In this document: positions 1 to 64,000 of the stretch, piece after piece | How the letters are laid out: every line of letters begins with the position of its first letter | How positions within the stretch are numbered: the first letter of the stretch is position 1 | Assembly (NCBI RefSeq): GCF_016629525.1 | Contig: NZ_AP024269.1 | Location: 2,356,001 to 2,420,000, forward strand | Reading direction: 5' to 3' | Source: Kaistia sp. 32K | GTDB taxonomy: Bacteria; Pseudomonadota; Alphaproteobacteria; Rhizobiales; Kaistiaceae | DNA length: 64,000 nt | Position numbers and translations under genes: made by a program | The notes under the pieces: generated by a model | What the model was told of the DNA's origin: nothing | The model's database searches: none | What the model saw: only the letters and a program-made list of their open reading frames with translations

Positions 1-904
1 GGGCGATCCGAAGCATGTGATGTATGTCTGGGTCGACGCGCTGACCAACTACATCACCGGCGTCGGCTTCCCCGATACGCAGAGCGAGAGCTTCCAGCGC
101 TACTGGCCGGCCGACGTCCACGTCATCGGCAAGGACATCGTCCGCTTCCATTCGGTCTACTGGCCGGCCTTCCTGCTTTCCGCCGGCCTGCCGCTGCCGA
201 AGCGCGTCTTCGCGCATGGCTTCCTGTTCAACCGCGGCGAGAAGATGTCGAAGTCGCTCGGCAACGTCATCGATCCGTTCTCGCTCATCGAGCATTACGG
301 CGTCGATCCCGTGCGCTTCTTCTTCCTGCGCGAGGTCCCCTTCGGCCAGGACGGCAATTACAGCCACGAGGCGATCATCAACCGGATCAATGCCGATCTC
401 GCCAATGATCTCGGCAATCTGGCGCAGCGTTCGCTGTCGATGATCGGCAAGAACCTCGACGGCGTCGTGCCGCAGCCGGGTCCGCTGACGCCGGCCGACG
501 AAGAGATCCTCGCGGCTGTCGACGGGCTGCTGCCGACCTGCCGTGTCGCCATGGATGTCCAGCAGATCCACCAGGCGCTCAACGCGATCTGGGGCGTCGT
601 TGCTGAGGCGAACCGCTATTTCGCCAACCAGGCGCCGTGGCAGCTGCGCAAGACCGATCCCGACCGCGCCGCGACCGTGCTCTACGTCACGGCCGAGGTG
701 ATCCGCCAGATCGCCATCCTCTCGCAGCCGGTGATGCCGGGCTCGGCCGCCAAGCTGCTTGATCTGCTCGCGATCCCGGAGGCTGCCCGCAGCTTCGCCT
801 CGCTCGGCCCTGCCGGCCGCCTGGCTCCCGGTTCGACCCTGCCGGCGCCCGCCGGCGTGTTCCCGCGCTATGTCGAGCGGGAAGAGGGCGCCGAAAACGC
901 CTGA
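1..904 (+). CDS. metG: Methionyl-tRNA synthetase, 3' part (5' end outside window)
   Basis: Class I aminoacyl-tRNA synthetase that charges tRNA-Met in the cytoplasm. The reading frame is open from the first bases of the window, so the N-terminal half, including the HIGH motif, lies upstream. The visible part has the end of the catalytic domain ([20 protein letters not shown]), the KMSKS signature at bases 242-256, and the helical anticodon-binding domain ([22 protein letters not shown]). The protein ends without the C-terminal tRNA-binding domain found in some MetRS, as is common in alphaproteobacteria. A hairpin followed by T-rich sequence lies just after the stop. Identification is secure; only the length is unknown. 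Confidence 0.97.
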
Positions 905-912
905 GAACAGCG

Positions 913-952
913 CGGGCCGATATCCGCGATGTCGGCCCGGATTCTCTCTTTC
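913..952 (+). terminator. Probable terminator after metG
   Basis: An 8-bp perfect stem (CGGGCCGA at 913-920 pairing with TCGGCCCG at 932-939, 11-base loop) is followed by a pyrimidine-rich run, ATTCTCTCTTTCTCC. It begins 8 bases after the metG stop codon. The T-tract is broken by C, so it may terminate only partly. Confidence 0.5.
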
Positions 953-967
953 TCCAAAACACGCTCT

Positions 968-1093
968 ACCGTCACCCCGGCGAAGGCCGGGGCCCATGAA
1001 CACCGGCCGGGAAAGCTTGGGCCTTGCCTTCTGGCCGGGGTCCGGCGCGTCTGGATCCCGGCCTTCGCCGGGATGACGACGGAGGATGGCACG
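968..1093. repeat. 126-bp palindromic intergenic repeat, copy 1
   Basis: The block starts ACCGTCACCCCGGCG and ends GGCACG. It has an inner palindrome (GGCGAAGGCCGGGG) at the left and a strong hairpin (TCCCGGCCTTCGCCGGGA) at the right. A copy of exactly the same length with few mismatches is at 12416-12541 in the same orientation. It is non-coding and resembles REP/MITE-type elements. Confidence 0.85.
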
Positions 1094-1189
1094 GCCGGAG
1101 CCGCTCATCCTCGGACCACCTCAGCACGATGAGAGTGGTGTCTTGCAAAAGACCCATGCCGGCGAGGGGAGGGGCAGGGGTGAAATCCC

Positions 1190-2233
1190 CTAGCCCGGCC
1201 CCAGCCGCTCGTTGATCCGCTGCACGACGGCGACGGTTTCGGATTCGCGCGTCCGGCGCAGGGCGAATTCCTGGCCGGCCGCCGCGATCTCGCGGCAGGC
1301 CTGGTCGTGCGCGCGGCACCATTCGACCTTTTCGATGACATCCGACAGGTCGGCCGCCACCGGCACATAATGCGTCCAGGGCACGAACTCGTCGTAGAAC
1401 CACTGCCGGAAGCCGCCCGGCGAGGCGACCTTCAGCACGCAGCATCCCAAAAGCAGCCGCGTATAGAGATTGCCCCAGCTGGTGCTGGAGCCGTCGATGT
1501 CGATGGCGAACTTGACGTCGATCCAGCGCGACGGCGGCAGATGGTTGCCGAGGATGCCATGCGCCTCCATCGCCTCCCGCGTCGCCTGATGCGCCCGGTC
1601 GCGCTCCGGCACGATCAGCCGCACGTCGACGTCGTCGAGCCCGCGCAGCGCCAGGCAGAGCCGGACCCGCTGCTTCAGGTTCGGATCGTCGATGTCCATC
1701 TGCTCGGTGGTGGTGTGGCCGTGGCCCGAAATGTCGCCGCGCCAGAGCAGCGTATCCTTCCGCGCGGACCATTGGCCAGGGCGGTTCTCCGCCAGCGTAC
1801 GGTAGGGCTCATAGTATTCGGGCACCATGAAACCCGGATCGGGCACGAGAATCGACTGCAGCTCGTTGCTCGAATAGGCGAGCTCGTTCGGAATGTTTTC
1901 GCCGTCATCCGAGACGTTGGCGACCGCCGAGGTCACGTCGGCCGCCGTCCGGCTCATGATCCGGACGAAGGGCGGCAGGCGCCGCCACATCATCTCGAAC
2001 TGATATGGGTCCCGTGCCATCAGGTCCCGGTCCAGATGGATGTGCAACTGATTGCCGATCCTCTGGAAATCGATCTGGAAGCGGTGCCGCCCGGGCTCGT
2101 TGGCCTGGTTCAGGACGATCGAGGCGGCAGCGCCGGAGATGGCCGGCAATTCGGCCGCCAGCTTGCGCACCAGGGCCTCTTCCTTGAAGCGGCGCGGCAG
2201 AATTCGATAGAGGGTACGCTGGCTGAATTGCAC
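1190..2233 (-). CDS. Glycosyltransferase family 90 (CAP10-like) protein
   Basis: 347-residue protein of the GT90/CAP10 type, a family of sugar transferases acting on capsule, LPS or protein substrates. Seen directly: LLWRGDISGHGH near residue 165, the block KFAIDIDGSSTSWGNLYTRLLLGCCVLKV split over residues 240-270, and HYVPVAADLSDVIEKVEW near 290, which match the end of the CAP10 domain. There is no signal peptide or membrane segment, so it is probably cytoplasmic. The start is GTG with an AAGGA box about 7 bases upstream. It runs against metG and tatD and sits between them, suggesting insertion into an older gene block. The acceptor and sugar donor cannot be told. Confidence 0.8.
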   Translation of the reverse strand: MQFSQRTLYRILPRRFKEEALVRKLAAELPAISGAAASIVLNQANEPGRHRFQIDFQRIGNQLHIHLDRDLMARDPYQFEMMWRRLPPFVRIMSRTAADVTSAVANVSDDGENIPNELAYSSNELQSILVPDPGFMVPEYYEPYRTLAENRPGQWSARKDTLLWRGDISGHGHTTTEQMDIDDPNLKQRVRLCLALRGLDDVDVRLIVPERDRAHQATREAMEAHGILGNHLPPSRWIDVKFAIDIDGSSTSWGNLYTRLLLGCCVLKVASPGGFRQWFYDEFVPWTHYVPVAADLSDVIEKVEWCRAHDQACREIAAAGQEFALRRTRESETVAVVQRINERLGPG

Positions 2234-2392
2234 GTACGAATCCTTGGCCGCAAGCTGTCACATCCGGCAGTTTAGTGGGCCGATCTCGCGGCTGTCCACA
2301 ACGGTCGACAGCGTGGCGCTTAGCCGCTACTGACTGCGCACGGCGCACCCCATATTGGCGCCAATGCGCAATCATCCGAACGGTCGAAGACA

Positions 2393-3226
2393 ATGCTGGT
2401 CGACAGTCACTGCCATCTGGATTTCGCGGATTTCGAGGCCGACCGCGCGGCGCTGATGCAGCGCGCCCGGGACGCCGGCGTCGGCCTGATGGTGACGATC
2501 TCGACCCGAGTCCGCCAGTTCGACAAGATCCTCGCGCTCGCCGAGGCCTATCCGAACGTCTTCTGCTCCGTCGGCACTCATCCGAACAGCGCGCATGAGG
2601 AACCGGACATCCCGACCGAGACGCTGGTCGAGCTTTCGAAGCATCCGAAGGTCGTGGCGATCGGCGAGGCGGGCCTCGATTATTTCTACGGCGCCGAGCA
2701 CAAGGCCGTGCAGGCTGAGGGCCTGCGCCGCCACATTGCCGCCGCCCGCATCACGCAGCTGCCGCTCGTCATCCACGCCCGCGACGCCGACGAGGACATG
2801 ATCGCGATCCTGCGCGACGAGATGGGGAAGGGGGCCTTCCCGGCCATCCTGCACTGCTTCTCGTCCGGGCCAGAGCTGGCAAAGGTCGGCCTGGAGCTCG
2901 GGCTCTACGTCTCCTTCTCCGGCATCCTGACCTTCAAGAGCGCCCAGTCGCTCCGCGACATCGCCCGCGACGTGCCGCTCGACCGGTTGCTGGTCGAGAC
3001 GGACGCGCCCTATCTGGCGCCCGTGCCGCATCGCGGCCAGCGCAACGAGCCGGCCTATGTCCGCGACACCGCCGCGGTGCTTGCCGAGGTGAAGGGCGTC
3101 TCGCTCGACGAGATGGCCGGGATCACGACCCACAATTTCATGCGCCTCTTCACCAAGGTGCCGCGCGACGCGGCGGCCAAGGCCGCGCTGGCGCTGGCGA
3201 CCGCGACGGTGGCGCATCATGGCTGA
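2393..3226 (+). CDS. tatD: TatD family metal-dependent deoxyribonuclease/hydrolase
   Basis: TIM-barrel amidohydrolase-fold enzyme of the TatD/YcfH type, 277 residues, the usual length. The metal ligands are all present: H6 and H8 in DSHCHLD, E92 in GEAGLDY, H128 in VIHARD, H154 in ILHCFSSG, D204 in ETDAPYLAP. Family members are 3'-5' DNases or DNA-repair/quality-control nucleases; the exact substrate here is inferred only. The stop overlaps the start of the next gene by 8 bases, so the two are translationally coupled. The ribosome site is weak. Confidence 0.95.
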   Translation: MLVDSHCHLDFADFEADRAALMQRARDAGVGLMVTISTRVRQFDKILALAEAYPNVFCSVGTHPNSAHEEPDIPTETLVELSKHPKVVAIGEAGLDYFYGAEHKAVQAEGLRRHIAAARITQLPLVIHARDADEDMIAILRDEMGKGAFPAILHCFSSGPELAKVGLELGLYVSFSGILTFKSAQSLRDIARDVPLDRLLVETDAPYLAPVPHRGQRNEPAYVRDTAAVLAEVKGVSLDEMAGITTHNFMRLFTKVPRDAAAKAALALATATVAHHG

Positions 3227-4058
3227 TGGCGCCCCGGAGAGCCTCCGGGCCGATCGCCTGCGCATCACCGTGCTCGGCTGCGGCGCGTCGCCCGGCGTGC
3301 CGCGCATCGGCAATGACTGGGGCGCCTGCGACCCGTCGGAGCCGAAGAACCGCCGCACGCGCTCGTCGATCCTGATCGACGGCTTTCGCGGTGATCATCC
3401 GTATCCGACGCGGGTTCTCGTCGACGCCGGCCCCGATGTCCGCAGCCAGTTGCTCGACGCGAGGGTGGACCGGCTCGACGCGGTGCTCTTCACCCATCCG
3501 CACGCCGACCACACCCACGGCATCGACGATCTCCGCTCGTTCTGGCTCGATACGCACCGCCTGGTGCCGGTCTATTCGGACGATTTCACCCAGGAACGCC
3601 TGGAAGAAGCCTTCGGCTACTGCTTCCGCACGCCGACGGGCGGCAGCTATCCGCCGATCCTCGGCCGCACGCGGATCGAGCCGGGGCAGGGCTTCGCCAT
3701 CGACGGTCCCGGCGGCCGGCTCGACATCCTGCCGCTCCGCCAGATCCATGGCGACATCGAGAGCCTCGGCTTCCGGATCGGCGATTTCGTCTATTCGAGC
3801 GACATCAGCGCGATCCCCGACGAAACCCTGCCGCATCTCGCGGGGCTCTCGCTCTGGATGGTCGACGCGCTGCGCTGGCGGCCGCACCCGAGCCATTTCA
3901 GCGTCGACGACACGCTCGGCTGGCACGAGAAGCTGCGGCCGCGCCGGACGATCCTGACGCATATGCACGGCGATCTCGACTATGCGACGCTCGCAGCGCA
4001 TGTCCCGGGCGATGTCGAGCCCGCTTTTGACGGGATGATCCTGACCGTCAACCTCTAG
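3219..4058 (+). CDS. MBL-fold metal-dependent hydrolase (PhnP-like)
   Basis: 279-residue metallo-beta-lactamase fold protein. The zinc-binding signature HPHADH is at residues 93-98 (H93, H95, D97, H98), followed by THGIDDLRSF; later ligands fit RQIHGD and LTHMHGDLDY near the C-terminus. It resembles PhnP/ElaC-like phosphodiesterases found directly after tatD in many alphaproteobacteria. It overlaps tatD by 8 bases, which indicates co-expression. The substrate is unknown; a cyclic or linear phosphodiester is likely from the family. Confidence 0.92.
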   Translation: MADGAPESLRADRLRITVLGCGASPGVPRIGNDWGACDPSEPKNRRTRSSILIDGFRGDHPYPTRVLVDAGPDVRSQLLDARVDRLDAVLFTHPHADHTHGIDDLRSFWLDTHRLVPVYSDDFTQERLEEAFGYCFRTPTGGSYPPILGRTRIEPGQGFAIDGPGGRLDILPLRQIHGDIESLGFRIGDFVYSSDISAIPDETLPHLAGLSLWMVDALRWRPHPSHFSVDDTLGWHEKLRPRRTILTHMHGDLDYATLAAHVPGDVEPAFDGMILTVNL

Positions 4059-4203
4059 ATCGGCACCGCCGCGCATGGCGGGTGTCGATAAACCGCGTGG
4101 CGTGGAGAGCTTTGGTCTTTCTCCACGGAAAAGGACGTGCCAATCTTAGATTCGGGATGCAGCAGTATCTCGTTCACAGTCGATCGAAGGGGGATGCTGC
4201 CCA

Positions 4204-5166
4204 ATGAAATTCAGAAATGCTGCCTGGTCCATCTTCGGGATCGGCGCGGTTGCTGTCTCTGTCTTCATTCTCTACCGCGAATTCCGGCGAATCTCCTTCG
4301 CCGAAGTCGCCGACAGTCTCGCGGCGATCACCTTCGGCAACTGGGCGCTCGCCATCGTCGCCACGCTCTGCGCCTATGCCGCGCTCGCCTGGTATGACCG
4401 GATCGCCATCCAGCATCTCGGCAAGAAGGTCTCCTGGCTCTTCATCTCGCTCTGCTCCTTCACCACCTACGCGCTTTCGCACAATATCGGCGCTTCGGTC
4501 ATTTCCGGCGCGGTGGTGCGCTACAGGGCCTATTCGACGCGCGGCCTGTCTCCGCATGAGATCGGGCTGCTGATCGTCTTCTGTTCCTTCACCTTCGCGC
4601 TCGGCACCATCCTGATGGGCGGCTTCGTGCTCACCATCGAGCCCGAGATCGTGCAGCGGATCGCCGACATCCCGGTCTGGATCTCGTTCTGCATCGGCCT
4701 GGCGCTGCTGGGGCTGGTGGGCCTCTACGTCCTCGGCTCCTGGCTGCAGTTTCCGCCGTGGCAGTTCAAGCGCTTCAGCGTGCAGTATCCGCGCCTGCCG
4801 ATCGTCATGCGCCAGGTCGTCGCCGGTCCGCTCGAGCTCGCCGCCGCCGCCGCCATCATCTATTTCGCGCTGCCGGCCACCAACAATCCGGGCTATCTCG
4901 TCATCCTCGGCATCTTCCTGGCCTCGTTCACGCTGGCGCTGCTGTCGCACGCGCCCGGCGGCCTCGGCGTGCTGGAGGTGACCTTCCTAGCGGCGCTGCA
5001 CGAGATGGATCCGAACGACGTTCTGGCCGCGCTGATCGTCTTCCGGCTGCTCTACCTGCTGATCCCGTTCGGCATCGCCCTCATCGTCGTGCTGCTGTTC
5101 GAGAAGACGCAGCTCGCGCGCAAGGACGGGAATGCAACTCCAGATCAGAAGAAATTACCGTTGTAA
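4204..5166 (+). CDS. Lysylphosphatidylglycerol synthase TM region / YbhN-like membrane protein
   Basis: 320-residue integral membrane protein of the UPF0104/YbhN family, homologous to the flippase half of MprF but lacking its aminoacyl-transferase domain. About eight hydrophobic spans are visible, with typical family segments such as ALSHNIGASVISGAVVRYRAY near residue 95 and LSHAPGGLGVLEVTFLAAL near residue 245. The start ATG has an AAGGGGG box about 10 bases upstream. It stands alone, 145 bases after the MBL gene, and is followed by a clear terminator. A role in lipid handling or flipping is inferred from the family only. Confidence 0.88.
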   Translation: MKFRNAAWSIFGIGAVAVSVFILYREFRRISFAEVADSLAAITFGNWALAIVATLCAYAALAWYDRIAIQHLGKKVSWLFISLCSFTTYALSHNIGASVISGAVVRYRAYSTRGLSPHEIGLLIVFCSFTFALGTILMGGFVLTIEPEIVQRIADIPVWISFCIGLALLGLVGLYVLGSWLQFPPWQFKRFSVQYPRLPIVMRQVVAGPLELAAAAAIIYFALPATNNPGYLVILGIFLASFTLALLSHAPGGLGVLEVTFLAALHEMDPNDVLAALIVFRLLYLLIPFGIALIVVLLFEKTQLARKDGNATPDQKKLPL

Positions 5167-5217
5167 ATCATATACTTGTTATCATAACCTAAAGCATCGT
5201 AACAAGATCAGAATAGA

Positions 5218-5245
5218 GGCCGCGACGGTTGCGTCGCGGCCTTTG
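5218..5245 (+). terminator. Rho-independent-like terminator
   Basis: A perfect 9-bp stem, GGCCGCGAC (5218-5226) and GTCGCGGCC (5233-5241), with a 6-base loop, followed by TTTGTGCTTT. It lies 51 bases after the YbhN-like gene. Confidence 0.75.
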
Positions 5246-5488
5246 TGCTTTCAGCGGATCGGGCAGGGGCAAGGGAAGGGGACAAGGGCAGGGGACCGCC
5301 CTCCTCCATTCCGCGCGCATCCGGGGAGCCGGAACGAAGATCGGCGGCGCCTCCGGCACCGTTGCAGACGGATCACGGTCGCCCCATGAACGTGCTTCGG
5401 TCGCCGCTTCGCCCGAAAGCGGCCCCATTGACGTCGGGAATCGCTGCCAATCTGCCTTCAATCGGTTCGATCGAGCAGGAGATTCGCT
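5246..5488. other. Gene-free stretch between terminator and next gene
   Basis: With the terminator this makes a gap of 322 bases. No convincing coding frame, repeat or RNA gene was seen. It presumably carries the promoter of the following gene; an AGGAGA ribosome site is at 5477-5482. Confidence 0.5.
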
Positions 5489-6211
5489 GTGATCACGATC
5501 CCTGACGGCGCGGACAATCAGCGCCGCAACATCCTGCCGCGGCTGGCCTTTCATGGTGCGGCCGGGCTCGCCGCCGTGGCATGCGCGGCCCTGGTCGGCC
5601 ACTTCATGATGAAGCCGGCCGACAATCCGCGGAGCGTCGCTCCGGCAACGGCGCAGATCTACGAACTTCCGGATGGCGAGCATCCAGAGGAGGCGGCCCC
5701 GACGCCGGATGCCGCGATGGAGCAGCAAGCAGCCGTGACGACGCCGGAGCCGATCCCGGTCGCCAAGGCGCTCACTCCGATCCCGCCGAAGCCGCTGGCA
5801 AAGCCGTCCGCGGCGCCGTCCGGTGGCGGTTCGCGCGAGGCCTGGGAGGCGATCGTCAACAAGGCGCTGACCCTGGCGCCGGCGACGCAGGCGCGTCCCG
5901 TGGCGGTTCGCGCTTCGGCCTCGGCGCCGCATGCCGCGCCGTTTGATCCGGCGCTGGTCGGCCGTGCGCCCGCCTATGACGATGTCATGCCGATCGATCC
6001 ATTGCCGAACACGCCCCGGGTGATCGAGCGCGAAGGCCCGACCTCGATCGGCGACATGGCGAAGACGGCGACGACCTCGGTCGCGGCGACCGTCGTCACG
6101 CAGAGCAGCAAGATGGTCGACAATTTGATGCGCTGGAGCGAAAGCGCGGTCTCGAGCGTCGGCCTCAAGCGCGACCGGACGGCCACCAACGACAAGCTGG
6201 CGAACCCATAG
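5489..6211 (+). CDS. Hypothetical membrane-anchored, Pro/Ala-rich protein
   Basis: 240 residues, not recognised. It starts at GTG with AGGAGA 6 bases upstream. A single hydrophobic span (about residues 20-45, LAFHGAAGLAAVACAALVGHFMM) is preceded by charged residues, so it is probably anchored with the bulk in the periplasm. Residues 50-120 are low-complexity Pro/Ala/Glu (IPVAKALTPIPPKPLAKP), like a wall-spanning linker. The C-terminal half is Ala/Thr/Val-rich with no known domain. It stands alone between a terminator and a gene-free region, so context gives no hint of function. Confidence 0.65.
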   Translation: MITIPDGADNQRRNILPRLAFHGAAGLAAVACAALVGHFMMKPADNPRSVAPATAQIYELPDGEHPEEAAPTPDAAMEQQAAVTTPEPIPVAKALTPIPPKPLAKPSAAPSGGGSREAWEAIVNKALTLAPATQARPVAVRASASAPHAAPFDPALVGRAPAYDDVMPIDPLPNTPRVIEREGPTSIGDMAKTATTSVAATVVTQSSKMVDNLMRWSESAVSSVGLKRDRTATNDKLANP

Positions 6212-6682
6212 TCCTGGGTTTGCGATCGGCCGGCGGGACCGCTCGGCACCAACCTGGGCCGGCAGAGCGCTGTGGTGCTGCTGGCGCAGTGCGAACGGAG
6301 CGCCCGACATCCATTGCCGGGATCGCTCGGTCGAGAGCCGCTGGGATCGGAGGGGCCGGCTTGATCGGAGGGCACGGTTTGGCAGAACCCGAGCCGTCAC
6401 CGGTTCCTGACGGATCCTCGCATTTCCTGCCAATCCGCCAACTCGACACGCCCCATACAAAATAGTTCCATAATATATCTTATGCGAATTGAGGATGTGG
6501 CAATCCCCGCCTAAGGCATCACGACGACCGCGCCGCCCTAGGATGCCACAGCCCTCACCGATCCGCAGCCGGTTGATGGCAACCCGGACGCCGGACCGAC
6601 CCGTCCTGTCGACGGCGTCTCGCTTGGATCCATCGCAGCGGAATTCGCTTCGCCGCGAACCGCGCTTGGGATCCGGCCGGAT
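6212..6682. other. 471-base gene-free region
   Basis: Between a plus-strand gene and a convergent minus-strand gene. Short open frames exist but show no domain, good ribosome site or biased codon use. A small AT-rich patch (6463-6489, TAGTTCCATAATATATCTTA) contrasts with the GC-rich surroundings and could hold a promoter or be a leftover of lost DNA. Confidence 0.5.
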
Positions 6683-7246
6683 CTAGCTCCGCCGGTTGCC
6701 CAGCAAGAAGCTCGAAGCCGAGAAGCTCGACGCCCGGTGACCGCTTCGCCAGGACGCGAGCAACGTCTCGACATTGGCATCCGTCCCGTCCGTCGAGCTG
6801 AGCTCCAGATCGTAGGTCTTGCCGACATGGATGGTCTCGTAGTCCTGTCGGGCGCTGCCGATCGGCCGGTCGCCCCGGGCGGCCTCCCGCTCGATCAGGA
6901 GCTCCAGCGGACAGTGAATGCCGACGAAGAAGACGTCGTGCTCCGCGAACAGCCCGGCGAGCCTTTCCAGCCACCCGTCGGTGTCCAGGATGTGCTCGAG
7001 GATCAGATCGTTGCCGGCGTCGGCATACGCCTTCAGCGAGCGATGAAAGCCGTCGAAGAAAGCGGCTCTGGCGGCGCTCCAGCGAAACTCCCCGCTTCGG
7101 AACCGACGCGTCGGAAGCACGCCTGAATCCCGCAGGTGATCGATGGAAATATGCCAGAACGGGCTCTCGATCCGGTCCTGCAAGGCTCTCGCGAGCGTGG
7201 ACTTCCCGGAGCTCGACGCGCCGTGAATGAAGATGATCTGGGCCAT
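6683..7246 (-). CDS. Chloramphenicol-phosphotransferase-like P-loop kinase
   Basis: 187-residue P-loop protein similar to the CPT family. Walker A is GASSSGKSTLA at residues 8-18; DHLRDSGV and the HxPLELLIEREAARGDRPIG block (lid/Arg region) fit CPT-type kinases. The start was set at the ATG at 7246 because GGAGA lies about 8 bases upstream; a longer frame goes to 7297. Members often have unknown physiological substrates, so drug resistance should not be assumed. It stands alone, downstream of the CDGSH gene on the same strand with a 213-base gap. Confidence 0.75.
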   Translation of the reverse strand: MAQIIFIHGASSSGKSTLARALQDRIESPFWHISIDHLRDSGVLPTRRFRSGEFRWSAARAAFFDGFHRSLKAYADAGNDLILEHILDTDGWLERLAGLFAEHDVFFVGIHCPLELLIEREAARGDRPIGSARQDYETIHVGKTYDLELSSTDGTDANVETLLASWRSGHRASSFSASSFLLGNRRS

Positions 7247-7459
7247 GCCGGTCTCCGCTGGTCGTGACGCGGGATATGGCAGCCTTGTAACAGCCACATG
7301 ACCCTCATGGCGTGACGCCCGCCCGACGATATTCCTGCTTTGTTCTCATTTGACCAGGGTCGGGCAGGTGAGGTGGCGGGTCAGCCCAGGCCTCCATCTG
7401 GGGCCGGGCGGGGCGGTTCCGAGCGCCCTACCCGATCCCCCTGCTCCGCCGGCGGCTCG

Positions 7460-8149
7460 CTACCGGTCCTGGAAGCCGATCGCGGCATGGGTGCCGTCGC
7501 AGAACGGCTTGTTCTTCGACTGGCCGCACCGGCACAGCGTCACGCGGTTGCGCACCTCATAGGGCGTGCCGTCGGCCGACTCGATGGGGATGCCGCCGCG
7601 TACCCAGATCGGGCCGGCGACGCCTTGCTGCGGGTCCTCGACGATCGCGATCGAGGGTGGCAGGTCCGGTTCGACCGGTGCGCGCGTCTGATAGTCCCAG
7701 GCGACAAGCCGGCCGGACGGACATTGGCCGACCTGCCGGACGAAGGCCGCTCGTTCCGGCGCGGTCGTGGCCTGCGAGACCGTGTTCCAGACCTGGCCGT
7801 CGCGATCGCAGAAGCGCGCGAAGGCGCAGAGCGACTGCGCGTCGGTCAGCGCCAGGGTGGGTCCGTCGATCTCCTGCGCCAGGGCCGCGTAGGGCTGCCG
7901 CCGCGCCGTCTCGTCGCCGACGAAGCCGATCCGCACATGCGTGCCGTCGCAGAAGGGCTTGTTGGCGGAGTGGCCGCAGCGGCAGAGCTTGTAGGCCGGC
8001 GTCTCCGGCACGATGGTTTCGATCTCGACCCAGTCGATCGAATCCCCCTCCGAATTGGCGCCGATAGCCTGCCGGCTCAGCGGAACCTGTCCGCGGACCA
8101 GATACGGCCCGTTCTTCGAAACGGTGATCTTCATGCCGGTTGCGGCCAT
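7460..8149 (-). CDS. Double-CDGSH iron-sulfur protein
   Basis: 229 residues with two CDGSH motifs of the form CxCxxSxxxPFCDGTH: C56, C58, C67, H71 and C206, C208, C217, H221. Each should bind a [2Fe-2S] cluster with 3Cys-1His ligation. The section between them (SLCAFARFCDRDGQVWN ... QCPSGRLVAWD) has additional cysteines and resembles a divergent ferredoxin-like domain. The start at 8149 is favoured by GGGAGGAG 9 bases upstream; a frame open to 8179 lacks such a site. Probably cytosolic; a redox or cluster-transfer role is inferred from the family. Confidence 0.87.
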   Translation of the reverse strand: MAATGMKITVSKNGPYLVRGQVPLSRQAIGANSEGDSIDWVEIETIVPETPAYKLCRCGHSANKPFCDGTHVRIGFVGDETARRQPYAALAQEIDGPTLALTDAQSLCAFARFCDRDGQVWNTVSQATTAPERAAFVRQVGQCPSGRLVAWDYQTRAPVEPDLPPSIAIVEDPQQGVAGPIWVRGGIPIESADGTPYEVRNRVTLCRCGQSKNKPFCDGTHAAIGFQDR

Positions 8150-8366
8150 CGAATGTGCTCCTCCCGGAAAGCCCGCCATGTCAGCCTAGCCTCGTCCGGT
8201 CCCGAGGGCAGGCGCACGGTTTCAACTGGCGCTCCGGAGACGCGCTTCAATACGGCCGGGATCGCCGGCCGCCACTGGCGCTGTGGTCCACGGGCCCGAC
8301 CTGTCATGAGTGGTTCATGGATCCGGGATAGTTGCGGCCATTCCCGCAACCGCCTGGTTCCCCACC

Positions 8367-9080
8367 ATGACATCCACCTTGTCAGATCGCCGGCTCGCCG
8401 GCTATTCCGCCGCCTCGCGGACCGAGCCGCCGCGCCATCTCGGCCGCCGCTATGACCTCAGCGGCACCTTCCTGCCCGAGCCCGGCAACACCGTCGTCTG
8501 CCATCTGGTCGATGGCTCGCCGTCGCAGGCCGCCGTCCTCGAGGTCCGCCGCCGCATGCAGGCAATGCCGGACGCCGACCGGCTGGCCTTTACGCCGGTC
8601 TCCAGCCTGCACATGACCCTGTTCCAGGGCATCATCGAATATCGCCGCGACCTGCCCTATTGGCCGGCGGACGTCGCTCTCGATACCGAAATCGACGAGA
8701 TGACGCGGATCTATCTGGACCGTCTCAGCGGCTTTCGCGGCGCCGGGCCGTTTCAGGTCGAGGTCGTCGACGTCGTGCCGACCGGCCTCACCGTCGCCGG
8801 CGCCACCGAAGCGGATCGGCGCGTCATGAAGGCGTGGCGCGATGCCCTCGCGGGCCCGTTCGGCTACCGCCATCCCGATCACGACGACTACGTCTTCCAC
8901 GTGACGTTCGCCTATCTGATCGATTGGCTCGACAGCGACCGCCTGCCCGCCTGGGAGGCTCTGTTCGACGAGGCGCTCGCGCTGTTCGCCCGCGAGGCGC
9001 CGATCCTGGATCTCCGCCCGCCGGCCTTCTGCCGCTTCGCTGACATGAATCATTTCGAGGAATTGCTCGTCCTCGAATAG
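8367..9080 (+). CDS. DUF1868 / 2H-phosphoesterase-like protein
   Basis: 237 residues from the chosen ATG (the frame is open back to 8310). Two H-x-[ST] motifs typical of the 2H phosphoesterase superfamily are present: SLHMTLFQG and FHVTFAYLID. These point to a cyclic-phosphodiesterase or RNA-ligase-like fold, matching DUF1868. The start before MTSTLSDRRL is chosen because earlier residues look non-homologous; the ribosome site is poor for both. A 7-bp hairpin (GTTGCGG/CCGCAAC, 8331-8350) precedes the start. Substrate unknown. Confidence 0.8.
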   Translation: MTSTLSDRRLAGYSAASRTEPPRHLGRRYDLSGTFLPEPGNTVVCHLVDGSPSQAAVLEVRRRMQAMPDADRLAFTPVSSLHMTLFQGIIEYRRDLPYWPADVALDTEIDEMTRIYLDRLSGFRGAGPFQVEVVDVVPTGLTVAGATEADRRVMKAWRDALAGPFGYRHPDHDDYVFHVTFAYLIDWLDSDRLPAWEALFDEALALFAREAPILDLRPPAFCRFADMNHFEELLVLE

Positions 9081-9090
9081 GCAAGTCGCT

Positions 9091-9129
9091 CCGGGCGAGG
9101 GTGGGGCGGACGCCCCTGCCCTCGCCCGG
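9091..9129. terminator. Strong hairpin between convergent genes
   Basis: Outer arms CCGGGCGAGGG (9091-9101) and CCCTCGCCCGG (9119-9129) pair perfectly over 11 bp, with inner arms GGGGC/GCCCC. It lies between the ends of two convergent genes. There is no U-tract on either strand, so it may be a Rho-type stop or an mRNA end stabiliser. Confidence 0.45.
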
Positions 9130-9149
9130 AAAACTTCGTAAAACCGGCC

Positions 9150-10211
9150 TCAGGCCACGGTTTCGAGCGTCGGATAGTCGGTATAGCCCTTGGCGTCCGG
9201 GGTATAGAAGGTCGACGGATCGGGCTGGTTGAGCGGCGCGTCGAGCGAGAAGCGGCGCACGAGGTCCGGCGTCGCGATGTAGTTGCGCCCGAAGGCCACC
9301 GCATCGGCCGTGCCGCTGCTAATCAGACGCTCAGCGTCGGCCTTGCTCAGCCCCTCATTGGCGATGACGACGCCGCCGAAAGCGCGCTTGATCTCGGCGA
9401 GCAGGCTGTCCGGCCCCTCGCGCTCAATGACGAAGAGGAAGGCGATGCCGCGCTTCTTCAGCTCTTCCGCGATATAGGTAAACAGCGCGCGCGGATTGCT
9501 GTCGCCCATGTCATGGCTGTCGCCACGCGGGCGGAGATGCGCCGCGACGCGCTCCCGTCCCCAGACCGAAATCGCCGCGTCGACGATCTCCAACAAGAGA
9601 CGGGCGCGGTTCTCGATCGATCCGCCATAGCGGTCGGTGCGGCGGTTGGTGCTGTCCTGCAGGAACTGGTCGATCAGATAGCCATTGGCGCCATGCACGT
9701 CGACGCCGTCGAAGCCGGCCCGCTTGGCGTTCTCCGCGCCGCGGCGAAAATCCTCGACGATGCCGGGGATCTCGTCCGTCTCCAGCGCGCGCGGCACGAC
9801 ATAGGGTCGGACCGGGCGCAGCAGGCTGACATTACCGGCAGGCGCGATGGCGCTCGGCGCCACCGGCAGGTCGCCGCCGAGCAGCTCGGGATCGGAGATG
9901 CGGCCGACATGCCAGAGCTGCGAGACGATGCGTCCGCCCGCGTCGTGCACCGCCTTGGTGACGAGCTTCCAGCCCTCGACCTGCTCGTCCGACCAGAGGC
10001 CCGGCGTGCCGGTGTAGCCGACGCCCTGCGCCGTGACGCTGGTCGCTTCGGTGATGATCAGGCCGGCGGCCGCGCGCTGGGCGTAATACTCGGCCATCAG
10101 CGCATTCGGGATGCGCTCATCCCCTGCCCGGCTGCGCGTCAGCGGCGCCATGACAATGCGATTGGGCAGGTGGAGGGCACCGGCCTGGAGCGGTTCGAAG
10201 AGCACTGACAT
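9150..10211 (-). CDS. Old Yellow Enzyme family alkene reductase (NemA-like)
   Basis: 353-residue FMN-dependent ene-reductase of the OYE family, which uses NAD(P)H to reduce activated C=C bonds, nitroesters or maleimides. The catalytic pair H173/N176 in HGANGYLIDQFLQ and Y178 are present, as are PNRIVMAPLTRSRA at the N-terminus and AVAFGRNYIATPDLVRR at the FMN phosphate site. The start at MSVLFEPL is supported by AAGGGA about 10 bases upstream; the frame runs on to 10289. It is monocistronic, with an inverted repeat in its upstream region that may be an operator. Confidence 0.93.
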   Translation of the reverse strand: MSVLFEPLQAGALHLPNRIVMAPLTRSRAGDERIPNALMAEYYAQRAAAGLIITEATSVTAQGVGYTGTPGLWSDEQVEGWKLVTKAVHDAGGRIVSQLWHVGRISDPELLGGDLPVAPSAIAPAGNVSLLRPVRPYVVPRALETDEIPGIVEDFRRGAENAKRAGFDGVDVHGANGYLIDQFLQDSTNRRTDRYGGSIENRARLLLEIVDAAISVWGRERVAAHLRPRGDSHDMGDSNPRALFTYIAEELKKRGIAFLFVIEREGPDSLLAEIKRAFGGVVIANEGLSKADAERLISSGTADAVAFGRNYIATPDLVRRFSLDAPLNQPDPSTFYTPDAKGYTDYPTLETVA

Positions 10212-10241
10212 CGATCGGGAATCCCTTGTGGCGCGCGCCAA

Positions 10242-10262
10242 TTGGTTCGTCTTCCTGACCAA
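10242..10262. promoter_or_regulatory. Possible operator upstream of the OYE gene
   Basis: A short inverted repeat, TTGGT-N11-ACCAA, lies 31-51 bases before the OYE start codon. Position fits an operator, but the arms are only 5 bp and chance occurrence is possible. Confidence 0.3.
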
Positions 10263-10314
10263 ATATAGGCAGCGCCGGGAAAGCCGCAATCTCTACTGAA
10301 CGACTCGGGTAAAC

Positions 10315-10740
10315 TTAAAGCTGGAAGGCGTGGCGAGGCCTGCGGAACTCGCCGCGCACGCTGCCGATGCCGAGCTCGAAGCTGTCGGCGATGCGGTTGG
10401 CGCGATCGATGAAGATCGCCGCACCCTCGGGCGGCATGATCTCCGACGCCGTGGCGCGGAACAGCGCCAGCCAGCGGTCGAAATGCTCCGCCTCGATTGG
10501 CAGGCGCAGATGCTTCTGCATCGGCCGGCCCTGGTAGCGGCCGGTGCGCAGCACGACGTTCGACCAGAAGGCGCAGAGCTTGTCGAGGTGCTCGGGCCAG
10601 TCGTCGACCTGCGCCTCGAAGACGGGGCCGATCAGCTCGTCGCGGCGAACGCGGTCATAGAAGGTGTGCACGAGCGCCTTGATCGACGCCTCGTCGACGC
10701 CGGGAATGGCCACTCCAAATCCGCTGCTCTCGCCGGCCAT
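10315..10740 (-). CDS. Group III truncated hemoglobin
   Basis: 141-residue single-domain globin. The frame includes GVDEASIKALVHTFYDRVRRD, FWSNVVLRTGRYQGRPMQKHLRLPIEAEHFDRW (split here only by description; proximal His in the HLRLP/EHFDRWLALF segment) and a C-terminal helix, as in group III trHbs. Likely binds heme and O2 or NO in the cytosol; role inferred. The start at 10740 has GGAG 7 bases upstream, whereas the frame stays open to 10968 with no homology. It is divergent from rimO with a 256-base gap in which no other feature was recognised. Confidence 0.88.
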   Translation of the reverse strand: MAGESSGFGVAIPGVDEASIKALVHTFYDRVRRDELIGPVFEAQVDDWPEHLDKLCAFWSNVVLRTGRYQGRPMQKHLRLPIEAEHFDRWLALFRATASEIMPPEGAAIFIDRANRIADSFELGIGSVRGEFRRPRHAFQL

Positions 10741-10996
10741 CCTGATCTCCACTGCGTCCGAACCACCCTCAGCTAGGCGGTGGGCCGCGCCCCGACAAGC
10801 CCGCGTGACAAGCAGCCGCAAGCTTTGCCAAGGATTCCATTGACAGAAACGGGTCTCTCCGACAGATAGGCGGCGAGAAATAGAACAATGAAAAGGTAGC
10901 CCGTCCCGTCGACCTGACCGCGCATATAAGCGCGGCGCGCCTGACGCCCGTCGCACCGGACCAGCCACCGATCAACCAATACCGAGACATGTCCGC

Positions 10997-12313
10997 ATGA
11001 ACAGCGAAGCGCCGCGCATTTCCTTTGTCAGCCTCGGCTGTCCCAAGGCTCTGGTCGATTCCGAGCGGATCCTGACGCATCTGCGCGCCGAGGGCTACGA
11101 GCTCTCGCGCCACCATGACGGCGCCGACGTCGTCATCGTCAACACCTGCGGCTTCCTCGACAGCGCCAAGGCGGAGTCGCTGGAAGCCATCGGCACGGCG
11201 ATGAAGGAGAACGGCAAGGTCATCGTCACTGGCTGCATGGGCGCCGAGCCCGAGCAGATCCGCGAAGCCTTCCCGAACGTGCTGGCGATCACCGGCCCGC
11301 AGCAATATGAGAGCGTGCTCGGCGCGGTGCATACCGCCGTGCCGCCGGCGCACGACCCGTTCGTCGATCTCGTGCCGCCGCAGGGCATCAAGCTGACGCC
11401 GCGCCACTACGCCTATCTGAAGATCTCGGAAGGCTGCAACAACCGCTGCTCGTTCTGCATCATCCCGAAGCTGCGCGGCGACCTGGTCAGCCGCCCGGCC
11501 GGCGACGTGCTGCGCGAGGCGGAGCGGCTGGTGAAGGCCGGCGTCAAGGAGCTGCTCGTCATCTCGCAGGATACGAGCGCCTATGGCGTCGACATCAAGT
11601 ACGAGGCGAGCAAGTGGCGCGACCGCGAGGTGCGTGCAAAATTCCTCGACCTGTCGCAGGCGCTCGGCGAGCTCGGCGCCTGGGTGCGCATGCACTATGT
11701 CTACCCCTACCCGCATGTCGACCAGGTCGTCGAGCTGATGGCCGAGGGCAAGATCCTTCCCTATATCGACATCCCGTTCCAGCACGCGAGCCCCAACGTC
11801 CTGAAGGCGATGCGCCGCCCGGGCAACCAGGTGAAGACCGCCGACCGCATCCACAAATGGCGCGAGATCTGCCCGGATCTCGCCGTGCGATCGACCTTCA
11901 TCGTCGGCTTCCCCGGCGAGACGGACGAGGATTTCGAGTTCCTGCTGGAATGGCTTGATGATGTGAAGCTCGACCGCGTCGGCTGCTTCAAGTTCGAGCC
12001 GGTCGAGGGCGCGCCGGCGAACGAGCTGGCCAATCCGGTGCCGGAAGAGGTCAAGGAAATCCGCTGGCACCGCTTCATGAAGCGCCAGCAGGAGATCAGC
12101 GCCAAGCGGCTCGCCAAGAAGGTCGGCCGCCGCATCCCGGTGATCATCGACGAGACCACCGGCCTCAGCGCCAAGGGCCGCACCGTCTGGGACGCGCCGG
12201 AGATCGACGGTTCGATCCACCTGACCTCGCGCCGCCCGATGCGCGTCGGCGAGATCTACACGGCGAAGGTCGAGAGCGCCGACGCCTACGACCTGCACGG
12301 CGTGGTGGTCTGA
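10997..12313 (+). CDS. rimO: Ribosomal protein S12 methylthiotransferase
   Basis: 438-residue radical SAM enzyme that adds a methylthio group to an aspartate of ribosomal protein S12. The N-terminal UPF0004 domain has its cluster cysteines C15, C51 and C80 ([33 protein letters not shown]). The radical SAM motif CNNRCSFC has C147, C151 and C154. A TRAM-like C-terminal part (from about residue 375) ends the protein. Length and order match RimO rather than MiaB. It stands alone and faces the anti-sigma gene across a repeat-rich gap. Confidence 0.96.
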
Positions 12314-12347
12314 GGTAGCGGTCGGTCTGAAGGTAGCCGGCCCTTCC

Positions 12348-12604
12348 CCTCTCCCTGAGGTGACCTTTGCAGAACACCGAAGGTCGCCATGCGGTCCAAG
12401 ACCTAAGGGCACGGCACCGTCACCCCGGCGGAGGCCGGGGCCCATGAACACCGGCCGAGAAAACTTGGCCCAGCCTTATCGACCACTGGCCGGCGTGTAT
12501 GGATCCCGGCCTTCGCCGGGATGACGACGGAGGGTGGCACGCTCCATCTTCGAGCCACCGAAGTATGTGGGATGGTGTTCTGCAAAGGTCACCTCAGGGA
12601 GAGG
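12348..12604. repeat. MITE-like composite element with 31-bp terminal inverted repeats
   Basis: Perfect 31-bp inverted repeats lie at 12348-12378 and 12574-12604 (inner ends reading CTTTGCAGAACACC and its complement). They enclose the second copy of the 126-bp palindromic repeat (12416-12541). The whole fills the gap between rimO and the anti-sigma gene and has no coding capacity. It looks like a non-autonomous mobile or REP-type composite. Confidence 0.75.
12416..12541. repeat. 126-bp palindromic intergenic repeat, copy 2
   Basis: Same length and orientation as the copy at 968-1093, with differences mainly in the centre. The right-hand hairpin TCCCGGCCTTCGCCGGGA is identical. Confidence 0.85.
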
Positions 12605-12629
12605 TGAAGTGCGGCCCTGCCCCCGCCCC

Positions 12630-13484
12630 TCAGCCGGCAACCTTCTCTGCCAGCGCCTGCAGCCGCTCGGCCGGCGCGCGGCCGATCAAGAGGCGAGCCT
12701 GGCCGCCGGAGGCCCAATGGACGATCGTGAATCCGTCCAGCTCCTCCGTCGTCGGCGGTATCTCGGCCTTGTCGGGATTGGCGATCACGCAATAGGCGAT
12801 CGGCCCATGCTCGGGGTCGAGAAACGCCATCTGCACCAGCGGCTTGCCCCGGAAATCGAACAGCTGCGCCCCGCGGAACGACAGGCCCGGAAAGGCGTCC
12901 GGCGCGGAGGCGAGATCCACGCCCACCTTCTTGGAGGCGAGGCTCAGCTCGGCCGCCGCGCGCTCCGGCGTCGGCGCCAGCGCCAGCGTCTCGGGGGTCG
13001 TCAGCGACCAGTATTCGGCGACCGCCTGTCGCCAGTCCTCGACCGGGGCGGGCTCCCTCACCTGCTGCGCTTGCTCGATCGGCTGCGCCTGCTGCGCCGG
13101 CGGCGACGCGGCATGGCCGCGAATGAACTCGTTGGCGATGCCGCCGAGCAGGAACAGCGCGATCGCCGCCGCAACCATCTGCCGCGGGCTGAGCGCCGCC
13201 TGCGGCCACATCCGCCGCAGCGGCACGACGTTGCCGGCCTCGTGCTGGGCGACGGCCTGCGCCAGGATGTTGTCGAGCCGCGCCTTCGGCGCCTGCGACT
13301 TCAGGGCATCCAGCGCCGGGGAAATGCCCGCGCCGCCGCGTTCCAGGAAAGCCAGGCGGCCGGCGAGCTCCGCCTCTGCGTCGAGGCGGGCCTCCAGGGC
13401 GGCGCGATCGCGATTGTCCAGCTCGCCGTCGAGATAGGCGACCAGGATGGAATCGTCGGGATGGGTGGAGATCTCAGCCATCAT
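12630..13484 (-). CDS. Anti-sigma factor, single-span membrane protein
   Basis: 284 residues. The N-terminal cytoplasmic part (1-95) resembles anti-sigma domains (DDSILVAYLDGELDNRDRAALEARL). One membrane span lies near residues 103-117 (MVAAAIALFLLGG), then a Pro/Gln/Ala linker and a periplasmic domain of about 150 residues. The HxxxCxxC zinc motif of ZAS anti-sigmas is absent. Its start overlaps the end of the ECF sigma gene by 11 bases, so it is translated together with the sigma factor it presumably holds at the membrane. The signal sensed is unknown. Confidence 0.85.
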   Translation of the reverse strand: MMAEISTHPDDSILVAYLDGELDNRDRAALEARLDAEAELAGRLAFLERGGAGISPALDALKSQAPKARLDNILAQAVAQHEAGNVVPLRRMWPQAALSPRQMVAAAIALFLLGGIANEFIRGHAASPPAQQAQPIEQAQQVREPAPVEDWRQAVAEYWSLTTPETLALAPTPERAAAELSLASKKVGVDLASAPDAFPGLSFRGAQLFDFRGKPLVQMAFLDPEHGPIAYCVIANPDKAEIPPTTEELDGFTIVHWASGGQARLLIGRAPAERLQALAEKVAG

Positions 13485-14013
13485 CCCCTCGCCTGTCGTC
13501 CGGGGTCGCCGGCCTGGTGTCGCCCGCGAGCGGGCTCAGTTTTTCACGGATGGCGGCAAGCCGGCTCATGATGGTTCCAATCGGCACGCCGAGATGTTCA
13601 GCCGCCTCGCGGTAGGAGTATCCTTCCGCGTAGACGAGCAGGACGGTTTCCCGCTGTGCCTCGGCCAGCCGTCCTATCTCGCTTAACACCTGAGCGGCGA
13701 GAATATTCGATTCCATCGCCGGCCCGCCCTCAAAAACGAGGGCGATCTCCGCATCGACGACGCCGCTGCCCCGCCGGACCCGTTGCGACCTGAGCTCGTT
13801 GATCCAGATCGAGCGCTCGATCGAGAAGAGCCAGCGGTCGAGCCGCGTCTCCGGCGCGAACTGGTGGGCCCGCTCCAGCGCGCGAACGCAGGTGGCCTGC
13901 ACGAGGTCCTCCGCCGTATCGCGATTGCGCGACAAGACCAAGCCATAGCGCCACAGCGCCTCCAGATGAAGCGCCAGGCCTTGCTTCACAGCATCGTTAC
14001 CGGTTCTGGACAT
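13474..14013 (-). CDS. ECF sigma factor (RpoE-like)
   Basis: 179-residue sigma-70 family protein with only regions 2 and 4. Region 2 covers about residues 12-80 (LEALWRYGLVLSRNRDTAEDLVQATCVRALERA; RLDRWLFSIERSIWINELRS) and region 4 about 110-165 (RETVLLVYAEGYSYREAAEHLGVPIGTIMSRL, helix-turn-helix). It directs RNA polymerase to its own promoter class. It overlaps the anti-sigma gene and is divergent from three exported-protein genes that share upstream sequence blocks. The first of those blocks lies partly inside the start of this gene. The ECF subgroup was not determined. Confidence 0.93.
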   Translation of the reverse strand: MSRTGNDAVKQGLALHLEALWRYGLVLSRNRDTAEDLVQATCVRALERAHQFAPETRLDRWLFSIERSIWINELRSQRVRRGSGVVDAEIALVFEGGPAMESNILAAQVLSEIGRLAEAQRETVLLVYAEGYSYREAAEHLGVPIGTIMSRLAAIREKLSPLAGDTRPATPDDRRGDDG

Positions 14014-14027
14014 GGGGAAACGAATAG
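13994..14027 (+). promoter_or_regulatory. Putative ECF-sigma promoter of first TPR gene
   Basis: TCGTTACC at 13994-14001 and CGAATAGGGCTCC at 14021-14033 resemble blocks before the next two genes. The spacing is a base or two shorter than in the other copies and longer than the usual ECF 16-17 spacer, so the exact -35/-10 assignment is uncertain. Confidence 0.4.
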
Positions 14028-14097
14028 GGCTCCCGCCCCTGCTGTTCTTGCCGCGACTCTCGTCTCAGAGGCGAGAGGAAACCAGTCGGAGGCTCCG

Positions 14098-14775
14098 ATG
14101 ACAACCATGTTCGAAAAGACGACGCGATCCGTCCTCACGATCGCATTCATTGGCCTGCTCGCCTCGACCGGCGCAGCCCTCGCTTCGAGCGGTGGTGGCG
14201 GCGGGGGCGGCGGCGGAAGCAGCGGCGGTGGAGGTAGCAGTAGCAGCAGCAGCGGCGGCATGGGCGGTGGCGGCGGCGGCATGGGCGGCGGCAGCAGCAG
14301 TAGCAGCAGCAGCGGCGGCAACAGCCACTTCATGCCGAGCAACCAGGTCTGCAAGCGCGGCCTCGTCTTCAGCCAGCGCGTCCAGCACTGCGTCAAGGCA
14401 AGGTCGAGCGGCCTGACCGATCAGGAGCTGTTCCAGCAGGGACGGCAGCTGGCGCTCGCCGGCTATCATGACAACGCCCTCGACGTTCTCGACGCCGTCC
14501 AGAACAAGCAGGACGCGATGGTGCTGACCTATATCGGCTACAGCCACCGCAAGAAGGGCGATACCGACCTCGGCATCGGTTACTACAAGCAGGCGCTGGC
14601 CATCGATCCGAACAACGTCAACACCCATGAATATCTCGGTGAAGGCTATGTCAGCATCGGGCGCATCCAGCTCGCCAAGGATGAGCTGGTCATCGTCCAG
14701 AAGCTCTGCGGCAACACGACCTGCGAGCAATTCGAAGATCTCGAGGCCGCCGTCGCCGGCAGGCCGGCCGAATAA
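14098..14775 (+). CDS. Exported Gly/Ser-rich TPR protein, paralogue 1
   Basis: 225 residues. An N-terminal signal peptide (about 8-29, SVLTIAFIGLLASTGAALA) is followed by a Gly/Ser-only stretch to about residue 75 with almost no other residues. Then comes a short cysteine module CKRGLVFSQRVQHC and two TPR-like repeats (about 110-190, DAMVLTYIGYSHRKKGD; YYKQALAIDPNNVNTHEYLGEGY), ending with KLCGNTTCEQFEDLEAAV. The paired cysteines suit disulfides in the periplasm. GGAGG lies 5 bases before the start. Divergent from the ECF sigma gene and followed by a close paralogue. Function unknown; probably an effector of the sigma factor. Confidence 0.8.
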   Translation: MTTMFEKTTRSVLTIAFIGLLASTGAALASSGGGGGGGGGSSGGGGSSSSSSGGMGGGGGGMGGGSSSSSSSGGNSHFMPSNQVCKRGLVFSQRVQHCVKARSSGLTDQELFQQGRQLALAGYHDNALDVLDAVQNKQDAMVLTYIGYSHRKKGDTDLGIGYYKQALAIDPNNVNTHEYLGEGYVSIGRIQLAKDELVIVQKLCGNTTCEQFEDLEAAVAGRPAE

Positions 14776-14864
14776 GCCGGCAGGGGCCCGTCCGCTCTCC
14801 GGCGGACCCACCAGGGCGCCGGTGGCGTCAATCCAGACGCCGCCGGCAGGCCATCATCCCCTCT

Positions 14865-14907
14865 TCACCACTTCGTGATCGACGTCCAGCCTGCCGCCGT
14901 CGAATAG
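14865..14907 (+). promoter_or_regulatory. Putative ECF-sigma promoter of second TPR gene
   Basis: TCACCACTTCGTGA at 14865-14878 and GTCGAATAG at 14899-14907. The first block is identical before the third gene, and CGAATAGGGCTCC is identical before the first gene. It ends about 50 bases before the start codon. Confidence 0.45.
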
Positions 14908-14959
14908 GGCTCCACCTATGAACGTTTGTACGTCGCGACAACCATACAGGGAAACGACG

Positions 14960-15541
14960 ATGTTCCAATCTCGCTTCGACAAGACCGCGCGCGCCACGCT
15001 GGCCGTTGCTTTCGTCGGGCTGCTCGGCCTCGGGGCCGCCATGCCCGCGCTCGCCGCCAGCGGTGGCGGTGGCGGCGGTGGCGGCAGCGGCTCTTCCGGC
15101 AGCGCACCGCCGAAATGCCGGCAGGGCCTCGTCTGGGACCAGAAGGTGGGGCGCTGCGTACGGGCCCAGTCCAGCAATGTCCCTGACAAGGAGTTGCTGC
15201 AGCAGGGCCGCGCCCTCGCGCTGGCCGGCTACTATGACGACGCGCTGATCGTGCTCGACGCGGTCAAGAACAAGCAGGACGCGATGGTGCTGACCTATAT
15301 CGGCTACAGCCACCGCAAGAAGGGCAATACCGACGTCGGCATCGACTATTACAAGCAGGCGCTGGCGATCGAGCCCGACAACCTCAACACGCATGAATAT
15401 CTCGGCGAGGGCTATGCCAGCGCCGGACGGATGGAGCTCGCCAAGCAAGAGCTGGTCATCGTCGAGAAGCTCTGCGGCAACACGACCTGCGAGCAATATG
15501 AAGATCTCGCGGCCGCGGTCGCCGGCAAGCCGACCGAATAA
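14960..15541 (+). CDS. Exported Gly-rich TPR protein, paralogue 2
   Basis: 193 residues, a tandem paralogue of the gene before it. A signal peptide (to about residue 33, AVAFVGLLGLGAAMPALA) leads to a much shorter Gly/Ser stretch. The cysteine module CRQGLVWDQKVGRC, two TPR-like repeats and the KLCGNTTCEQYEDL end follow. The start is set before MFQSRFDK with AGGGAAA 5-8 bases upstream; the frame is open to 14918. The TPR part shares a run of 59 identical bases with paralogue 1, far above the rest of the gene. Function unknown. Confidence 0.8.
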   Translation: MFQSRFDKTARATLAVAFVGLLGLGAAMPALAASGGGGGGGGSGSSGSAPPKCRQGLVWDQKVGRCVRAQSSNVPDKELLQQGRALALAGYYDDALIVLDAVKNKQDAMVLTYIGYSHRKKGNTDVGIDYYKQALAIEPDNLNTHEYLGEGYASAGRMELAKQELVIVEKLCGNTTCEQYEDLAAAVAGKPTE

Positions 15542-15590
15542 TCACGGAAACGAACCGGCGGCATCTATATTGAGGCCGCCGGCTCGGCCG

Positions 15591-15634
15591 TCACCACTTC
15601 GTGACCCGCGTTACATCTTCTGGATGTCGAATAG
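15591..15634 (+). promoter_or_regulatory. Putative ECF-sigma promoter of third exported gene
   Basis: TCACCACTTCGTGA at 15591-15604 and GTCGAATAG at 15626-15634, as before the second gene but with one extra base of spacing. Located 54-97 bases before the start codon. Confidence 0.45.
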
Positions 15635-15687
15635 TGCGCGCGCAAGGAATAGCTTCGTATCGGCATCACGCCGACGGAGAGATACCG

Positions 15688-15975
15688 ATGACCTCGGTAG
15701 CAACCACCGTTCCGCTCGCGATCGCCTGCATCGGGCTGATCAGCCTGGCCGCCGCGGATCCGGCCTTCGGGGCCTGCGGCAGCCATAGAAGGGTGAGCCA
15801 TGCGCGCATGCCGCCATGCAGCGATCAACAGGTCTGGGACACCGAGTACCAACGCTGCCTGTCCGTCAGCGCGAAGGGGCCTCCGGATCAGGAAGCCTGG
15901 CCGCGCGGGTCGAGCTGGGGGAACAACTACGGCAGCAGCTTCGGCGCCGGACAGATCATGCCGAACGCGCAGTAG
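15688..15975 (+). CDS. Small exported protein related to the TPR paralogues' cysteine module
   Basis: 95 residues with a signal peptide ending near AAADPAFG and then four cysteines. The segment CSDQQVWDTEYQRCLSV matches the cysteine module CRQGLVWDQKVGRCV of the preceding gene, and SAKGPPDQE matches the following SSNVPDKE, but the TPR part is missing. The C-terminus is Gly/Ser/Asn-rich. GGAGA is 7 bases before the start. It is either a truncated paralogue or a free-standing version of the module. It shares the upstream blocks of the other two genes, so probably the same regulon. Confidence 0.7.
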   Translation: MTSVATTVPLAIACIGLISLAAADPAFGACGSHRRVSHARMPPCSDQQVWDTEYQRCLSVSAKGPPDQEAWPRGSSWGNNYGSSFGAGQIMPNAQ

Positions 15976-16060
15976 ATCCGCGCCGCGCCGGCGACCGGTC
16001 CGACCGGCGGAAGCCAGGCTCCGGTCCTGAAAGAAATGCCTTCGCATGGAGACAATTGGC

Positions 16061-17185
16061 ATGAACCTGATCCGGTTTCCCGGCGCCACCATGACGGCGC
16101 CTGCCGGCAATCCGCACGTCACCGCGACGCTGCGCTCCCTGGTGACGGTGGTGCCGCCGCACCATATCCCGCAATCCGTGGCGAAGGAGCGGGCGCGCGA
16201 GGTCTTTGGCTCGCGCATGCCCTTCTTCGACCAGCTCGAGCAGGTGTTCGACAACGCCGCGATCGACGCGCGCTACAGCTGCCTGCCGGTCGAGTGGTTT
16301 CTCGGGCCGGCGGATTTCGAGGAGAAGACGCGGCTCTACCAGGAACACGCGACCGCCCTCGCCTTCACGGCCGCCAACCGGGCGCTGGACCGGGCCGAGC
16401 TGAAGGCCGAAGACATCGACGTCATCGTCTTCGTGTCCTCGACCGGCATCTCGACGCCCAGCATCGACGCGCGGCTGATGAACCTCATTCCGTTCCGCAG
16501 CGACGTGATGCGCCTGCCGGTGTTCGGGCTCGGCTGCGCCGGCGGCGTGCTCGGTATGACGCGGACGGCGCAGATGGCGCGCTCGCAGCCGGGTCTCAAC
16601 TGCCTGCTCATCGTCGTCGAGCTCTCCAGCCTCGCCTTCCGCTATGACCGGCTGACCAAGAGCAACCTCGTCGCCAGCGCATTGTTCGGCGACGGCGCCG
16701 CCGCCGCCATCGTCACGAGCGGCGCCGAGGATTCGACGTCCCCGACACTCGGCATCGGCGGCGAGCATTGCTGGCCCGACACGCTCGACGTGATGGGCTG
16801 GAACATCGACGCGCAGGGCTTCGACGTCATCTTCCAGCAGAGCATTCCGCAGATCATCGCCGACGATTATCCGGCCGCCCTCGACGGCTTCCTCGACCGG
16901 CATGGACTTGAGCGTGCCGACATCGACCGCCCGTGCTGCCATCCGGGCGGCGCGAAGGTGACGGACGAACTGGAGAAGGTGTTCGGATATCCGAAGTTCG
17001 GCCTCGATGCCGAGCGTCGCGTGCTCGCCGCCTATGGCAACATGTCGGCGCCCACGGTCCTGTTCGTGCTCGACGATCTGCTGCGGAGCGGCGCGAGCGG
17101 CACGCTGCTGATGTCGTCGCTCGGGCCGGGCTTCACCGCCGGGTTCCAGATGGTGACCGTCGCCGAACCACAGCCGGCGCCATGA
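16061..17185 (+). CDS. Type III polyketide synthase (chalcone synthase-like)
   Basis: 374-residue homodimeric ketosynthase fold that extends acyl-CoA starters with malonyl-CoA to give alkylpyrones or alkylresorcinols. The catalytic triad is intact: C159 in FGLGCAGG, H294 in CCHPGGAKV and N327 in AAYGNMSAPT. The start at 16061 has GGAGA 7 bases upstream; an in-frame ATG at 16046 is also possible. The stop overlaps the next gene by ATGA, a type III PKS plus methyltransferase arrangement like bpsA-bpsB of Bacillus and srsA-srsB of Streptomyces. Starter and product cannot be told from sequence. Confidence 0.92.
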   Translation: MNLIRFPGATMTAPAGNPHVTATLRSLVTVVPPHHIPQSVAKERAREVFGSRMPFFDQLEQVFDNAAIDARYSCLPVEWFLGPADFEEKTRLYQEHATALAFTAANRALDRAELKAEDIDVIVFVSSTGISTPSIDARLMNLIPFRSDVMRLPVFGLGCAGGVLGMTRTAQMARSQPGLNCLLIVVELSSLAFRYDRLTKSNLVASALFGDGAAAAIVTSGAEDSTSPTLGIGGEHCWPDTLDVMGWNIDAQGFDVIFQQSIPQIIADDYPAALDGFLDRHGLERADIDRPCCHPGGAKVTDELEKVFGYPKFGLDAERRVLAAYGNMSAPTVLFVLDDLLRSGASGTLLMSSLGPGFTAGFQMVTVAEPQPAP

Positions 17186-17760
17186 GCCTCGGCTGGGCCT
17201 ATTGGCTGCTCCTCGCCGTCGCCCTGCAGCGCGGCGTCGAGCTGATCCGCGCCCGCCGCAACACCCGCGCGCTGCTGGCGCGCGGCGGCCGCGAGGTCGG
17301 CCGGGAGCACTATCCCGTCATCGTCGCGCTGCACGCGGCCTGGCTCGCGACGCTCGCCCTGCTGACCGCGCCCGACCCGCCGGTCCAATGGATCCTGATC
17401 GCCGCCTTCGCGCTGCTTCAGCTCCTGCGCCTCTGGGTGCTGGCGAGCCTCGGCCCCTACTGGACCACCCGCATCATCACGATCGACGACGCGCCGCTCC
17501 GGGCGACCGGGCCCTACCGCTTCCTGCGCCACCCCAACTACGTCGTCGTCGCGCTGGAGATCCCGCTGCTCGCCCTGATCCTCGACCTGCCGGTCGCGGC
17601 GCTGGTCTTCGGCGTCCTGAACCTCGCCGTCCTCGCCTTCCGCATCCGGATCGAGAACCAGGCGCTACTGGCGCGCAGGCCGTCGGCGGATCACGCCGAA
17701 AGCAGGTCTTCCAAGGCCAGCGCGACGATCTCGGTCGCGGCGCGCAAGTCGGACAGCTGA
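17182..17760 (+). CDS. Isoprenylcysteine carboxyl methyltransferase (ICMT)-family membrane protein
   Basis: 192-residue membrane methyltransferase with about four to five spans. The SAM-binding ICMT signature is GPYRFLRHPNYVVVALEIPLL near residues 112-132, followed by FRIRIENQALLARR. By analogy with BpsB/YpbQ it probably O-methylates the polyketide made by the neighbouring synthase at the membrane. It is coupled to that gene by a 4-base overlap. The last 70 bases overlap the end of the convergent M20 gene, so the hydrophilic tail (SADHAESRSSKASATIS) is encoded on DNA used by both. Confidence 0.88.
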   Translation: MSLGWAYWLLLAVALQRGVELIRARRNTRALLARGGREVGREHYPVIVALHAAWLATLALLTAPDPPVQWILIAAFALLQLLRLWVLASLGPYWTTRIITIDDAPLRATGPYRFLRHPNYVVVALEIPLLALILDLPVAALVFGVLNLAVLAFRIRIENQALLARRPSADHAESRSSKASATISVAARKSDS

Positions 17761-18908
17761 ATGTGCTCGTCGGCCGAATTGGCGTTCGCCTCGAGGATGG
17801 AGCGCGGGCCGGCGCCATAGAGGATGGTCGGGATGCCGGCGGCCGAATAGTGCCGCGCATCGGTATAGAGCGGCGCGCCGGTCGGTTCGATCGCGAAGCC
17901 GAGCACCGATTTCGCCGGCCCCTGCACCGCCTCGACCAGCCGCTCGACGCCGGGCAGCGGCCTGAGCGGCTCGGCCAGCATGATGCGGCGACATTCGACC
18001 TCGACGCCCTCGGTCGCCGGCGTCGCCGCCTCGATCAGCTTGACGAGCTCTGCCTCGACCGCCTCGCCCTGCTCTTCCGGGATCAGCCGGCGGTCGATCC
18101 GGAAGGCGATCCGGTCGGGCACGACCGTCGTGTTGATGCCGCCCTCGATCATCCCCACGGTGATCTGCGGCGAGCCAATGCCGCGCTCCGTCGAGATGCG
18201 CTCGGCGAGGCGGCGCCGTTCGGCATAGATCGCGGTCAGGATCGGCGTGGCGGCTTCCAGCGCGTCGACGCCGGAAGACGGGATCGCGGCATGCGCCTGC
18301 CGGCCGCGCACGACGACCTCCAGATGCAGCGCGCCATTGTGCGCGGTGGTGATCGCGTAGGAGAACCCGGCCGAGATGGCATAGTCGGCCTTGGAGAGGT
18401 CGTGAGCCAGGAGCCATTGCGGCCCGACGAAGCCGCCTGTCTCCTCGTCATAGGTCAAATGCAGCTCGACGCCGCCCGAGAGGCGCTTGTCCGACTGTTC
18501 GAGCGCCAGCAGCGCGAAGGCATAGGTGGCGAAATCCGATTTTGAAACGGCCGCGCCGCGCCCGTAAAGCGCGCCGTTCCGTTCCTCGGCGCCATAGGGA
18601 TCCGTCGTCCAGCCGCGCCCGGGCGGCACGACGTCGCCATGCGCGTTGAGCGCGATCACCGGCCCCTCGCCGCTCCCGAACGTCTTGCGCACGATCAAAT
18701 TGGTGACGCTCTTCATGCCGTTCTGGCGGACATACGGCTCCGGCACGGGATATTGCTCGACCGTGAAACCGAGCGCCTCCAGTTCGGCGGCCGCGGCTTC
18801 AGCGTGCGGCGCGCAGTTTCCCGGCGGATTGTCGCTCGGGATCCGGATCATCGCCTTCAGGAACGCGACTTCGCGCTCCCAATTGGCGGCGATGGCGTCG
18901 CGGATCAT
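17691..18908 (-). CDS. M20 family (ArgE/DapE-type) deacylase
   Basis: 405-residue zinc amidohydrolase. Metal-site motifs are visible: LNAHGDVVPPG (His and Asp), the catalytic/ligand pair in TYDEETGGFVG, the dimerisation-domain His in RGRQAHAAIP, and the late His in NSADEHIQL. It cleaves N-acyl or N-carbamoyl amides in family members. Its start overlaps the allantoate-amidohydrolase-like gene by ATGA, so it is the last gene of the purine operon and may act on a ureide product; this is inferred. The 3' end overlaps the convergent ICMT gene by 70 bases. Confidence 0.85.
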   Translation of the reverse strand: MIRDAIAANWEREVAFLKAMIRIPSDNPPGNCAPHAEAAAAELEALGFTVEQYPVPEPYVRQNGMKSVTNLIVRKTFGSGEGPVIALNAHGDVVPPGRGWTTDPYGAEERNGALYGRGAAVSKSDFATYAFALLALEQSDKRLSGGVELHLTYDEETGGFVGPQWLLAHDLSKADYAISAGFSYAITTAHNGALHLEVVVRGRQAHAAIPSSGVDALEAATPILTAIYAERRRLAERISTERGIGSPQITVGMIEGGINTTVVPDRIAFRIDRRLIPEEQGEAVEAELVKLIEAATPATEGVEVECRRIMLAEPLRPLPGVERLVEAVQGPAKSVLGFAIEPTGAPLYTDARHYSAAGIPTILYGAGPRSILEANANSADEHIQLSDLRAATEIVALALEDLLSA

Positions 18909-20179
18909 GTCGCCTCTTCCTGGCGGGCCAGCTCGAGTATGGTCCCGACCAGGGCCTCGACGGCGACGCCCATGTCGTCCTCGGTCACGAACTCGGCCGG
19001 GTTGTGGCTGATACCGCCCCGGCAGCGCACGAAGATCATCCCGTATTCACAGAGATGCGCCATCGACAGGCCGTCATGGCCGGCGCCAGACAAAAGCTTC
19101 TGCGCCGGCTTGCCCATCACCTCGGATGTCGCCGTCTCGATCGCCGCCGTCAGCCGCGCACCGCAGGGGGCGAACGGCTTTTCCAGATAGGTGTCGAAGC
19201 TCAGCGCGACCTGGCGGACGGCCTCGATCTTGCGCGCCTGCGAGATGATCGCGGCGACGGCATCGCGCCGTGCCTCGTCCGTGGCGGCGCGCACGTCAAG
19301 CGTCAGGCGCACCTCGGACGGGATGACGTTCGAGGCGCCCGGCATAACGTCCAGCTGACCAACAGTCACGACGAGCGCGTTCTTGCGGTCCTTGCGGCCG
19401 ATCGCCTCCATGGCGACCAGGAGCTCCGCCGCCGCCGCCAGCGCGTCGCGCCGCATCGGCATCGGCACCGTGCCCGCATGCCCCGCCTCGCCGCGAATGC
19501 GGATGTGGTGCCGGCTCTGGCTGGCGATCGCGGTCACGACGCCGAGCGGCGCGTTGGTGCGCTCCAGCACCGGCCCCTGCTCGATATGGACCTCGAGATA
19601 GCCGAGCACGGAATCGGCCGGATAGGCTTCCTCGGCCACGGTTTCCGGATCGAGCCCGAAGGCGGTGATCGCCTCGCGCATGGTGATGCCGGCGCGGTCG
19701 GTCTGGTCCAGCGTCGCCGTCTCGAAGACGCCAGCGGCGATCGCCGACGACGTCAGCGTGATCGGAAAGCGCACGCCCTCCTCGTCGCCGAAGGCGAGAA
19801 TTTCGAGCCCGAACGGAAGGGCGACGCCGCGCGCCTTCAGCGCCTCGACGGCGAGCAGGGCGGCGACGACGCCGAAATTGCCGTCATAGCGCCCGGCATC
19901 GATCACCGTGTCGATATGCGAGCCGATCAGCAGCGATTTATTGCCACTGCGTCCGGCCTTTCCGGGCGGGAGCGAGCCGCGCATGCTGCCGGAGGCGTCC
20001 ATGCGGACGGAAAGGCCCGCCTCGCGCATCCACTCGCCGACCAGTTCGGCGGCGCGCTTGTGCTCGGGCGTCAGATAGAGCCGGGTCAGATTATCGGGGC
20101 TGGCGGAAATCGCGGCGAGCGCGTCGATCATCTGCTGCGCGCGGGCGCCGGTCGCGCGGGTGGTGGCAAGCTCGGTCAT
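18905..20179 (-). CDS. allC: Allantoate amidohydrolase / N-carbamoyl-amino-acid hydrolase (M20)
   Basis: 424 residues, HyuC/AllC-type M20 enzyme. Motifs: GSHIDTVIDAGRYDGNFGV (metal His/Asp), FGDEEGVRF (paired Glu), EVHIEQGPVLE, GEAGHAGTVPM and a late metal His in CRGGISHNPAE. The uric-acid context favours allantoate to ureidoglycine plus CO2 and ammonia, although N-carbamoyl-L-amino acid hydrolysis cannot be excluded from sequence. The start overlaps the end of uraD by 4 bases and the stop overlaps the next M20 gene by 4, so translation is tightly coupled. Confidence 0.85.
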   Translation of the reverse strand: MTELATTRATGARAQQMIDALAAISASPDNLTRLYLTPEHKRAAELVGEWMREAGLSVRMDASGSMRGSLPPGKAGRSGNKSLLIGSHIDTVIDAGRYDGNFGVVAALLAVEALKARGVALPFGLEILAFGDEEGVRFPITLTSSAIAAGVFETATLDQTDRAGITMREAITAFGLDPETVAEEAYPADSVLGYLEVHIEQGPVLERTNAPLGVVTAIASQSRHHIRIRGEAGHAGTVPMPMRRDALAAAAELLVAMEAIGRKDRKNALVVTVGQLDVMPGASNVIPSEVRLTLDVRAATDEARRDAVAAIISQARKIEAVRQVALSFDTYLEKPFAPCGARLTAAIETATSEVMGKPAQKLLSGAGHDGLSMAHLCEYGMIFVRCRGGISHNPAEFVTEDDMGVAVEALVGTILELARQEEAT

Positions 20180-20697
20180 TCGGAAACACGGTCCTCGAGG
20201 CGGAAACGGATGATCCGCTGGACCTGCGTCAGCGCGGTCGCGAATTCGATGTCGGCGGGATTGTCCAAGCGGGCTTCGAAGGCGGCGAGCACCTGGTCCT
20301 TCGTCGCGCCCTTGACGGCGAGGATGAAGGGAATGCCGAAGCGGTCGCTATACACAGCGTTGAGGCGGGAGAAGCGGGCATACTCGTCCGCCGTCATCCG
20401 GTCGAGGCCGGCGCCGGCCTGCTCGCTGCGCGATTCCGGCGCCAGTTCGCCGGCGATCGCGGCGCGGCCGGCGAGATCGGGATGCGCCAGAAGCAACGCG
20501 CGCTGCGCGTCTTCATCGGCCTGCAGCACGGCGTCGGCAAAGGCCGCCACCATCGCTTCCCGGTCCGGGTAGGGCCGCGCCCTCCCCGCCTCCTCGGCCA
20601 CCCACGGCGAATGTTCGGCGATATCGCCGAAACGCGTCACGAAGGCTTCCTCGTCCATGCGGTTGACCGCGGCGAGCGTCAGCGGTTGGGTCGACAT
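20176..20697 (-). CDS. uraD: 2-oxo-4-hydroxy-4-carboxy-5-ureidoimidazoline decarboxylase
   Basis: 173-residue OHCU decarboxylase, third step from urate to S-allantoin. Family blocks are visible: ERFG-like FVTRFGDIAEHSPWVAEEA, LLLAHPDLAGRAA, and RFSRLNAVYSDRFGIPFILAVKGAT with the conserved NxxYxxRFG(F/I)PF signature. The catalytic His is expected in the HPDL/EHSPWV segments. The ATG at 20697 is chosen; a TTG further up adds seven residues. Neither has a strong ribosome site, so coupling to puuD (33-base gap) may matter. Confidence 0.93.
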   Translation of the reverse strand: MSTQPLTLAAVNRMDEEAFVTRFGDIAEHSPWVAEEAGRARPYPDREAMVAAFADAVLQADEDAQRALLLAHPDLAGRAAIAGELAPESRSEQAGAGLDRMTADEYARFSRLNAVYSDRFGIPFILAVKGATKDQVLAAFEARLDNPADIEFATALTQVQRIIRFRLEDRVSE

Positions 20698-20730
20698 TTC
20701 ATCCCGGTTGCAGACCAATCTCAGGCTTGT

Positions 20731-21912
20731 CTAATGGCTTTGCAGCCACGCGCCAAGCCTCTTGCGATCCTCCTCCGTCATGCCGTGCTCGTTGCCGAGC
20801 GGCATGGCGGTGCCGTTCACCGCTTGCGCCATGATCTGCTGCTTGTGCGCGGCGAGCTGGTCCGTCGAGGTCAGGACCACGCCCTTGGGCGGCGCGTCGA
20901 AGCCGTCATGCGTCGGCTTGGCCGAATGGCAGGCGGCGCAATGGCGCGCCGTCAGCGTCAGCACGTCGGCATCCGACACGGTGAGGCCAGGGTCGAGCTC
21001 GACCGGTCGCGGCGCGGTCATGACCAGCAGCACGCCGAAGGCCACCGCCGACGCCGGGATCGTCCAGGCGAACTTGCGGAACGGGTCATGCGCCTCGTGC
21101 CGGTTGAGGAAATGGCGGATCGATCCGCCAAGCAGCAGCACGAAGGCGACGAGGATCCAGCTGTGCGGATGGCTCGACAGCATCGGATAATGGTTCGACA
21201 CCATCATCAGCAGCACGGGCAGCGTCAGGTAGTTGTTGTGCACCGAGCGCTGCTTGCCGATCGCGCCGAGGCGCGGATCCGGCTTCTCGTGCTTCAGGAG
21301 CGAGGCGACGATCTTCTTCTGGTTCGGGATGATCACGCCGAAAACGTTGACCGCCATGATCGTGCCGATGAAGGCGCCGACATGGATCAGCGCGCCGCGG
21401 CCCGAATAAACATGCGTGAACATGTAGGCGGCGCCGACGATCAGCACGAACAGGCAGACGGCCAGCAGCGGCGTGTTGCGGCCGATGATCGACTTGCAGA
21501 GCTGGTCGTAGATCACCCAGCCGCCGACGAGCGACAGCATCGAGATGACGATCGCCTGCGACGGCAGCATCGGCAGGATCGACTTGTCGATCAGGAAGGT
21601 GTTGGCGTTCCAGTAATACTGGACGGTCAGGAGCAGAAAGCCGGTGACCCAGGTGAGATAGGCCTCCCACTTGTACCAGATCAGGTCGGACGGCAGCGCC
21701 GGCGGCGCGACCAGGTATTTCTCGACGTGATAGAAGCCGCCGCCATGCACTTCCCAGGCGGTGCCATAGACGCCTTCCTTCATCTGCTCGCGCTTCTTCA
21801 GCGAGAGGTCGAGCGCGATGAAATAGAAGGAGGTTCCGATCCAGCCGATGCCGACCACCATGTGGGCCCAGCGGATCAGGAGGTTCAGCCAATCGACGAC
21901 GAATGCGGACAT
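20731..21912 (-). CDS. puuD: Membrane urate oxidase/hydroxylase with C-terminal cytochrome c
   Basis: 393-residue integral membrane protein of the PuuD family, which oxidises urate to 5-hydroxyisourate and passes electrons to the respiratory chain. Around eight spans fill residues 1-300, with conserved WAHMVVGIGWIGTSFYFIALD at the start and WEVHGGGFYHVEKY. The C-terminal cytochrome c domain has the heme site CAACH at 325-329 and a possible axial Met370 in GTAMPLGN. It makes uricase unnecessary and fits between xdhABC and uraH/uraD in the pathway. Confidence 0.94.
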   Translation of the reverse strand: MSAFVVDWLNLLIRWAHMVVGIGWIGTSFYFIALDLSLKKREQMKEGVYGTAWEVHGGGFYHVEKYLVAPPALPSDLIWYKWEAYLTWVTGFLLLTVQYYWNANTFLIDKSILPMLPSQAIVISMLSLVGGWVIYDQLCKSIIGRNTPLLAVCLFVLIVGAAYMFTHVYSGRGALIHVGAFIGTIMAVNVFGVIIPNQKKIVASLLKHEKPDPRLGAIGKQRSVHNNYLTLPVLLMMVSNHYPMLSSHPHSWILVAFVLLLGGSIRHFLNRHEAHDPFRKFAWTIPASAVAFGVLLVMTAPRPVELDPGLTVSDADVLTLTARHCAACHSAKPTHDGFDAPPKGVVLTSTDQLAAHKQQIMAQAVNGTAMPLGNEHGMTEEDRKRLGAWLQSH

Positions 21913-21971
21913 CGGGCGGGCTTCGGTCTCGTTGTGGTACCGGTTCCGAACGAACTCGGACCCGCGCCGGG

Positions 21972-21988
21972 ACGCCGCGTAGCGGCGT
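21972..21988. other. Hairpin between BMP binding protein and puuD genes
   Basis: ACGCCGC-GTA-GCGGCGT forms a perfect 7-bp hairpin in the 112-base gap. There is no U-tract, so an mRNA-stabilising 3' end for the binding-protein transcript or partial termination are both possible. Confidence 0.4.
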
Positions 21989-22024
21989 GGACGGCGCAGG
22001 TCCTGCTAGGCGTGCGACAGCGGC

Positions 22025-23095
22025 CTATTTCGGCAGCTGGTCGTCGATGCCCTTGACGTACCAGTTCATGCTGAGGAGCGTGCCGTCGTCGAGGTTCTTG
22101 CCTTCGCCGATCGCCTCGGTGCCGTCCTGCTTGAAGATCGGTCCCTTGAACGGATGCAGCGTGCCGGCCTCGATCTCGGCCTGGGTCTTCTTGGCGGCGG
22201 CGACGACGTCATCCGGCAGGTTGGTGTAGTCGGCCATGTGCAGGATGCCGTCCTTCAGGCCGTCCCAGCTCTGCTCGGCCTTCCAGCTGCCGTCGAGCAC
22301 CGCGTTGACGCGCTTGACGTAGTACGGACCCCAGGTGTCGATAATCGCCGTGTACTGCGCCTTGGGCGCGAACTTGTACATGTCGTGCGCCTGGCCGAAG
22401 CCGTGCAGGCCACGCTCCTGGGCGATCTGCAGCGGCGCGGGCGAATCCGTGTGCTGGGTGATGATGTCGGCGCCCTGGTCGAACAGCGCCTTGGCGGCGT
22501 CGGCTTCCTTGGCGGGATCGAACCAGGAATTGACCCAGACGACCTTGATCTTGAAGTCCGGGTTGATCGACTGCGCGCCGAGCATGAACGAATTGATGCC
22601 CATCACCACTTCGGGGATCGGGAAGGAGACGATGTAGCCGGCGACGCCGGACTTCGACTGCTTGGCCGCGATCTGGCCGGCGATGTAGCGGCCTTCATAG
22701 AAGCGCGCATTGTAGGTGCCGACATTCGGCGCCGTCTTGAAGCCGGTGGCGTGCTCGAACTTCACGTTCGGGAACTTCGCGGCGACCTTGATGGTCGGGT
22801 CCATGAAGCCGAACGAGGTCGAGAAGATGATCTGGCAGCCGGAGCGGGCGAGGCGCTCGAGCGCGCGCTCGGCGTCCGGGCCCTCGGCGATGCTCTCGAC
22901 ATAGGAGGTCTCGACCTTGTCGCCGAGTTCCTTCTCGACCATCTGGCGGCCGACGTCGTGGCCCTCGCTGTAGCCGCCGTCATTGTGCGGACCGACATAC
23001 ATCCAGCATGCCTTCAGCTTGTCGGCCGCGTTGGCGGAACCGACGCCGATGGCCAGTGCAATCACCGCGGTCGCGGCGGTCAGAATGTGTTTCAA
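22025..23095 (-). CDS. BMP family ABC transporter substrate-binding protein
   Basis: 356 residues, periplasmic binding protein of the basic membrane protein (BmpA/PnrA/Med) family, whose members bind purine nucleosides or bases. A Sec signal peptide ends near GSANAADK, without a lipobox cysteine. Conserved BMP segments: WMYVGPHNDGGYSEGHDVGR near 31-50, IIFSTSFGFMDP near 90 and GTYNARFYEGRYIAGQIAA near 128. It sits among urate-degradation genes and next to its own permeases (91-base gap), so a purine ligand is likely. Confidence 0.92.
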   Translation of the reverse strand: MKHILTAATAVIALAIGVGSANAADKLKACWMYVGPHNDGGYSEGHDVGRQMVEKELGDKVETSYVESIAEGPDAERALERLARSGCQIIFSTSFGFMDPTIKVAAKFPNVKFEHATGFKTAPNVGTYNARFYEGRYIAGQIAAKQSKSGVAGYIVSFPIPEVVMGINSFMLGAQSINPDFKIKVVWVNSWFDPAKEADAAKALFDQGADIITQHTDSPAPLQIAQERGLHGFGQAHDMYKFAPKAQYTAIIDTWGPYYVKRVNAVLDGSWKAEQSWDGLKDGILHMADYTNLPDDVVAAAKKTQAEIEAGTLHPFKGPIFKQDGTEAIGEGKNLDDGTLLSMNWYVKGIDDQLPK

Positions 23096-23186
23096 GGCCT
23101 GTTCCCCTCTGTACGTCTCGTTGTGCGATCCGACCCGTTCCGGATATCGCCGCGGATCGCTGCGGCATGTCCCGGCATGATGTTCC

Positions 23187-24110
23187 CTAGCGGTCGGGAA
23201 CGAAAGATTGCCCGAGCGCCGCCGGCGTATTGGCCCGGACGAGCGCGCGGTTGCGCGAAATGATCACCAGCACGACGATCGTCGTGAGATACGGCAGCGC
23301 CGACAGGAACTGCGACGGCACGCCGACGCCGAGCGCCTGCGCATGCAGCTGCAGGATGCTGACGCCGCCGAACAGCAGCGCGCCGATCAGAACGCGGCGC
23401 GGCAGCCAGGTGGCGAACACGACGAGCGCCAGCGCGATCCAGCCGCGCCCCGCCGTCATCGCCTGCGTCCATTGCGGCGTATAGACGAGCGACAGGTACG
23501 CGCCCGCGAGGCCCGAGCAGGCGCCGCCGAACAGCACCGCCATGAAGCGGACGCGGATGACGCTGTAGCCGAGCGCATGGGCGGACGCGTGGCTGTCGCC
23601 GACCGCGCGCAGGATCAGCCCGCCGCGCATGCGGAACAGAAACCACGACACGCCGATGGTGATCGCGATGGCGAGATAGGTCAGCGGATCCAGACGGAAC
23701 AGCAGGCCGACGACGGGCAGGTCGCTGAGGACCGGGATCGAGACACGGGCAAGACCGGCGCCGGGCACGCCGACGAAGGCGTCGCCGATCAGGCCCGAGA
23801 GGCCGAGGCCGAACAGCGTCAGCGCCAGGCCGGAGGCGACCTGGTTGGCGACGAAGATCAGCGTCACGACGCCGAACAGCGCCGCCATCGCCATGCCGGC
23901 GAAGATCGCGCCAAGGATGCCGAGGCCGAAGCTGCCGGTCGTATGCGCCACCGCGAAGCCGACGACCGCGCCCATCGCCATCATGCCCTCGACACCAAGG
24001 TTGAGGACGCCGGAGCGCTCGGTCACCAGTTCGCCGATCGCGGCGAAGAGCAGCGGCGTCGCCGCCGTGATGATGGTGAGCAGGATGCCTTCGAGCATGA
24101 GCGCGGTCAT
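23187..24110 (-). CDS. ABC transporter permease (BMP/nucleoside type), subunit 2
   Basis: 307-residue permease of the RbsC/NupQ-like family with eight to ten spans. Family block LVTERSGVLNLGVEGMMAMGAVVGF near residues 27-50 and FALTLFGLGLSGLIG-like GLALTLFGLGLSGLIG near 95. The start overlaps the other permease gene by ATGA. It forms the inner-membrane channel for the BMP importer together with the next gene upstream. Confidence 0.92.
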   Translation of the reverse strand: MTALMLEGILLTIITAATPLLFAAIGELVTERSGVLNLGVEGMMAMGAVVGFAVAHTTGSFGLGILGAIFAGMAMAALFGVVTLIFVANQVASGLALTLFGLGLSGLIGDAFVGVPGAGLARVSIPVLSDLPVVGLLFRLDPLTYLAIAITIGVSWFLFRMRGGLILRAVGDSHASAHALGYSVIRVRFMAVLFGGACSGLAGAYLSLVYTPQWTQAMTAGRGWIALALVVFATWLPRRVLIGALLFGGVSILQLHAQALGVGVPSQFLSALPYLTTIVVLVIISRNRALVRANTPAALGQSFVPDR

Positions 24111-25261
24111 GACGCCACCGCCTGGGTCTGGGTGACGGGTCGGCGCACGATCTGCAGCCGGTAGAAGATGAAGCTGTCGCAGGCGAGCACGAAGAACAGC
24201 AGCATGCCCTGGAACACCCGCGTCGTCTGGTCGGACATGCCGAGGGCGATCTGCGCGCCCTCGCCGCCGAGATAGGAAAGCGCCAGCAGGAAGCCGGCGA
24301 AGATGGCGCCGATCGGGTTCAGCCGGCCAAGGAAGGCGACGATGATGGCGGTGAAGCCATAGCCGGGCGACACGGTGGTGCGGAGCTGGCCGACCGGTCC
24401 CGCGACCTCGCAGACGCCGGCGAGACCGGCGAGCGCGCCCGAGATCAGGAAGGTCAGGAGCACCATGCGGCTCTGGCTGAAGCCGGCGAAGGCCCCTGCC
24501 CGCGGCGCCTGGCCGAGCACGCGGATCTGGAAGCCCGTCTTGGTCCAGCGCATCAGGAACCAGGCGGCGAACGCCGCGATGAAGACGAAGAGAATGCTGA
24601 TGCGGATGTTGGTGCCGAACAGCATCGGCAGCAGCTGGTCGCCGTCGAAGGGACGGCTATCCGGGAAATTGTGCCCGGCCGGATTGCGCCAGGGGCCGCG
24701 CGCCAGCCAGTCGAGGAAGAGCTGCGCCACATAGACCAGCATCAGGCTGGTCAGGATCTCGTTGGTGCCGAAGCGGATCTTCAGGAGCGCCGGGATCGCC
24801 GCATAGGCCATGCCGCCCAGAATGCCGAGGATCAGCATGGCCGGCAGGATGAACGGCCCCTGCCAGTCCGGGAAGAAGATCGGCAGGAACGAGCCGGCGA
24901 TGGCGCCGGCCGCGATCTGGCCCTCGGCGCCGATGTTCCAGGTGTTGGAGAGGAAGCAGAGCGACAGGCCCATCGCGATCAGGATGATCGGCGTCGCCTT
25001 GGCAATCAGGTCCTCGATCGACCACATCGCCGTCAGCGGCTCGACGAAGAACACGTAGAGGAACTTGCCGTAGTCGGAGAATCCGCGCCCGAGCGCCCCC
25101 GCCAGGCCGCCGGAGTCAGGCGCCGACAGGTCGGTCGCGACGACGCGCCAGACGATGACGATCAGCGCCCCGCCGATCAGCGTCAGAAGCAGCGCCAGGA
25201 GTGGCGACAGATAGGCCATGGCGGCGGATCGCTCGCCACGGCGGACCAGTTCAATGCGCAT
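24107..25261 (-). CDS. ABC transporter permease (BMP/nucleoside type), subunit 1
   Basis: 384-residue permease, the longer partner (NupP-like). About ten spans; the family hallmark FLSNTWNIGAEGQIAAGAIAG lies near residues 105-125 and VSPGYGFTAIIVAFLGRLNPIGAIFAG near 290-315. It overlaps the ATPase gene upstream by 11 bases and the second permease downstream by 4. Confidence 0.92.
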   Translation of the reverse strand: MRIELVRRGERSAAMAYLSPLLALLLTLIGGALIVIVWRVVATDLSAPDSGGLAGALGRGFSDYGKFLYVFFVEPLTAMWSIEDLIAKATPIILIAMGLSLCFLSNTWNIGAEGQIAAGAIAGSFLPIFFPDWQGPFILPAMLILGILGGMAYAAIPALLKIRFGTNEILTSLMLVYVAQLFLDWLARGPWRNPAGHNFPDSRPFDGDQLLPMLFGTNIRISILFVFIAAFAAWFLMRWTKTGFQIRVLGQAPRAGAFAGFSQSRMVLLTFLISGALAGLAGVCEVAGPVGQLRTTVSPGYGFTAIIVAFLGRLNPIGAIFAGFLLALSYLGGEGAQIALGMSDQTTRVFQGMLLFFVLACDSFIFYRLQIVRRPVTQTQAVAS

Positions 25262-26852
25262 GCACAGCCCCCCGGCCCGTCATCGTCGGCTCGCCGACAC
25301 CGCCCATCAGCAGGCCGATTTCCTCGCGCGTCAACCCGGAGGTCGGCCGCGACGGCGAAAGATGTCCCTTCGAGATCACCGCGACGTGGTCGGCGATCTC
25401 CAGCACTTCGTCGAGATCCTGGCTGATCACCAGGATCGCCGAGCCCGCCCGCGCCAGGTCGATCAGCGCCTGCCGGATGATCGCCGCCGCGCCGGCATCG
25501 ACGCCCCAGGTCGGCTGGCTGACGACGAGCACGCCCGGCTGGCGGTCGATCTCGCGGCCGACGACGAATTTCTGCAGGTTGCCGCCCGAGAGCGAGCCCG
25601 CTTCCGGATCCGGCGCGCCCTTGCGGACGTCGAAGGAGCGGCTGATGCGATCGGCCAGCTCCCGCGCGGTATCCGGGCTGATGACGCCGCCGCGCAGCAG
25701 CCGGTCGCCGGTGGCGTGGCGGGTCAGCAGCACGTTGTCCGAGAGTTTCATGCGTGGCACGGCGCCGTGGCCCATGCGTTCCTCCGGCACGAAGGCGGCG
25801 CCGAGCCGCCGCCGCGCCGTGACGCCGAGCGCGCCGCACGGCTTGCCGTCGATGGAGACCGCGCCGGCGTTCGCCGCCTGCCGCTCGCCGGAGAGCGCGT
25901 CAAAGAGTTCGCCCTGGCCGTTGCCGGCGATGCCGGCGATCGCCATCACCTCGCCCGCCTTGACCTCCAGCGAGATCGCATGGAGCGGAACCGCGAAGGG
26001 ATGCGGCTGCGGCAGGGACAGGTCGCGCACGGCGAGCCGCGTCTTCGCGTTCTGCGGCGGCGGAATGTCGGCCGTCAGGCTGCGCACCTCGGCGCCGACC
26101 ATCATGGTCGCGAGCCGCGCCGCCGTCTCCTGCTGCGGATCACATTCCGACACCACCTTGCCATGGCGAAGGATCGTGGCGTGATGACAGATGCGCTTCA
26201 CCTCTTCCAGACGGTGACTGATATAGAGCACGGCGCAGCCGCGCTCCGTCAGCTTGTCGAGCGTCAGGAACAGGTCGTCGGCCTCCTGCGGCGTCAGCAC
26301 CGAGGTCGGCTCGTCCATGATGATGAGCGCGGGGTTCTGCAGCAGGCAGCGCACGATCTCGACGCGCTGCCGTTCGCCGACCGAGAGATCGGCGATCACC
26401 GAGTTCGGGTTGAGCGGCAGGCCGTATTCGGCCGAGATTGTCTCGATCTCGCGCGAGAGCGCCGCGCGGCTCTTCCGGTCCGACAGCGCCAGCGCGATGT
26501 TCTCGACGACGGTCAGCGCCTCGAACAGCGAGAAATGCTGGAACACCATGCCGATGCCGAGTTTTCGCGCGGCGGAGGGGCTGGAGACGCCGACAGGCTG
26601 CCCCTTCCACTCGATACGGCCCTCGGTCGGCTGCAGCGAGCCATAGAGGATCTTCACCAGGGTGGACTTGCCGGCGCCGTTCTCGCCGAGCAGCGCGTGG
26701 ATTTCGCCCGGGCGGATCAGGAGGTCGATGGCGTCGTTCGCCTTGAACGTGCCGAACAGCTTGGTGATGCCGATCGCCCGCAGCAGCGGCGCGCCCCCGG
26801 GACGCTGCCGTCCCGTTCCCGCGCTGCCTGCCCCACCTCTGATAAGCTCCAC
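25251..26852 (-). CDS. ABC transporter ATP-binding protein, two ABC domains (BMP/nucleoside type)
   Basis: 533 residues with two fused ATPase domains. The N-terminal domain has Walker A GENGAGKST near residue 55, the signature LSVGERQRVEI and Walker B LIIMDEPTSVLT. The C-terminal half has a degenerate Walker A (AGIAGNGQGELFDAL) and the signature LSGGNLQKFVVGREI, as in sugar/nucleoside-type ATPases. The frame is open far upstream, but a GTG at 26852, one base after the xdhC stop and with GAGGGGG about 7 bases before it, gives the natural start. Energises purine import. Confidence 0.9.
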   Translation of the reverse strand: MELIRGGAGSAGTGRQRPGGAPLLRAIGITKLFGTFKANDAIDLLIRPGEIHALLGENGAGKSTLVKILYGSLQPTEGRIEWKGQPVGVSSPSAARKLGIGMVFQHFSLFEALTVVENIALALSDRKSRAALSREIETISAEYGLPLNPNSVIADLSVGERQRVEIVRCLLQNPALIIMDEPTSVLTPQEADDLFLTLDKLTERGCAVLYISHRLEEVKRICHHATILRHGKVVSECDPQQETAARLATMMVGAEVRSLTADIPPPQNAKTRLAVRDLSLPQPHPFAVPLHAISLEVKAGEVMAIAGIAGNGQGELFDALSGERQAANAGAVSIDGKPCGALGVTARRRLGAAFVPEERMGHGAVPRMKLSDNVLLTRHATGDRLLRGGVISPDTARELADRISRSFDVRKGAPDPEAGSLSGGNLQKFVVGREIDRQPGVLVVSQPTWGVDAGAAAIIRQALIDLARAGSAILVISQDLDEVLEIADHVAVISKGHLSPSRPTSGLTREEIGLLMGGVGEPTMTGRGAVHAH

Positions 26853-26853
26853 C

Positions 26854-27864
26854 TCAGCGCCCCCTCGATCCACGCTTCGCCTGACCGGCCTGCCCCTCAG
26901 CCCCGTCCGCGAGTACCTGCCGTATTGCTTCGTCGCGCACCAGTAGATCGGCGGCGACCGACGCTGCAATAGCGGCCGGCAGCTTCGACCGGATCCCGTC
27001 GACGCCGATCGGCGAAACGAGGCGGTCGATATCCTCCCTCGCAAGACCCGCGCCAGAAAGCTGGCTGGAGAAGCGGGCGCGCTTGGTTTCGCTGCCGATC
27101 AGCCCGACATAGGAGAAATGCTGGCCTTTCAGCGCCTTCGCGACGATGGCTAAATCGAGCGCGTGGCTGTGCGACATCACCAGCACGAAGCTTTCCGGCG
27201 CCGCGCCGTCGAGCGTCGCCGGCGTGTCTTCAGGCTGCACGCAGCGCACATTGGCGGGAACATGCTGTGGAAAGGCGTCCGGCCGCGGGTCGATCCAGAC
27301 GACGCGGAACGGCAGCGGCGCCAGCGCCAGCACCAGCGCGCGGCCGACATGACCGGCGCCGAACAGGTAGAGAAGCCGCCGGTCCTCGCCAAATCCCTCC
27401 TCGATGACGCCGTGATCGATCCGAACGGAGCCGATGGCGACGCTGCCGCCCTCGTCGAGGCTCCGGTGCAGCTTGCCGTCCGACTGCTGCGCGGCGCGGG
27501 TGCGGAACGGCCCTGTCGTCTCGGCCTCGGCGAGCTCTGCCACCTCCTGGCGGCGCGAGCGGTCGAACACTTCGAGCGCGAGGTCGACGCGCCCGCCGCA
27601 GCACTGGCCTAGCTCCGGCCCGAGCGCGATGCGGCGGTTTTCATAAAAATGCGGCAGCGGCCGCGCCAGCGCCGCCTGAAGATCGGCGATTGCCCGCCAT
27701 TCGAGCGTGCCACCACCGATTGTGCCAAAAAAAGAGGCATCCGGCAGCACCACGATGCGGGCGCCGGCCTCGCGGGGGGCCGAGCCGCGCGTCTCCACCA
27801 CCGTCGCCATGGCTGCCTTGCCGTGCCGATCGATCGCTTCGAGAAGGCGCTGCCAGACCAGCAT
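26854..27864 (-). CDS. xdhC: Xanthine dehydrogenase accessory protein
   Basis: 336 residues. XdhC inserts sulfurated molybdenum cofactor into XdhB. The N-terminal domain has RGSAPREAGARIVV and the Cys pair in ELGQCCGGRVDLALEVF; the C-terminal Rossmann part has YLFGAGHVGRALVLAL and SYVGLIGSETKRARF. It lies 3 bases downstream of xdhB. The last residues (about 315-336, EGQAGQAKRGSRGR) look like a variable tail. Confidence 0.95.
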   Translation of the reverse strand: MLVWQRLLEAIDRHGKAAMATVVETRGSAPREAGARIVVLPDASFFGTIGGGTLEWRAIADLQAALARPLPHFYENRRIALGPELGQCCGGRVDLALEVFDRSRRQEVAELAEAETTGPFRTRAAQQSDGKLHRSLDEGGSVAIGSVRIDHGVIEEGFGEDRRLLYLFGAGHVGRALVLALAPLPFRVVWIDPRPDAFPQHVPANVRCVQPEDTPATLDGAAPESFVLVMSHSHALDLAIVAKALKGQHFSYVGLIGSETKRARFSSQLSGAGLAREDIDRLVSPIGVDGIRSKLPAAIAASVAADLLVRDEAIRQVLADGAEGQAGQAKRGSRGR

Positions 27865-27867
27865 GCT

Positions 27868-30186
27868 CTATCCTGTCGCCGTCATCCCTCGAACCGCCCG
27901 CATGATCGCCTCCGGCGTCGCCGGCGCGTTGAGGGCGGGCATCACGCCCGGTTTCAAGCTCGCGATCGCGTTGGTGATCGCGCAGAAGACCGAGATGCCG
28001 AGCATCAGAGGCGGCTCGCCCACGGCCTTCGACTTAAAGATAGTGTCTTCGCGCGGCCCTTCCGACTGGAAAAGCTCGACCTTGAAGTGCTCGGGAATGT
28101 CGGACGCGGCCGGGATCTTGTAGGTCGAGGGCGCATGGGTGCGCAGCCGCCCCTGCTTGTCCCAGACCAGCTCCTCGGTCGTCAGCCAGCCCATGCCCTG
28201 CACGAAGCCGCCCTCGATCTGGCCGATGTCGAGCGCCGGGTTCAGCGACTTGCCGACATCGTGCAAGACGTCGACCCGCTCGACCTTCATCTCGCCCGTC
28301 ATCGTGTCGATCGTGACTTCCGAGCAGGCGGCGCCATAGGCGAAATAGAAGAACGGCCGGCCCTCGGCCTTGTCGCGGTTCCAGGCGATCTTCGGCGTCT
28401 TGTAGTAGCCGGCGGCCGAAAGCTGCACGCGCTCGACATAGGCGGCGTTGGCGAGCTCGGCCAGGCTCATCACGTGATTGCCGAAGATGACCTGGTTGTC
28501 GCGGAACGAGACCTGCTGGCGGCGGACGTGCCACTTCTCCTCGATGAAGGTGTAGAGCCGGTCCTTGATGATGTTGCAGGCGTTGAACGCCGCCATCGCG
28601 TTGAGATCGGTGCCGGAGGAGGCCGCCGTCGGCGAGGTGTTCGGCACCTTGTCGGTCCGCGTCGCGGTGATCGCCACCTTGCCCATGTCGACGCCGAACG
28701 CCTCGGCCACCACCTGCGCCACCTTCTGGAACAGCCCCTGCCCCATCTCGGTGCCGCCATGGTTCAGATGCAGCGAGCCGTCGCGGTAGAGATGCACCAG
28801 CGCGCCGGCCTGGTTCAGCATCATCAGCGTGAAGGAGATGCCGAACTTGACCGGCGTCAGCGCGAGCCCACGCTTCAGGATCCGGCTGCCGGCGTTCCAG
28901 GCCGTGATCGCCTCGCGGCGCGCGCGATAGTCGCTCGTCCGCTCCAGCTGGCCGACCAGCTCGTGCAGCAGATTGTCGGTGACCTGCATGCCGTAGGGCG
29001 TGTGGTCGCGACCGCTCTTGTAGAAATTCTCCTTGCGGACATCGAGCGGATCCTTCTGCAGCGTGTAGGCGAGATGATCCATCATCCGCTCGGCGAACAG
29101 CATGCCCTGTGGGCCGCCGAAGCCACGAAACGCCGTGTTCGAGACGGTGTTGGTGCGGTAGCGCCGGGTCAGGATGCGGCAGGTCGGATAGAAATAGGAA
29201 TTGTCGGAATGGAACATCGTCCGGTCGACGACGCCCATGGACAGGTCTTCCGAATGGCCGCAGCGCGCATTGAGCGCGACGTCGACGGTGCGCAGGATGC
29301 CGTCCCTGGTGGCGCCGACGCGGTATTCGACATCGAACTCATGCCGCTTGCCGGTCATGATCATGTCGTCGTCGCGATCGAGCCGGAACTTGCAGGGGCG
29401 GCCGGTCTTCACCGCCGCCACGGCCGCGAGCACCGCCCATTGCGAGGCCTGGCTCTCCTTGCCGCCGAAGCCGCCGCCCATACGGCGGATCTCCACCGTC
29501 ACGGCGCTGGAGGGCACGTGCAGCGCGTGCGCGACCAGATGCTGGACTTCGCTCGGATGCTGGGTCGAGGAATAGACATGCATCTCGCCCGCCTCGCCCG
29601 GCACAGCCATGGCGATCTGGCCTTCGAGATAAAAATGCTCCTGCCCGCCGATACTGAAGCTGCCTTCGAGCTTCAGCGGCGCGGCCTGGAAGCTCATTTC
29701 GACGTCGCCGCGGCCGAAGGAATATTCCGGCAGTACGGTTTCGGTCGCCTCGGCCACGGTGACGACAGGCGTTTCGGCGACGGTGGTGAACTTGGCCTTC
29801 TTGGCGGCGCGCCGCGCCTGGTCGCGCGTCTCCGCGACGACGACGAACACCACCTGGCCATGGAAGCGGACGCGCCCCTCGGCGAGCGCGGGATCGTCGC
29901 CGATCAGCTTCGGGCTGACGTCGTTGCTGCCCGGAATATCCGCCGCCGTCAGCACGGCGACGACGCCGGGCGCGGCCCGCACCGCGTCGAGATCGAGCGC
30001 GGTGATCTCGCCGCAGGCGATCGGCGCATAGCCCGGCGCGATGTGCAGCGTGCCGGACGGCTCGCGTATGTCATCGATATAGGCGGCAGCGCCCGTCACA
30101 TGACGCGGCGCGCTGTCGTGCGGCAGCGGCTTGCGAACGACGGTGAGGTCGGCATCGGCGACGACGGGGGGCTTATTCAGCAGCAT
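27868..30186 (-). CDS. xdhB: Xanthine dehydrogenase, molybdenum-binding subunit
   Basis: 772-residue large subunit that oxidises hypoxanthine/xanthine to urate with molybdopterin. Seen: the N-terminal a/b hammerhead domain (VTGAAAYIDDI, VLTAADIPG), MGGGFGGKESQASQWA, FRGFGGPQGMLFAERMMDHLA, GGTEMGQGLFQKVAQV and the catalytic Glu in KAVGEPPLMLG near the C-terminus. The start at MLLNKPPVV is chosen because GGAGG lies 10 bases upstream. It overlaps the xdhA end by 14 bases, while the same frame stays open to 30444. Confidence 0.96.
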   Translation of the reverse strand: MLLNKPPVVADADLTVVRKPLPHDSAPRHVTGAAAYIDDIREPSGTLHIAPGYAPIACGEITALDLDAVRAAPGVVAVLTAADIPGSNDVSPKLIGDDPALAEGRVRFHGQVVFVVVAETRDQARRAAKKAKFTTVAETPVVTVAEATETVLPEYSFGRGDVEMSFQAAPLKLEGSFSIGGQEHFYLEGQIAMAVPGEAGEMHVYSSTQHPSEVQHLVAHALHVPSSAVTVEIRRMGGGFGGKESQASQWAVLAAVAAVKTGRPCKFRLDRDDDMIMTGKRHEFDVEYRVGATRDGILRTVDVALNARCGHSEDLSMGVVDRTMFHSDNSYFYPTCRILTRRYRTNTVSNTAFRGFGGPQGMLFAERMMDHLAYTLQKDPLDVRKENFYKSGRDHTPYGMQVTDNLLHELVGQLERTSDYRARREAITAWNAGSRILKRGLALTPVKFGISFTLMMLNQAGALVHLYRDGSLHLNHGGTEMGQGLFQKVAQVVAEAFGVDMGKVAITATRTDKVPNTSPTAASSGTDLNAMAAFNACNIIKDRLYTFIEEKWHVRRQQVSFRDNQVIFGNHVMSLAELANAAYVERVQLSAAGYYKTPKIAWNRDKAEGRPFFYFAYGAACSEVTIDTMTGEMKVERVDVLHDVGKSLNPALDIGQIEGGFVQGMGWLTTEELVWDKQGRLRTHAPSTYKIPAASDIPEHFKVELFQSEGPREDTIFKSKAVGEPPLMLGISVFCAITNAIASLKPGVMPALNAPATPEAIMRAVRGMTATG

Positions 30187-31657
30187 GGACGTAATCCTCC
30201 CGCCTGCCGACGAGACGCGTGCGCGAGCTCGGCGTGCCGGCCGCCTCGAGCAGGGCCTTGCCGAGCAGCGCATGCGCCGTCTCGGCCCGATAGCTGGCGC
30301 TGGCGCGATGGTCGTCCATCGGCGCGAAATCCTCGCGCAGCGCCTCGAACGCCTTGGACCAGGCGGCCGCGTCGCGGATGCCCGCGCCCTGCAACGCCGC
30401 TTCCGCGCCCTTGGCCCGCTTCGGAATGCCGGCCATGCCGCCATAGGCGATGCGCGCTTCCTGGATCACGCCCTGATCGTCGAGCGTGAAGCGGAAGGCG
30501 CCCATCACCGAGGAGATGTCCTGGTCGAAGCGCTTGGTCACCTTGTAGCAGCGGAAGACCTGGTCGGCCCGGAGCTTCGGGATCAGCATGCCGGTGACGA
30601 ACTCGCCCGCCGCCCGGTTCTGCTTGCCGTAGTCGATGTAGAAATCCTCGACCGCCATGACGCGCGCCCGGTCGCCGCGCCGCAGCTCCATGCTCGCGCC
30701 GAGCACGATCAGCGCCGGCGGCGTGTCGCCGATCGGCGAGCCGTTGGCGACATTGCCGACGACCGTGCCACGCGCCCGCACCTGCTTGGAGCCGATGCGG
30801 CGGAACAATTCGCCGAGATCAGGATCGATGCCGCGCATGAAGGGTTCGACCGCGGCATAGGTGGCGGCGGCGCCAATCAGGACCTCGCGGCCGGTATCCT
30901 CGATGCCGTCGAGCCCGCGGACACGGCCCAGATGAATGATCTTCGGCAGTTCGCGCAGCTGCTTGGTGATCCAGAGGCCGACATCGGTGGCGCCGGCGAC
31001 CAGCACCGCGTCAGGATGCTGCGCATAGAGCGCCGCCAGACCGTCGATCGAGGCCGGCGCGGCGAAGAAGCGTTGGTCGTCGCCGATGAAGACGTCCCGC
31101 TCATCGGTGATGAAATCGAGGATGCCGGCCATGTCCTCGACCGTCTTGCGGAACTTGTCGTCGCGCGGCGCGGCGCAGACCGAAAGGCCCGCCTCGACGA
31201 TCGGACGATAGCCGGTGCAGCGGCAGAGATTGCCGGCAATGGCGTTGTTGATCTCGTCGCGATCGACCGGCCCCTCGGTGCCCTGGTAGAGCGCGAACAG
31301 GCTCATGACGAAGCCGGGCGTGCAGAAGCCGCATTGCGAGCCGTGCTTCTCGACCATCGCCTGCTGGATCGGATGCAGCGTCGGCCCGTCGGCGAGATCC
31401 TCCACCGTCACGATCTCGCTGCCATCGACCATGCCGAGCAGCTGGATGCAGGCGTTGACCGGCTCGTAGACCACCTTGCCGCCGCGCGAACGCCCGATCG
31501 CCACGGTGCAGGCGCCGCAATCGCCCTCGCCGCAGCCCTCCTTGGTGCCCGTCGATCCCTCGCTCAGGCGCAGATAGTCGAGCAGCGTCGTCATCGGATC
31601 GACCTTGCCGATCTCGACGATCTTGCCCCGGCGAACGAAGCGGATGGATTCGCGCAT
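30173..31657 (-). CDS. xdhA: Xanthine dehydrogenase, FeS/FAD subunit
   Basis: 494-residue small subunit that carries electrons from the Mo site through two [2Fe-2S] clusters to FAD. Ligands for the first cluster are C42, C47, C50 and C70 (KEGCGEGDCGACTVAIG, NACIQLL). For the second they are C109, C112, C145 and C147 (QCGFCTPGF, NLCRCTGY). The FAD domain spans about 195-400 (VLVAGATDVGLWI, TVVGNVANGSPIGDTPPALI). It lies 5 bases after uraH and leads the xdhABC set. Confidence 0.96.
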   Translation of the reverse strand: MRESIRFVRRGKIVEIGKVDPMTTLLDYLRLSEGSTGTKEGCGEGDCGACTVAIGRSRGGKVVYEPVNACIQLLGMVDGSEIVTVEDLADGPTLHPIQQAMVEKHGSQCGFCTPGFVMSLFALYQGTEGPVDRDEINNAIAGNLCRCTGYRPIVEAGLSVCAAPRDDKFRKTVEDMAGILDFITDERDVFIGDDQRFFAAPASIDGLAALYAQHPDAVLVAGATDVGLWITKQLRELPKIIHLGRVRGLDGIEDTGREVLIGAAATYAAVEPFMRGIDPDLGELFRRIGSKQVRARGTVVGNVANGSPIGDTPPALIVLGASMELRRGDRARVMAVEDFYIDYGKQNRAAGEFVTGMLIPKLRADQVFRCYKVTKRFDQDISSVMGAFRFTLDDQGVIQEARIAYGGMAGIPKRAKGAEAALQGAGIRDAAAWSKAFEALREDFAPMDDHRASASYRAETAHALLGKALLEAAGTPSSRTRLVGRREDYVHAAE

Positions 31658-31662
31658 ACTGT

Positions 31663-32013
31663 TCAGCTGCCCCGATAGGTGGAATAGCCGTAGGGCGAGA
31701 TCAGCAACGGCACGTGATAGTGCTCCGACGGCGCGCCGATGCCGAAGCGGATCGGGATGACGTCGAGGAAGAGGGTGGCCGGCAGCTCCGCCCCGGTGCC
31801 GCGCAGATAATCGCCGGCATGGAAGACGAGCTCATAGTGCCCCTCCTCCAGCGCCGCGCCCTCGAGCAGCGGCCCGTCGACCCGCCCATCGGCGTTCGTC
31901 GTGACGGATTTCACCAGCGTGGCGGCGGAACCGATGCGGTAGAGGTCGATCTTCATTCCGGCCGCCGGACGACCGGCGGCGGTATCGAGAACATGCGTGG
32001 TGAGGCGGCCCAT
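31663..32013 (-). CDS. uraH: 5-hydroxyisourate hydrolase (transthyretin-like)
   Basis: 116-residue homotetrameric HIUase that hydrolyses 5-hydroxyisourate to OHCU, the product then used by UraD. The N-terminal [17 protein letters not shown] motif, the middle [12 protein letters not shown] and the C-terminal signature YRGS, which marks true HIUase against transthyretin, are all present. It is the first gene of the 12-gene purine operon, with a perfect inverted repeat 67-91 bases before its start. Confidence 0.96.
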
Positions 32014-32079
32014 TTCCGTTCCATTCCAGTACGTACCAGGCGTCCGACCTTGGACGAACCATAGGGAAATGCCTAAGGC

Positions 32080-32104
32080 TTGATCAAATGGATTCTTTGA
32101 TCAA
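32080..32104. promoter_or_regulatory. Candidate operator of the purine operon
   Basis: TTGATCAAA, seven bases, TTTGATCAA: a perfect 9-bp inverted repeat whose arms each also contain the palindrome TTGATCAA. It lies just upstream of uraH in otherwise GC-rich DNA, at a position suited for a repressor or activator. No regulator gene is next to it, so the cognate protein is unknown. Confidence 0.55.
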
Positions 32105-32242
32105 TTGGTGCAGCTTATCGTGGCAACTGCGCCTCGCAACGCAAAGATGATGCCATCCCCGACTGCATGGGGGCGCGGCGCGAGGGTCTGGCCCCTATCG
32201 ATGGCCGAGACCTCTCCGCCGGACGGCATTCGCAAACCCCGA
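32105..32242. other. Gene-free region upstream of the purine operon
   Basis: Part of a 504-base gap (32014-32517). No coding frame with support. It may contain promoter elements for uraH; the remainder of the gap is taken up by inverted repeats. Confidence 0.45.
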
Positions 32243-32399
32243 CCATCATCCTGAGGCGCCCGGCGAAGCCGGGCCTCGAAGGAGGGTCCAGAGAACGCCG
32301 CGAATGGAGACCGCGCGGAGCGGCTGGCGTCCGCGATCTGGATTGCCCGCTGGACCCTCCTTCGAGGCTTCGCTCACGCGAAGCACCTCAGGATGATGG
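32243..32399. repeat. Pair of inverted palindromic repeats
   Basis: Left unit 32243-32290 (CCATCATCCTGAGG ... GGAGGGTCCA) and right unit 32351-32399 (TGGACCCTCC ... CCTCAGGATGATGG) are inverted copies about 60 bases apart. They could fold into a long stem. A third unit is at 39431-39478. Confidence 0.8.
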
Positions 32400-32517
32400 G
32401 AGAGCCGGTTGATGGGCCTGAAGGGTCTGGAGATTTGGACTGCCGTCACCAAAGCCGATACCAACCCGGCCGCCTTCAGGCGACCGGACGCGGGATGCGA
32501 TGCGGCAGCCCGGCCGT

Positions 32518-33510
32518 TCAGGGGATCAGGACGACGGAGCCGGTCGTGTGACGGCCTTCAAGCGCGCGCTGGGCGTCGGCCGCGTCGGCGAGCGCGAAGG
32601 TCTGCGGCTCGGCCACCACCACCTTGCCGGACAGGATGACGTCGAAGAGGTCCTTCGCCGCCTCGACCAGCTCCGCGCGTTCCGCGACATAGCCGCCGAG
32701 CGACGGGCGCGTCGCGTAGAGCGAGCCCTTCTGGTTCAGGATGCCGATGCTGAAGGGCGGCACGGCGCCGGAGGCATTGCCGAACGATACCCAGGTTCCG
32801 CGCCGCTTCAGGCAGTCGAGCGAGGCGGGGAAGGTATCCTTGCCGACCGAGTCGTAGACGACGTCGACCTTGGCGCCGCCGGTGATCTCGCGCACGCGCT
32901 CGACGAAGTCTTCCGTCCGGTAGTTGATGACGTGGTCGCAGCCGAGGCTCGTGGCGATCTCCGCCTTCTCGGCCGAGCCGACCGTGCCGATCACGGTGGC
33001 GCCGAGCGACTTCGCCCATTGCGTCGCGATCTGGCCGACGCCGCCGGCGGCGGCATGGAACAGGATCGTGTGCTCCGGCCCAACGCGAAAAGTCTCGCGC
33101 AGCAGGTAGCGCACCGTCAGCCCCTTCAGGATCGAGGAGGCGGCGATGGTGTCGCTGATGCCGTCGGGAATCGCGACCAGGCGGTTGGCCGGGGCAAGCC
33201 GCTGCTCTGCATAGGAACCAATCGGATCGGCATAGCCGACCCGGTCGCCCACCTTGAACTCGGTGACGCCCTCGCCGACCGCATCGACGACGCCGACGCC
33301 CTCGCTGCCCGGCACGAACGGGAACGGTGCCGGCGCCGGATAGAGGCCGGAGCGGATGTAGGTGTCGACGAAATTGAGGCCGATCGCCGTATGCCGGAGC
33401 CGCACCTGCCCGGCCGCCGGCGCGCCGACCTCGATCGTGTCGAAGGAGAGCACCTCGGGGCCGCCATTCGACGTAACCCGGATCGCCCGGACGCTCACTG
33501 CCTCAACCAT
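32518..33510 (-). CDS. NADPH:quinone oxidoreductase (zinc-free MDR family)
   Basis: 330-residue medium-chain dehydrogenase/reductase like QorA. Seen: PFVPGSEGVGVVDAVGEGV near residues 62-80, the nucleotide-binding HAAAGGVGQIATQWAKSLGATVIGTVGS near 148-175, and no structural-zinc cysteine cluster. It reduces quinones or enals with NADPH in the cytosol; exact substrate unknown. Single gene; the gap to the upstream MFS gene is 75 bases on the same strand, so co-transcription is possible. Confidence 0.92.
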   Translation of the reverse strand: MVEAVSVRAIRVTSNGGPEVLSFDTIEVGAPAAGQVRLRHTAIGLNFVDTYIRSGLYPAPAPFPFVPGSEGVGVVDAVGEGVTEFKVGDRVGYADPIGSYAEQRLAPANRLVAIPDGISDTIAASSILKGLTVRYLLRETFRVGPEHTILFHAAAGGVGQIATQWAKSLGATVIGTVGSAEKAEIATSLGCDHVINYRTEDFVERVREITGGAKVDVVYDSVGKDTFPASLDCLKRRGTWVSFGNASGAVPPFSIGILNQKGSLYATRPSLGGYVAERAELVEAAKDLFDVILSGKVVVAEPQTFALADAADAQRALEGRHTTGSVVLIP

Positions 33511-33585
33511 GGTCGTTCTCCGATGTGTCTCGCGCCGTTAATAAGCCTAGCAGCCGATCATCTTGCCGAAGAAACGTACAACGAT

Positions 33586-34785
33586 CTAGACCGCTTCCGC
33601 CGCCGCGCGCTTGCCGGCCGGCACCTTCGTGCTCCCCAGCTTGCGCGGCCGCACTTCGCCGGAAAGCCAGAGGCTCATGACGGCTGCCAGCAGCAAGGTC
33701 GCCATGCCCATGCGGTACCCGCCGAACTGGGCGACGAAGCCGACCATCGGCGGTCCGAGCAGGAAGCCCGAGAACGACAGCAGCGACAGCGCCGCGACGT
33801 TGACGGCAGGCGGGCCTTCGCGCGAGGCCGCCGCGGTCACGGCAAGCGGGAACACGATCGAGACGCCGAAGCCGGTGGCCGCCGCACCGACGATCACCAT
33901 GAACGGGTCAACGGCGAGGACCATGACCAGCAGGCCGGCCAGCGCCACCGTGCAGCAGACCCTCGCCATCTTCACCGCGCCGTAGCGCATGGACAGCCAG
34001 TCGCCCACCAGGCGACCGAACGCCATGACGAGGCTGAAGGCGGTCAGCGCATAGCCGGTGGTCGGCGGCTGCGATCCAAACACGTCGCGCAGGTAGATCG
34101 CGCTCCAGTCGATGATGCCGCCCTCGACCAGCAGCATTCCGAACGCGAACAGGCATAGCAGCACGATCTTGGGCGACGGCAGGACGAAGTGCGGCGTCTT
34201 CTCCTTGGGCGCGTCGTCCTCTTCGGCCGTCTGGACCGGCGGCAGGCGCGATGCCAGCGCCTCGCCGATCAGCAGGACACCGATCACGACGATGATCATG
34301 TGAACGCCGGTCGACAGGCCGTAGGTGGCGGCGAGCGATCCGGTGATGCTGCCGCCCATCAGGCCGAAGCTCCAGAAGGCGTGGCAGCGCGACATGACGG
34401 TGCGGCCGATGGCGCGACCGATGCGGTCGGCCGTCACGTTGAGCGCGACCTCGAGCGGCCCCATGCCGAGGCCGACGAGCACGAGGGCCAGGAAGAGCAG
34501 CGTCGGCGTGGTGGCGAAACCCGGCAGCAGCAACGGCGCGAGCAGGAGCGGGAAGCCGATCTTGATCGCGCGGCGCGGGCCGAGCCATTCGACCACGGCC
34601 CCGGAAAACGCCATCGAGGTGACGAGGCCCAGCGGCACGCCGAGCAGGCAGAGCGCCAGCGTCGCCGGCTCCATTCCAAGCTTGTGCTGGACGTCCGGAA
34701 TACGGATCAGCCAGTTCGACATCGAGGTGGAATAGAAGAAGAACAGCGCCATGATGAGGCGCGCGGACGCGAAGGAAAGGCCCAT
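33586..34785 (-). CDS. MFS transporter, YbjJ/BSC6-like
   Basis: 399-residue major facilitator with 12 predicted spans. The N-terminus has SNWLIRIPDVQHKLGMEPATLAL after TM1, a hallmark of the YbjJ-like subgroup. TM3-5 follow with GMGPLEVALNVTADRIGRAIGR, and a central loop PVQTAEEDDAPKEKTPHF separates the halves. ATG at 34785 is used; an ATG at 34839 with AAGGCGG before it would add 18 residues, and the choice is open. Substrate unknown. A 14-base perfect palindrome lies upstream. Confidence 0.85.
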   Translation of the reverse strand: MGLSFASARLIMALFFFYSTSMSNWLIRIPDVQHKLGMEPATLALCLLGVPLGLVTSMAFSGAVVEWLGPRRAIKIGFPLLLAPLLLPGFATTPTLLFLALVLVGLGMGPLEVALNVTADRIGRAIGRTVMSRCHAFWSFGLMGGSITGSLAATYGLSTGVHMIIVVIGVLLIGEALASRLPPVQTAEEDDAPKEKTPHFVLPSPKIVLLCLFAFGMLLVEGGIIDWSAIYLRDVFGSQPPTTGYALTAFSLVMAFGRLVGDWLSMRYGAVKMARVCCTVALAGLLVMVLAVDPFMVIVGAAATGFGVSIVFPLAVTAAASREGPPAVNVAALSLLSFSGFLLGPPMVGFVAQFGGYRMGMATLLLAAVMSLWLSGEVRPRKLGSTKVPAGKRAAAEAV

Positions 34786-34899
34786 GACACACTGTCGTAG
34801 CTGGTGGTGGAGCGCAGCCTCGGCCGCGACAAGCGCCATCCGACGATGCCGCCTTGCTCAGGATCAACCGTTGTAAAGGCGGTGATGCGGTGTTGCAAC

Positions 34900-34913
34900 C
34901 GGTTCTAGAACCG
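34900..34913. promoter_or_regulatory. Candidate operator palindrome upstream of the MFS gene
   Basis: CGGTTCTAGAACCG is a perfect 14-base palindrome in the gap between the MFS gene start and the terC stop. It could also be a feature of the terC 3' end. No U-tract is present. Confidence 0.4.
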
Positions 34914-34952
34914 ATTCAAGTCGCGCCGGATAATCGTTTCCCGGCCCCGCCG

Positions 34953-35672
34953 TCAGGTCGCCCTGGCGTTTCGCTTTGCCGCGACGTTGAGCATCTCGAC
35001 GACCGCCGAGAACGCCATAGCGGCATAGAGATAGCTGCGCGGGATATGGAAGCCGACGCCGTCGGCGATCAGCGCCGCGCCGATCATCAGCAGGAAGGCG
35101 AGCGCCAGCATCTTCGTCGTCGGATGCTTCTCGATGAAGGCCGAGATCGGGCCGGAGGCGATGTACATGACGATCATCGCGACGACGACGGCGGCGATCA
35201 TGATCTCGAGATGCTCGGCCATGCCGATCGCGGTGACGATCGAATCGACCGAAAAGACGATGTCGATGACGATGATCTGCGCCACGATGGCGGCGAAGCC
35301 GACCTGGATCGGCCCCTTGGCGCCCTCGTCATGACCCTCGACGCCCTTGTGGATCTCGTGCGTCGCCTTGAACACCAGGAATAGGCCGCCGGCGAGCAGG
35401 ATCAGATCCCGCCACGAGAAAGGATGCTCGAACGCGGTGAAGACGGGCGCGGTCAGCCCGATCAGGAATGACAGCACCATCAAGAGCAGGATGCGGAAGA
35501 TGAGCGCCAGCGACAGGCCGATCTGGCGCGCCCGCTTCGCCTGCGCCGCCGGCAGGCGGGAGACGAGGACGGAAATGAAGACGACGTTGTCGATGCCGAG
35601 GACGATCTCCATGACGGAAAGCGTCAGGAAGCTCATCCAGGCGGCCGGCTGAAAGAGAAGATCCACGTTCAT
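34953..35672 (-). CDS. TerC family integral membrane protein
   Basis: 239 residues, about seven spans. The family's acidic membrane motifs are clear: VMEIVLGIDNVVFISVL near residues 20-36 and VIDIVFSVDSIVTAIGM near 135-151. TerC-like proteins are linked to metal handling, including Mn2+ export in several bacteria, and sometimes to exoenzyme metallation; the role here is inferred. Single gene with no metal riboswitch seen upstream. Confidence 0.92.
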   Translation of the reverse strand: MNVDLLFQPAAWMSFLTLSVMEIVLGIDNVVFISVLVSRLPAAQAKRARQIGLSLALIFRILLLMVLSFLIGLTAPVFTAFEHPFSWRDLILLAGGLFLVFKATHEIHKGVEGHDEGAKGPIQVGFAAIVAQIIVIDIVFSVDSIVTAIGMAEHLEIMIAAVVVAMIVMYIASGPISAFIEKHPTTKMLALAFLLMIGAALIADGVGFHIPRSYLYAAMAFSAVVEMLNVAAKRNARAT

Positions 35673-35756
35673 CCGTCGCCCCCGCCTCGCCTGTGACTAG
35701 TGCGTCTGGTCGCGTTTTCCTGACGCGAACCGGTATCCGCTTCGCTCGAATGCGCT

Positions 35757-36452
35757 CTAGCGGGCCGATCGAGGCCGTGTGGCCTGCAGGGCCGCGCCGA
35801 TGAAGGTCAGATAGATCGTCGTCAGGCCGAGGCCTGCGAGCACGAACTGATTCGGCCGCAACCCGGCGATCAGCGCGAACAACGAGAAGATCGCCCAGCC
35901 GAGCGTCATGAGCAAGGTCAGCGGCCGGAGCCGCTCGACCCGGACCGGATGCACGAACTCGACCGGCGCGAAGGTCAGCACCGCCAGCGCCACGATGACG
36001 AAGGCCGAGAAGGCGGGCGGCGGCGCGAACACCATCAGCACGAAGACGACCATGTTCCAGACCGCCGGGAAGCCGCGGAAGCCGTATTCGCGCGTCTTCA
36101 TCCGTGTGTCGGCGAAGTAGAGCGCGCCGACGACCGCGACCAGAATGGCGGACGGCGTCGCCAGAAACTGCGGCATCAGGCCCGCCTGGGCCAGGATCAT
36201 CGCGGGAATGAAGACATAGGTCGTGTAGTCGATGACCATGTCGAGAATGCCGCCGTCGAACCACGGCACCCGCTCGCCGACGCGCACGTTGCGTGCGAGC
36301 GGACCGTCGACGCCGTCGACGAACAAGGCCACGCCGAGCCAGAGGAAGGTCTCGACCCAGGCGCCGCGCATGACGGCCAGCGCCGCCAAAAGCGCGAATC
36401 CGGCGCCGCTCGCCGTAAGGAGATGAACGGCCCAGGTCTTCGTCTTCGGCAT
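35757..36452 (-). CDS. pcs: Phosphatidylcholine synthase
   Basis: 231-residue CDP-alcohol phosphatidyltransferase that condenses choline with CDP-diacylglycerol, a pathway typical of rhizobia and relatives. The catalytic motif is DGVDGPLARN with D46, D49 and R54, followed by G67, D71 and D75 in FDGGILDMVIDY. About eight spans. The start MPKTKTWAVH has GGGGAG 5 bases upstream; an upstream extension of the frame to 36611 has no homology. Divergent from the YeeE genes. Confidence 0.93.
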   Translation of the reverse strand: MPKTKTWAVHLLTASGAGFALLAALAVMRGAWVETFLWLGVALFVDGVDGPLARNVRVGERVPWFDGGILDMVIDYTTYVFIPAMILAQAGLMPQFLATPSAILVAVVGALYFADTRMKTREYGFRGFPAVWNMVVFVLMVFAPPPAFSAFVIVALAVLTFAPVEFVHPVRVERLRPLTLLMTLGWAIFSLFALIAGLRPNQFVLAGLGLTTIYLTFIGAALQATRPRSAR

Positions 36453-36603
36453 GAGGCTCCCCTGCTGCATCGACCGCCCGCACAGGCTGTGCGGCCGCAT
36501 CCAGCGCCCAACGACACATCCACAGTCGATACGTGCTCGCAGGCGGGCTTGCAATAGCCTCTGCGGCGTCCTGTCCTGCGACATCTGACAGGATTGTTCA
36601 CCT

Positions 36604-36617
36604 GCTTGCATACAAGC
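36604..36617. promoter_or_regulatory. Small dyad upstream of the YeeE-type genes
   Basis: GCTTG-CATA-CAAGC, arms of 5 bp, 28 bases before the start of the first YeeE-like gene in the divergent region to pcs. A possible operator; short enough to be chance. Confidence 0.3.
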
Positions 36618-36644
36618 ACCATGCGCTGGTTGCAGGAGTATCGC

Positions 36645-37082
36645 ATGCTAGGCTTTTCGCCCGAATCCGCGACCATCGGAGGCGCCCTCATCGGCGCCGC
36701 CGTCGGCTTGCTATGGATCGTCAACGGCCGCGTCGCTGGCATCTCGTCGATTTTCGGCATGGCGCTGTTCGACCGCCTGCGCGACCTGCCCTGGCGGCTG
36801 CTGTTTCTCGCCGGCCTGCCGCTCGGCGCGGCGATCGGCTTCGCGCTCGGCCCGGACATGATCAAGGACGCGGCCGCCGACCTTCCCGAGATGGACCTCG
36901 GCCCGCTCGGCCTCGCCGTATCGGGACTGCTCGTCGGCATCGGAACCGGATTGGCGCGCGGCTGCACCTCCGGTCACGGCGTATTCGGCCTGGCGCGGCT
37001 CTCGCCCCGCTCGATCATCGCCGTCCTCGTCTTCATGGCGGCGGCCATCGTCACCGTCTTCATCGTGAGGCATGGCCCATGA
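36645..37082 (+). CDS. YeeE/YedE family membrane protein, half 1
   Basis: 145 residues, about four spans. It has the YeeE/YedE signature GLARGCTSGHGVFGLARLSPRS near residues 103-125, with the cysteine implicated in thiosulfate or sulfur-compound passage. Paired half-size proteins like this (PmpA/PmpB type) act as one transporter. AGGAG lies 6 bases before the ATG at 36645. The upstream in-frame starts at 36621 and 36594 lack such a site. The stop overlaps the next gene by ATGA. Confidence 0.87.
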   Translation: MLGFSPESATIGGALIGAAVGLLWIVNGRVAGISSIFGMALFDRLRDLPWRLLFLAGLPLGAAIGFALGPDMIKDAAADLPEMDLGPLGLAVSGLLVGIGTGLARGCTSGHGVFGLARLSPRSIIAVLVFMAAAIVTVFIVRHGP

Positions 37083-37570
37083 ATCAACGGTCCACAACCC
37101 ATCGTCCCATTCTCTTTCACGCCGGCGCGCTCGCGGCCGGGCTGCTGTTCGGCATGGGACTGGCGATCTCGCGCATGATCGACCCTGCCAAGGTGCAGGC
37201 GTTCCTCGACATCGCGGCGATCCGGACGGGCGGCTGGGATCCGAGTCTCGCCTTCGTGCTCGGCGCCGCCGTGCTCGTCAACATGGGCGCGCTCAGGATC
37301 GCCCACCGGCGCCGGCAGCCCCTCGCCGCCACCGTCTATTCGCCGCCCGGCGCGAAGGCCGTGGACTGGCAGCTCATCACCGGATCCGCGCTGTTCGGCG
37401 TCGGCTGGGGGCTTTCGGGCCTCTGCCCCGGCCCGGCGATCGCCGATATCGCTTTCTCGCTGCCCGAAATTCTGATCTTTCTCGTCGCCATGGCGGTGGG
37501 CTGGGGCGGCGTGTACATGACACGGCGGCTCGGCGCGCCCGCCGACAGCAAAACGCAGGCCTCACCATGA
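37079..37570 (+). CDS. YeeE/YedE family membrane protein, half 2
   Basis: 163 residues, about four spans. N-terminal block LLFGMGLAISRMIDPAKVQAFLDI and second signature GWGLSGLCPGPAIADIAF near residues 113-130 correspond to the partner half. Starts in the stop of half 1 (ATGA) and itself ends in an ATGA overlap with the FAD-monooxygenase gene. Confidence 0.88.
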   Translation: MNQRSTTHRPILFHAGALAAGLLFGMGLAISRMIDPAKVQAFLDIAAIRTGGWDPSLAFVLGAAVLVNMGALRIAHRRRQPLAATVYSPPGAKAVDWQLITGSALFGVGWGLSGLCPGPAIADIAFSLPEILIFLVAMAVGWGGVYMTRRLGAPADSKTQASP

Positions 37571-38727
37571 CCGAACCCATTCGCGATGTCGCCGTCGTCG
37601 GCGCAGGCCCCGCCGGACTGGTCGCCGCGCTTCTGGCGCGTTCGCACGGGGCTTCCGTGACGCTGGTGGCGCCCAAGGCGCCGCCGCGCGACGAGCGCAC
37701 CGTCGCCATGCTCGGCGCTTCGGTCGAAATCCTGCAGCAGGCCGGCGTCTGGCCGGCGCTCGCCGACAAGGCGGCGCCGCTGCGCACGATGCGAATCGTC
37801 GACGGAACCCGTCGCCTGATCCGCGCCCCGCTGGTCGAGTTCCACGCCCATGAGGTCGGCCGCGAGGCGTTCGGCTACAACATCCCGAACGCCGTGCTGG
37901 TCGAGGCGCTCGACGCGGCGCTGGAAGAGGCAGGGGTCGAGCGCGTCACGGCCTTCGCCTCCGACATCCGCCCGGCGGACGATTTCGTCACCATCGACAC
38001 GCCGGACCAGGGCTCGATCCGGGCCAAGCTTGTCGGCGCCGCCGACGGAAGACGCTCGCGCGCCCGCGACGCCGCCAACCTTTCCGTGCGCAGCTGGTCC
38101 TATCCGCAGGCGGCGCTGGTCGCCAACATCAGCCACAGCCTGCCGCATGACGACGTCTCGACGGAATTCCACACCGAGACCGGCCCCTTCACCATCGTCC
38201 CCATGCCGGGGCTGCACTCGGCCATCGTCTGCGTCGAGAGCCCGGCCGAGGCCGAGCGGCTGTCGAAGCTCGACGACGATCAGCTGGCGGCCGAATTCGA
38301 GCGGCGCGCCCATTCGATCCTCGGCAAGATTACGCTGCGCGGTCCGCGCCAGGTCTTCCCGCTGTCGGGCCAGACGGCGCGGCATTTCGCAGCCCGCCGG
38401 ATCGCGCTGATCGGCGAGGCGGCGCATGTCTTCCCGCCGATCGGCGCGCAGGGCCTCAATCTGGGCCTCCGCGACGCGGCGGCGTTCGCCGCGATCGTCC
38501 GCGATCATGCCGCGGATCCGGGCAGCGCCTCGGCCATGGCCGCTTATGACCGGGCCCGCGCCGGCGATATCCTATCGCGGACCACGGCCGTCGACGCGCT
38601 CAACCGGACGCTGCTGACGGATTTCCTGCCGATCCAGGCATTGCGCGGGATCGGCCTCTATGCGATCGACCGGGTGCCGATGCTGAAACGCGTCGTGATG
38701 CGCCAGGGTCTCGCGCCACGGGTTTGA
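37567..38727 (+). CDS. UbiH/COQ6 family FAD-dependent hydroxylase
   Basis: 386-residue flavoprotein monooxygenase related to ubiquinone-ring hydroxylases. The dinucleotide site is VVGAGPAGLVAALLARSHGA near residues 10-29. The second FAD motif, RIALIGEAAHVFPPIGAQGLNLGLRD, is near 279-304. It probably hydroxylates the ubiquinone precursor ring, but the regiospecificity and its link to the two YeeE-like genes it is coupled to are unknown. The next gene, hspQ, is 85 bases on. Confidence 0.88.
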   Translation: MTEPIRDVAVVGAGPAGLVAALLARSHGASVTLVAPKAPPRDERTVAMLGASVEILQQAGVWPALADKAAPLRTMRIVDGTRRLIRAPLVEFHAHEVGREAFGYNIPNAVLVEALDAALEEAGVERVTAFASDIRPADDFVTIDTPDQGSIRAKLVGAADGRRSRARDAANLSVRSWSYPQAALVANISHSLPHDDVSTEFHTETGPFTIVPMPGLHSAIVCVESPAEAERLSKLDDDQLAAEFERRAHSILGKITLRGPRQVFPLSGQTARHFAARRIALIGEAAHVFPPIGAQGLNLGLRDAAAFAAIVRDHAADPGSASAMAAYDRARAGDILSRTTAVDALNRTLLTDFLPIQALRGIGLYAIDRVPMLKRVVMRQGLAPRV

Positions 38728-38812
38728 CAGAAAGCCGGCGCAGACTCGCTGGTGTTACGGGTGACGCGGGCGTGGCAGCGTGGCTTCTGCCCCCGCAGAG
38801 AGGGCACAGACC

Positions 38813-39148
38813 ATGGTTCAGCCGCGCATAGCAAAATTCCAGATCGGGCAGATCGTCCGCCACCGGACGCATCCGTTCCGGGGCGTGGTTTTCGATGTGG
38901 ACCCCGTCTTCGACAATACCGAGGAATGGTGGGACGCGATCCCGGCCGATGCCAGGCCGTCGAAGGATCAGCCGTTCTATCACCTGCTCGCCGAGAATTC
39001 GGAGACGGAATACGTCGCCTATGTCTCGGAGCAGAACCTCCTCGCCGACGACAGCGAGGAGCCGCTTCGCCATCCGAAGCTGCGCGAGCACTTCAAAGAG
39101 CGGCGCGGGCAGGTCTACGTGTCGACGAAGGTCGGCGGCCTGAACTAG
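38813..39148 (+). CDS. hspQ: Heat shock protein HspQ (hemimethylated DNA-binding YccV-like)
   Basis: 111-residue small protein. Conserved YccV/HspQ features: FQIGQIVRHRTHPFRGVVFDVDPVF near residues 7-31, PFYHLLAENSETEYVAYVSEQNL near 53-75. In E. coli HspQ influences proteolysis (Lon adaptor-like) and DnaA stability. ATG at 38813 has AGAGAGGG about 9 bases before; a GTG at 38780 would add 11 residues. Confidence 0.92.
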   Translation: MVQPRIAKFQIGQIVRHRTHPFRGVVFDVDPVFDNTEEWWDAIPADARPSKDQPFYHLLAENSETEYVAYVSEQNLLADDSEEPLRHPKLREHFKERRGQVYVSTKVGGLN

Positions 39149-39264
39149 CGCCGGATCCCGTCCGCCGCATCCTTCCCTAACTTCCCTCTCGAGGGGAGGT
39201 CGAAACGCGCACTCGCGTTTTCGGGAGAGGTCCGCCTCGCCCGGCCGGCGATCCCCCGACGAAG

Positions 39265-39478
39265 AACCCTCACCCAACCCTCTCCCGCAAGCGGGCGAGG
39301 GCTTAGCGCGGCGCGCTTCATCGATCTCCTATGCAACCGACAGACGCCGACGATCCCCCTCTCCCGCTCGCGGGAGAGGGTTGGGGTGAGGGTCTGCCTG
39401 CAGTTCGGCCAAAGCCCGCGCGGCATTCCCTGGACCCTCCTTCGAGGCCCGGCTTCGCCGGGCACCTCAGGATGATGG
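39265..39478. repeat. Palindromic intergenic repeats
   Basis: A 425-base gap between hspQ and the ialB-like gene. It contains inverted units around 39267-39302 and 39356-39393 (ACCCTCACCC ... CCTCTCCCGC and the reverse), then a third copy (39431-39478) of the 32-kb repeat type. No coding frame is supported. Confidence 0.75.
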
Positions 39479-39522
39479 TCCAGTTCTGGAATGCCGTCCG
39501 GCATCAGCCGTTGACCCAAACG

Positions 39523-39553
39523 AAAAAGGGCGCGTCCGTGGACGCGCCCTTTT
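39523..39553 (-). terminator. Bidirectional-looking terminator
   Basis: GGGCGCGTC (39528-39536), loop CGTG, GACGCGCCC (39541-39549), flanked by AAAAA on the left and TTTT on the right. For the minus-strand ialB-like gene the stem is followed by TTTTT. It lies 20 bases after that gene's stop. Confidence 0.85.
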
Positions 39554-39573
39554 CATATTCGGGAAGCTGCGGC

Positions 39574-40254
39574 CTACTCGGCGCCGCGTTCCTTGTTCTG
39601 CTGCTCGATGAGCTTCTTGCGGTTCTCTTCGGCGTTCTTCTGCAGCTGATCCTGCAGCGCGTCGCGGCGCGCCTTGCCGGCGGCGCGGTCGAGACCCTCA
39701 CCGTCGATCACCTTGGTGAAGCCGGCGAGCGAGAACGGGAACACCATCGGCTTGCCCTGCGGGTTCAGCGAGATGGCGGTGACCTTGTTGCCCTTCTTCA
39801 TCGCAGCGATGAAGGAAGCGTCGACCTCGGCCTGGGCGTAGCAGACGCTCGGCTCGCAGACGACATACTTGAGCTCGGCCGGCTTGTTCTGGTCGACCTG
39901 GACGCGCAGGCCCGGCTGGATCAGCTGGCCGGTCAGGACGACGGCGGTCAGCGCGATCTTCGGCTCGCCCTCGAGCTGGCGGATCTGCAGCGAAGAGATG
40001 AACTGGTTCGTCTCGGCGCGGAGTTCCTGCGAGGTGATGCAGAGCTTCTTCTTGGACTGCGGATCCTGACCGCATTCCTTGACCCACGGCGAAACCGGAG
40101 GCTGAGCGGCGGCGGCAGCGGCCGGAGCCTTCGCCGCATCGGCGGGCGCCGCCGCGTCCTGGGCGTAGGCGACCGGCGCAGACAGAGCCATGGCCAGCGC
40201 GACGGCAGCCAGATGCGGCACCCGAACCAGACCAGAATTCCAACGATGCGACAT
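39574..40254 (-). CDS. Invasion-associated locus B (IalB) family exported protein
   Basis: 226 residues. A signal peptide (to about residue 32, AVALAMALSAPVAYA) is followed by an Ala/Pro-rich linker and the IalB domain (about 50-190), with cysteines in WVKECGQDPQSKKKLCIT and YVVCEPSVCYAQAEVD that suit disulfides. The C-terminus (195-226) is a charged helix ending in RKKLIEQQNKERGAE. IalB was named in Bartonella, but free-living relatives carry homologues of unknown function. The start at 40254 has AAGGA 9 bases before; the frame is open to 40428. Confidence 0.88.
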   Translation of the reverse strand: MSHRWNSGLVRVPHLAAVALAMALSAPVAYAQDAAAPADAAKAPAAAAAAQPPVSPWVKECGQDPQSKKKLCITSQELRAETNQFISSLQIRQLEGEPKIALTAVVLTGQLIQPGLRVQVDQNKPAELKYVVCEPSVCYAQAEVDASFIAAMKKGNKVTAISLNPQGKPMVFPFSLAGFTKVIDGEGLDRAAGKARRDALQDQLQKNAEENRKKLIEQQNKERGAE

Positions 40255-40503
40255 CGAGCGTGTCCTTGCGTTTATCTCAAACCCTGCGCTTCGGTGACCG
40301 ACGGTTAACCTGCGTTGTCGCAGGCTGGCCGCGCGCCGAGGCTGGATGACCAGCAAATGAGGCGACACGGTGACGGAGACGCTGTGGCGCATCAATAGCC
40401 GGACACAGCAACGATTTCTAGCTGGCACAAGATTGCCCCAGTGGCCGTGCTACGGTTTTTTTCATCGATTCGTTGCCCGAGCCCCTTTCGGGAGGAGTTT
40501 TCT

Positions 40504-42339
40504 ATGCCGATCGGCTTTTTCGGGCCCAGGTCCGCTCTCTTCGCCGCGTCCGCCCTCGCCGCGATATGCTTCGCCGGCATGGCAGCGGCCGAGCCGAGCC
40601 ACGGGCTGGCGATGCATGGCCAGCCGCGGCTGCCGGCCGGCTACACCCACCTGCCCTATGCCGATCCCGATGCGCCGAAGGGCGGCAGAATCACCTACGC
40701 CTTCGTGGGCAGCTTCGACAGCCTCAACCCCTTCATCGTGAAGGGCGCCGAGACGACGGCGCGCGGCATCTGGGATGTCTCGCTCGGCAACAACGTGTTC
40801 GAGGCGCTTCTGGCGCGCAACCGCGACGAGGCCTTCTCGCTGTACGGTCTGCTCGCCGAGAGCGTGGAGGTCCCCGAAGACCGCAGCTCCATCACCTTCA
40901 ACCTGAATCCGAAGGCGCATTTCTCCGACGGCGTGCCGGTGACGCAGGACGACGTGATCTTCTCGCTGGAGATCCTGCGCGAGAAGGGGCGGCCGAACTA
41001 CCGGTCCTGGTATTCCAAGGTGAAGTCGACCGAGAAGATCGGCGAACACGGCGTCAAAATGAACTTCGGCGACGGCGCGGATCGCGAGCTGCCGCTGCTG
41101 CTCGGCCTGATGCCGATCCTGCCCAAGCACGCCACCGACATCGAGAATTTCGACCGCTCGACCCTGAAGCCGCTGATCGGCAGCGGTCCCTACACGATGG
41201 GCGAGATCCGGCCCGGCCAGAGCTTCGAGCTGAAGCGCGATCCGAACTACTGGGGCAAGGACCTGCCGATCAAGCGCGGCTTCGACAATTTCGACACGAT
41301 CCGGATCGACTACTACCGCGACCGCAACGCCATGTTCGAGGCGTTCAAGAAGGGGCTCTACGACGTCAACGCCGAGGCCGACCCCGCCAACTGGCGCAAC
41401 GGCTATAATTTCCCCGCCGTCACGGATGGCCGCGTCATCAAGGAAGGCGTCGAGACCGGCCTGCCCAAGGGCATGCTCGGCTTCGCCATGAACACGCGCC
41501 GGCCGGCCTTCCAGGATATCCGCGTCCGCAAGGCGCTCGCCTCGCTGTTCGATTTCGAATGGGTCGACCGCAACCTGTTCTTCGACGCCTACAAGCGCAA
41601 CGCCAGCTATTTCGAAGGCTCGGAACTCTCCTCGATCGGCATACCGGCTTCCGACAAGGAAAAGGCGCTGCTGGCGCCCTTCCCCGACGCGGTCGAGCCG
41701 GATGTGCTGGACGGCAGCTATCGTCCCGCCGTCAGCGACGGTTCGGGCGGCGATCGCAAGCTGCTGCGCGCCGCGCTCGAGCTCCTGAAATCGGCCGGCT
41801 ACGAGCTCAAGGGCAACACGCTCTTCAACGTCGAGACCGGCCAGCCGTTCACCTTCGAGCTGCTGCTCAAGGATCGCGAGCAGGAGCGCGTCGGCCTCGC
41901 CTTCGCCCGCACGCTGGCCCGCATCGGCATCAAGGCGTCGATCCGCACGGTCGATTCGGCGCAATACGAGCGGCGTGTCCAGGAATTCGATTTCGACATG
42001 ATTCCGGCGTCATGGGTGGCGTCGCTCTCGCCCGGCAACGAGCAGAACTATCGCTGGTCCAGCGCCCAGGCCGAGGTGCCCGGCTCGTACAATTATGTCG
42101 GCGCCAAGAGCCCGGCGATCGACGCGATGCTGAAGGCGATCCTCGCCGCCGAGGAGCGCACGGATTTCATCGAGACGGTGCGGGCGCTCGACCGCGTGCT
42201 GATCTCGCAATATTACGTCGTGCCGCTCTACTACCTGCCGGAACAATGGGTCGCCCGCTGGTCGCGCGTCGGCCATCCGGACAAGCAGTCGGTCAGCGGC
42301 TACACCTACCCGACCTGGTACGCGACGCCGGCGAAGTGA
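40504..42339 (+). CDS. Family 5 ABC solute-binding protein, YejA-like (peptide type)
   Basis: 611 residues. A signal peptide ends near FAGMAAAEP, then comes the SBP_bac_5 core with the YejA-like N-terminus GLAMHGQPRLPAGYTHLPYADP and FSDGVPVTQDDVIFSLE near 160. Periplasmic oligopeptide-type binding protein; relatives take up microcin-like peptides or envelope-derived oligopeptides. The start has GGAGGAG 8 bases upstream. No permease or ATPase gene is adjacent, so it must work with a transporter encoded elsewhere or the rest of the operon has been lost. Confidence 0.92.
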   Translation: MPIGFFGPRSALFAASALAAICFAGMAAAEPSHGLAMHGQPRLPAGYTHLPYADPDAPKGGRITYAFVGSFDSLNPFIVKGAETTARGIWDVSLGNNVFEALLARNRDEAFSLYGLLAESVEVPEDRSSITFNLNPKAHFSDGVPVTQDDVIFSLEILREKGRPNYRSWYSKVKSTEKIGEHGVKMNFGDGADRELPLLLGLMPILPKHATDIENFDRSTLKPLIGSGPYTMGEIRPGQSFELKRDPNYWGKDLPIKRGFDNFDTIRIDYYRDRNAMFEAFKKGLYDVNAEADPANWRNGYNFPAVTDGRVIKEGVETGLPKGMLGFAMNTRRPAFQDIRVRKALASLFDFEWVDRNLFFDAYKRNASYFEGSELSSIGIPASDKEKALLAPFPDAVEPDVLDGSYRPAVSDGSGGDRKLLRAALELLKSAGYELKGNTLFNVETGQPFTFELLLKDREQERVGLAFARTLARIGIKASIRTVDSAQYERRVQEFDFDMIPASWVASLSPGNEQNYRWSSAQAEVPGSYNYVGAKSPAIDAMLKAILAAEERTDFIETVRALDRVLISQYYVVPLYYLPEQWVARWSRVGHPDKQSVSGYTYPTWYATPAK

Positions 42340-42419
42340 CGACCGAAAGACGCTCGTTCCCGCCGTGACGGGAGCGAGTGCCCACATCAGCGGCGCTCCC
42401 GTCTCGCCCCCCTCCGCCA

Positions 42420-42485
42420 TCATCCCGGACGCAGCGAAGCGGAGATCCGGGATCCATCCATCGGCAGCGCGAGACCGTTGGCGGC
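42420..42485. repeat. 66-bp direct repeat, copy 1
   Basis: TCATCCCGGACGCAGCG ... ACCGTTGGCGGC, including the palindrome TCCCGGA ... TCCGGGA. An identical copy lies at 42817-42882 and a partial copy at 47307-47345. Confidence 0.85.
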
Positions 42486-42565
42486 CTGGCGCGGCGGAAC
42501 CGACCCCTTGCTGCAGAATATGCGGAATTACCGCCGAGCCATGAAGGCCCGGCGTCTGCCTCGCC

Positions 42566-42775
42566 GATGCATGGATCCCTGCTTTCGCAGGGATGACGGC
42601 GGAGGGTGTGGCGGCCTTCCATGCCTCAAAAGCGCGGCAAAATCTCCTTCACCTCTCCCTGAGGGCGAGCTCGGAGCGAAGCTTCGGTGAGGGTTTAGGG
42701 AACCATCCGGAGAGGGCGTAAACCCTCACCCGCCGGCCTGCGGCCGTCGACCTCTCCCTCAGGGAGAGGTGAGAA
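42566..42775. repeat. REP-like palindromes in the 580-base gap before mfd
   Basis: Units include ATCCCTGCTTTCGCAGGGAT (42572-42595) and two TCACCTCTCCCT... blocks (42650-42690 and 42723-42772), the second ending CTCCCTCAGGGAGAGGTGAG. The same unit types occur at 46.9-47.3 kb and 56.1-56.4 kb. The gap (42340-42919) has no supported gene. Confidence 0.8.
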
Positions 42776-42816
42776 TCCGCATCTCACGCAGCGCCCCGTC
42801 CCGACACCCTGCGCCG

Positions 42817-42882
42817 TCATCCCGGACGCAGCGAAGCGGAGATCCGGGATCCATCCATCGGCAGCGCGAGACCGTTGGCGGC
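42817..42882. repeat. 66-bp direct repeat, copy 2
   Basis: Identical in all 66 bases to 42420-42485, same orientation, 397 bases apart. Confidence 0.85.
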
Positions 42883-42919
42883 TTGACGCGGCAGTATCCA
42901 AGACGGCGAAGGCAGCGCA

Positions 42920-45900
42920 TCACGCCGCCTTCTTGTTGGCCTCTTCCGCCATGCGGGCGAGCTGGGTCAGGATCACCGCCGTGCCCTTCAGGCGCTGCTC
43001 GGGCTTCTCCCAGTCGCGGATCAGCACGATCTTCTGGTCGGGCCGGACCTTGGCCAGGCTGCCCTGCTCGCCGATGTAGCGGATCAGGCCGGCCGGGTTG
43101 GCGAAGGTGGAGTTGCGGAAGGCGATGACGATGCCCTTCGGGCCGGCGTCGACCTTCTCGACATTCGCCTTGCGGCAGAGCGCCTTGATGTAGACGATCT
43201 TCAAAAGGTGCTCGACCTCGTCCGGCAGCGGGCCAAAGCGATCAATGAGCTCCGCGCCGAAACCGTCGATCTGCTCCGGCTCGTCGAGATCGCCGAGGCG
43301 GCGATAGAGCGACAGGCGGAGCTGCAGGTCCGGCACATAGGTTTCCGGCAGCATGACCGGCGTGCCGACCGTGATCTGCGGCGACCAGCGGCCATCGGCC
43401 TCGTGCTCCTCGGCGCCGCCATCGCGCAGTGCGGCCACTGCCTCCTCCAGCATCTGCTGGTAGAGCTCGAAGCCGACTTCCTTGATGTGGCCCGACTGTT
43501 CCTCGCCGAGCAGGTTGCCGGCGCCGCGGATGTCGAGGTCGTGGCTCGCGAGCTGGAAGCCGGCGCCGAGCGTATCGAGCGACTGCAGCACCTTGAGCCG
43601 GCGATCCGCCATCGCCGTCAGCCGCTTCTCGGCCGGCACGGTGAACAGCGCATAGGCGCGCGTCTTCGAGCGGCCGACGCGACCGCGCAGCTGGTAGAGC
43701 TGCGCCAGGCCGAACATGTCGGCGCGGTGCACGATCAGCGTGTTGGCGGTCGGGATATCGAGGCCGGATTCGACGATCGTCGTCGAGAGCAGCACATCAT
43801 AGGCGCCCTCGTAGAAGGCCGTCATGATGTCCTCGAGCTCGGTCGGCGGCATCTGGCCATGCGCGATCGCGACCTTCACCTCCGGCACGAATTTTTCCAG
43901 GAATTCCTTGCGGTCGGCGAGGTCCGAGAGCCGCGGGCAGACATAGAAACTCTGGCCGCCGCGATAGCGTTCGCGCAGCAGCGCCTCGCGCACGACGAGC
44001 GCGTCGAAGGGCGAGATGAAGGTGCGCACCGCCATGCGGTCGACCGGCGGCGTGGTGATCAGCGACAGCTCGCGCACGCCCGTCAGCGCCAGTTGCAGCG
44101 TGCGCGGGATCGGCGTCGCCGAGAGCGTCAGCACATGCACGTCGGCGCGCAGTTCCTTGAGCCGCTCCTTGTGCTTGACGCCGAAATGCTGCTCCTCGTC
44201 GATGATCAGCAGGCCGAGATCTTTGAACTCGATGCCCTTGCCGAGCAGCGCATGCGTGCCGACGACGATGTCGACCTGGCCTTCCTTGATGCCCTTCTTG
44301 GTCTCGGCCAGATCCTTGGTCGAGACGAGGCGCGAGGCCTGCTCGACGCGGATCGGGAAACCGGCGAAGCGGTTCGAGAAAGTCCGGAAATGCTGGCGCG
44401 ACAGCAGCGTCGTCGGCACGACGACTGCGACCTGCTTGCCGCTCATCACCGCGACGAAGGCGGCGCGCAGCGCCACTTCCGTCTTGCCGAAGCCGACGTC
44501 GCCGCAGATCAGGCGGTCCATCGGCGTGCCGGCGCCGAGATCGGAGATAACAGCCTCGATCGCGGCCAGCTGGTCTTCCGTCTCCTCATAGGGGAAGCGG
44601 GCGGCGAACTCGTCATAGAGGCCGTCGGCCGGCGCCAAGGGCTCGGCATGGCGCATGGCGCGCGCCGCCGCGACCTTGATCAGCTGCCCCGCCATGTCGC
44701 GGATGCGCTGCTTCAGCTTCGCCTTGCGCGCCTGCCAGGCGACGCCGCCGAGCTTGTCGAGCGTCGCCTCGGCATCTTCCGATCCATAGCGCGACAGCAG
44801 CTCGATGTTCTCGACCGGCAGATAGAGCCGGTCGCCGCCGTGATAGAGGATCTCCAGGCAGTCATGCGGCGCACCGGCCGCCGTGATCGTCTTCAGCCCG
44901 CTGAACCGACCGATGCCGTGATCGACATGGACGACGATGTCGCCCTCGGAGAGGCCCGTCACCTCGCTCAGGAAGTCGGAGGCGCGCTTGGAGCGCTTGC
45001 GCGGGCGGACGAGGCGATCGCCCAGAATGTCCTGCTCGCCGATGACAACCATGTCGGGCGTTTCGAAGCCCGCCTCGAGGCCGAGCACGCCAAGGCCGAC
45101 GACGCCCTTGGCGAGCTTCTCCGTGCCCGTCCAGTCCTCGATCCGCTCGACCCGCTTCAGGCCGTGATCGTCGAGCACCTGCGCCAGGCGATCGCGCGCG
45201 CCGTCGCTCCAGGAGGCGATGACGACGCGCTTCTTCTCGCGTAGGCCGGCGATATGGTTGATGACCGCGTCGAAGACGTTGACGTCGCCGGCGGTGCGCT
45301 CGGCCGCGAAGGTGCGCCCGTGCCGGCCGCCGAGATCGACCACCATGGTGTCGTCGGGCTCGGCGAAGGGCGTCATCCGCAGCAGCGGCGCCAGCTTCTC
45401 GCGGGCCTTCCACTCGACCTGCGTCAGATAGAGCTCGCCGGGCGGTACCGGGCGATAGGGCACGCCGCCCTGCCCCTGCCCCATGGCGCTCTTGCGGGCG
45501 TCGTAGTGGTCGACGACGTCGTCGAAGCGCTCGGCGATCGCCTCCTCGACCAGATGGTCGAGCACCACCGGCGCGCCGGGCACATAGTCGAACAGCGTGT
45601 CGAGCCCGTCGACGAACAGCGGCATCCAGTGCTCGACGCCGGTATAGCGGCGGCCCTCGCTGACCGACTGGTAGAGCAGGTCCTCGCGATCGGTAGCGCC
45701 GAACAGCGCCACATAGCGCTCGCGGAAATGGGCGATCGCCTGCGGCGACAGCACCAGCTCGCTCATCGGCACGAGGTCGAGCCGCTTCCTCTGCGCGATG
45801 GTGCGCTGGCTCTCGACGTCGAAGGAGCGGATCGAATCGACGGTATCGCCGAAGAAGTCGACGCGGACCGGCTCCTCCTGGCCCGCGGCGAAGAGATCGA

Positions 45901-46423
45901 TGATGCCGCCGCGCACGGCGTATTCGCCGGCCTCGCGCACGGTCGAGGTGCGCAGGAAGCCGTTGTCCTCGAGCCAGCCGGTCAGCTTGTCCATCGAAAG
46001 CTGGTTGCCGCTGGCGATCGACAGGCTCTGGCGCGCTACCTGCTCGCGGCGCGGCAGGCGCTGCACGGCGGCGTTGACGGTGGTGAGCACGACGAGCGCG
46101 CGGCCCTTCACCGGCTGATGGTGCGCGAGATAGGAGAGCGCCGCCATGCGCCGCGCCACGACGGCGGTGTTCGGCGACACGCGGTCATAGGGCATGCAGT
46201 CCCAGGCCGGCACGGCGACGACCTCGGTGCCCGGCGAGAAGAAGCGCATCGCCTGTTCGAGATCGGCCATGCGGTTGCCGTCGCGGGCGATGACCAGGAC
46301 GTAGGGCAGATCCTCGCGCGCCGCGAGCGTGGCGATGTCGGCCACGACCTTGCCGTCGAAGCCATCCGGAACGCCGGAAAGGACCGTCGACGGACGGCCG
46401 AAGATGTATTTGAACTGGACCAT
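42920..46423 (-). CDS. mfd: Transcription-repair coupling factor
   Basis: 1167-residue ATP-dependent translocase that removes stalled RNA polymerase and recruits UvrA. In order: UvrB-like N-terminal domains (1-350), a CarD/RNAP-interaction domain around 490-560 (EGDIVVHVDHGIGRFSGL), the RecG-like helicase with Walker A CGDVGFGKTE and the DEEQHFG box, motifs SATPIPRTLQLAL and QLRGRVGRSKTRAYAL, and the C-terminal TRCF domain (about 1010-1110). Full length for the family. Its start lies 5 bases after the sdhE stop, so the two are probably co-transcribed. Confidence 0.97.
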   Translation of the reverse strand: MVQFKYIFGRPSTVLSGVPDGFDGKVVADIATLAAREDLPYVLVIARDGNRMADLEQAMRFFSPGTEVVAVPAWDCMPYDRVSPNTAVVARRMAALSYLAHHQPVKGRALVVLTTVNAAVQRLPRREQVARQSLSIASGNQLSMDKLTGWLEDNGFLRTSTVREAGEYAVRGGIIDLFAAGQEEPVRVDFFGDTVDSIRSFDVESQRTIAQRKRLDLVPMSELVLSPQAIAHFRERYVALFGATDREDLLYQSVSEGRRYTGVEHWMPLFVDGLDTLFDYVPGAPVVLDHLVEEAIAERFDDVVDHYDARKSAMGQGQGGVPYRPVPPGELYLTQVEWKAREKLAPLLRMTPFAEPDDTMVVDLGGRHGRTFAAERTAGDVNVFDAVINHIAGLREKKRVVIASWSDGARDRLAQVLDDHGLKRVERIEDWTGTEKLAKGVVGLGVLGLEAGFETPDMVVIGEQDILGDRLVRPRKRSKRASDFLSEVTGLSEGDIVVHVDHGIGRFSGLKTITAAGAPHDCLEILYHGGDRLYLPVENIELLSRYGSEDAEATLDKLGGVAWQARKAKLKQRIRDMAGQLIKVAAARAMRHAEPLAPADGLYDEFAARFPYEETEDQLAAIEAVISDLGAGTPMDRLICGDVGFGKTEVALRAAFVAVMSGKQVAVVVPTTLLSRQHFRTFSNRFAGFPIRVEQASRLVSTKDLAETKKGIKEGQVDIVVGTHALLGKGIEFKDLGLLIIDEEQHFGVKHKERLKELRADVHVLTLSATPIPRTLQLALTGVRELSLITTPPVDRMAVRTFISPFDALVVREALLRERYRGGQSFYVCPRLSDLADRKEFLEKFVPEVKVAIAHGQMPPTELEDIMTAFYEGAYDVLLSTTIVESGLDIPTANTLIVHRADMFGLAQLYQLRGRVGRSKTRAYALFTVPAEKRLTAMADRRLKVLQSLDTLGAGFQLASHDLDIRGAGNLLGEEQSGHIKEVGFELYQQMLEEAVAALRDGGAEEHEADGRWSPQITVGTPVMLPETYVPDLQLRLSLYRRLGDLDEPEQIDGFGAELIDRFGPLPDEVEHLLKIVYIKALCRKANVEKVDAGPKGIVIAFRNSTFANPAGLIRYIGEQGSLAKVRPDQKIVLIRDWEKPEQRLKGTAVILTQLARMAEEANKKAA

Positions 46424-46428
46424 TGCGC

Positions 46429-46716
46429 CTATCGGGGGCTGGCGCCGGTGAAGGCGGCGAGCTTCTGGAAGAATGCGGTATTGACGTCGTCGGGCGTCGG
46501 AGCCTCGCCCGTCAGCCAGATCAGGAGATCGCGATCCTGCTCCTCCATCAGCGCCTCGAGGATGTCGAGCTCGCTGTCGGAGAGGTCGGCGATATGGGCA
46601 TCGGCGAAGCGGCCGAGGATCAGATCCATCTCGCGCATACCGCGATGCCAGCAGCGGAAATGGGTACGCCGGCGACGAACGTCCAGCCCCTCGCTCGACA
46701 AGGTCGTGCCGCTCAT
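46429..46716 (-). CDS. sdhE: Succinate dehydrogenase assembly factor SdhE (DUF339)
   Basis: 95 residues, slightly longer than E. coli SdhE. It helps attach FAD covalently to SdhA. The signature RCWHRGMREMDLILGRFA lies near residues 22-39, with the RGxxE motif needed for flavinylation. Residues after 75 contain LIWLTGEAPTPDDV. ATG at 46716 has GGAG 8 bases before; the frame remains open to 46875 in repeat DNA. It precedes mfd, a common alphaproteobacterial order. Confidence 0.94.
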   Translation of the reverse strand: MSGTTLSSEGLDVRRRRTHFRCWHRGMREMDLILGRFADAHIADLSDSELDILEALMEEQDRDLLIWLTGEAPTPDDVNTAFFQKLAAFTGASPR

Positions 46717-46839
46717 CTGTCCACTCCGCCGCTCATCATCGATGCGGCGTGGTATAGCCCCCCGGACCGCGCTTGTCAGCCGGAGAAGGACAGGCGCACC
46801 TGCGAGGGCCTTCCCTTCGCCTCTCCCCACGCTCGCCAT

Positions 46840-47350
46840 CATCTCGGGCGAGCCGTTGCGAGACCCGGGATCCATTCAGCCGAAGCATCGGGAGGCTGGA
46901 ACGGTCAAAGTCGCGGCTGCATGGATCCCCGCCTTCGCGGGGATGACGGTGGAGGGTGTGGCCGTCGTCAGGGCCTCGAGGCAGCGGAGCCTAACCGTTC
47001 GACGCGAGATCCAGCCCCACCATGGATCCCTGCTTTCGCAGGGATGACGGCGGAGGGTGGGCCGGGCGTCCGTGGGCTCATAGAACGGGCTCGCGTGCGC
47101 CAATTCACCTCTCCCAGAGGGAGAGGTCGACGGCCGCAGGCCGGCGGGTGAGGGGTTGTGACGTTTCAAGCAAAGCTCGGACGTCATCGCGGAGCAGCTC
47201 TGTTCTGGGGGTTCCCTACCCCCTCACCCGGAGCTTCGCTCCGACCTCTCCCCATGGGAGAGGTGAAGGGTCTCGTGTCTGCCCGCGTCACCCCCCACCC
47301 TCGCCGTCATCCCGGACGTAGCGAAGCGGAGATCCGGGATCCATTCAGCC
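46840..47350. repeat. Dense cluster of palindromic repeats
   Basis: The 766-base gap 46717-47482 holds several units. They include hairpins ATCCCCGCCTTCGCGGGGAT (46924-46943) and ATCCCTGCTTTCGCAGGGAT (47025-47044), the TCACCTCTCCC...GGTCGACGGCCGC unit (47104-47155), its inverse (47221-47266) and TCATCCCGGACGTAGCG (47307-47345). No supported gene. This is the richest repeat cluster in the window. Confidence 0.8.
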
Positions 47351-47452
47351 GAAGTGCGGGGAATTGGTCGCCGATTGCATCAGGACGAGGAGTCGCCACA
47401 GCCGCATTGGCCCCGGATGCCGCCGGAGCGCGGGACCGAACGAAATGAAGAA

Positions 47453-47472
47453 GGGCGGCCCGAAGACCGCCC
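47453..47472 (-). terminator. Terminator-like hairpin after the HdeA-like gene
   Basis: On the minus strand GGGCGGTC-TTCG-GGCCGCCC (central T-G/C mismatches) is followed by TTCTTC. It begins 10 bases after the stop codon. Confidence 0.6.
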
Positions 47473-47482
47473 CCTTGCGCTG

Positions 47483-47773
47483 CTATTTGAACACCGCGTC
47501 TACCGCGCTCGCCAGCGTCGCGCTGGCGTTGCTCTTGCAATAGGCGACGATCTTCTCTGCATTGGCATGCGACTTCTCGGTGTCGATCATGGCATTGCCG
47601 GCCTTGCCGTGGACATAGCCGCTCATCCACATGGCGACGCCAGCAATCCTGGCAGGCGCCATGGCGCCAACCTCCTTGCAGGTCAATTTCGAAGCGTCGA
47701 TTTCCTTGGCCATGGCTGGGACGGCCAAGACAATACACAGAGATGCAAATGCACTTAGCAAATGACGTGTCAT
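47483..47773 (-). CDS. HdeA/HdeB-like exported acid-stress chaperone homologue
   Basis: 96 residues. A signal peptide ends near AVPAMAKEI. The mature part has the HdeA pattern: an N-terminal Cys in LTCKEVGAMAP, GYVHGKAG in the middle and a second Cys in IVAYCKSNASATL, positioned for the single conserved disulfide. HdeA-type proteins hold periplasmic proteins at low pH in enterobacteria; the role in alphaproteobacteria is not settled. Start at 47773 has a GGAGAGGA box some 12 bases upstream; the frame is open to 47857. Confidence 0.8.
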   Translation of the reverse strand: MTRHLLSAFASLCIVLAVPAMAKEIDASKLTCKEVGAMAPARIAGVAMWMSGYVHGKAGNAMIDTEKSHANAEKIVAYCKSNASATLASAVDAVFK

Positions 47774-48105
47774 GGTCAGGGCATCCTCTCCTAGAGCCCC
47801 CAGCCGGCAAAATAGTGCGATTGGAACGCGCCGTCCGATAACAAGCGCGATCGTCACACTAAAGTTACCGGACGCAGGCGTGACATTTCACGACGCACAC
47901 CGCGCAGCTTTTCCAGACAAATACTTGCTTCGCGGCACAAGTAAGTTTCGCTAGCAATCGAAGACCTTGAAGTGGATGGGTGGCGTCTCCAGGCTCCGTG
48001 CCGGAAGCTGGCGCAATGCGAGAAGCCGCCCGATTGAGCTCCCACCTCTCCCCGCCCTCGCCGGCGGGGCGTGGGTCGGCCACGGCAACCAAGCCTTATG
48101 CGAAC
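47774..48105. other. Gene-free region before the HdeA-like gene
   Basis: About 330 bases with no supported coding frame. The stretch 47880-47960 is less GC-rich than the surroundings and probably contains the promoter of the HdeA-like gene; no known operator was recognised. Confidence 0.45.
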
Positions 48106-48140
48106 CGGGCGCCGCGCAGCCAACACACGCGCGGCGCCCG
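48106..48140 (-). terminator. Hairpin at the end of the hyu operon
   Basis: CGGGCGCCGCG (48106-48116) pairs perfectly with CGCGGCGCCCG (48130-48140). It lies 10 bases past the hyuB stop. There is no U-tract on the minus strand, so Rho may be needed. Confidence 0.5.
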
Positions 48141-48150
48141 CTGCCAGACG

Positions 48151-49812
48151 TCAGATGTCGACGCCGTAGATAGCCTTGGCGCGCTCGGCGCTCAGGTAGC
48201 CGTTCTTGATGTCTTCGAGCACGGCGGCGCGGGGGCGTTTGCTGGGATCGCCGTAGCCGCCGCCATTGCCGGTAACGACGCGGACGATGTCGCCCTTGTT
48301 GAGCTCGACGCCGGTCGCGAAGGCATAGCGCTTGCGGCTGCCGTCGGTCTTGATGACGTCGACGTGGTTCCCGGTGCCGTCATGGCCGCCTTCCATGCCC
48401 CAGGGCATGATCTTCGAGCGGGTGTAGCCGCAGGTGAGGAAGTTGCCGTCGGCGCGGACGCGGTAGTCCATGCGGATACCCCGCCCCCCGCGCCACTGGC
48501 CCTCGCCGCCCTCTTCCGGGTTCAGCGCCAGCTGGTCGACATAGAGGCCGTAGCGGGCCTCGGCGATCTCGGCCGGGCAGTTGAAGGTCTCGCCGTGGAA
48601 GCCGGAGAAGATCGCGTTGTTGCCGTCGCGGCCGGGCATTCCGCCCCAGCCGCCGAGCTCGGGCTCGACGATGGTGAAGTGGCGGCCGGTGTCCGGATGC
48701 GGTCCGCCGAGCACGGTGCCGCAGATCGAGGCGAAGCTGCCGGCGGAGAGCTTTTCCGGCAGGTGCTGCGCCAGGCAGCGCAGGATCAGGTCGAAGACGC
48801 GGATCTCGACCTCGTAGTAGAAGCCGTGCGCCGCCGGCTCCTGCGCGTCGAAGATCGAGCCCGGCCGGGTCTTGACGACGAGCGGACGGAACGAGCCGCC
48901 ATTCGCCGGCGCGCTGACGTCGGTGATCGCCTTGATCGCCATCTGGCACGAGACGACGACGCCATCGCGGCTGGCATTGCTCGGCGTCAGCGTCTGATCG
49001 GGATTGTCTGTCAGGTCGACGATGAATTCATCGTCGGTGATCTCGACCGTCACCTTGTAGATCTGGCCGCTGTCCTGCTCCTCGGCGAAGGAGAACTTGC
49101 CCTTCGGCAGTTCCTTGAGCGCCTTCAGCGTGACCTGCTCGCCATAATCCATGAAGTGCTTCATGGCGGCGATGAAGGTCGCCTTGCCGTATTTGGCGAC
49201 GAGATCGAGGATGCGCTTCTCGCCGATGCGGACCGCCGCGATCGCCGCCCACATGTCGCCCTTCAGGTAGGCCGGAAGGCGGGAGTTCACCGTCATCAGG
49301 TCCATGACGGACTGGTTCGGCACGCCCTTCTCGATGATCTTGATCGCCGGAACGCGGAGACCTTCCTGGAAGATCTCCTTGGCGTCGGTCGACATCGAGC
49401 CCGGCACCATGCCGCCGACGTCATTCCAGTGCGCGATATTCGCGGTCCAGGCGACGATCTCGCCGTCGGCGAAGACCGGCATCACCAGAACCATGTCGTT
49501 CAGATGCGTCACGCCGCCATAGAACGGGTCGTTGGTGGCGAAGACGTCGCCCGGATGGATCGAGGCGATCGGATGCTTGCGCAAAATCGCCTTCGCCGCC
49601 TTGTCGAGCACGCCGATGAAGGACGGGATGCCGGCCCCAGAGGATGCGATCTCGCCGTCGGCGGCGCAGATGCCGGTGCCCATGTCGAGCACCTCGTAGA
49701 TGATCGCGCTCATCGCCGTCTTGCGCATCGCCGCGAACATCTCGTCCGAGATCGCCTGCAGCGAGTTCTGGATGATGTCGAAGGTGACGGGATCGTGGTG
49801 CGGAGTGCTCAT
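48151..49812 (-). CDS. hyuB: Hydantoinase B / oxoprolinase beta-type subunit
   Basis: 553-residue HyuB-type protein. With HyuA it makes an ATP-dependent enzyme that opens cyclic amides (N-methylhydantoin, 5-oxoproline) or carboxylates ketones. Family blocks: VTFDIIQNSLQAISDEMFAAM near residues 8-28, NDPFYGGVTHLNDMVLVMPVFA near 95-116, and GGRGIRMDYRVRADG near 445-460. It lies one base after the hyuA stop. Last gene of the operon. Confidence 0.93.
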   Translation of the reverse strand: MSTPHHDPVTFDIIQNSLQAISDEMFAAMRKTAMSAIIYEVLDMGTGICAADGEIASSGAGIPSFIGVLDKAAKAILRKHPIASIHPGDVFATNDPFYGGVTHLNDMVLVMPVFADGEIVAWTANIAHWNDVGGMVPGSMSTDAKEIFQEGLRVPAIKIIEKGVPNQSVMDLMTVNSRLPAYLKGDMWAAIAAVRIGEKRILDLVAKYGKATFIAAMKHFMDYGEQVTLKALKELPKGKFSFAEEQDSGQIYKVTVEITDDEFIVDLTDNPDQTLTPSNASRDGVVVSCQMAIKAITDVSAPANGGSFRPLVVKTRPGSIFDAQEPAAHGFYYEVEIRVFDLILRCLAQHLPEKLSAGSFASICGTVLGGPHPDTGRHFTIVEPELGGWGGMPGRDGNNAIFSGFHGETFNCPAEIAEARYGLYVDQLALNPEEGGEGQWRGGRGIRMDYRVRADGNFLTCGYTRSKIMPWGMEGGHDGTGNHVDVIKTDGSRKRYAFATGVELNKGDIVRVVTGNGGGYGDPSKRPRAAVLEDIKNGYLSAERAKAIYGVDI

Positions 49813-49813
49813 G

Positions 49814-51889
49814 TCAGGCCCCCAGTTCGATGTGGGTGTTGCCATAGGCGTCGATGGAAACGCGGTTGCCGGGGTGGATCACCACGGTCGTGCCGGAATC
49901 CTCGAGGATCGCCGGGCCGCTGAAGCGCATTCCGGGCTCCAGCTTGGCGAGGTCGTAGATCGTCGCCTCGTGCACGCCTTCGAGCGCATAGTCGACGTCG
50001 CGGCGGCTCTTCACCGCCTGATCGAGCGTCGCCCCCGTCGTCGGCAGCGCGTTCATCTCGAGCTTGCCGACTTCGGCGGAAGCGACGAGATGCAGGCCGA
50101 CGATCTCCACCGGCGCGTCGAGGCGATAGGTGTATTCGCGCTCATAGGCCGTATGGAACCGGTCGATCATCGCGTCGATCGCCGCGGCGTCGACGGCATG
50201 GCCCTCGAACTCGACCTCGACCGCGTGCTCCTGGTTCTGGTAGCGGCACTTGATGAAGGGAACGAGCTTCACCTTGTCGCCCGCGACGCCTTCTCGAGCG
50301 AACTGCTCGGCGGCGCGGAGCTTTGTCTCGTGCAGCAGGGCTTCCAGCGCGGCGACGCGGCCGGCGCCCGGCTCGATCAGCCTCGACACGAAGAGATCGC
50401 GGCGCAGATCCGACATCATCATGCCCCAGGCCGAGAACACCGAGGCGCCGCGCGGGATGACGACCTTCTTCATGCCGAGCTCGGTGGCGAGCGCCACCGC
50501 GTGCATCGCGCCGCCGCCGCCGAAGGCGACGAGCGTGAAGTCGCGCGGATCATGGCCACGGTTGAGCGAGACCAGCTTCAGCGCGTTGATCATGTTGTTG
50601 TTGGCGATGCGGATGATACCGCGCGCCGCCTCGATCGGCGAAAGCCCGAGTTTTTCCGCGAGCGAATTCAGCGCGCCGTCGACCGCCTGCATGTCGGCCG
50701 TGATGGTGCCGCCGCAGAAATAGTCCTTGTCGATGCGGCCGAGAGCGAGGTTTGCATCGGTCGTCGTCGCCTGCGTGCCGCCGCGCGCGTAAGCCGCCGG
50801 GCCCGGCATCGCGCCGGCCGATTGCGGGCCGACATGCAGCTTGCCGAAATCGTCGACCCAGGCGATCGAGCCGCCGCCATTGCCGATCTCGACGAGATCG
50901 ACCACCGGCACCATGATCGGATAGCCGGACGCGGTGCGGTCGCGCTCGATCCAGTAGTCGGTCATGATCTTCACATGGCCGTTCTCGATCAGCGAGCACT
51001 TCGCCGTGGTGCCGCCGATGTCGAGCGCCAGCACGTTCTTCTCGCCGAGGATGCGGCCGAGCTCCGCCGCGCCCCAGAAGCCCGACGCCGGGCCGCTCTC
51101 GACCATGGTGATCGGGATCTCGCGCGTCGCCGACAGCGTATCGACGCCGCAGTTCGACTGCATCACGTAGAGCTGGCCGCCGAATTCCTTCGAGGCGAGC
51201 CCGTCCTCGAGCCGGCCGAGATAGCGGCTGGCCACCGGCTGCACATAGGCCGAGAGCACCGCCGTCGAGGCGCGCTCATATTCGCGCCATTCGCGGGTGA
51301 TCTGGTGCGAGGCGACGACCGAGACCTCCGGCCAGAGCCTGCGGACCTCGGCGGCGACCGCCTGCTCGTGCCGGGGATCGGCATAGGAATGCAGCAGGCA
51401 GATCGCGATCGCCTCGACGCCCTCGGCGCGGAAATCCTCGAGGATCGCCGGCAGGCCCGAGAGATCGAGCGGGCTGCGCTCCTCGCCCGTATAGGCGATG
51501 CGGCCCGGAACCTCGCGGCAGAGATAGCGCGGCACGAAGGGCTGCGGCTTCACATATTGAAGGTTGAAGAAATCGGGCCGGTTGCCGCGCGCGATCTCCA
51601 GCACGTCGCGAAAGCCCTCGGTCGTGATCAGCGCCGTCCTGGCGCCCTTGCGCTCGGTCAGTGCGTTGATGACGACGGTGGTGCCATGCGCGAAGAAGGC
51701 GATGTCGGCCGGGTCGACCTCGGCCTTGGCGAGCACGTTCAGGACGCCCTGCTCGAAATTCGGCGGCGTCGTGTCGGATTTCGCGGTGCGGACGGTCTGG
51801 CGGCCCGTAGCGGTATCCGTCTCGAAATAGACGAGGTCGGTGAAGGTGCCGCCGACGTCGGTCGCGACGCGGATCGTCTTGTCGCTCAT
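49814..51889 (-). CDS. hyuA: Hydantoinase A / oxoprolinase alpha-type subunit
   Basis: 691 residues, ATPase subunit of the acetate/sugar kinase-Hsc70-actin fold. Two phosphate-binding motifs are present: VATDVGGTFTDLVYFET near residues 8-24 and LALDIGGTTAKCSLIENG near 290-307. Others are VAFGGGGAMHAVALATELG near 455-475 and EVEFEGHAVD. Family members phosphorylate the ring amide to allow hydrolysis; substrate unknown. It sits one base downstream of a GAF-domain gene. Confidence 0.93.
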   Translation of the reverse strand: MSDKTIRVATDVGGTFTDLVYFETDTATGRQTVRTAKSDTTPPNFEQGVLNVLAKAEVDPADIAFFAHGTTVVINALTERKGARTALITTEGFRDVLEIARGNRPDFFNLQYVKPQPFVPRYLCREVPGRIAYTGEERSPLDLSGLPAILEDFRAEGVEAIAICLLHSYADPRHEQAVAAEVRRLWPEVSVVASHQITREWREYERASTAVLSAYVQPVASRYLGRLEDGLASKEFGGQLYVMQSNCGVDTLSATREIPITMVESGPASGFWGAAELGRILGEKNVLALDIGGTTAKCSLIENGHVKIMTDYWIERDRTASGYPIMVPVVDLVEIGNGGGSIAWVDDFGKLHVGPQSAGAMPGPAAYARGGTQATTTDANLALGRIDKDYFCGGTITADMQAVDGALNSLAEKLGLSPIEAARGIIRIANNNMINALKLVSLNRGHDPRDFTLVAFGGGGAMHAVALATELGMKKVVIPRGASVFSAWGMMMSDLRRDLFVSRLIEPGAGRVAALEALLHETKLRAAEQFAREGVAGDKVKLVPFIKCRYQNQEHAVEVEFEGHAVDAAAIDAMIDRFHTAYEREYTYRLDAPVEIVGLHLVASAEVGKLEMNALPTTGATLDQAVKSRRDVDYALEGVHEATIYDLAKLEPGMRFSGPAILEDSGTTVVIHPGNRVSIDAYGNTHIELGA

Positions 51890-51890
51890 G

Positions 51891-52445
51891 TCAGTTCTTT
51901 CCCTCGACGAGCTGCGATGCCTGCTCGGTCACGGTGGCGGCCAGGATGCCGATCGCCGCGAAGGGGCGCAGCGCCATGGCGCGCTCGACCTTCTCGGGCG
52001 TGTAGGCGCCGGTCTTGTCGAGGATGTTGATGGTGCCGATCACCTCGTCGTCGAACACGACGGGCACGTTGATGCAGGAGCCGCAGCCGAGCTGCTCGAT
52101 CAGCTCGTAGTCGTGGAAGACCGTGGCGATCTCCTCGATCGAGTTGGCGACATAGGGCTTCTTCTCGCCGATCACGAGGTCGTTCCACTTGCCTGCGGCC
52201 GACTGCTTGTAGCCGGAGGTCGGATACTCGACCGGATGGTTGGAATAGAGCCGGCGCGACATGCCGGAGGCGATGTCGGCGTTCATCACGGTGAAGATGA
52301 TCGCGCCGACTTCGCGCTGGTAGAGTTCCTCGACCTTGGCGAGCGTCGCGGTCGGCTGGTCGCCGGCGCCGAGCGCCGTGATGAGATCGTCCCACGCCGC
52401 GCGATCCGCCACGGGATCGGCCTGCCGCTCTGCAGTAGTGCTCAT
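51891..52445 (-). CDS. GAF domain protein with a CxxC motif
   Basis: 184 residues consisting almost entirely of one GAF domain (about 20-175): REVGAIIFTVMNADIASGMSRRLYSN, then KPYVANSIEEIA, then LGCGSCINVPVVFDDEVIGTINIL. The CGSC pair inside the GAF core is notable and could bind a metal or act as a redox pair. No output domain is attached. It lies 13 bases after the ATPase gene and 1 base before hyuA. A ligand-sensing or third-component role for the Hyu enzyme is possible but unproven. Confidence 0.85.
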   Translation of the reverse strand: MSTTAERQADPVADRAAWDDLITALGAGDQPTATLAKVEELYQREVGAIIFTVMNADIASGMSRRLYSNHPVEYPTSGYKQSAAGKWNDLVIGEKKPYVANSIEEIATVFHDYELIEQLGCGSCINVPVVFDDEVIGTINILDKTGAYTPEKVERAMALRPFAAIGILAATVTEQASQLVEGKN

Positions 52446-52458
52446 TCTCAGATCCTTC

Positions 52459-53295
52459 CTATTCGGCCCCGGCGGGAACTTCCGTTCCGACCCGGATGGC
52501 GGCGCGCAGCGCTGCCTCGGCCTCCGTAACGACGGGAATGGCTCCGATCAGCTCGCGCGTATACGCGCTCTTCGGATCGGAGAAGATGGCCTCGACCGGG
52601 CCCGTCTCGACGAGGCGTCCCTTCTGGAACACGCTCACCCGGTCGGCGATCGCCCGCACGACCGCGAGGTCATGCGTGATGAAGAGGTAGGTCAGCCCGC
52701 GCTCCTGGCGCAGGCGCTGCAGCAGCTGGAGCACGCGTGCCTGCACCAGCACGTCGAGCGCCGAGGTCGGCTCGTCGAGCACCAGCAATTCCGGTTCGCA
52801 GGCGAGCGCGCGGGCAATCGCGATGCGCTGGCGCTGGCCGCCGGAAAGGCCGCGCGGCGAGCGGCGGGCGTGCGACGCTTCGAGCCCCACCTCCTCCAGC
52901 AGCGACGCGACGCGGCCGTTGCGATCGGCGCTGCGGCCGAGGTCGTGCACGTCGAGCGGCAGGCGGATCGAGGCCCCGACGCTGCGGCGCGGATTCAACG
53001 CCGAGAGCGGGTTCTGCTGCACGAGCTGGATCGCCCGCTTCTGCTCGCGCGTCCGGCTGCGTTCGAGGGGCTTGCCGTTGAAGCGGATCGCGCCCGACGT
53101 CGCGCCGAGCAGGCCCAGCACCAGATTGGCGAGCGTCGTCTTGCCGGAGCCGCTCTCGCCGACGATGGCGTGGCATTCGCCGCGCTCGAAGGCGATCGAG
53201 ACGTCCGAGAGCGCCGCGACGCTGTGGCCGTCGGCGGAAAACGTCTTGCCGATATGATCGAGTTCGAGGATCGGCTCGCGCAGGTCGCGGGTCAT
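52459..53295 (-). CDS. Dipeptide/oligopeptide-type ABC transporter ATP-binding protein (DppF/OppF-like)
   Basis: 278 residues. Walker A VGESGSGKTTLA near residues 46-57, signature LSGGQRQRIAIARAL near 150 and Walker B ELLVLDEPTSALD near 170. The OppF/DppF hallmark RSRTREQKRAIQLVQQNPLSALNPRRSV is present. ATGA overlap with the partner ATPase gene upstream. Energises uptake of the operon's substrate. Confidence 0.93.
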   Translation of the reverse strand: MTRDLREPILELDHIGKTFSADGHSVAALSDVSIAFERGECHAIVGESGSGKTTLANLVLGLLGATSGAIRFNGKPLERSRTREQKRAIQLVQQNPLSALNPRRSVGASIRLPLDVHDLGRSADRNGRVASLLEEVGLEASHARRSPRGLSGGQRQRIAIARALACEPELLVLDEPTSALDVLVQARVLQLLQRLRQERGLTYLFITHDLAVVRAIADRVSVFQKGRLVETGPVEAIFSDPKSAYTRELIGAIPVVTEAEAALRAAIRVGTEVPAGAE

Positions 53296-54197
53296 GCGAA
53301 GGCCTCCGTCGGCTCGCCGCAGCCCGCATGCACGAAGAGCGGCTTCTCGAAATCGGGGCTGCGTTCCGGCAGGTCCGGCAGGCCGCCGCCCGAGATCTTC
53401 GGGATCGCCGAGAGCAGCGCCCGCGTATAGGGATGGCGCGGATCGTTGAAGAGCTGCGCCGTCGTGCCGTGCTCGACGATGCGGCCGCGATAGATGACGT
53501 AGACGCGGTCGGCGAATTCGCGCACCACACCGAGATTGTGCGAGATCAACAGCACCGAGGTGCCGGTCCGCTCGGTCATCTCATGCATCAGCTTCAGCGT
53601 CTGCGCCTGCACCGTCACGTCGAGCGCCGTGCCCGGCTCGTCGGCGATCAGGAGCTGCGGCCGGTTCGCCAGCGCCATGGCGATCATGACGCGCTGGTTC
53701 ATGCCGCCGGAAAGCTGGAACGCGTAGGAATCGAGCGCCCGCTTCGGATCCGGGATCGAGACCTCGGCGAGCGCCGCCTCGGCGCGACGGTCGGCCTCGG
53801 CCTTGGCGATCGAGCGATCGCCAGAGCGCAGCACGTCGCGGAACTGGCCGCGGATCTTGAAGGTCGGGTTCAGCGCCGAGGTCGGATCCTGGAAGATCAT
53901 GGCGACGCGATTTCCGCGCCGCTTGGCGATCTCCTTGCCACCCTTCGCCGCGTCGATGCCGTCGAACCAGATATGCCCCGCGACATGCGTGCGCTTCTGG
54001 TCCTGCAGCAGCCCCATGGCGAGGCGCGCCGTCACCGACTTGCCGGAGCCGGACTCGCCGACAAGCGCGACCTTCTCGCCGGCGCGGATATGCAGCGAGA
54101 TGCCGTGCAGAACCTCGGTGACATTGCGGCGGTCGCCGAAGGCGAGGCGCAGGTCGCGGATCGTCAAGACGGACTTCTGGGTGTTGGTCGCTTGCAT
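53292..54197 (-). CDS. Dipeptide/oligopeptide-type ABC transporter ATP-binding protein (DppD/OppD-like)
   Basis: 301 residues. Walker A VGESGSGKSVTARLAMG near residues 44-60, RVAMIFQDPTSALNPTF near 98, signature LSGGMNQRVMIAMAL near 163 and Walker B LLIADEPGTALDVTVQ near 185. The C-terminal OppD-type extension with HPYTRALLSAIPK is present; the FeS-type cysteines of DppD are not obvious. Overlaps the DppF-like gene. Confidence 0.93.
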   Translation of the reverse strand: MQATNTQKSVLTIRDLRLAFGDRRNVTEVLHGISLHIRAGEKVALVGESGSGKSVTARLAMGLLQDQKRTHVAGHIWFDGIDAAKGGKEIAKRRGNRVAMIFQDPTSALNPTFKIRGQFRDVLRSGDRSIAKAEADRRAEAALAEVSIPDPKRALDSYAFQLSGGMNQRVMIAMALANRPQLLIADEPGTALDVTVQAQTLKLMHEMTERTGTSVLLISHNLGVVREFADRVYVIYRGRIVEHGTTAQLFNDPRHPYTRALLSAIPKISGGGLPDLPERSPDFEKPLFVHAGCGEPTEAFA

Positions 54198-54198
54198 C

Positions 54199-55077
54199 TC
54201 AGCCCTCCGCCTCGAAGGCTTCGCGCAGGCCGTCGCCGACCAGGTTGAAGCCGAGCACGACGAGCAGGATGGCGATCGCCGGGAACACCGTCAGCCACCA
54301 GGCATCCGGCATGTACTTGGCGCCATCTGCGACCATCGAGCCGAGATCTGGCGTCGGCGGCTGCACGCCGAGGCCGAGGAAGGAGAGCGACGACGCCATC
54401 AGGATGACGAAGCCGACGTCGAGCGTCATCTTGGTCAGAATGGACGGCCAGCAATTCGGCAGGATCTCGCGGAACAGGATATGCGCGGTCGAGGCGCCGA
54501 CCGTCTCGGCGGCCAGCACATAGCCCTCCTGCGCCTCGGCGCGGGTGACGTTGTAGATGAGCCGCGCATACCAGGGCCACCACATGGCGGTGATCGCCAG
54601 CATGCCGTTCAAGAGCGTCGGCTCCAGGAAGCCCATGATCGCCATGGCGAGCACCAGCGGCGGCACGGCGAGGAACACGTCGGTGATCCGCATCAGGATG
54701 TAGTCGGTCCAGCCGCCCTTGTAGCCGGCGACGAGCCCGACGATGACGCCGATCGGCGTCGCGATGGCCAGCACCACGATCGCCATGATCAGCGACAGGC
54801 GGTAGCCGTAGATGATGCGGGTGAAGAGGTCGCGGCCGATCATGTCGGTGCCGAACCAGAAGGCGCCACTCGGCGCCGCCGTCATCGCCGTGAAATCGCC
54901 GGTCGGCCCGACATGGTCCGGATAGGGCGTGACGAAGGGCGCGAAGATCGCGAGCAGCACGATCGCCACGACGAGGACGAGGCCGACCAGCGAGAGCGGG
55001 TCCGAGCTGAACGCCGCCCAGGCCCTGGAGCGGCCGCGCGTGCGAGCGGCCATGACGGGGCTATCGGGTTCCGACAT
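54199..55077 (-). CDS. ABC transporter permease, DppC-like
   Basis: 292 residues, one N-terminal span (about 35-55) plus five spans in the permease domain. GTDMIGRDLFTRIIYGYRLSLIM near residues 97-119 is the DppC/OppC block; the EAA loop is VTRAEAQEGYVLAAETVGASTAHILFREILPN near 178-209. Lies 1 base from each neighbour, so tightly spaced in the operon. Confidence 0.93.
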   Translation of the reverse strand: MSEPDSPVMAARTRGRSRAWAAFSSDPLSLVGLVLVVAIVLLAIFAPFVTPYPDHVGPTGDFTAMTAAPSGAFWFGTDMIGRDLFTRIIYGYRLSLIMAIVVLAIATPIGVIVGLVAGYKGGWTDYILMRITDVFLAVPPLVLAMAIMGFLEPTLLNGMLAITAMWWPWYARLIYNVTRAEAQEGYVLAAETVGASTAHILFREILPNCWPSILTKMTLDVGFVILMASSLSFLGLGVQPPTPDLGSMVADGAKYMPDAWWLTVFPAIAILLVVLGFNLVGDGLREAFEAEG

Positions 55078-55078
55078 G

Positions 55079-56107
55079 TCAGGCCCTCCCCGCCGCGAGA
55101 CGGATGCGCGGATTGATGATGTTGACCAGGATGTCGACGATGATGTTGACGATCAGGAAGGCGGCCGCGATCACCAGCACGGTGCCGACGATGGCATCGA
55201 GATCCTTGCGCAGGATCACCTCGACGCCGTAGCGCGACAGGCCGGGCCAGCCGAATACCTTCTCGACCAGAAAGGCGTTGCCGAGCATGGCCGCGAATTC
55301 GAGGCCAAGGATAGTGAGCGTCGGGATCAGCGCCGGCCGGAAAGCATAGCGCGTGGCGATCCGCCGGCCGGGAAAGCCATAGGCGCGCGCCATCTCGACA
55401 TAGGGCCGCTCATAGACCTCGTTCATGTTCGAGCGCGTCAGCCGCGCCGTCTGGCCGAGGCCGGACATGGCCAGCGCCAGCGCCGGCAGGATCAGGTGAT
55501 GCAGCGCGTCGAGGAAGCCGGCGCCGTTGCCCGCGATCGCCATGTCGACGAGGATGAAGCCCGTGACGGCGGGCGCGGCGGCGACCGACTGGCTGAGCTG
55601 CCCCTCGATCGGGAACCAGCCCCAGAAATAGCCGAGCACCAGCTGCAGGATGACGCCCCAGACGAAGGCCGGCGTGCAGACGCCGAGCAGCGAGATCAGC
55701 CGGCCGACATGGTCGGGGAAGCGCCCCCGGTAATGCGCCGAGAGAATGCCGATCGGCAGACCGATCAGCACCATCAGGATGCCGGAGACGAAGACCAGCT
55801 CCAGCGTCGCCGGCAGGAACTGCGCGATGTCGGTCGTCACCGGACGGTTGGTATAGAGCGACGTGCCGAGATCGCCCTTGGCGACCGACTTGACGAACTC
55901 CCAGTACTGCACCGGCAGCGGCGCATCGAGATGACGCTCCAGCCGGAGTGCGGCGACCTGCTCGGCCGTAGCGTTCGGACCGAGCGCGATGCGGGCCGGA
56001 TCACCCGGCATCACCCGCGCGATGGCGAAGATCAGCATCGAGATGCCGATCATCACGATCAGGGCGGCGCCAAGCCGATGCAGGAGGGATCTGAGGATGT
56101 TCGACAT
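55079..56107 (-). CDS. ABC transporter permease, DppB-like
   Basis: 342 residues, six spans. The N-terminal hallmark IFAIARVMPGDPARIALGPNATAEQVAALR and the EAA loop YVEMARAYGFPGRRIATRYAFRPALIP near 238-264 identify it. ATG at 56107 is used; the frame is open to 56242 in repeat DNA, so the longer version is unlikely. It is separated from the binding protein gene by 361 bases of REP-like repeats. Confidence 0.92.
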   Translation of the reverse strand: MSNILRSLLHRLGAALIVMIGISMLIFAIARVMPGDPARIALGPNATAEQVAALRLERHLDAPLPVQYWEFVKSVAKGDLGTSLYTNRPVTTDIAQFLPATLELVFVSGILMVLIGLPIGILSAHYRGRFPDHVGRLISLLGVCTPAFVWGVILQLVLGYFWGWFPIEGQLSQSVAAAPAVTGFILVDMAIAGNGAGFLDALHHLILPALALAMSGLGQTARLTRSNMNEVYERPYVEMARAYGFPGRRIATRYAFRPALIPTLTILGLEFAAMLGNAFLVEKVFGWPGLSRYGVEVILRKDLDAIVGTVLVIAAAFLIVNIIVDILVNIINPRIRLAAGRA

Positions 56108-56134
56108 TGCTACCCGTTCGCTGGGGCCCTGCTC

Positions 56135-56368
56135 TTCACCTCTCCCTGAGGGAGAGCTTTGTGCGATGCCGGCTTCGTCATGTTGAGAAACCGAACAGCC
56201 GTCTCGACGCCTCGGCCAACCGGCTGAGGCTCCTTCCTTCACCTCGCCCTGAGGGAGAGGTCGACGGCCGAAGGCCGGCGGGTGAGGGTTTACGGCCTCA
56301 CCGGATAGTTCCCTAAACCCTCACCCGGAGCTTCGCTCCGACCTCTCCCTCAGGGAGAGGTGAAGGGT
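56135..56368. repeat. REP-like repeats inside the hyu/dpp operon
   Basis: Three units: TTCACCTCTCCCTGAGGGAGAG (described here as two arms, 56135-56157), a unit with GGTCGACGGCCG at 56238-56289, and its inverse 56316-56366 ending CTCCCTCAGGGAGAGGTG. They fill most of the 361-base gap (56108-56468) between the binding protein and permease genes. No gene is supported in the gap. Confidence 0.8.
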
Positions 56369-56468
56369 CGCGCCCCGCCCGGAGAAAACGTGTTCTGTCC
56401 CGGACGGAGAGGGAGACGTGGGCGCGATCGATAGACGCGCCCACGACGAGATTGGATCGAGAGCCGCC

Positions 56469-58067
56469 CTACTCCGCCATTTCCATATCGCGGAAGGTGA
56501 AGCCGTAGGCGGAGAGCGCGAAGCGGTGCGCGTCGTCCGAGAGCGCCGGCACCGTGACCGCCTTGCGCGCCGGGAACACCGCGACCTGGTCATAGGCGTA
56601 GATCGTCGGGGCGAGATCGCGCAGGCGCTGGCTCAGATCCTCGTAGATCTTCTGGCGCTTCTCGTGATCCGTCTCGGCGCGGCCGGCCTCGAGCAGCTTG
56701 TCGACCTCGGCGTCCTCCAGATATTCCGGCGACTGCCAGGTGCCCTTCGCCGACGAATGGTAGGTGTTGAAGAGCAGCGAATCCGGATCCGGCGTCGTCG
56801 CGCTGTTGGAGATCTGCGAGATGTTCGGCGTTGTCTCCGGCTTCGTCACCATCTCGGTGAACAGCGCCCACGGCACGCGCTTCACGACCGGCTTGAAGCC
56901 GAGCTGCGAGAAGTTCGCCTGCATCAGAAGCGCGAAGCGCTCCTCGAGCGGCACTTCGGCGATCCAGGAGATCTCGAGCGGCGTATCACCCGGCTTGTAC
57001 TTGCACTGCGCCAGCTCGGCCTTGGCCTTCTCCATGTCCTGCGCATAGTTCGGCACCGTGGTCGAGGAGCCGAGCATGCCGTGCGGGATCGGACCGTTGG
57101 CCGGATTGCCGAGCGAGACCTTGTCGGTCACGGCGATCATCTTGTGCGCGGTCGCGTAGTCGAACGCATAGGTCAGCGCGCGGCGGCAATGGACGTCGTC
57201 GAGCGGCGCCTTCGCCGTGTTGAGCTTGACGTAGAAGACGTTGGTGCCGGTCTCGGTCAGGAGCTGCATCTTGTCGTCGGCGGCGAGCGCCTTGGCGACC
57301 TCGGGCGGCAGCCACTGCGAGGCGATGTCATGCTCGCCCTTGGAGAGCAGGGCGCGGACGGTCGACGCTTCGAGGCCGTAGCGGAAGCGGACCTTGTCAG
57401 GCGACTTCGGCGTCGCGCCGAGGAAATAGCCAGGGAACTTGGCCATCACCGTTTCCGACTGCGGGTTCTGGCTCACGACGACATAGGCGCCCGAGCCCGC
57501 GTCGTTGGCCGACAGCCAGGCTTCCGAATAGTCACCGAACGCGCCGTACTTGCCGTCGGCCTGATGCGAGCGGGCGAGCTTGGAATCGACCACCGGCAGG
57601 CGGACGAGCGACGCCAGGAACGGCGAGAACGGCCCCTTCAGCGTGAACTTGACGGTCTTCGGATCGGTAGCCTCTACCTTGTCGACGCTCTCGGCGAAGA
57701 GGTGCGAGAAGCCCTGCCCCAGCGCGATCATACGGTCGTAGGAATAGACGACGTCCTCGGCGGTCAGCGGGTTGCCGGAATGGAACTTGACGTCGTCGCG
57801 CAGCGTGAAGGTGTAGACATTGCCGTCGACCGTCCAGCTCGCGGCCAGCAGCGGCTCCATGCCGGGCTTGCCGGCGGAGGGCGTGACCAGCGTATCATAG
57901 ACGTTGAACATCAGGATCGAGTCGGCGTAGTCGGAAGCCTTGGCCGGATCGAGCTCGCCGATCGGCACCTCGTCCAGGCGCAGCACCGTCTCGGCAAATG
58001 CCGGGGCCGCCGCCAGAATGGTCGTGGAAAGCGCCGCCATCAGCAGCGTCGCGCGGAAGCTGTTCAT
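56469..58067 (-). CDS. Family 5 ABC solute-binding protein
   Basis: 532 residues, periplasmic SBP_bac_5 protein. The signal peptide ends near LAAAPAFAET. Core features: DDVKFHSGNPLTAEDVVYSYDRM near 91-113 and VHCRRALTYAFDYATAHKMIAV near 294-315. The start overlaps the stop of the XRE-cupin regulator (58064-58067, ATGA), so it is under the same control. It is the receptor for the Dpp-like importer downstream; the ligand is probably a small peptide-like or cyclic amide compound, inferred from the hyuAB neighbours. Confidence 0.93.
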   Translation of the reverse strand: MNSFRATLLMAALSTTILAAAPAFAETVLRLDEVPIGELDPAKASDYADSILMFNVYDTLVTPSAGKPGMEPLLAASWTVDGNVYTFTLRDDVKFHSGNPLTAEDVVYSYDRMIALGQGFSHLFAESVDKVEATDPKTVKFTLKGPFSPFLASLVRLPVVDSKLARSHQADGKYGAFGDYSEAWLSANDAGSGAYVVVSQNPQSETVMAKFPGYFLGATPKSPDKVRFRYGLEASTVRALLSKGEHDIASQWLPPEVAKALAADDKMQLLTETGTNVFYVKLNTAKAPLDDVHCRRALTYAFDYATAHKMIAVTDKVSLGNPANGPIPHGMLGSSTTVPNYAQDMEKAKAELAQCKYKPGDTPLEISWIAEVPLEERFALLMQANFSQLGFKPVVKRVPWALFTEMVTKPETTPNISQISNSATTPDPDSLLFNTYHSSAKGTWQSPEYLEDAEVDKLLEAGRAETDHEKRQKIYEDLSQRLRDLAPTIYAYDQVAVFPARKAVTVPALSDDAHRFALSAYGFTFRDMEMAE

Positions 58068-58726
58068 CGAATTACCTCTTTTTCACCCTCTGCCATGGCG
58101 CTCACGGCCTTGGTATTGCGTCCCTTGCGGGCTTCTTTTCCGACCGGGGATAAACCGCCGTGACGCGCCGGATCCCCGAAAAGCTGTTGCGTGCCGACGG
58201 AAAGCACCTCGGCGATCTGGTCGGTCGGGTTCTGCACCCGATGCGGCCGCTGGGCCGAGAAGTGCAGCGTGTCGCCGGCCTTCAAGTCGAAATTCGTGTC
58301 GTCTATGACGTAGCGGATGGTGCCGCTCAGCACATAGACGATCTCCTCCCCCTCATGCGCCGTCGTCTCCGACAGATAGCGTGGCGGCACGTTCATCTTG
58401 ACCGCGTTCAGCATCTGCCCCGGAAACGTCGTCGACAAACGTTCGTAGGAGATCCACGCCGGGTTGATGGCGTAGGAATCCCTGCCCTCCCGCCGCGACA
58501 CCGCGTTCGGGATCTCCGGCTGGTGCAGGAATGCGCTGACCGGAAGATCCAGCACCTTGGCGATCGTCACCAGGGACGACAGCGACGGGGTGGTGATGTC
58601 CCGCTCGACCTGGCTCAGAAAGCCGATCGACAATCCCGTCGCCTCCGCGACCCGCTGCAGCGTCAATCGCCGCTGCTTGCGCGCTTCCCGGATCTTCACC
58701 CCAACCTTCAAGGGATCGCTGGTCAT
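58064..58726 (-). CDS. XRE-family transcriptional regulator with C-terminal cupin
   Basis: 220 residues. The helix-turn-helix covers about residues 8-62 (KIREARKQRRLTLQRVAEATGLSIGFLSQVERD) and the cupin about 110-180 (HEGEEIVYVLSGTIRYVIDD; LKAGDTLHFSAQRPHRVQN). Such regulators bind a small ligand in the cupin and often control the operon they head. The ATG at 58726 has GGGGAGAGG 6 bases before it; the frame is open to 58879. It is the first gene of the regulator-SBP-dpp-GAF-hyu operon. Confidence 0.93.
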   Translation of the reverse strand: MTSDPLKVGVKIREARKQRRLTLQRVAEATGLSIGFLSQVERDITTPSLSSLVTIAKVLDLPVSAFLHQPEIPNAVSRREGRDSYAINPAWISYERLSTTFPGQMLNAVKMNVPPRYLSETTAHEGEEIVYVLSGTIRYVIDDTNFDLKAGDTLHFSAQRPHRVQNPTDQIAEVLSVGTQQLFGDPARHGGLSPVGKEARKGRNTKAVSAMAEGEKEVIR

Positions 58727-58933
58727 GCCGCCTCTCCCCGCCGTTTTTGCCCGACGCTGCAATATTTCACCATAGCTAAAATTACAAGGCAAGGTCCTTT
58801 GCCACCGCAGCAAGGACCGCCCGGTTTGCCCCGCCAATGGACGCGGGACATTGTGCTGCATCAACGATGGGGCAGCCACTGCGAAGGCAAGCAGGTGAAG
58901 GGGGTAACGAGAGGCTGACGGGCCGCTAACGCG

Positions 58934-60748
58934 TTAACGCAGCGGCTGGGGCTGCGCGACGTCGAGGATGCGGAAGCTCGCCTGCTTGCGGCCCTGCCAA
59001 TGATCGATGCTCAACGTGCCGGCGACATGCAGCGGCCGGCCGCGCGAGGCGAGCAAGGTGCGGCCGAGGTCATTCTCGGCGGCGCGGAAGGCGATTGCCT
59101 TGAGATTCTGGTCGCCGCCGGAAAGCGTGACCCGGACATGGCCATTGCCGACCGTGTCCGCATAGTTGACGAAATGCGCCGGCAGCGCGAAGACCGGCTC
59201 GGCATGCCCGGCCCCGAAGGGCCCGGCCTGCTCGACCCGCTCGATGAAATCGGGCGTCGCGGCCCGCGCCGTCAGCGCGCCGTCGACGAGAAGCTGGTCC
59301 GCCTGCCGCGCCTGCCGCGACGCCTCGGCGGCGCGGGCTTCCAGGAAAGCGCGGAATTCCGCGAATTTCGCCGGCTCGATCGTCAGGCCGGCCGCCATGG
59401 CGTGGCCACCGCCCTTGACCAGCAACCCGGCCTCGACGGCGCAGCGCACGAGCGCGCCAAGGTCGACGCCGGAGACGGAGCGGCCCGATCCGGTGCCGGT
59501 GCCGTTCGGCATCAGCGCGATGGCGAAGGCCGGCCGGCGGAAGCGCTCCTTGAGCCGCGCCGCGATCAAACCGACGATGCCCGGATGCCAGCGATCGCTC
59601 GCCGTGACGATGACGGCAGGCCCCTCGCCCGAGCCGATCTCGGCATCGGCTTCCGCGACCGCCTCCTCGAGCATCGAGGTTTCAATGGCTTGGCGCTGCT
59701 TGTTCAGATCGTCGAGCTCGACCGCAATCCGCTCGGCCTCGGCCGCGTCGTCCAGCGACAGCAGCCGCGCGCCCAGCGCCGCGTCGCCGATCCGGCCGCC
59801 GGCATTGATGCGGGGCCCGAGCAGGAAACCGAGATGATAGGGCGCGACGGGCACGTCGATGCGGGCCGCGAGCGACAGGGCGGCTAGCCCCGGATTGGCG
59901 CGCCGGCGCACCGCCAGCAGCCCCTTGGTCACGAAAGCCCGGTTCAGGCCGACCAGCGGAACGACGTCGCAGACGGTGCCGAGCGCGACGAGATCGAGCC
60001 ATTGCAGCAGGTCCGGCTCGGGCCGCGTCGGGCCGTACCAGCCGCGTTTCCTGAGTTCGCGATTGGTGGCGACGACGGCGAGGAAGGTGACGCCAACGGC
60101 CGCGAGATAGCCGAGGCCGGAGAGATCGTCCTGCCGGTTCGGATTGACCACGGCCAGCGCCGGCGGCAGTTCCGCGCCCATCTGGTGGTGATCGAGCACC
60201 ACGGCGAGCCGGCCGAGATCGCGGGCGACGCCCAGCGCCTCATGACTGGTCGAGCCGCAGTCGACGGTGACGATGAGGTTGGCGCCCTCTTCCACCAGCG
60301 TGCGGATGGCGTCCGGATTGGGGCCGTAGCCCTCAAAAATGCGGTCGGGGATGTAGATCCGGGTCTCGACGCCCTGGGAGCGCAGGAACCGGGCGAGCAG
60401 CGCCGAGGAGGTGGCGCCGTCGACGTCGTAGTCGCCGAAGATCGCGACATGCTCGCCGGCCTCGACGGCGTCGGCGATGCGCGCCGCTGCCGCGTCCATG
60501 TCGGTGAGCACGGAAGGATCCGGCATCAGCCGGCGCAGGCTCGGATCGAGGAAATGCGCCGCGTCGTCGATCGCGACGCCCCGCCCGGCAAGCACGCGGG
60601 CGACGAGCTCTGGGATCTCATGGCGCTGCGCCATGGCGGTCGCCGCCAGGCTCGCATTCGCATCGACCCGTTCGGTCCAGCGGCGCCCGGTCACGGACCC
60701 TTCCACGCCGAGAAAGGCGCGCCGTGCGTCGCTGGATGGCATGCTCAT
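58934..60748 (-). CDS. recJ: Single-stranded-DNA-specific exonuclease RecJ
   Basis: 604-residue 5'-3' exonuclease of the DHH family. Metal ligands: D106, D108 and D110 in FGDYDVDGATSSALL; D186, H187 and H188 in VVLDHHQMG; the DHHA1 block GGGHAMAAGLTI lies near residue 440. The C-terminal OB-like part ends in HWQGRKQASFRILDVAQPQ. It is 10 bases downstream of glpX and completes the hom-glpX-recJ block known from rhizobial genomes. Confidence 0.96.
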   Translation of the reverse strand: MSMPSSDARRAFLGVEGSVTGRRWTERVDANASLAATAMAQRHEIPELVARVLAGRGVAIDDAAHFLDPSLRRLMPDPSVLTDMDAAAARIADAVEAGEHVAIFGDYDVDGATSSALLARFLRSQGVETRIYIPDRIFEGYGPNPDAIRTLVEEGANLIVTVDCGSTSHEALGVARDLGRLAVVLDHHQMGAELPPALAVVNPNRQDDLSGLGYLAAVGVTFLAVVATNRELRKRGWYGPTRPEPDLLQWLDLVALGTVCDVVPLVGLNRAFVTKGLLAVRRRANPGLAALSLAARIDVPVAPYHLGFLLGPRINAGGRIGDAALGARLLSLDDAAEAERIAVELDDLNKQRQAIETSMLEEAVAEADAEIGSGEGPAVIVTASDRWHPGIVGLIAARLKERFRRPAFAIALMPNGTGTGSGRSVSGVDLGALVRCAVEAGLLVKGGGHAMAAGLTIEPAKFAEFRAFLEARAAEASRQARQADQLLVDGALTARAATPDFIERVEQAGPFGAGHAEPVFALPAHFVNYADTVGNGHVRVTLSGGDQNLKAIAFRAAENDLGRTLLASRGRPLHVAGTLSIDHWQGRKQASFRILDVAQPQPLR

Positions 60749-60758
60749 GGAGACGGGC

Positions 60759-61760
60759 TCAGCCCTCGTTTTCGAACTTCTCGAGGTCGCGGTGCGTCGC
60801 CTTGATCCAGCGGACGGTGCCCGAGGACGAACGCATCACGACGGTGTCCGTAGTGATCTCGCCGTTGCGCGCGAAGCGGACGCCCGAGAGCAAATTGCCG
60901 TCGGTGACGCCGGTCGCGGCGAACAGCACATCGCCCTTGGCCATCTCGTCATGGGTGAACTTCTTGTCGAAATCCTGCACGCCCATCTTGGCCGCGCGCT
61001 CGCGCTGGGCGTCGGACTGGGTCACGAGACGGCCCTGCATCTGGCCGCCGATGCAGCGAAGCGCCGCCGCGGCGAGAACGCCTTCGGGGGCGCCGCCGAT
61101 GCCGAGATAGATGTCGATGCCGGTCTCGTCCGGATTGGTCGTGTGGATCACGCCGGCGACGTCGCCGTCACCGATCAGGCGGAGCGCGGCGCCGGTGGCG
61201 CGCACGTCCTCGATCAGCTTGGCATGGCGCGGACGGTCGAGGATGCAGGCGGTGATCTCGTTGACCGGTACGCCCTTGGCGGATGCGAGCGCGCGGATGT
61301 TTTCCATCGGCGAGGCGTCGAGATCGACGATGCCCTTGGCGTAGCCCGGGCCGATGGCGATCTTCTGCATGTAGACGTCGGGCGCGTAGAGCAGGCTGCC
61401 GCCCTCGGCGATCGCGATCACGGCCAGCGAATTCGGCTGGTTCTTGGCGCAGATCGTCGTGCCTTCGAGCGGGTCGAGGGCGATGTCGACGCGCGGACCG
61501 GAGCCCTTGCCGACGTTTTCGCCGATGTAGAGCATCGGCGCTTCGTCGCGCTCGCCCTCGCCGATCACGACCGTGCCTTCGATCGGCAGGCGGTTGAGTT
61601 CGCGGCGCATGGCGTCGACGGCGGCCTGGTCGGCGGCCATTTCGTCGCCCCGGCCGCGCCAGCGCGCAGCCGCGACAGCGGCGCGTTCGGTCACGCGCAC
61701 CAACTCAAGCGTGAGGATACGGTCGAGACCCGCCGCCTTCGCATTTCCAGTCGTCGCCAT
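60759..61760 (-). CDS. glpX: Fructose-1,6-bisphosphatase class II
   Basis: 333-residue GlpX-type FBPase of gluconeogenesis, metal-dependent. Catalytic blocks: VVIGEGERDEAPMLYIGE near residues 64-81, IALDPLEGTTICAK near 93-106 and IYLGIGGAPEGVLAAAAL near 222-239. The start at MATTGNAKAAG has GGAG 9 bases upstream. The gap to the hom stop is 16 bases, and the next gene recJ begins 10 bases later. Confidence 0.96.
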   Translation of the reverse strand: MATTGNAKAAGLDRILTLELVRVTERAAVAAARWRGRGDEMAADQAAVDAMRRELNRLPIEGTVVIGEGERDEAPMLYIGENVGKGSGPRVDIALDPLEGTTICAKNQPNSLAVIAIAEGGSLLYAPDVYMQKIAIGPGYAKGIVDLDASPMENIRALASAKGVPVNEITACILDRPRHAKLIEDVRATGAALRLIGDGDVAGVIHTTNPDETGIDIYLGIGGAPEGVLAAAALRCIGGQMQGRLVTQSDAQRERAAKMGVQDFDKKFTHDEMAKGDVLFAATGVTDGNLLSGVRFARNGEITTDTVVMRSSSGTVRWIKATHRDLEKFENEG

Positions 61761-61776
61761 GTGTGGTGCTCCGCTT

Positions 61777-63102
61777 TCAGGCCAGTTGTTCAATTCGTAT
61801 CATCTGCGGTCGCTCCGCAATATGACCGTCTGCCGTAATCTGGTCGAGCGCCTCCTTCACCTGAGCCTCGGTCGTATCATACGTGATGAGTATGACCGGT
61901 TGCGGCTCGAGGGGGCGCGGATGTTCGGGAGCGTCCGCCTTGGGAGCGCGGCGGCGCTGGACGATCGATTCCAGCGAAATGTTGTTCTCCGCCATACGCT
62001 TGGCGATCGAAGCGAAGGCGCCGGGGCGGTCATAGACGGCCAGGCGGATGTAGTAGCCGCCCTCATGCGCGCGCATGCCGGCCTGCTGGTACGGCTTGAG
62101 CAGATGGGCGGGACGGCCGAAGGTTCCGACCACGTCGCCGCGCGCCAGATCCGCGATGTCGCTCATCACGGCCGAAGCCGTCGCATCGCCGCCGGCCCCA
62201 GGACCGGCTAGCACGAGCCTGCCGACGAAATCGGCTTCGACGGCGACCGCGTTGGTGACGCCATCGACCCGCGCGATCGGCGAGGATTTCGGCACCATGG
62301 TCGGATGCACGCGCTGCTCGATGCCGCTTTCGGTGCGGGTGGCGACGCCGAGAAGCTTGATCCGGTAACCCAGCTCGTCCGCCGCTTCGATATCCGCCGT
62401 GGTGATCGAGCGGATGCCCTCGACATAGATGGCGTCAGCGTTGATCTCGGTGCCGAAGGCGATCGCGGTCAAAAGCGACAGCTTGTGCGCCGTGTCGAAG
62501 CCGTCGACATCGAAAGTCGGGTCGGCCTCGGCATAGCCGAGACGCTGCGCTTCGGCGAGGCAGGCGTCAAAGGCGAGGCCCTCGCGCTCCATGCGCGTCA
62601 GGATGTAATTGCAGGTGCCGTTCAGGATGCCATAGACGCGGCCGACCGTGTTACCGGCGAGCGACTCGCGCAGCGTCTTGATGATCGGAATGCCACCGGC
62701 GGCGGCGGCCTCGAAATTCAGCGAAACGCCCTTCGCCTCGGCGCGGCGCGCGAGCTCGGTGCCATGCTTGGCGAGCAGCGCCTTGTTGGCCGTGACGACG
62801 TGCTTGCCAGCATCGAGGGCGGCCCGAACCGATTCGGCTGCCGATCCGTCCGACCCGCCCATCAGCTCGACGAAGACGTCGATATCGGCGGACTTCGCCA
62901 GCGCGACCGGATCCTCGAACCAGGCCACGGTGGAGAGATCGACGCCGCGATCGCGATAGCGATCGCGGGCCGTGACGGCCGTGACGGTGACGGGCCGACC
63001 GCAGCGCAGAGCCAGTTCATTGGCATGGCGCTGCGTCAGACGCAGCAGGGACGCGCCAACCGTGCCAAGACCGGCGACGCCCAAGCGAAGTGCATTGTTC
63101 AT
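61777..63102 (-). CDS. hom: Homoserine dehydrogenase
   Basis: 441-residue NAD(P)-dependent enzyme that reduces aspartate semialdehyde to homoserine for Thr and Met. N-terminal Rossmann motif GVAGLGTVGASLLRLTQ near residues 8-24. The catalytic region follows with VVTANKALLAKHG near 107 and GILNGTCNYILTRME near 160. A C-terminal ACT domain (about 345-430, YYIRLAVYDRPGAFASIAKRM) allows threonine feedback. It lies 24 bases after the aminotransferase gene. Confidence 0.96.
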   Translation of the reverse strand: MNNALRLGVAGLGTVGASLLRLTQRHANELALRCGRPVTVTAVTARDRYRDRGVDLSTVAWFEDPVALAKSADIDVFVELMGGSDGSAAESVRAALDAGKHVVTANKALLAKHGTELARRAEAKGVSLNFEAAAAGGIPIIKTLRESLAGNTVGRVYGILNGTCNYILTRMEREGLAFDACLAEAQRLGYAEADPTFDVDGFDTAHKLSLLTAIAFGTEINADAIYVEGIRSITTADIEAADELGYRIKLLGVATRTESGIEQRVHPTMVPKSSPIARVDGVTNAVAVEADFVGRLVLAGPGAGGDATASAVMSDIADLARGDVVGTFGRPAHLLKPYQQAGMRAHEGGYYIRLAVYDRPGAFASIAKRMAENNISLESIVQRRRAPKADAPEHPRPLEPQPVILITYDTTEAQVKEALDQITADGHIAERPQMIRIEQLA

Positions 63103-63126
63103 AAATTCGCCCCAGAGGGGCCCGGC

Positions 63127-64000
63127 TCACCGCCGGGCGCTGCTGATCGGGACGACGTTGTGCAACGTTTTGTCCGCCGTTTCAAGGAAGCGACGGACAT
63201 TCCGCGCGGCCTGGCGGATCCGCTGCTCGTTCTCCACGAGCGCGATGCGGACATACTCGTCGCCATGCTCGCCGAAGCCGACGCCGGGAGCGACCGCGAC
63301 ATCGGCCTTCTCGATGAGAAGCTTCGCGAATTCCAGGCTGCCCATCGACTTGAAGGCGTCCGGAATCGGCACCCAGGCGAACATGCTGGCGCGCGGCGCC
63401 GGAATATCCCAGCCGGCGCGGCTGAAGCTGTCGACGAGAACATCGCGACGATGCTTGTAGGTCTGCCGCATCTCCTCGATGCAGTCCTGCGGGCCGTTCA
63501 GCGCCGCGGTCGCCGCCACCTGGATCGGCGTGTAGGCGCCGTAGTCGAGATAGGACTTCACCCGCGACAGCGCGGCGATCAGGCGCTCGTTGCCGACCGC
63601 GAAGCCCATGCGCCATCCGGCCATCGAATAGGTCTTCGACATCGAGGTGAACTCGACGCAGACATCCATGGCGCCCGGCACCTGCAACACGGAAGACGGC
63701 GGCACATCGTCGAAATAGATCTCGGAATAGGCGAGATCCGACAGGACGAAGAGCTCATGCTTGCGGGCGAAGGCCACGACATCGCGATAGAAATCGAGAT
63801 CCGCGACATGCGCCGTCGGGTTCGACGGATAGCAGAGCACCACGGCGAGCGGCTTCGGGATCGAATGGATCACCGCGCGTTCCATCGCGTGGAAGAACTC
63901 CGGACCCGGCTCGACCGGAACCGAGCGAATCACGCCGCCGGCCATCAGGAAGCCGAAGGCGTGGATCGGATAGCTGGGATTGGGCACCAGAATCACGTCG
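63127..64000 (-). CDS. Class I/II aminotransferase (AlaC / LL-DAP aminotransferase-like), 5' end outside window
   Basis: PLP enzyme of fold type I, at least 291 residues visible; the frame is open at the window edge and reads DVILVPNPSYPIHAFG. The PLP-binding lysine is in SMSKTYSMAGWRMGF, with Asp in LSDLAYSEIYFDD and the tail Arg in YVRIALVENEQRIRQAARN. Placed ahead of hom-glpX-recJ, as in many rhizobia, where it is annotated as LL-diaminopimelate aminotransferase or alanine transaminase; sequence alone does not decide. Confidence 0.92.
   Translation of the reverse strand, partial: DVILVPNPSYPIHAFGFLMAGGVIRSVPVEPGPEFFHAMERAVIHSIPKPLAVVLCYPSNPTAHVADLDFYRDVVAFARKHELFVLSDLAYSEIYFDDVPPSSVLQVPGAMDVCVEFTSMSKTYSMAGWRMGFAVGNERLIAALSRVKSYLDYGAYTPIQVAATAALNGPQDCIEEMRQTYKHRRDVLVDSFSRAGWDIPAPRASMFAWVPIPDAFKSMGSLEFAKLLIEKADVAVAPGVGFGEHGDEYVRIALVENEQRIRQAARNVRRFLETADKTLHNVVPISSARR

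Follow-up and report, generated by a model that had tools for sequence, protein, structure and literature searches.

Genes and proteins of the locus

The window, the whole 64,000-nucleotide stretch of DNA from the soil bacterium Kaistia sp. 32K that was analysed, contains an anti-sigma gene (12630..13484) and a sigma gene (13474..14013) that overlap by 11 bases on the minus strand. Divergently, on the plus strand, lie gene 1 (14098..14775), gene 2 (14960..15541) and gene 3 (15688..15975). These coordinates confirm the arrangement described in an earlier sequence-only reading, namely a sigma gene with an overlapping anti-sigma gene and three divergent genes for exported proteins. Export is predicted from signal peptides that were judged by eye only. 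The description of the three proteins as being of unknown function was revised for the paralogous genes 1 and 2, which both matched the tetratricopeptide-repeat (TPR) family, while gene 3 encodes a short protein without TPR. Four cysteines are invariant in the TPR family alignment. Further downstream on the plus strand are a type III polyketide synthase (PKS) gene (16046..17185), probably co-transcribed, and an ICMT-type methyltransferase gene (17182..17760), the start of which was our choice inside a longer listed reading frame. The PKS matched PF00195 and PF02797 above cut-off, and its closest solved relative is Mycobacterium Pks11 (E 5.6e-50). In each of the 13 further loci retrieved from the genus, a type III PKS and an ICMT-type methyltransferase gene likewise follow the TPR genes. 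The pairs BpsA/BpsB and SrsA/SrsB show this order as well.

The sigma factor is ECF26-like as judged by its Pfam regions 2 and 4, 42% identity to Sinorhizobium meliloti RpoE6 and alignment A1. Alignment and modelling gave the anti-sigma factor a cytoplasmic domain, one membrane span and a periplasmic domain, which matches the layout used to recognise anti-sigma factors co-transcribed with ECF26 sigma factors; the cytoplasmic domain is predicted to have four helices and the periplasmic domain to be RseB-like. That the protein is a non-zinc, single-span anti-sigma factor was borne out, as none of the zinc-site cysteines of zinc-binding anti-sigma factors was conserved in its aligned N-terminal domain. 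Its single invariant cysteine (C232) is periplasmic according to the alignment. RseA/RseB and MucA/MucB are envelope-stress modules with a membrane anti-sigma factor. These have in common with the Kaistia locus the membrane anti-sigma and perhaps a fold like that of the RseB C-terminal domain, which in Kaistia would be fused to the anti-sigma factor; this resemblance is a fold match only, at 11–13% identity in a predicted model. An envelope-stress role of the locus is plausible.

Predicted core promoter and upstream operator

All three divergent genes are preceded by CGAATAG on the plus strand. For gene 1 this predicted -35 element (14021..14027) is accompanied by the predicted -10 element TGTTC (14043..14047) and for gene 2 (14901..14907) by CGTTT (14923..14927), and CGAATAGGGCTCC is present ahead of both genes. 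Ahead of gene 3 (15628..15634), YGTTY was not found at the right distance of 15 bases, and gene 3 is therefore only a candidate target of the sigma factor. The upstream blocks noted in the sequence-only reading are thus real, with gaps of 19–21 bases as described, and the doubt it raised about their -35 and -10 roles was removed: CGAATAG is best read as the -35, a -10 that had been overlooked lies 15 bases downstream of it ahead of genes 1 and 2, and the puzzle of an overly long spacer disappears. The TCAC..GTGA block is better read as a separate operator.

The resulting geometry, CGAATAR-N15-YGTTY, is that of 5'-mapped S. meliloti ECF26 promoters (PMC6180224; this and the papers cited below are used in excerpt). 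Compared to the -35 GGAATA and -10 GT of ECF26, spacing is kept and the first -35 position differs by one base. In 88 related loci the strict core was found upstream of 70 of 96 TPR-family genes and 23 of 47 type III PKS genes, with none in shuffled sequences for either. Wherever sigma and TPR genes were found paired, in Kaistia, Bauldia, Rhizobium, Microvirga and Pseudomonas, the core came with them. All 29 full-length PKS genes from Rhizobium and its close relatives are preceded by a separate composite promoter. A core of its own was absent ahead of the Kaistia PKS in 14/14 rows, bar one loose N14 match (L109), and a search of roughly 12.5 kb around the Pseudomonas loci, in which the TPR gene precedes the sigma gene, yielded no PKS match. 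The sigma factor most likely drives its neighbouring genes, with a mainly local target set. The earlier proposal that the three exported proteins are its output was probably right about local control of neighbours; it missed the PKS and methyltransferase genes and included gene 3, which lacks this -10.

The TCAC-N6-GTGA palindromes form candidate CenR-type operators on the plus strand at 13986..13999 for gene 1 (TCACAGCATCGTTA, within sigma codons 5–10) and at 14865..14878 and 15591..15604 for genes 2 and 3 (both TCACCACTTCGTGA). The 5.35 Mb genome contains exactly two copies of TCACCACTTCGTGA, those at these two window positions, and none of its reversed control. The gene 1 element is a variant of this block that precedes its gene from inside the sigma coding sequence; for genes 2 and 3, and in the Rhizobium PKS/TPR region, the operator is outside it. 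The blocks recur in homologous loci more than chance would allow: when palindrome and core were combined into one search pattern, 18 of 32 related genomes had matches, 22 rows altogether and none away from this locus (reversed control 0). In the 88-locus set, the palindrome was found at 80 of 115 core promoters against 0.1 expected, and only at offsets of 24–28, 34–36 and 57–60 bases from the -35. Overall, operator-to--35 distances of about 25, 35, 48 or 58 bases correspond to roughly helical steps, and at some loci one operator is common to two divergent promoters. Among 22 orthologues of the divergent sigma gene, 21 use GTG at codon 9, compared to 36% elsewhere in these genes, and arginine codon 10 is AGR in 11 of 12 (9.6% elsewhere); these counts span all 22 orthologues and not box-bearing genes alone, given that the box itself spells GTGA. 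TCAC-N6-GTGA is most likely an operator for CenR, independent of the core promoter.

Motif distribution and CenR as candidate regulator

Motif searches across genomes did not support a wider regulon, either by the core or by the palindrome. Thirteen of 14 genomes of the genus contain CGAATAR-N15-YGTTY, in 37 rows altogether, of which 16 are at the locus and 21 elsewhere, with 8 for the reversed control. Of 16 outside rows inspected among the 21, one looks real (L211 in G004). L210, L213, L227 and L228, from a set common to several genomes, make more sense to us on the opposite strand, where they would be an ECF-type promoter of a different kind ahead of a gene encoding MAVKELL... The other rows mostly coincide with long reading frames. 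The palindrome TCACNNNWTCGTGAYC gave 29 rows in 14/14 genomes, 15 at the locus and 14 elsewhere (control 0); all 14 outside rows were inspected and some overlap reading frames. Several adjoin rsmE-like genes or fall between an amidase gene, which they follow immediately, and a lytic-transglycosylase-like gene (L207, L194, L203); in these places they may be hairpins or true sites. Three off-locus rows (G388, G282, G393:C24) were taken as chance on account of five matches in the reversed control; two of these precede apparently exported proteins.

CenR, a response regulator of the envelope, has proved essential where this was examined, and the CenKR system is reported as essential in several alphaproteobacteria. 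In S. meliloti CenR works via AGTCAC-N6-GTGACT at srlA (PMC9561847), and its Rhodobacter sphaeroides site is described as a direct repeat, TGA-N8-TGA, rather than a palindrome (PMC9275681). A matrix built solely from 31 published R. sphaeroides CenR sites, with no palindrome imposed, scored the three window sites 11.55, 11.91 and 11.33. Scores of at least 9, a cut-off picked after the scores were known and reported alongside a cut-off of 7, were reached at 82 of 103 alphaproteobacterial core promoters, 0 of 12 in Pseudomonas and 2.1% of letter shuffles. A CenR orthologue (68–100%) was present in 18 of 22 genomes tested, and the best match in three Pseudomonas genomes was at most 38%. The Kaistia orthologue has 227 aa with D50, D55, L95 and E159 as in the published proteins. 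CenR is present yet the box absent at G017/L046/L113 and, among Hyphomicrobiales including Microvirga-like ones, at several TPR promoters, and only 6/16 of the "other" TPR promoters reach 7. The motifs reported for ChvI, TTGC-N3-GCAA and N-GCC-N8-GCC, differ from the palindrome (excerpts of PMC9731502) and ChvI was rejected as its regulator. No account of this locus or of a CenR site at an ECF promoter was found among open-licence PMC papers.

A proposed two-signal circuit and its alternatives

Building on what was computed, namely the make-up of the locus and its gene families, the core motif, the operator with its phasing, their conservation and the presence of a CenR orthologue, we consider it likely that the ECF26-like sigma factor and CenR jointly control the exported TPR proteins and the PKS/methyltransferase operon. 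The membrane anti-sigma would hold the sigma factor until an envelope signal frees it to transcribe the divergent TPR genes, and read-through from the TPR promoters would reach the PKS and methyltransferase genes, the product of which is probably a methylated alkyl-pyrone or phenolic lipid. Target promoters would have two parts, the core and an upstream CenR operator on a fixed helix face, from which CenR most likely aids the ECF holoenzyme, so that full output would need both signals. Descriptions of ECF sigma factors do not usually include a need for an activator.

It is unlikely that the palindrome belongs to a dimeric regulator other than CenR that is mainly devoted to this locus. It would fit the rarity of strong sites elsewhere (four in G000, two of which are at the locus, one near rsmE and one in dxs) and the palindromic form, which differs from the R. 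sphaeroides repeat. It would also fit other Kaistia promoters: at tolQ, a CenR target in other bacteria, 1/14 loci of the genus reaches 9 (L264, 328 bases off; starts were picked crudely and L257 was read on the wrong strand), and no good matrix site was found upstream of cenR (best 5.5) or chvI (best 5.0). The matrix nevertheless recovers the operator without being given a palindrome, the site tested in S. meliloti is the same palindrome, and no regulator gene, among the listed families sought, recurs beside the locus in the tabulated stretches. Quite unlikely, in turn, is that CenR, instead of assisting the ECF holoenzyme, is a repressor of these promoters or targets the sigma gene through the operator at the beginning of its coding sequence. 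Some R. sphaeroides genes are CenR-repressed and the gene 1 operator does lie within the sigma gene, but the operators of genes 2 and 3 and of Rhizobium do not, activated R. sphaeroides promoters carry the site upstream of the -35 (PMC9275681), and helical spacing classes upstream suit activation.

Two further readings concern the sigma factor and its targets. The TPR proteins might mainly be feedback partners of the anti-sigma, with the PKS lipid as the real output, which is possible though doubtful: of all partners, the TPR gene varies least and is kept even at the Pseudomonas loci without a PKS match nearby, and the family's four invariant cysteines could be set beside the one in the anti-sigma periplasmic domain, while up to three TPR copies in Kaistia look like output. 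This reading is compatible with joint control by sigma factor and CenR. It is rather improbable that several ECF26 paralogues serve the core promoter with the Kaistia sigma as only one user; cross-activation of promoters among the ECF26 factors of S. meliloti is documented (PMC6180224), but the core accompanies this sigma locus across families.

The closest known systems each share some features with the locus. As with S. meliloti RpoE1, RpoE3, RpoE4 and RpoE6 (PMC6180224, PMC3511301), there is a GGAATA-like -35, a GT -10 at the same spacing and a downstream anti-sigma with one membrane span. In contrast, the S. meliloti targets given in those excerpts are sulfite oxidase, lipoprotein-15 or protease genes rather than TPR and PKS genes, and Kaistia has CGAATA instead of GGAATA, together with the upstream CenR-type operator. 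The CenK-CenR regulon, as described for S. meliloti srlA (PMC9561847) and R. sphaeroides (PMC9275681), likewise has TCAC-N6-GTGA upstream of the -35 and envelope or exported targets, and its regulator has an orthologue in Kaistia, where, unlike in that regulon, an ECF-type promoter lies downstream of the site at the spacings given above. Control of type III PKS genes by an ECF sigma factor is known from AlgU and the arsABC phenolic lipid genes of Azotobacter vinelandii (PMC10651043), which differ in ECF group, promoter and lipid genes, the AlgU system being without CenR in the excerpt.

As the gene of an ECF sigma factor adjoins promoters bearing a CenR-like site, two envelope signals probably meet at one gene set. 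The full circuit, for which we judge the chances to be about even, would be a two-key one, with ECF26-like holoenzyme and CenR on one helical face at polyketide-lipid and TPR promoters, one CenR site able to serve two divergent ECF promoters, the Kaistia site inside the sigma coding start and an anti-sigma carrying its own RseB-like sensor domain. Natural variation supplies a test, since spacings differ by helical steps, operators are shared in some loci and absent from others, and some lineages have no CenR. CenKR would gain a concrete target in secondary metabolism. Such type III PKS genes may be silent in the laboratory, possibly because they may require phosphorylation of CenR as well as an envelope signal that reaches the anti-sigma.

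The sigma locus and its relatives

In the source genome (5.35 Mb, one contig) the sigma gene (13474-14013, minus strand) and the anti-sigma gene (12630-13484, minus strand) share 11 bases. Divergent from the sigma gene lie, in order, three genes for exported proteins (genes 1, 2 and 3; 14098-14775, 14960-15541 and 15688-15975), a type III polyketide synthase (PKS; 16046-17185) and an ICMT-type methyltransferase (17182-17760), all on the plus strand. Family and similarity searches showed that genes 1 and 2 encode tetratricopeptide repeat (TPR) proteins paralogous to each other; the short gene 3 had no family match and its likeness to them was confined to their N-terminal part. Four cysteines (C53, C66, C172 and C177, gene 2 numbering) were invariant in the TPR-protein alignment, which suggests that the exported proteins may hold two disulfides. 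In the anti-sigma alignment the span opens with RRxFL or RRxxL, resembling a twin-arginine export signal, in Rhizobium and Pseudomonas orthologues (e.g. loci L055, L099, L145, L150, L155 and L157); the Kaistia anti-sigma is without it.

The closest solved structure to the PKS was Mycobacterium Pks11, labelled as an alpha-pyrone synthesis enzyme, and PKS/ICMT pairs (BpsA/BpsB, SrsA/SrsB) yield methylated alkyl-pyrones or phenolic lipids. AlgU control of arsABC is a precedent for ECF control of such lipids (PMC10651043). As the 70-base gap before the PKS gene contains no listed terminator, we infer that the PKS is transcribed by read-through.

Gene 2 relatives were found in 37 of the 61 genomes searched, own genome counted, and were present in all 13 other genomes of the genus. 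A sigma orthologue (at least 60% identity) adjoined the TPR gene in 22 of the 34 stretches fetched around these relatives, and the PKS and methyltransferase came next in 13 of 13 other same-genus stretches; in genome G049 they adjoin the TPR gene divergently. A sigma-alignment scan confirmed 393 loci, of which the 80 best were taken, so that the sample was chosen by sigma similarity. These 80 fell in Kaistia, Bauldia, Microvirga, Labrys, Rhizobium, Pseudomonas, Acidisoma and others, with Rhizobium and Pseudomonas heavily represented, and four (L139, L143, L147 and L176) had no match to TPR or PKS. In metagenome bin G007 (L045, 7176-7631) the sigma gene is shortened to 151 aa and carries an internal deletion.

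Core promoter and sigma group

Alignment of the region upstream of the sigma start revealed CGAATAG and, 15 bases further, YGTTY. The core was then scored in 88 loci (the 80, the window and seven further loci) holding 143 genes, namely 96 TPR-family genes, among which relatives of gene 3 were counted, and 47 PKS genes, two fragments counted. Within 420 bases upstream, the strict form [CT]GAATA[AG]-N15-[CT]GTT[CT] preceded 70 of the 96 and 23 of the 47 (0.0 and 0.0 in dinucleotide shuffles), and a looser form 85 and 32 (2.95 and 1.45 in shuffles). Most Pseudomonas loci carried the core, e.g. TGAATAATTGTTCACGCTGCGGTGTTC; in 2 of 14 (L154, L155) the scanned stretch contained no core. At L211 (1501-1577; G004:C1:2272214) CGAATAG-N15-TGTTC stands about 76 bases ahead of a small exported protein; by eye this resembles secreted-repeat (lipoprotein-15) proteins, a family with links to ECF26 factors in other systems.

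The mapped S. meliloti ECF26 promoters have the same geometry; that of SMc01022 reads GCGAATAA-N15-CGTCT, and the authors give GGAATA as -35 and GT as -10 (PMC6180224). The window sigma was 42% identical over 172 positions to S. meliloti RpoE6, which was placed via its listed promoters on pSymA. On promoter geometry and this identity the sigma factor is labelled ECF26-like.

A palindrome upstream of the core

Of the core promoters, 115 had at least 82 bases of upstream sequence available, and in 80 of these the 82 bases contained TCAC-N6-GTKA, as against 0.1 expected by shuffling. Counted from TCAC, the -35 lay at distances of 24 (2 cases), 25 (5), 26 (19), 28 (1), 34 (2), 35 (29), 36 (15), 57 (4), 58 (2) and 60 (1), and none other. 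The best of seven periods tried was 10.5 (R 0.88), with 11 and 10 almost equal (0.86), in loci that are related. In Rhizobium the divergent PKS and TPR promoters commonly have a single palindrome between them, at a distance of about 26 from one promoter and of 35/36 or 57/58 from the second. Ahead of gene 3, YGTTY was not found in five loci; the palindrome was present in all five and CGAATAG in four.

When whole genomes were searched for the palindrome and core as one pattern, 18 of 32 genomes yielded 22 rows, every one at the sigma/TPR locus (two G009 rows being a single site; reversed control 0), and 18 of 397 order-level genomes also yielded 22 rows, 19 of them at that locus (control 5). 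Palindrome and loose core were again present at more distant PKS genes (32-35%) near sigma in Microvirga (L124, 7425-8855; L129, 7375-11182). Judged by eye, the L129 PKS is followed by two methyltransferase-like genes and a FAD-dependent enzyme, an accessory set different from PKS/ICMT. Second TPR genes in two Bauldia-like genomes (L048, L049) have a CGAATA..GTGTTG core without the palindrome, which can therefore be missing from a duplicate.

The gene 1 palindrome occupies sigma codons 5-10, its TCAC corresponding to GTG-A of codons 9 and 10. Val9 was GTG in 21 of 22 orthologous sigma genes (36% of Val codons in the rest of the same genes), and Arg10, where Arg, was AGA or AGG in 11 of 12 (AGR elsewhere, 9.6%); the 22 genes are related and thus not independent events. 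The exception, L046, reads GTC CGC and has no box.

CenR as candidate regulator

The envelope response regulator CenR of S. meliloti acts at the srlA promoter via AGTCAC-N6-GTGACT, single changes in either arm reducing activity, and chvI has a variant ending in GTTACT (PMC9561847), a variation that also occurs at the gene 1 palindrome. R. sphaeroides CenR ChIP-seq sites include TCACCTCCTCGTGAG, the authors describing the site as a direct repeat, TGA-N8-TGA (PMC9275681). With a matrix built solely from the 31 sites listed in that paper, the three window sites scored 11.55, 11.91 and 11.33, levels reached by 7, 4 and 8 of 127,972 window positions. Taking the best site within 85 bases upstream of each core promoter, a score of at least 9 was reached by 82 of 103 alphaproteobacterial promoters, as against 0 of 12 from Pseudomonas and 2.1% of letter-shuffled stretches; the 82 lay at offsets 24-28 (28), 34-36 (45), 48 (2) and 57-60 (7). 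A cut-off of 7 gave 89 of 115 across all taxa.

The Kaistia CenR orthologue (227 aa) keeps D50, D55, L95 and E159, residues named for published proteins. Among 22 genomes tested, orthologues of 68-100% identity were found in 18, nothing above 38% in the three Pseudomonas genomes, and none in the incomplete bin G024. Since CenR-site searches gave no convincing site at Kaistia tolQ, cenR or the gene we take to be chvI, the regulator is identified more firmly in Rhizobium, which has the published srlA repeat, than in Kaistia.

Similar palindromes occur elsewhere. Near 1501 of L186 (G009) and L206 (G004) one abuts TGTAACGAAAC, which looks like the -35 of a different ECF group; downstream lie the gene of an exported repeat protein and a cytochrome-b-like gene. 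A near-perfect one between amidase-like and lytic-transglycosylase-like genes (L207, L194 and L203, in G006, G013 and G008) may be either a hairpin or an additional predicted CenR site at a cell-wall gene.

If transcription starts at the last base of the S. meliloti ECF26 promoter sequences, as we read them, the palindrome centres would be at about -52, -62 and -83, roughly one, two and four turns further upstream than the S. meliloti srlA site at -42. The arrangement suggests that CenR assists the ECF holoenzyme from one helical face at these promoters, presumably as an activator.
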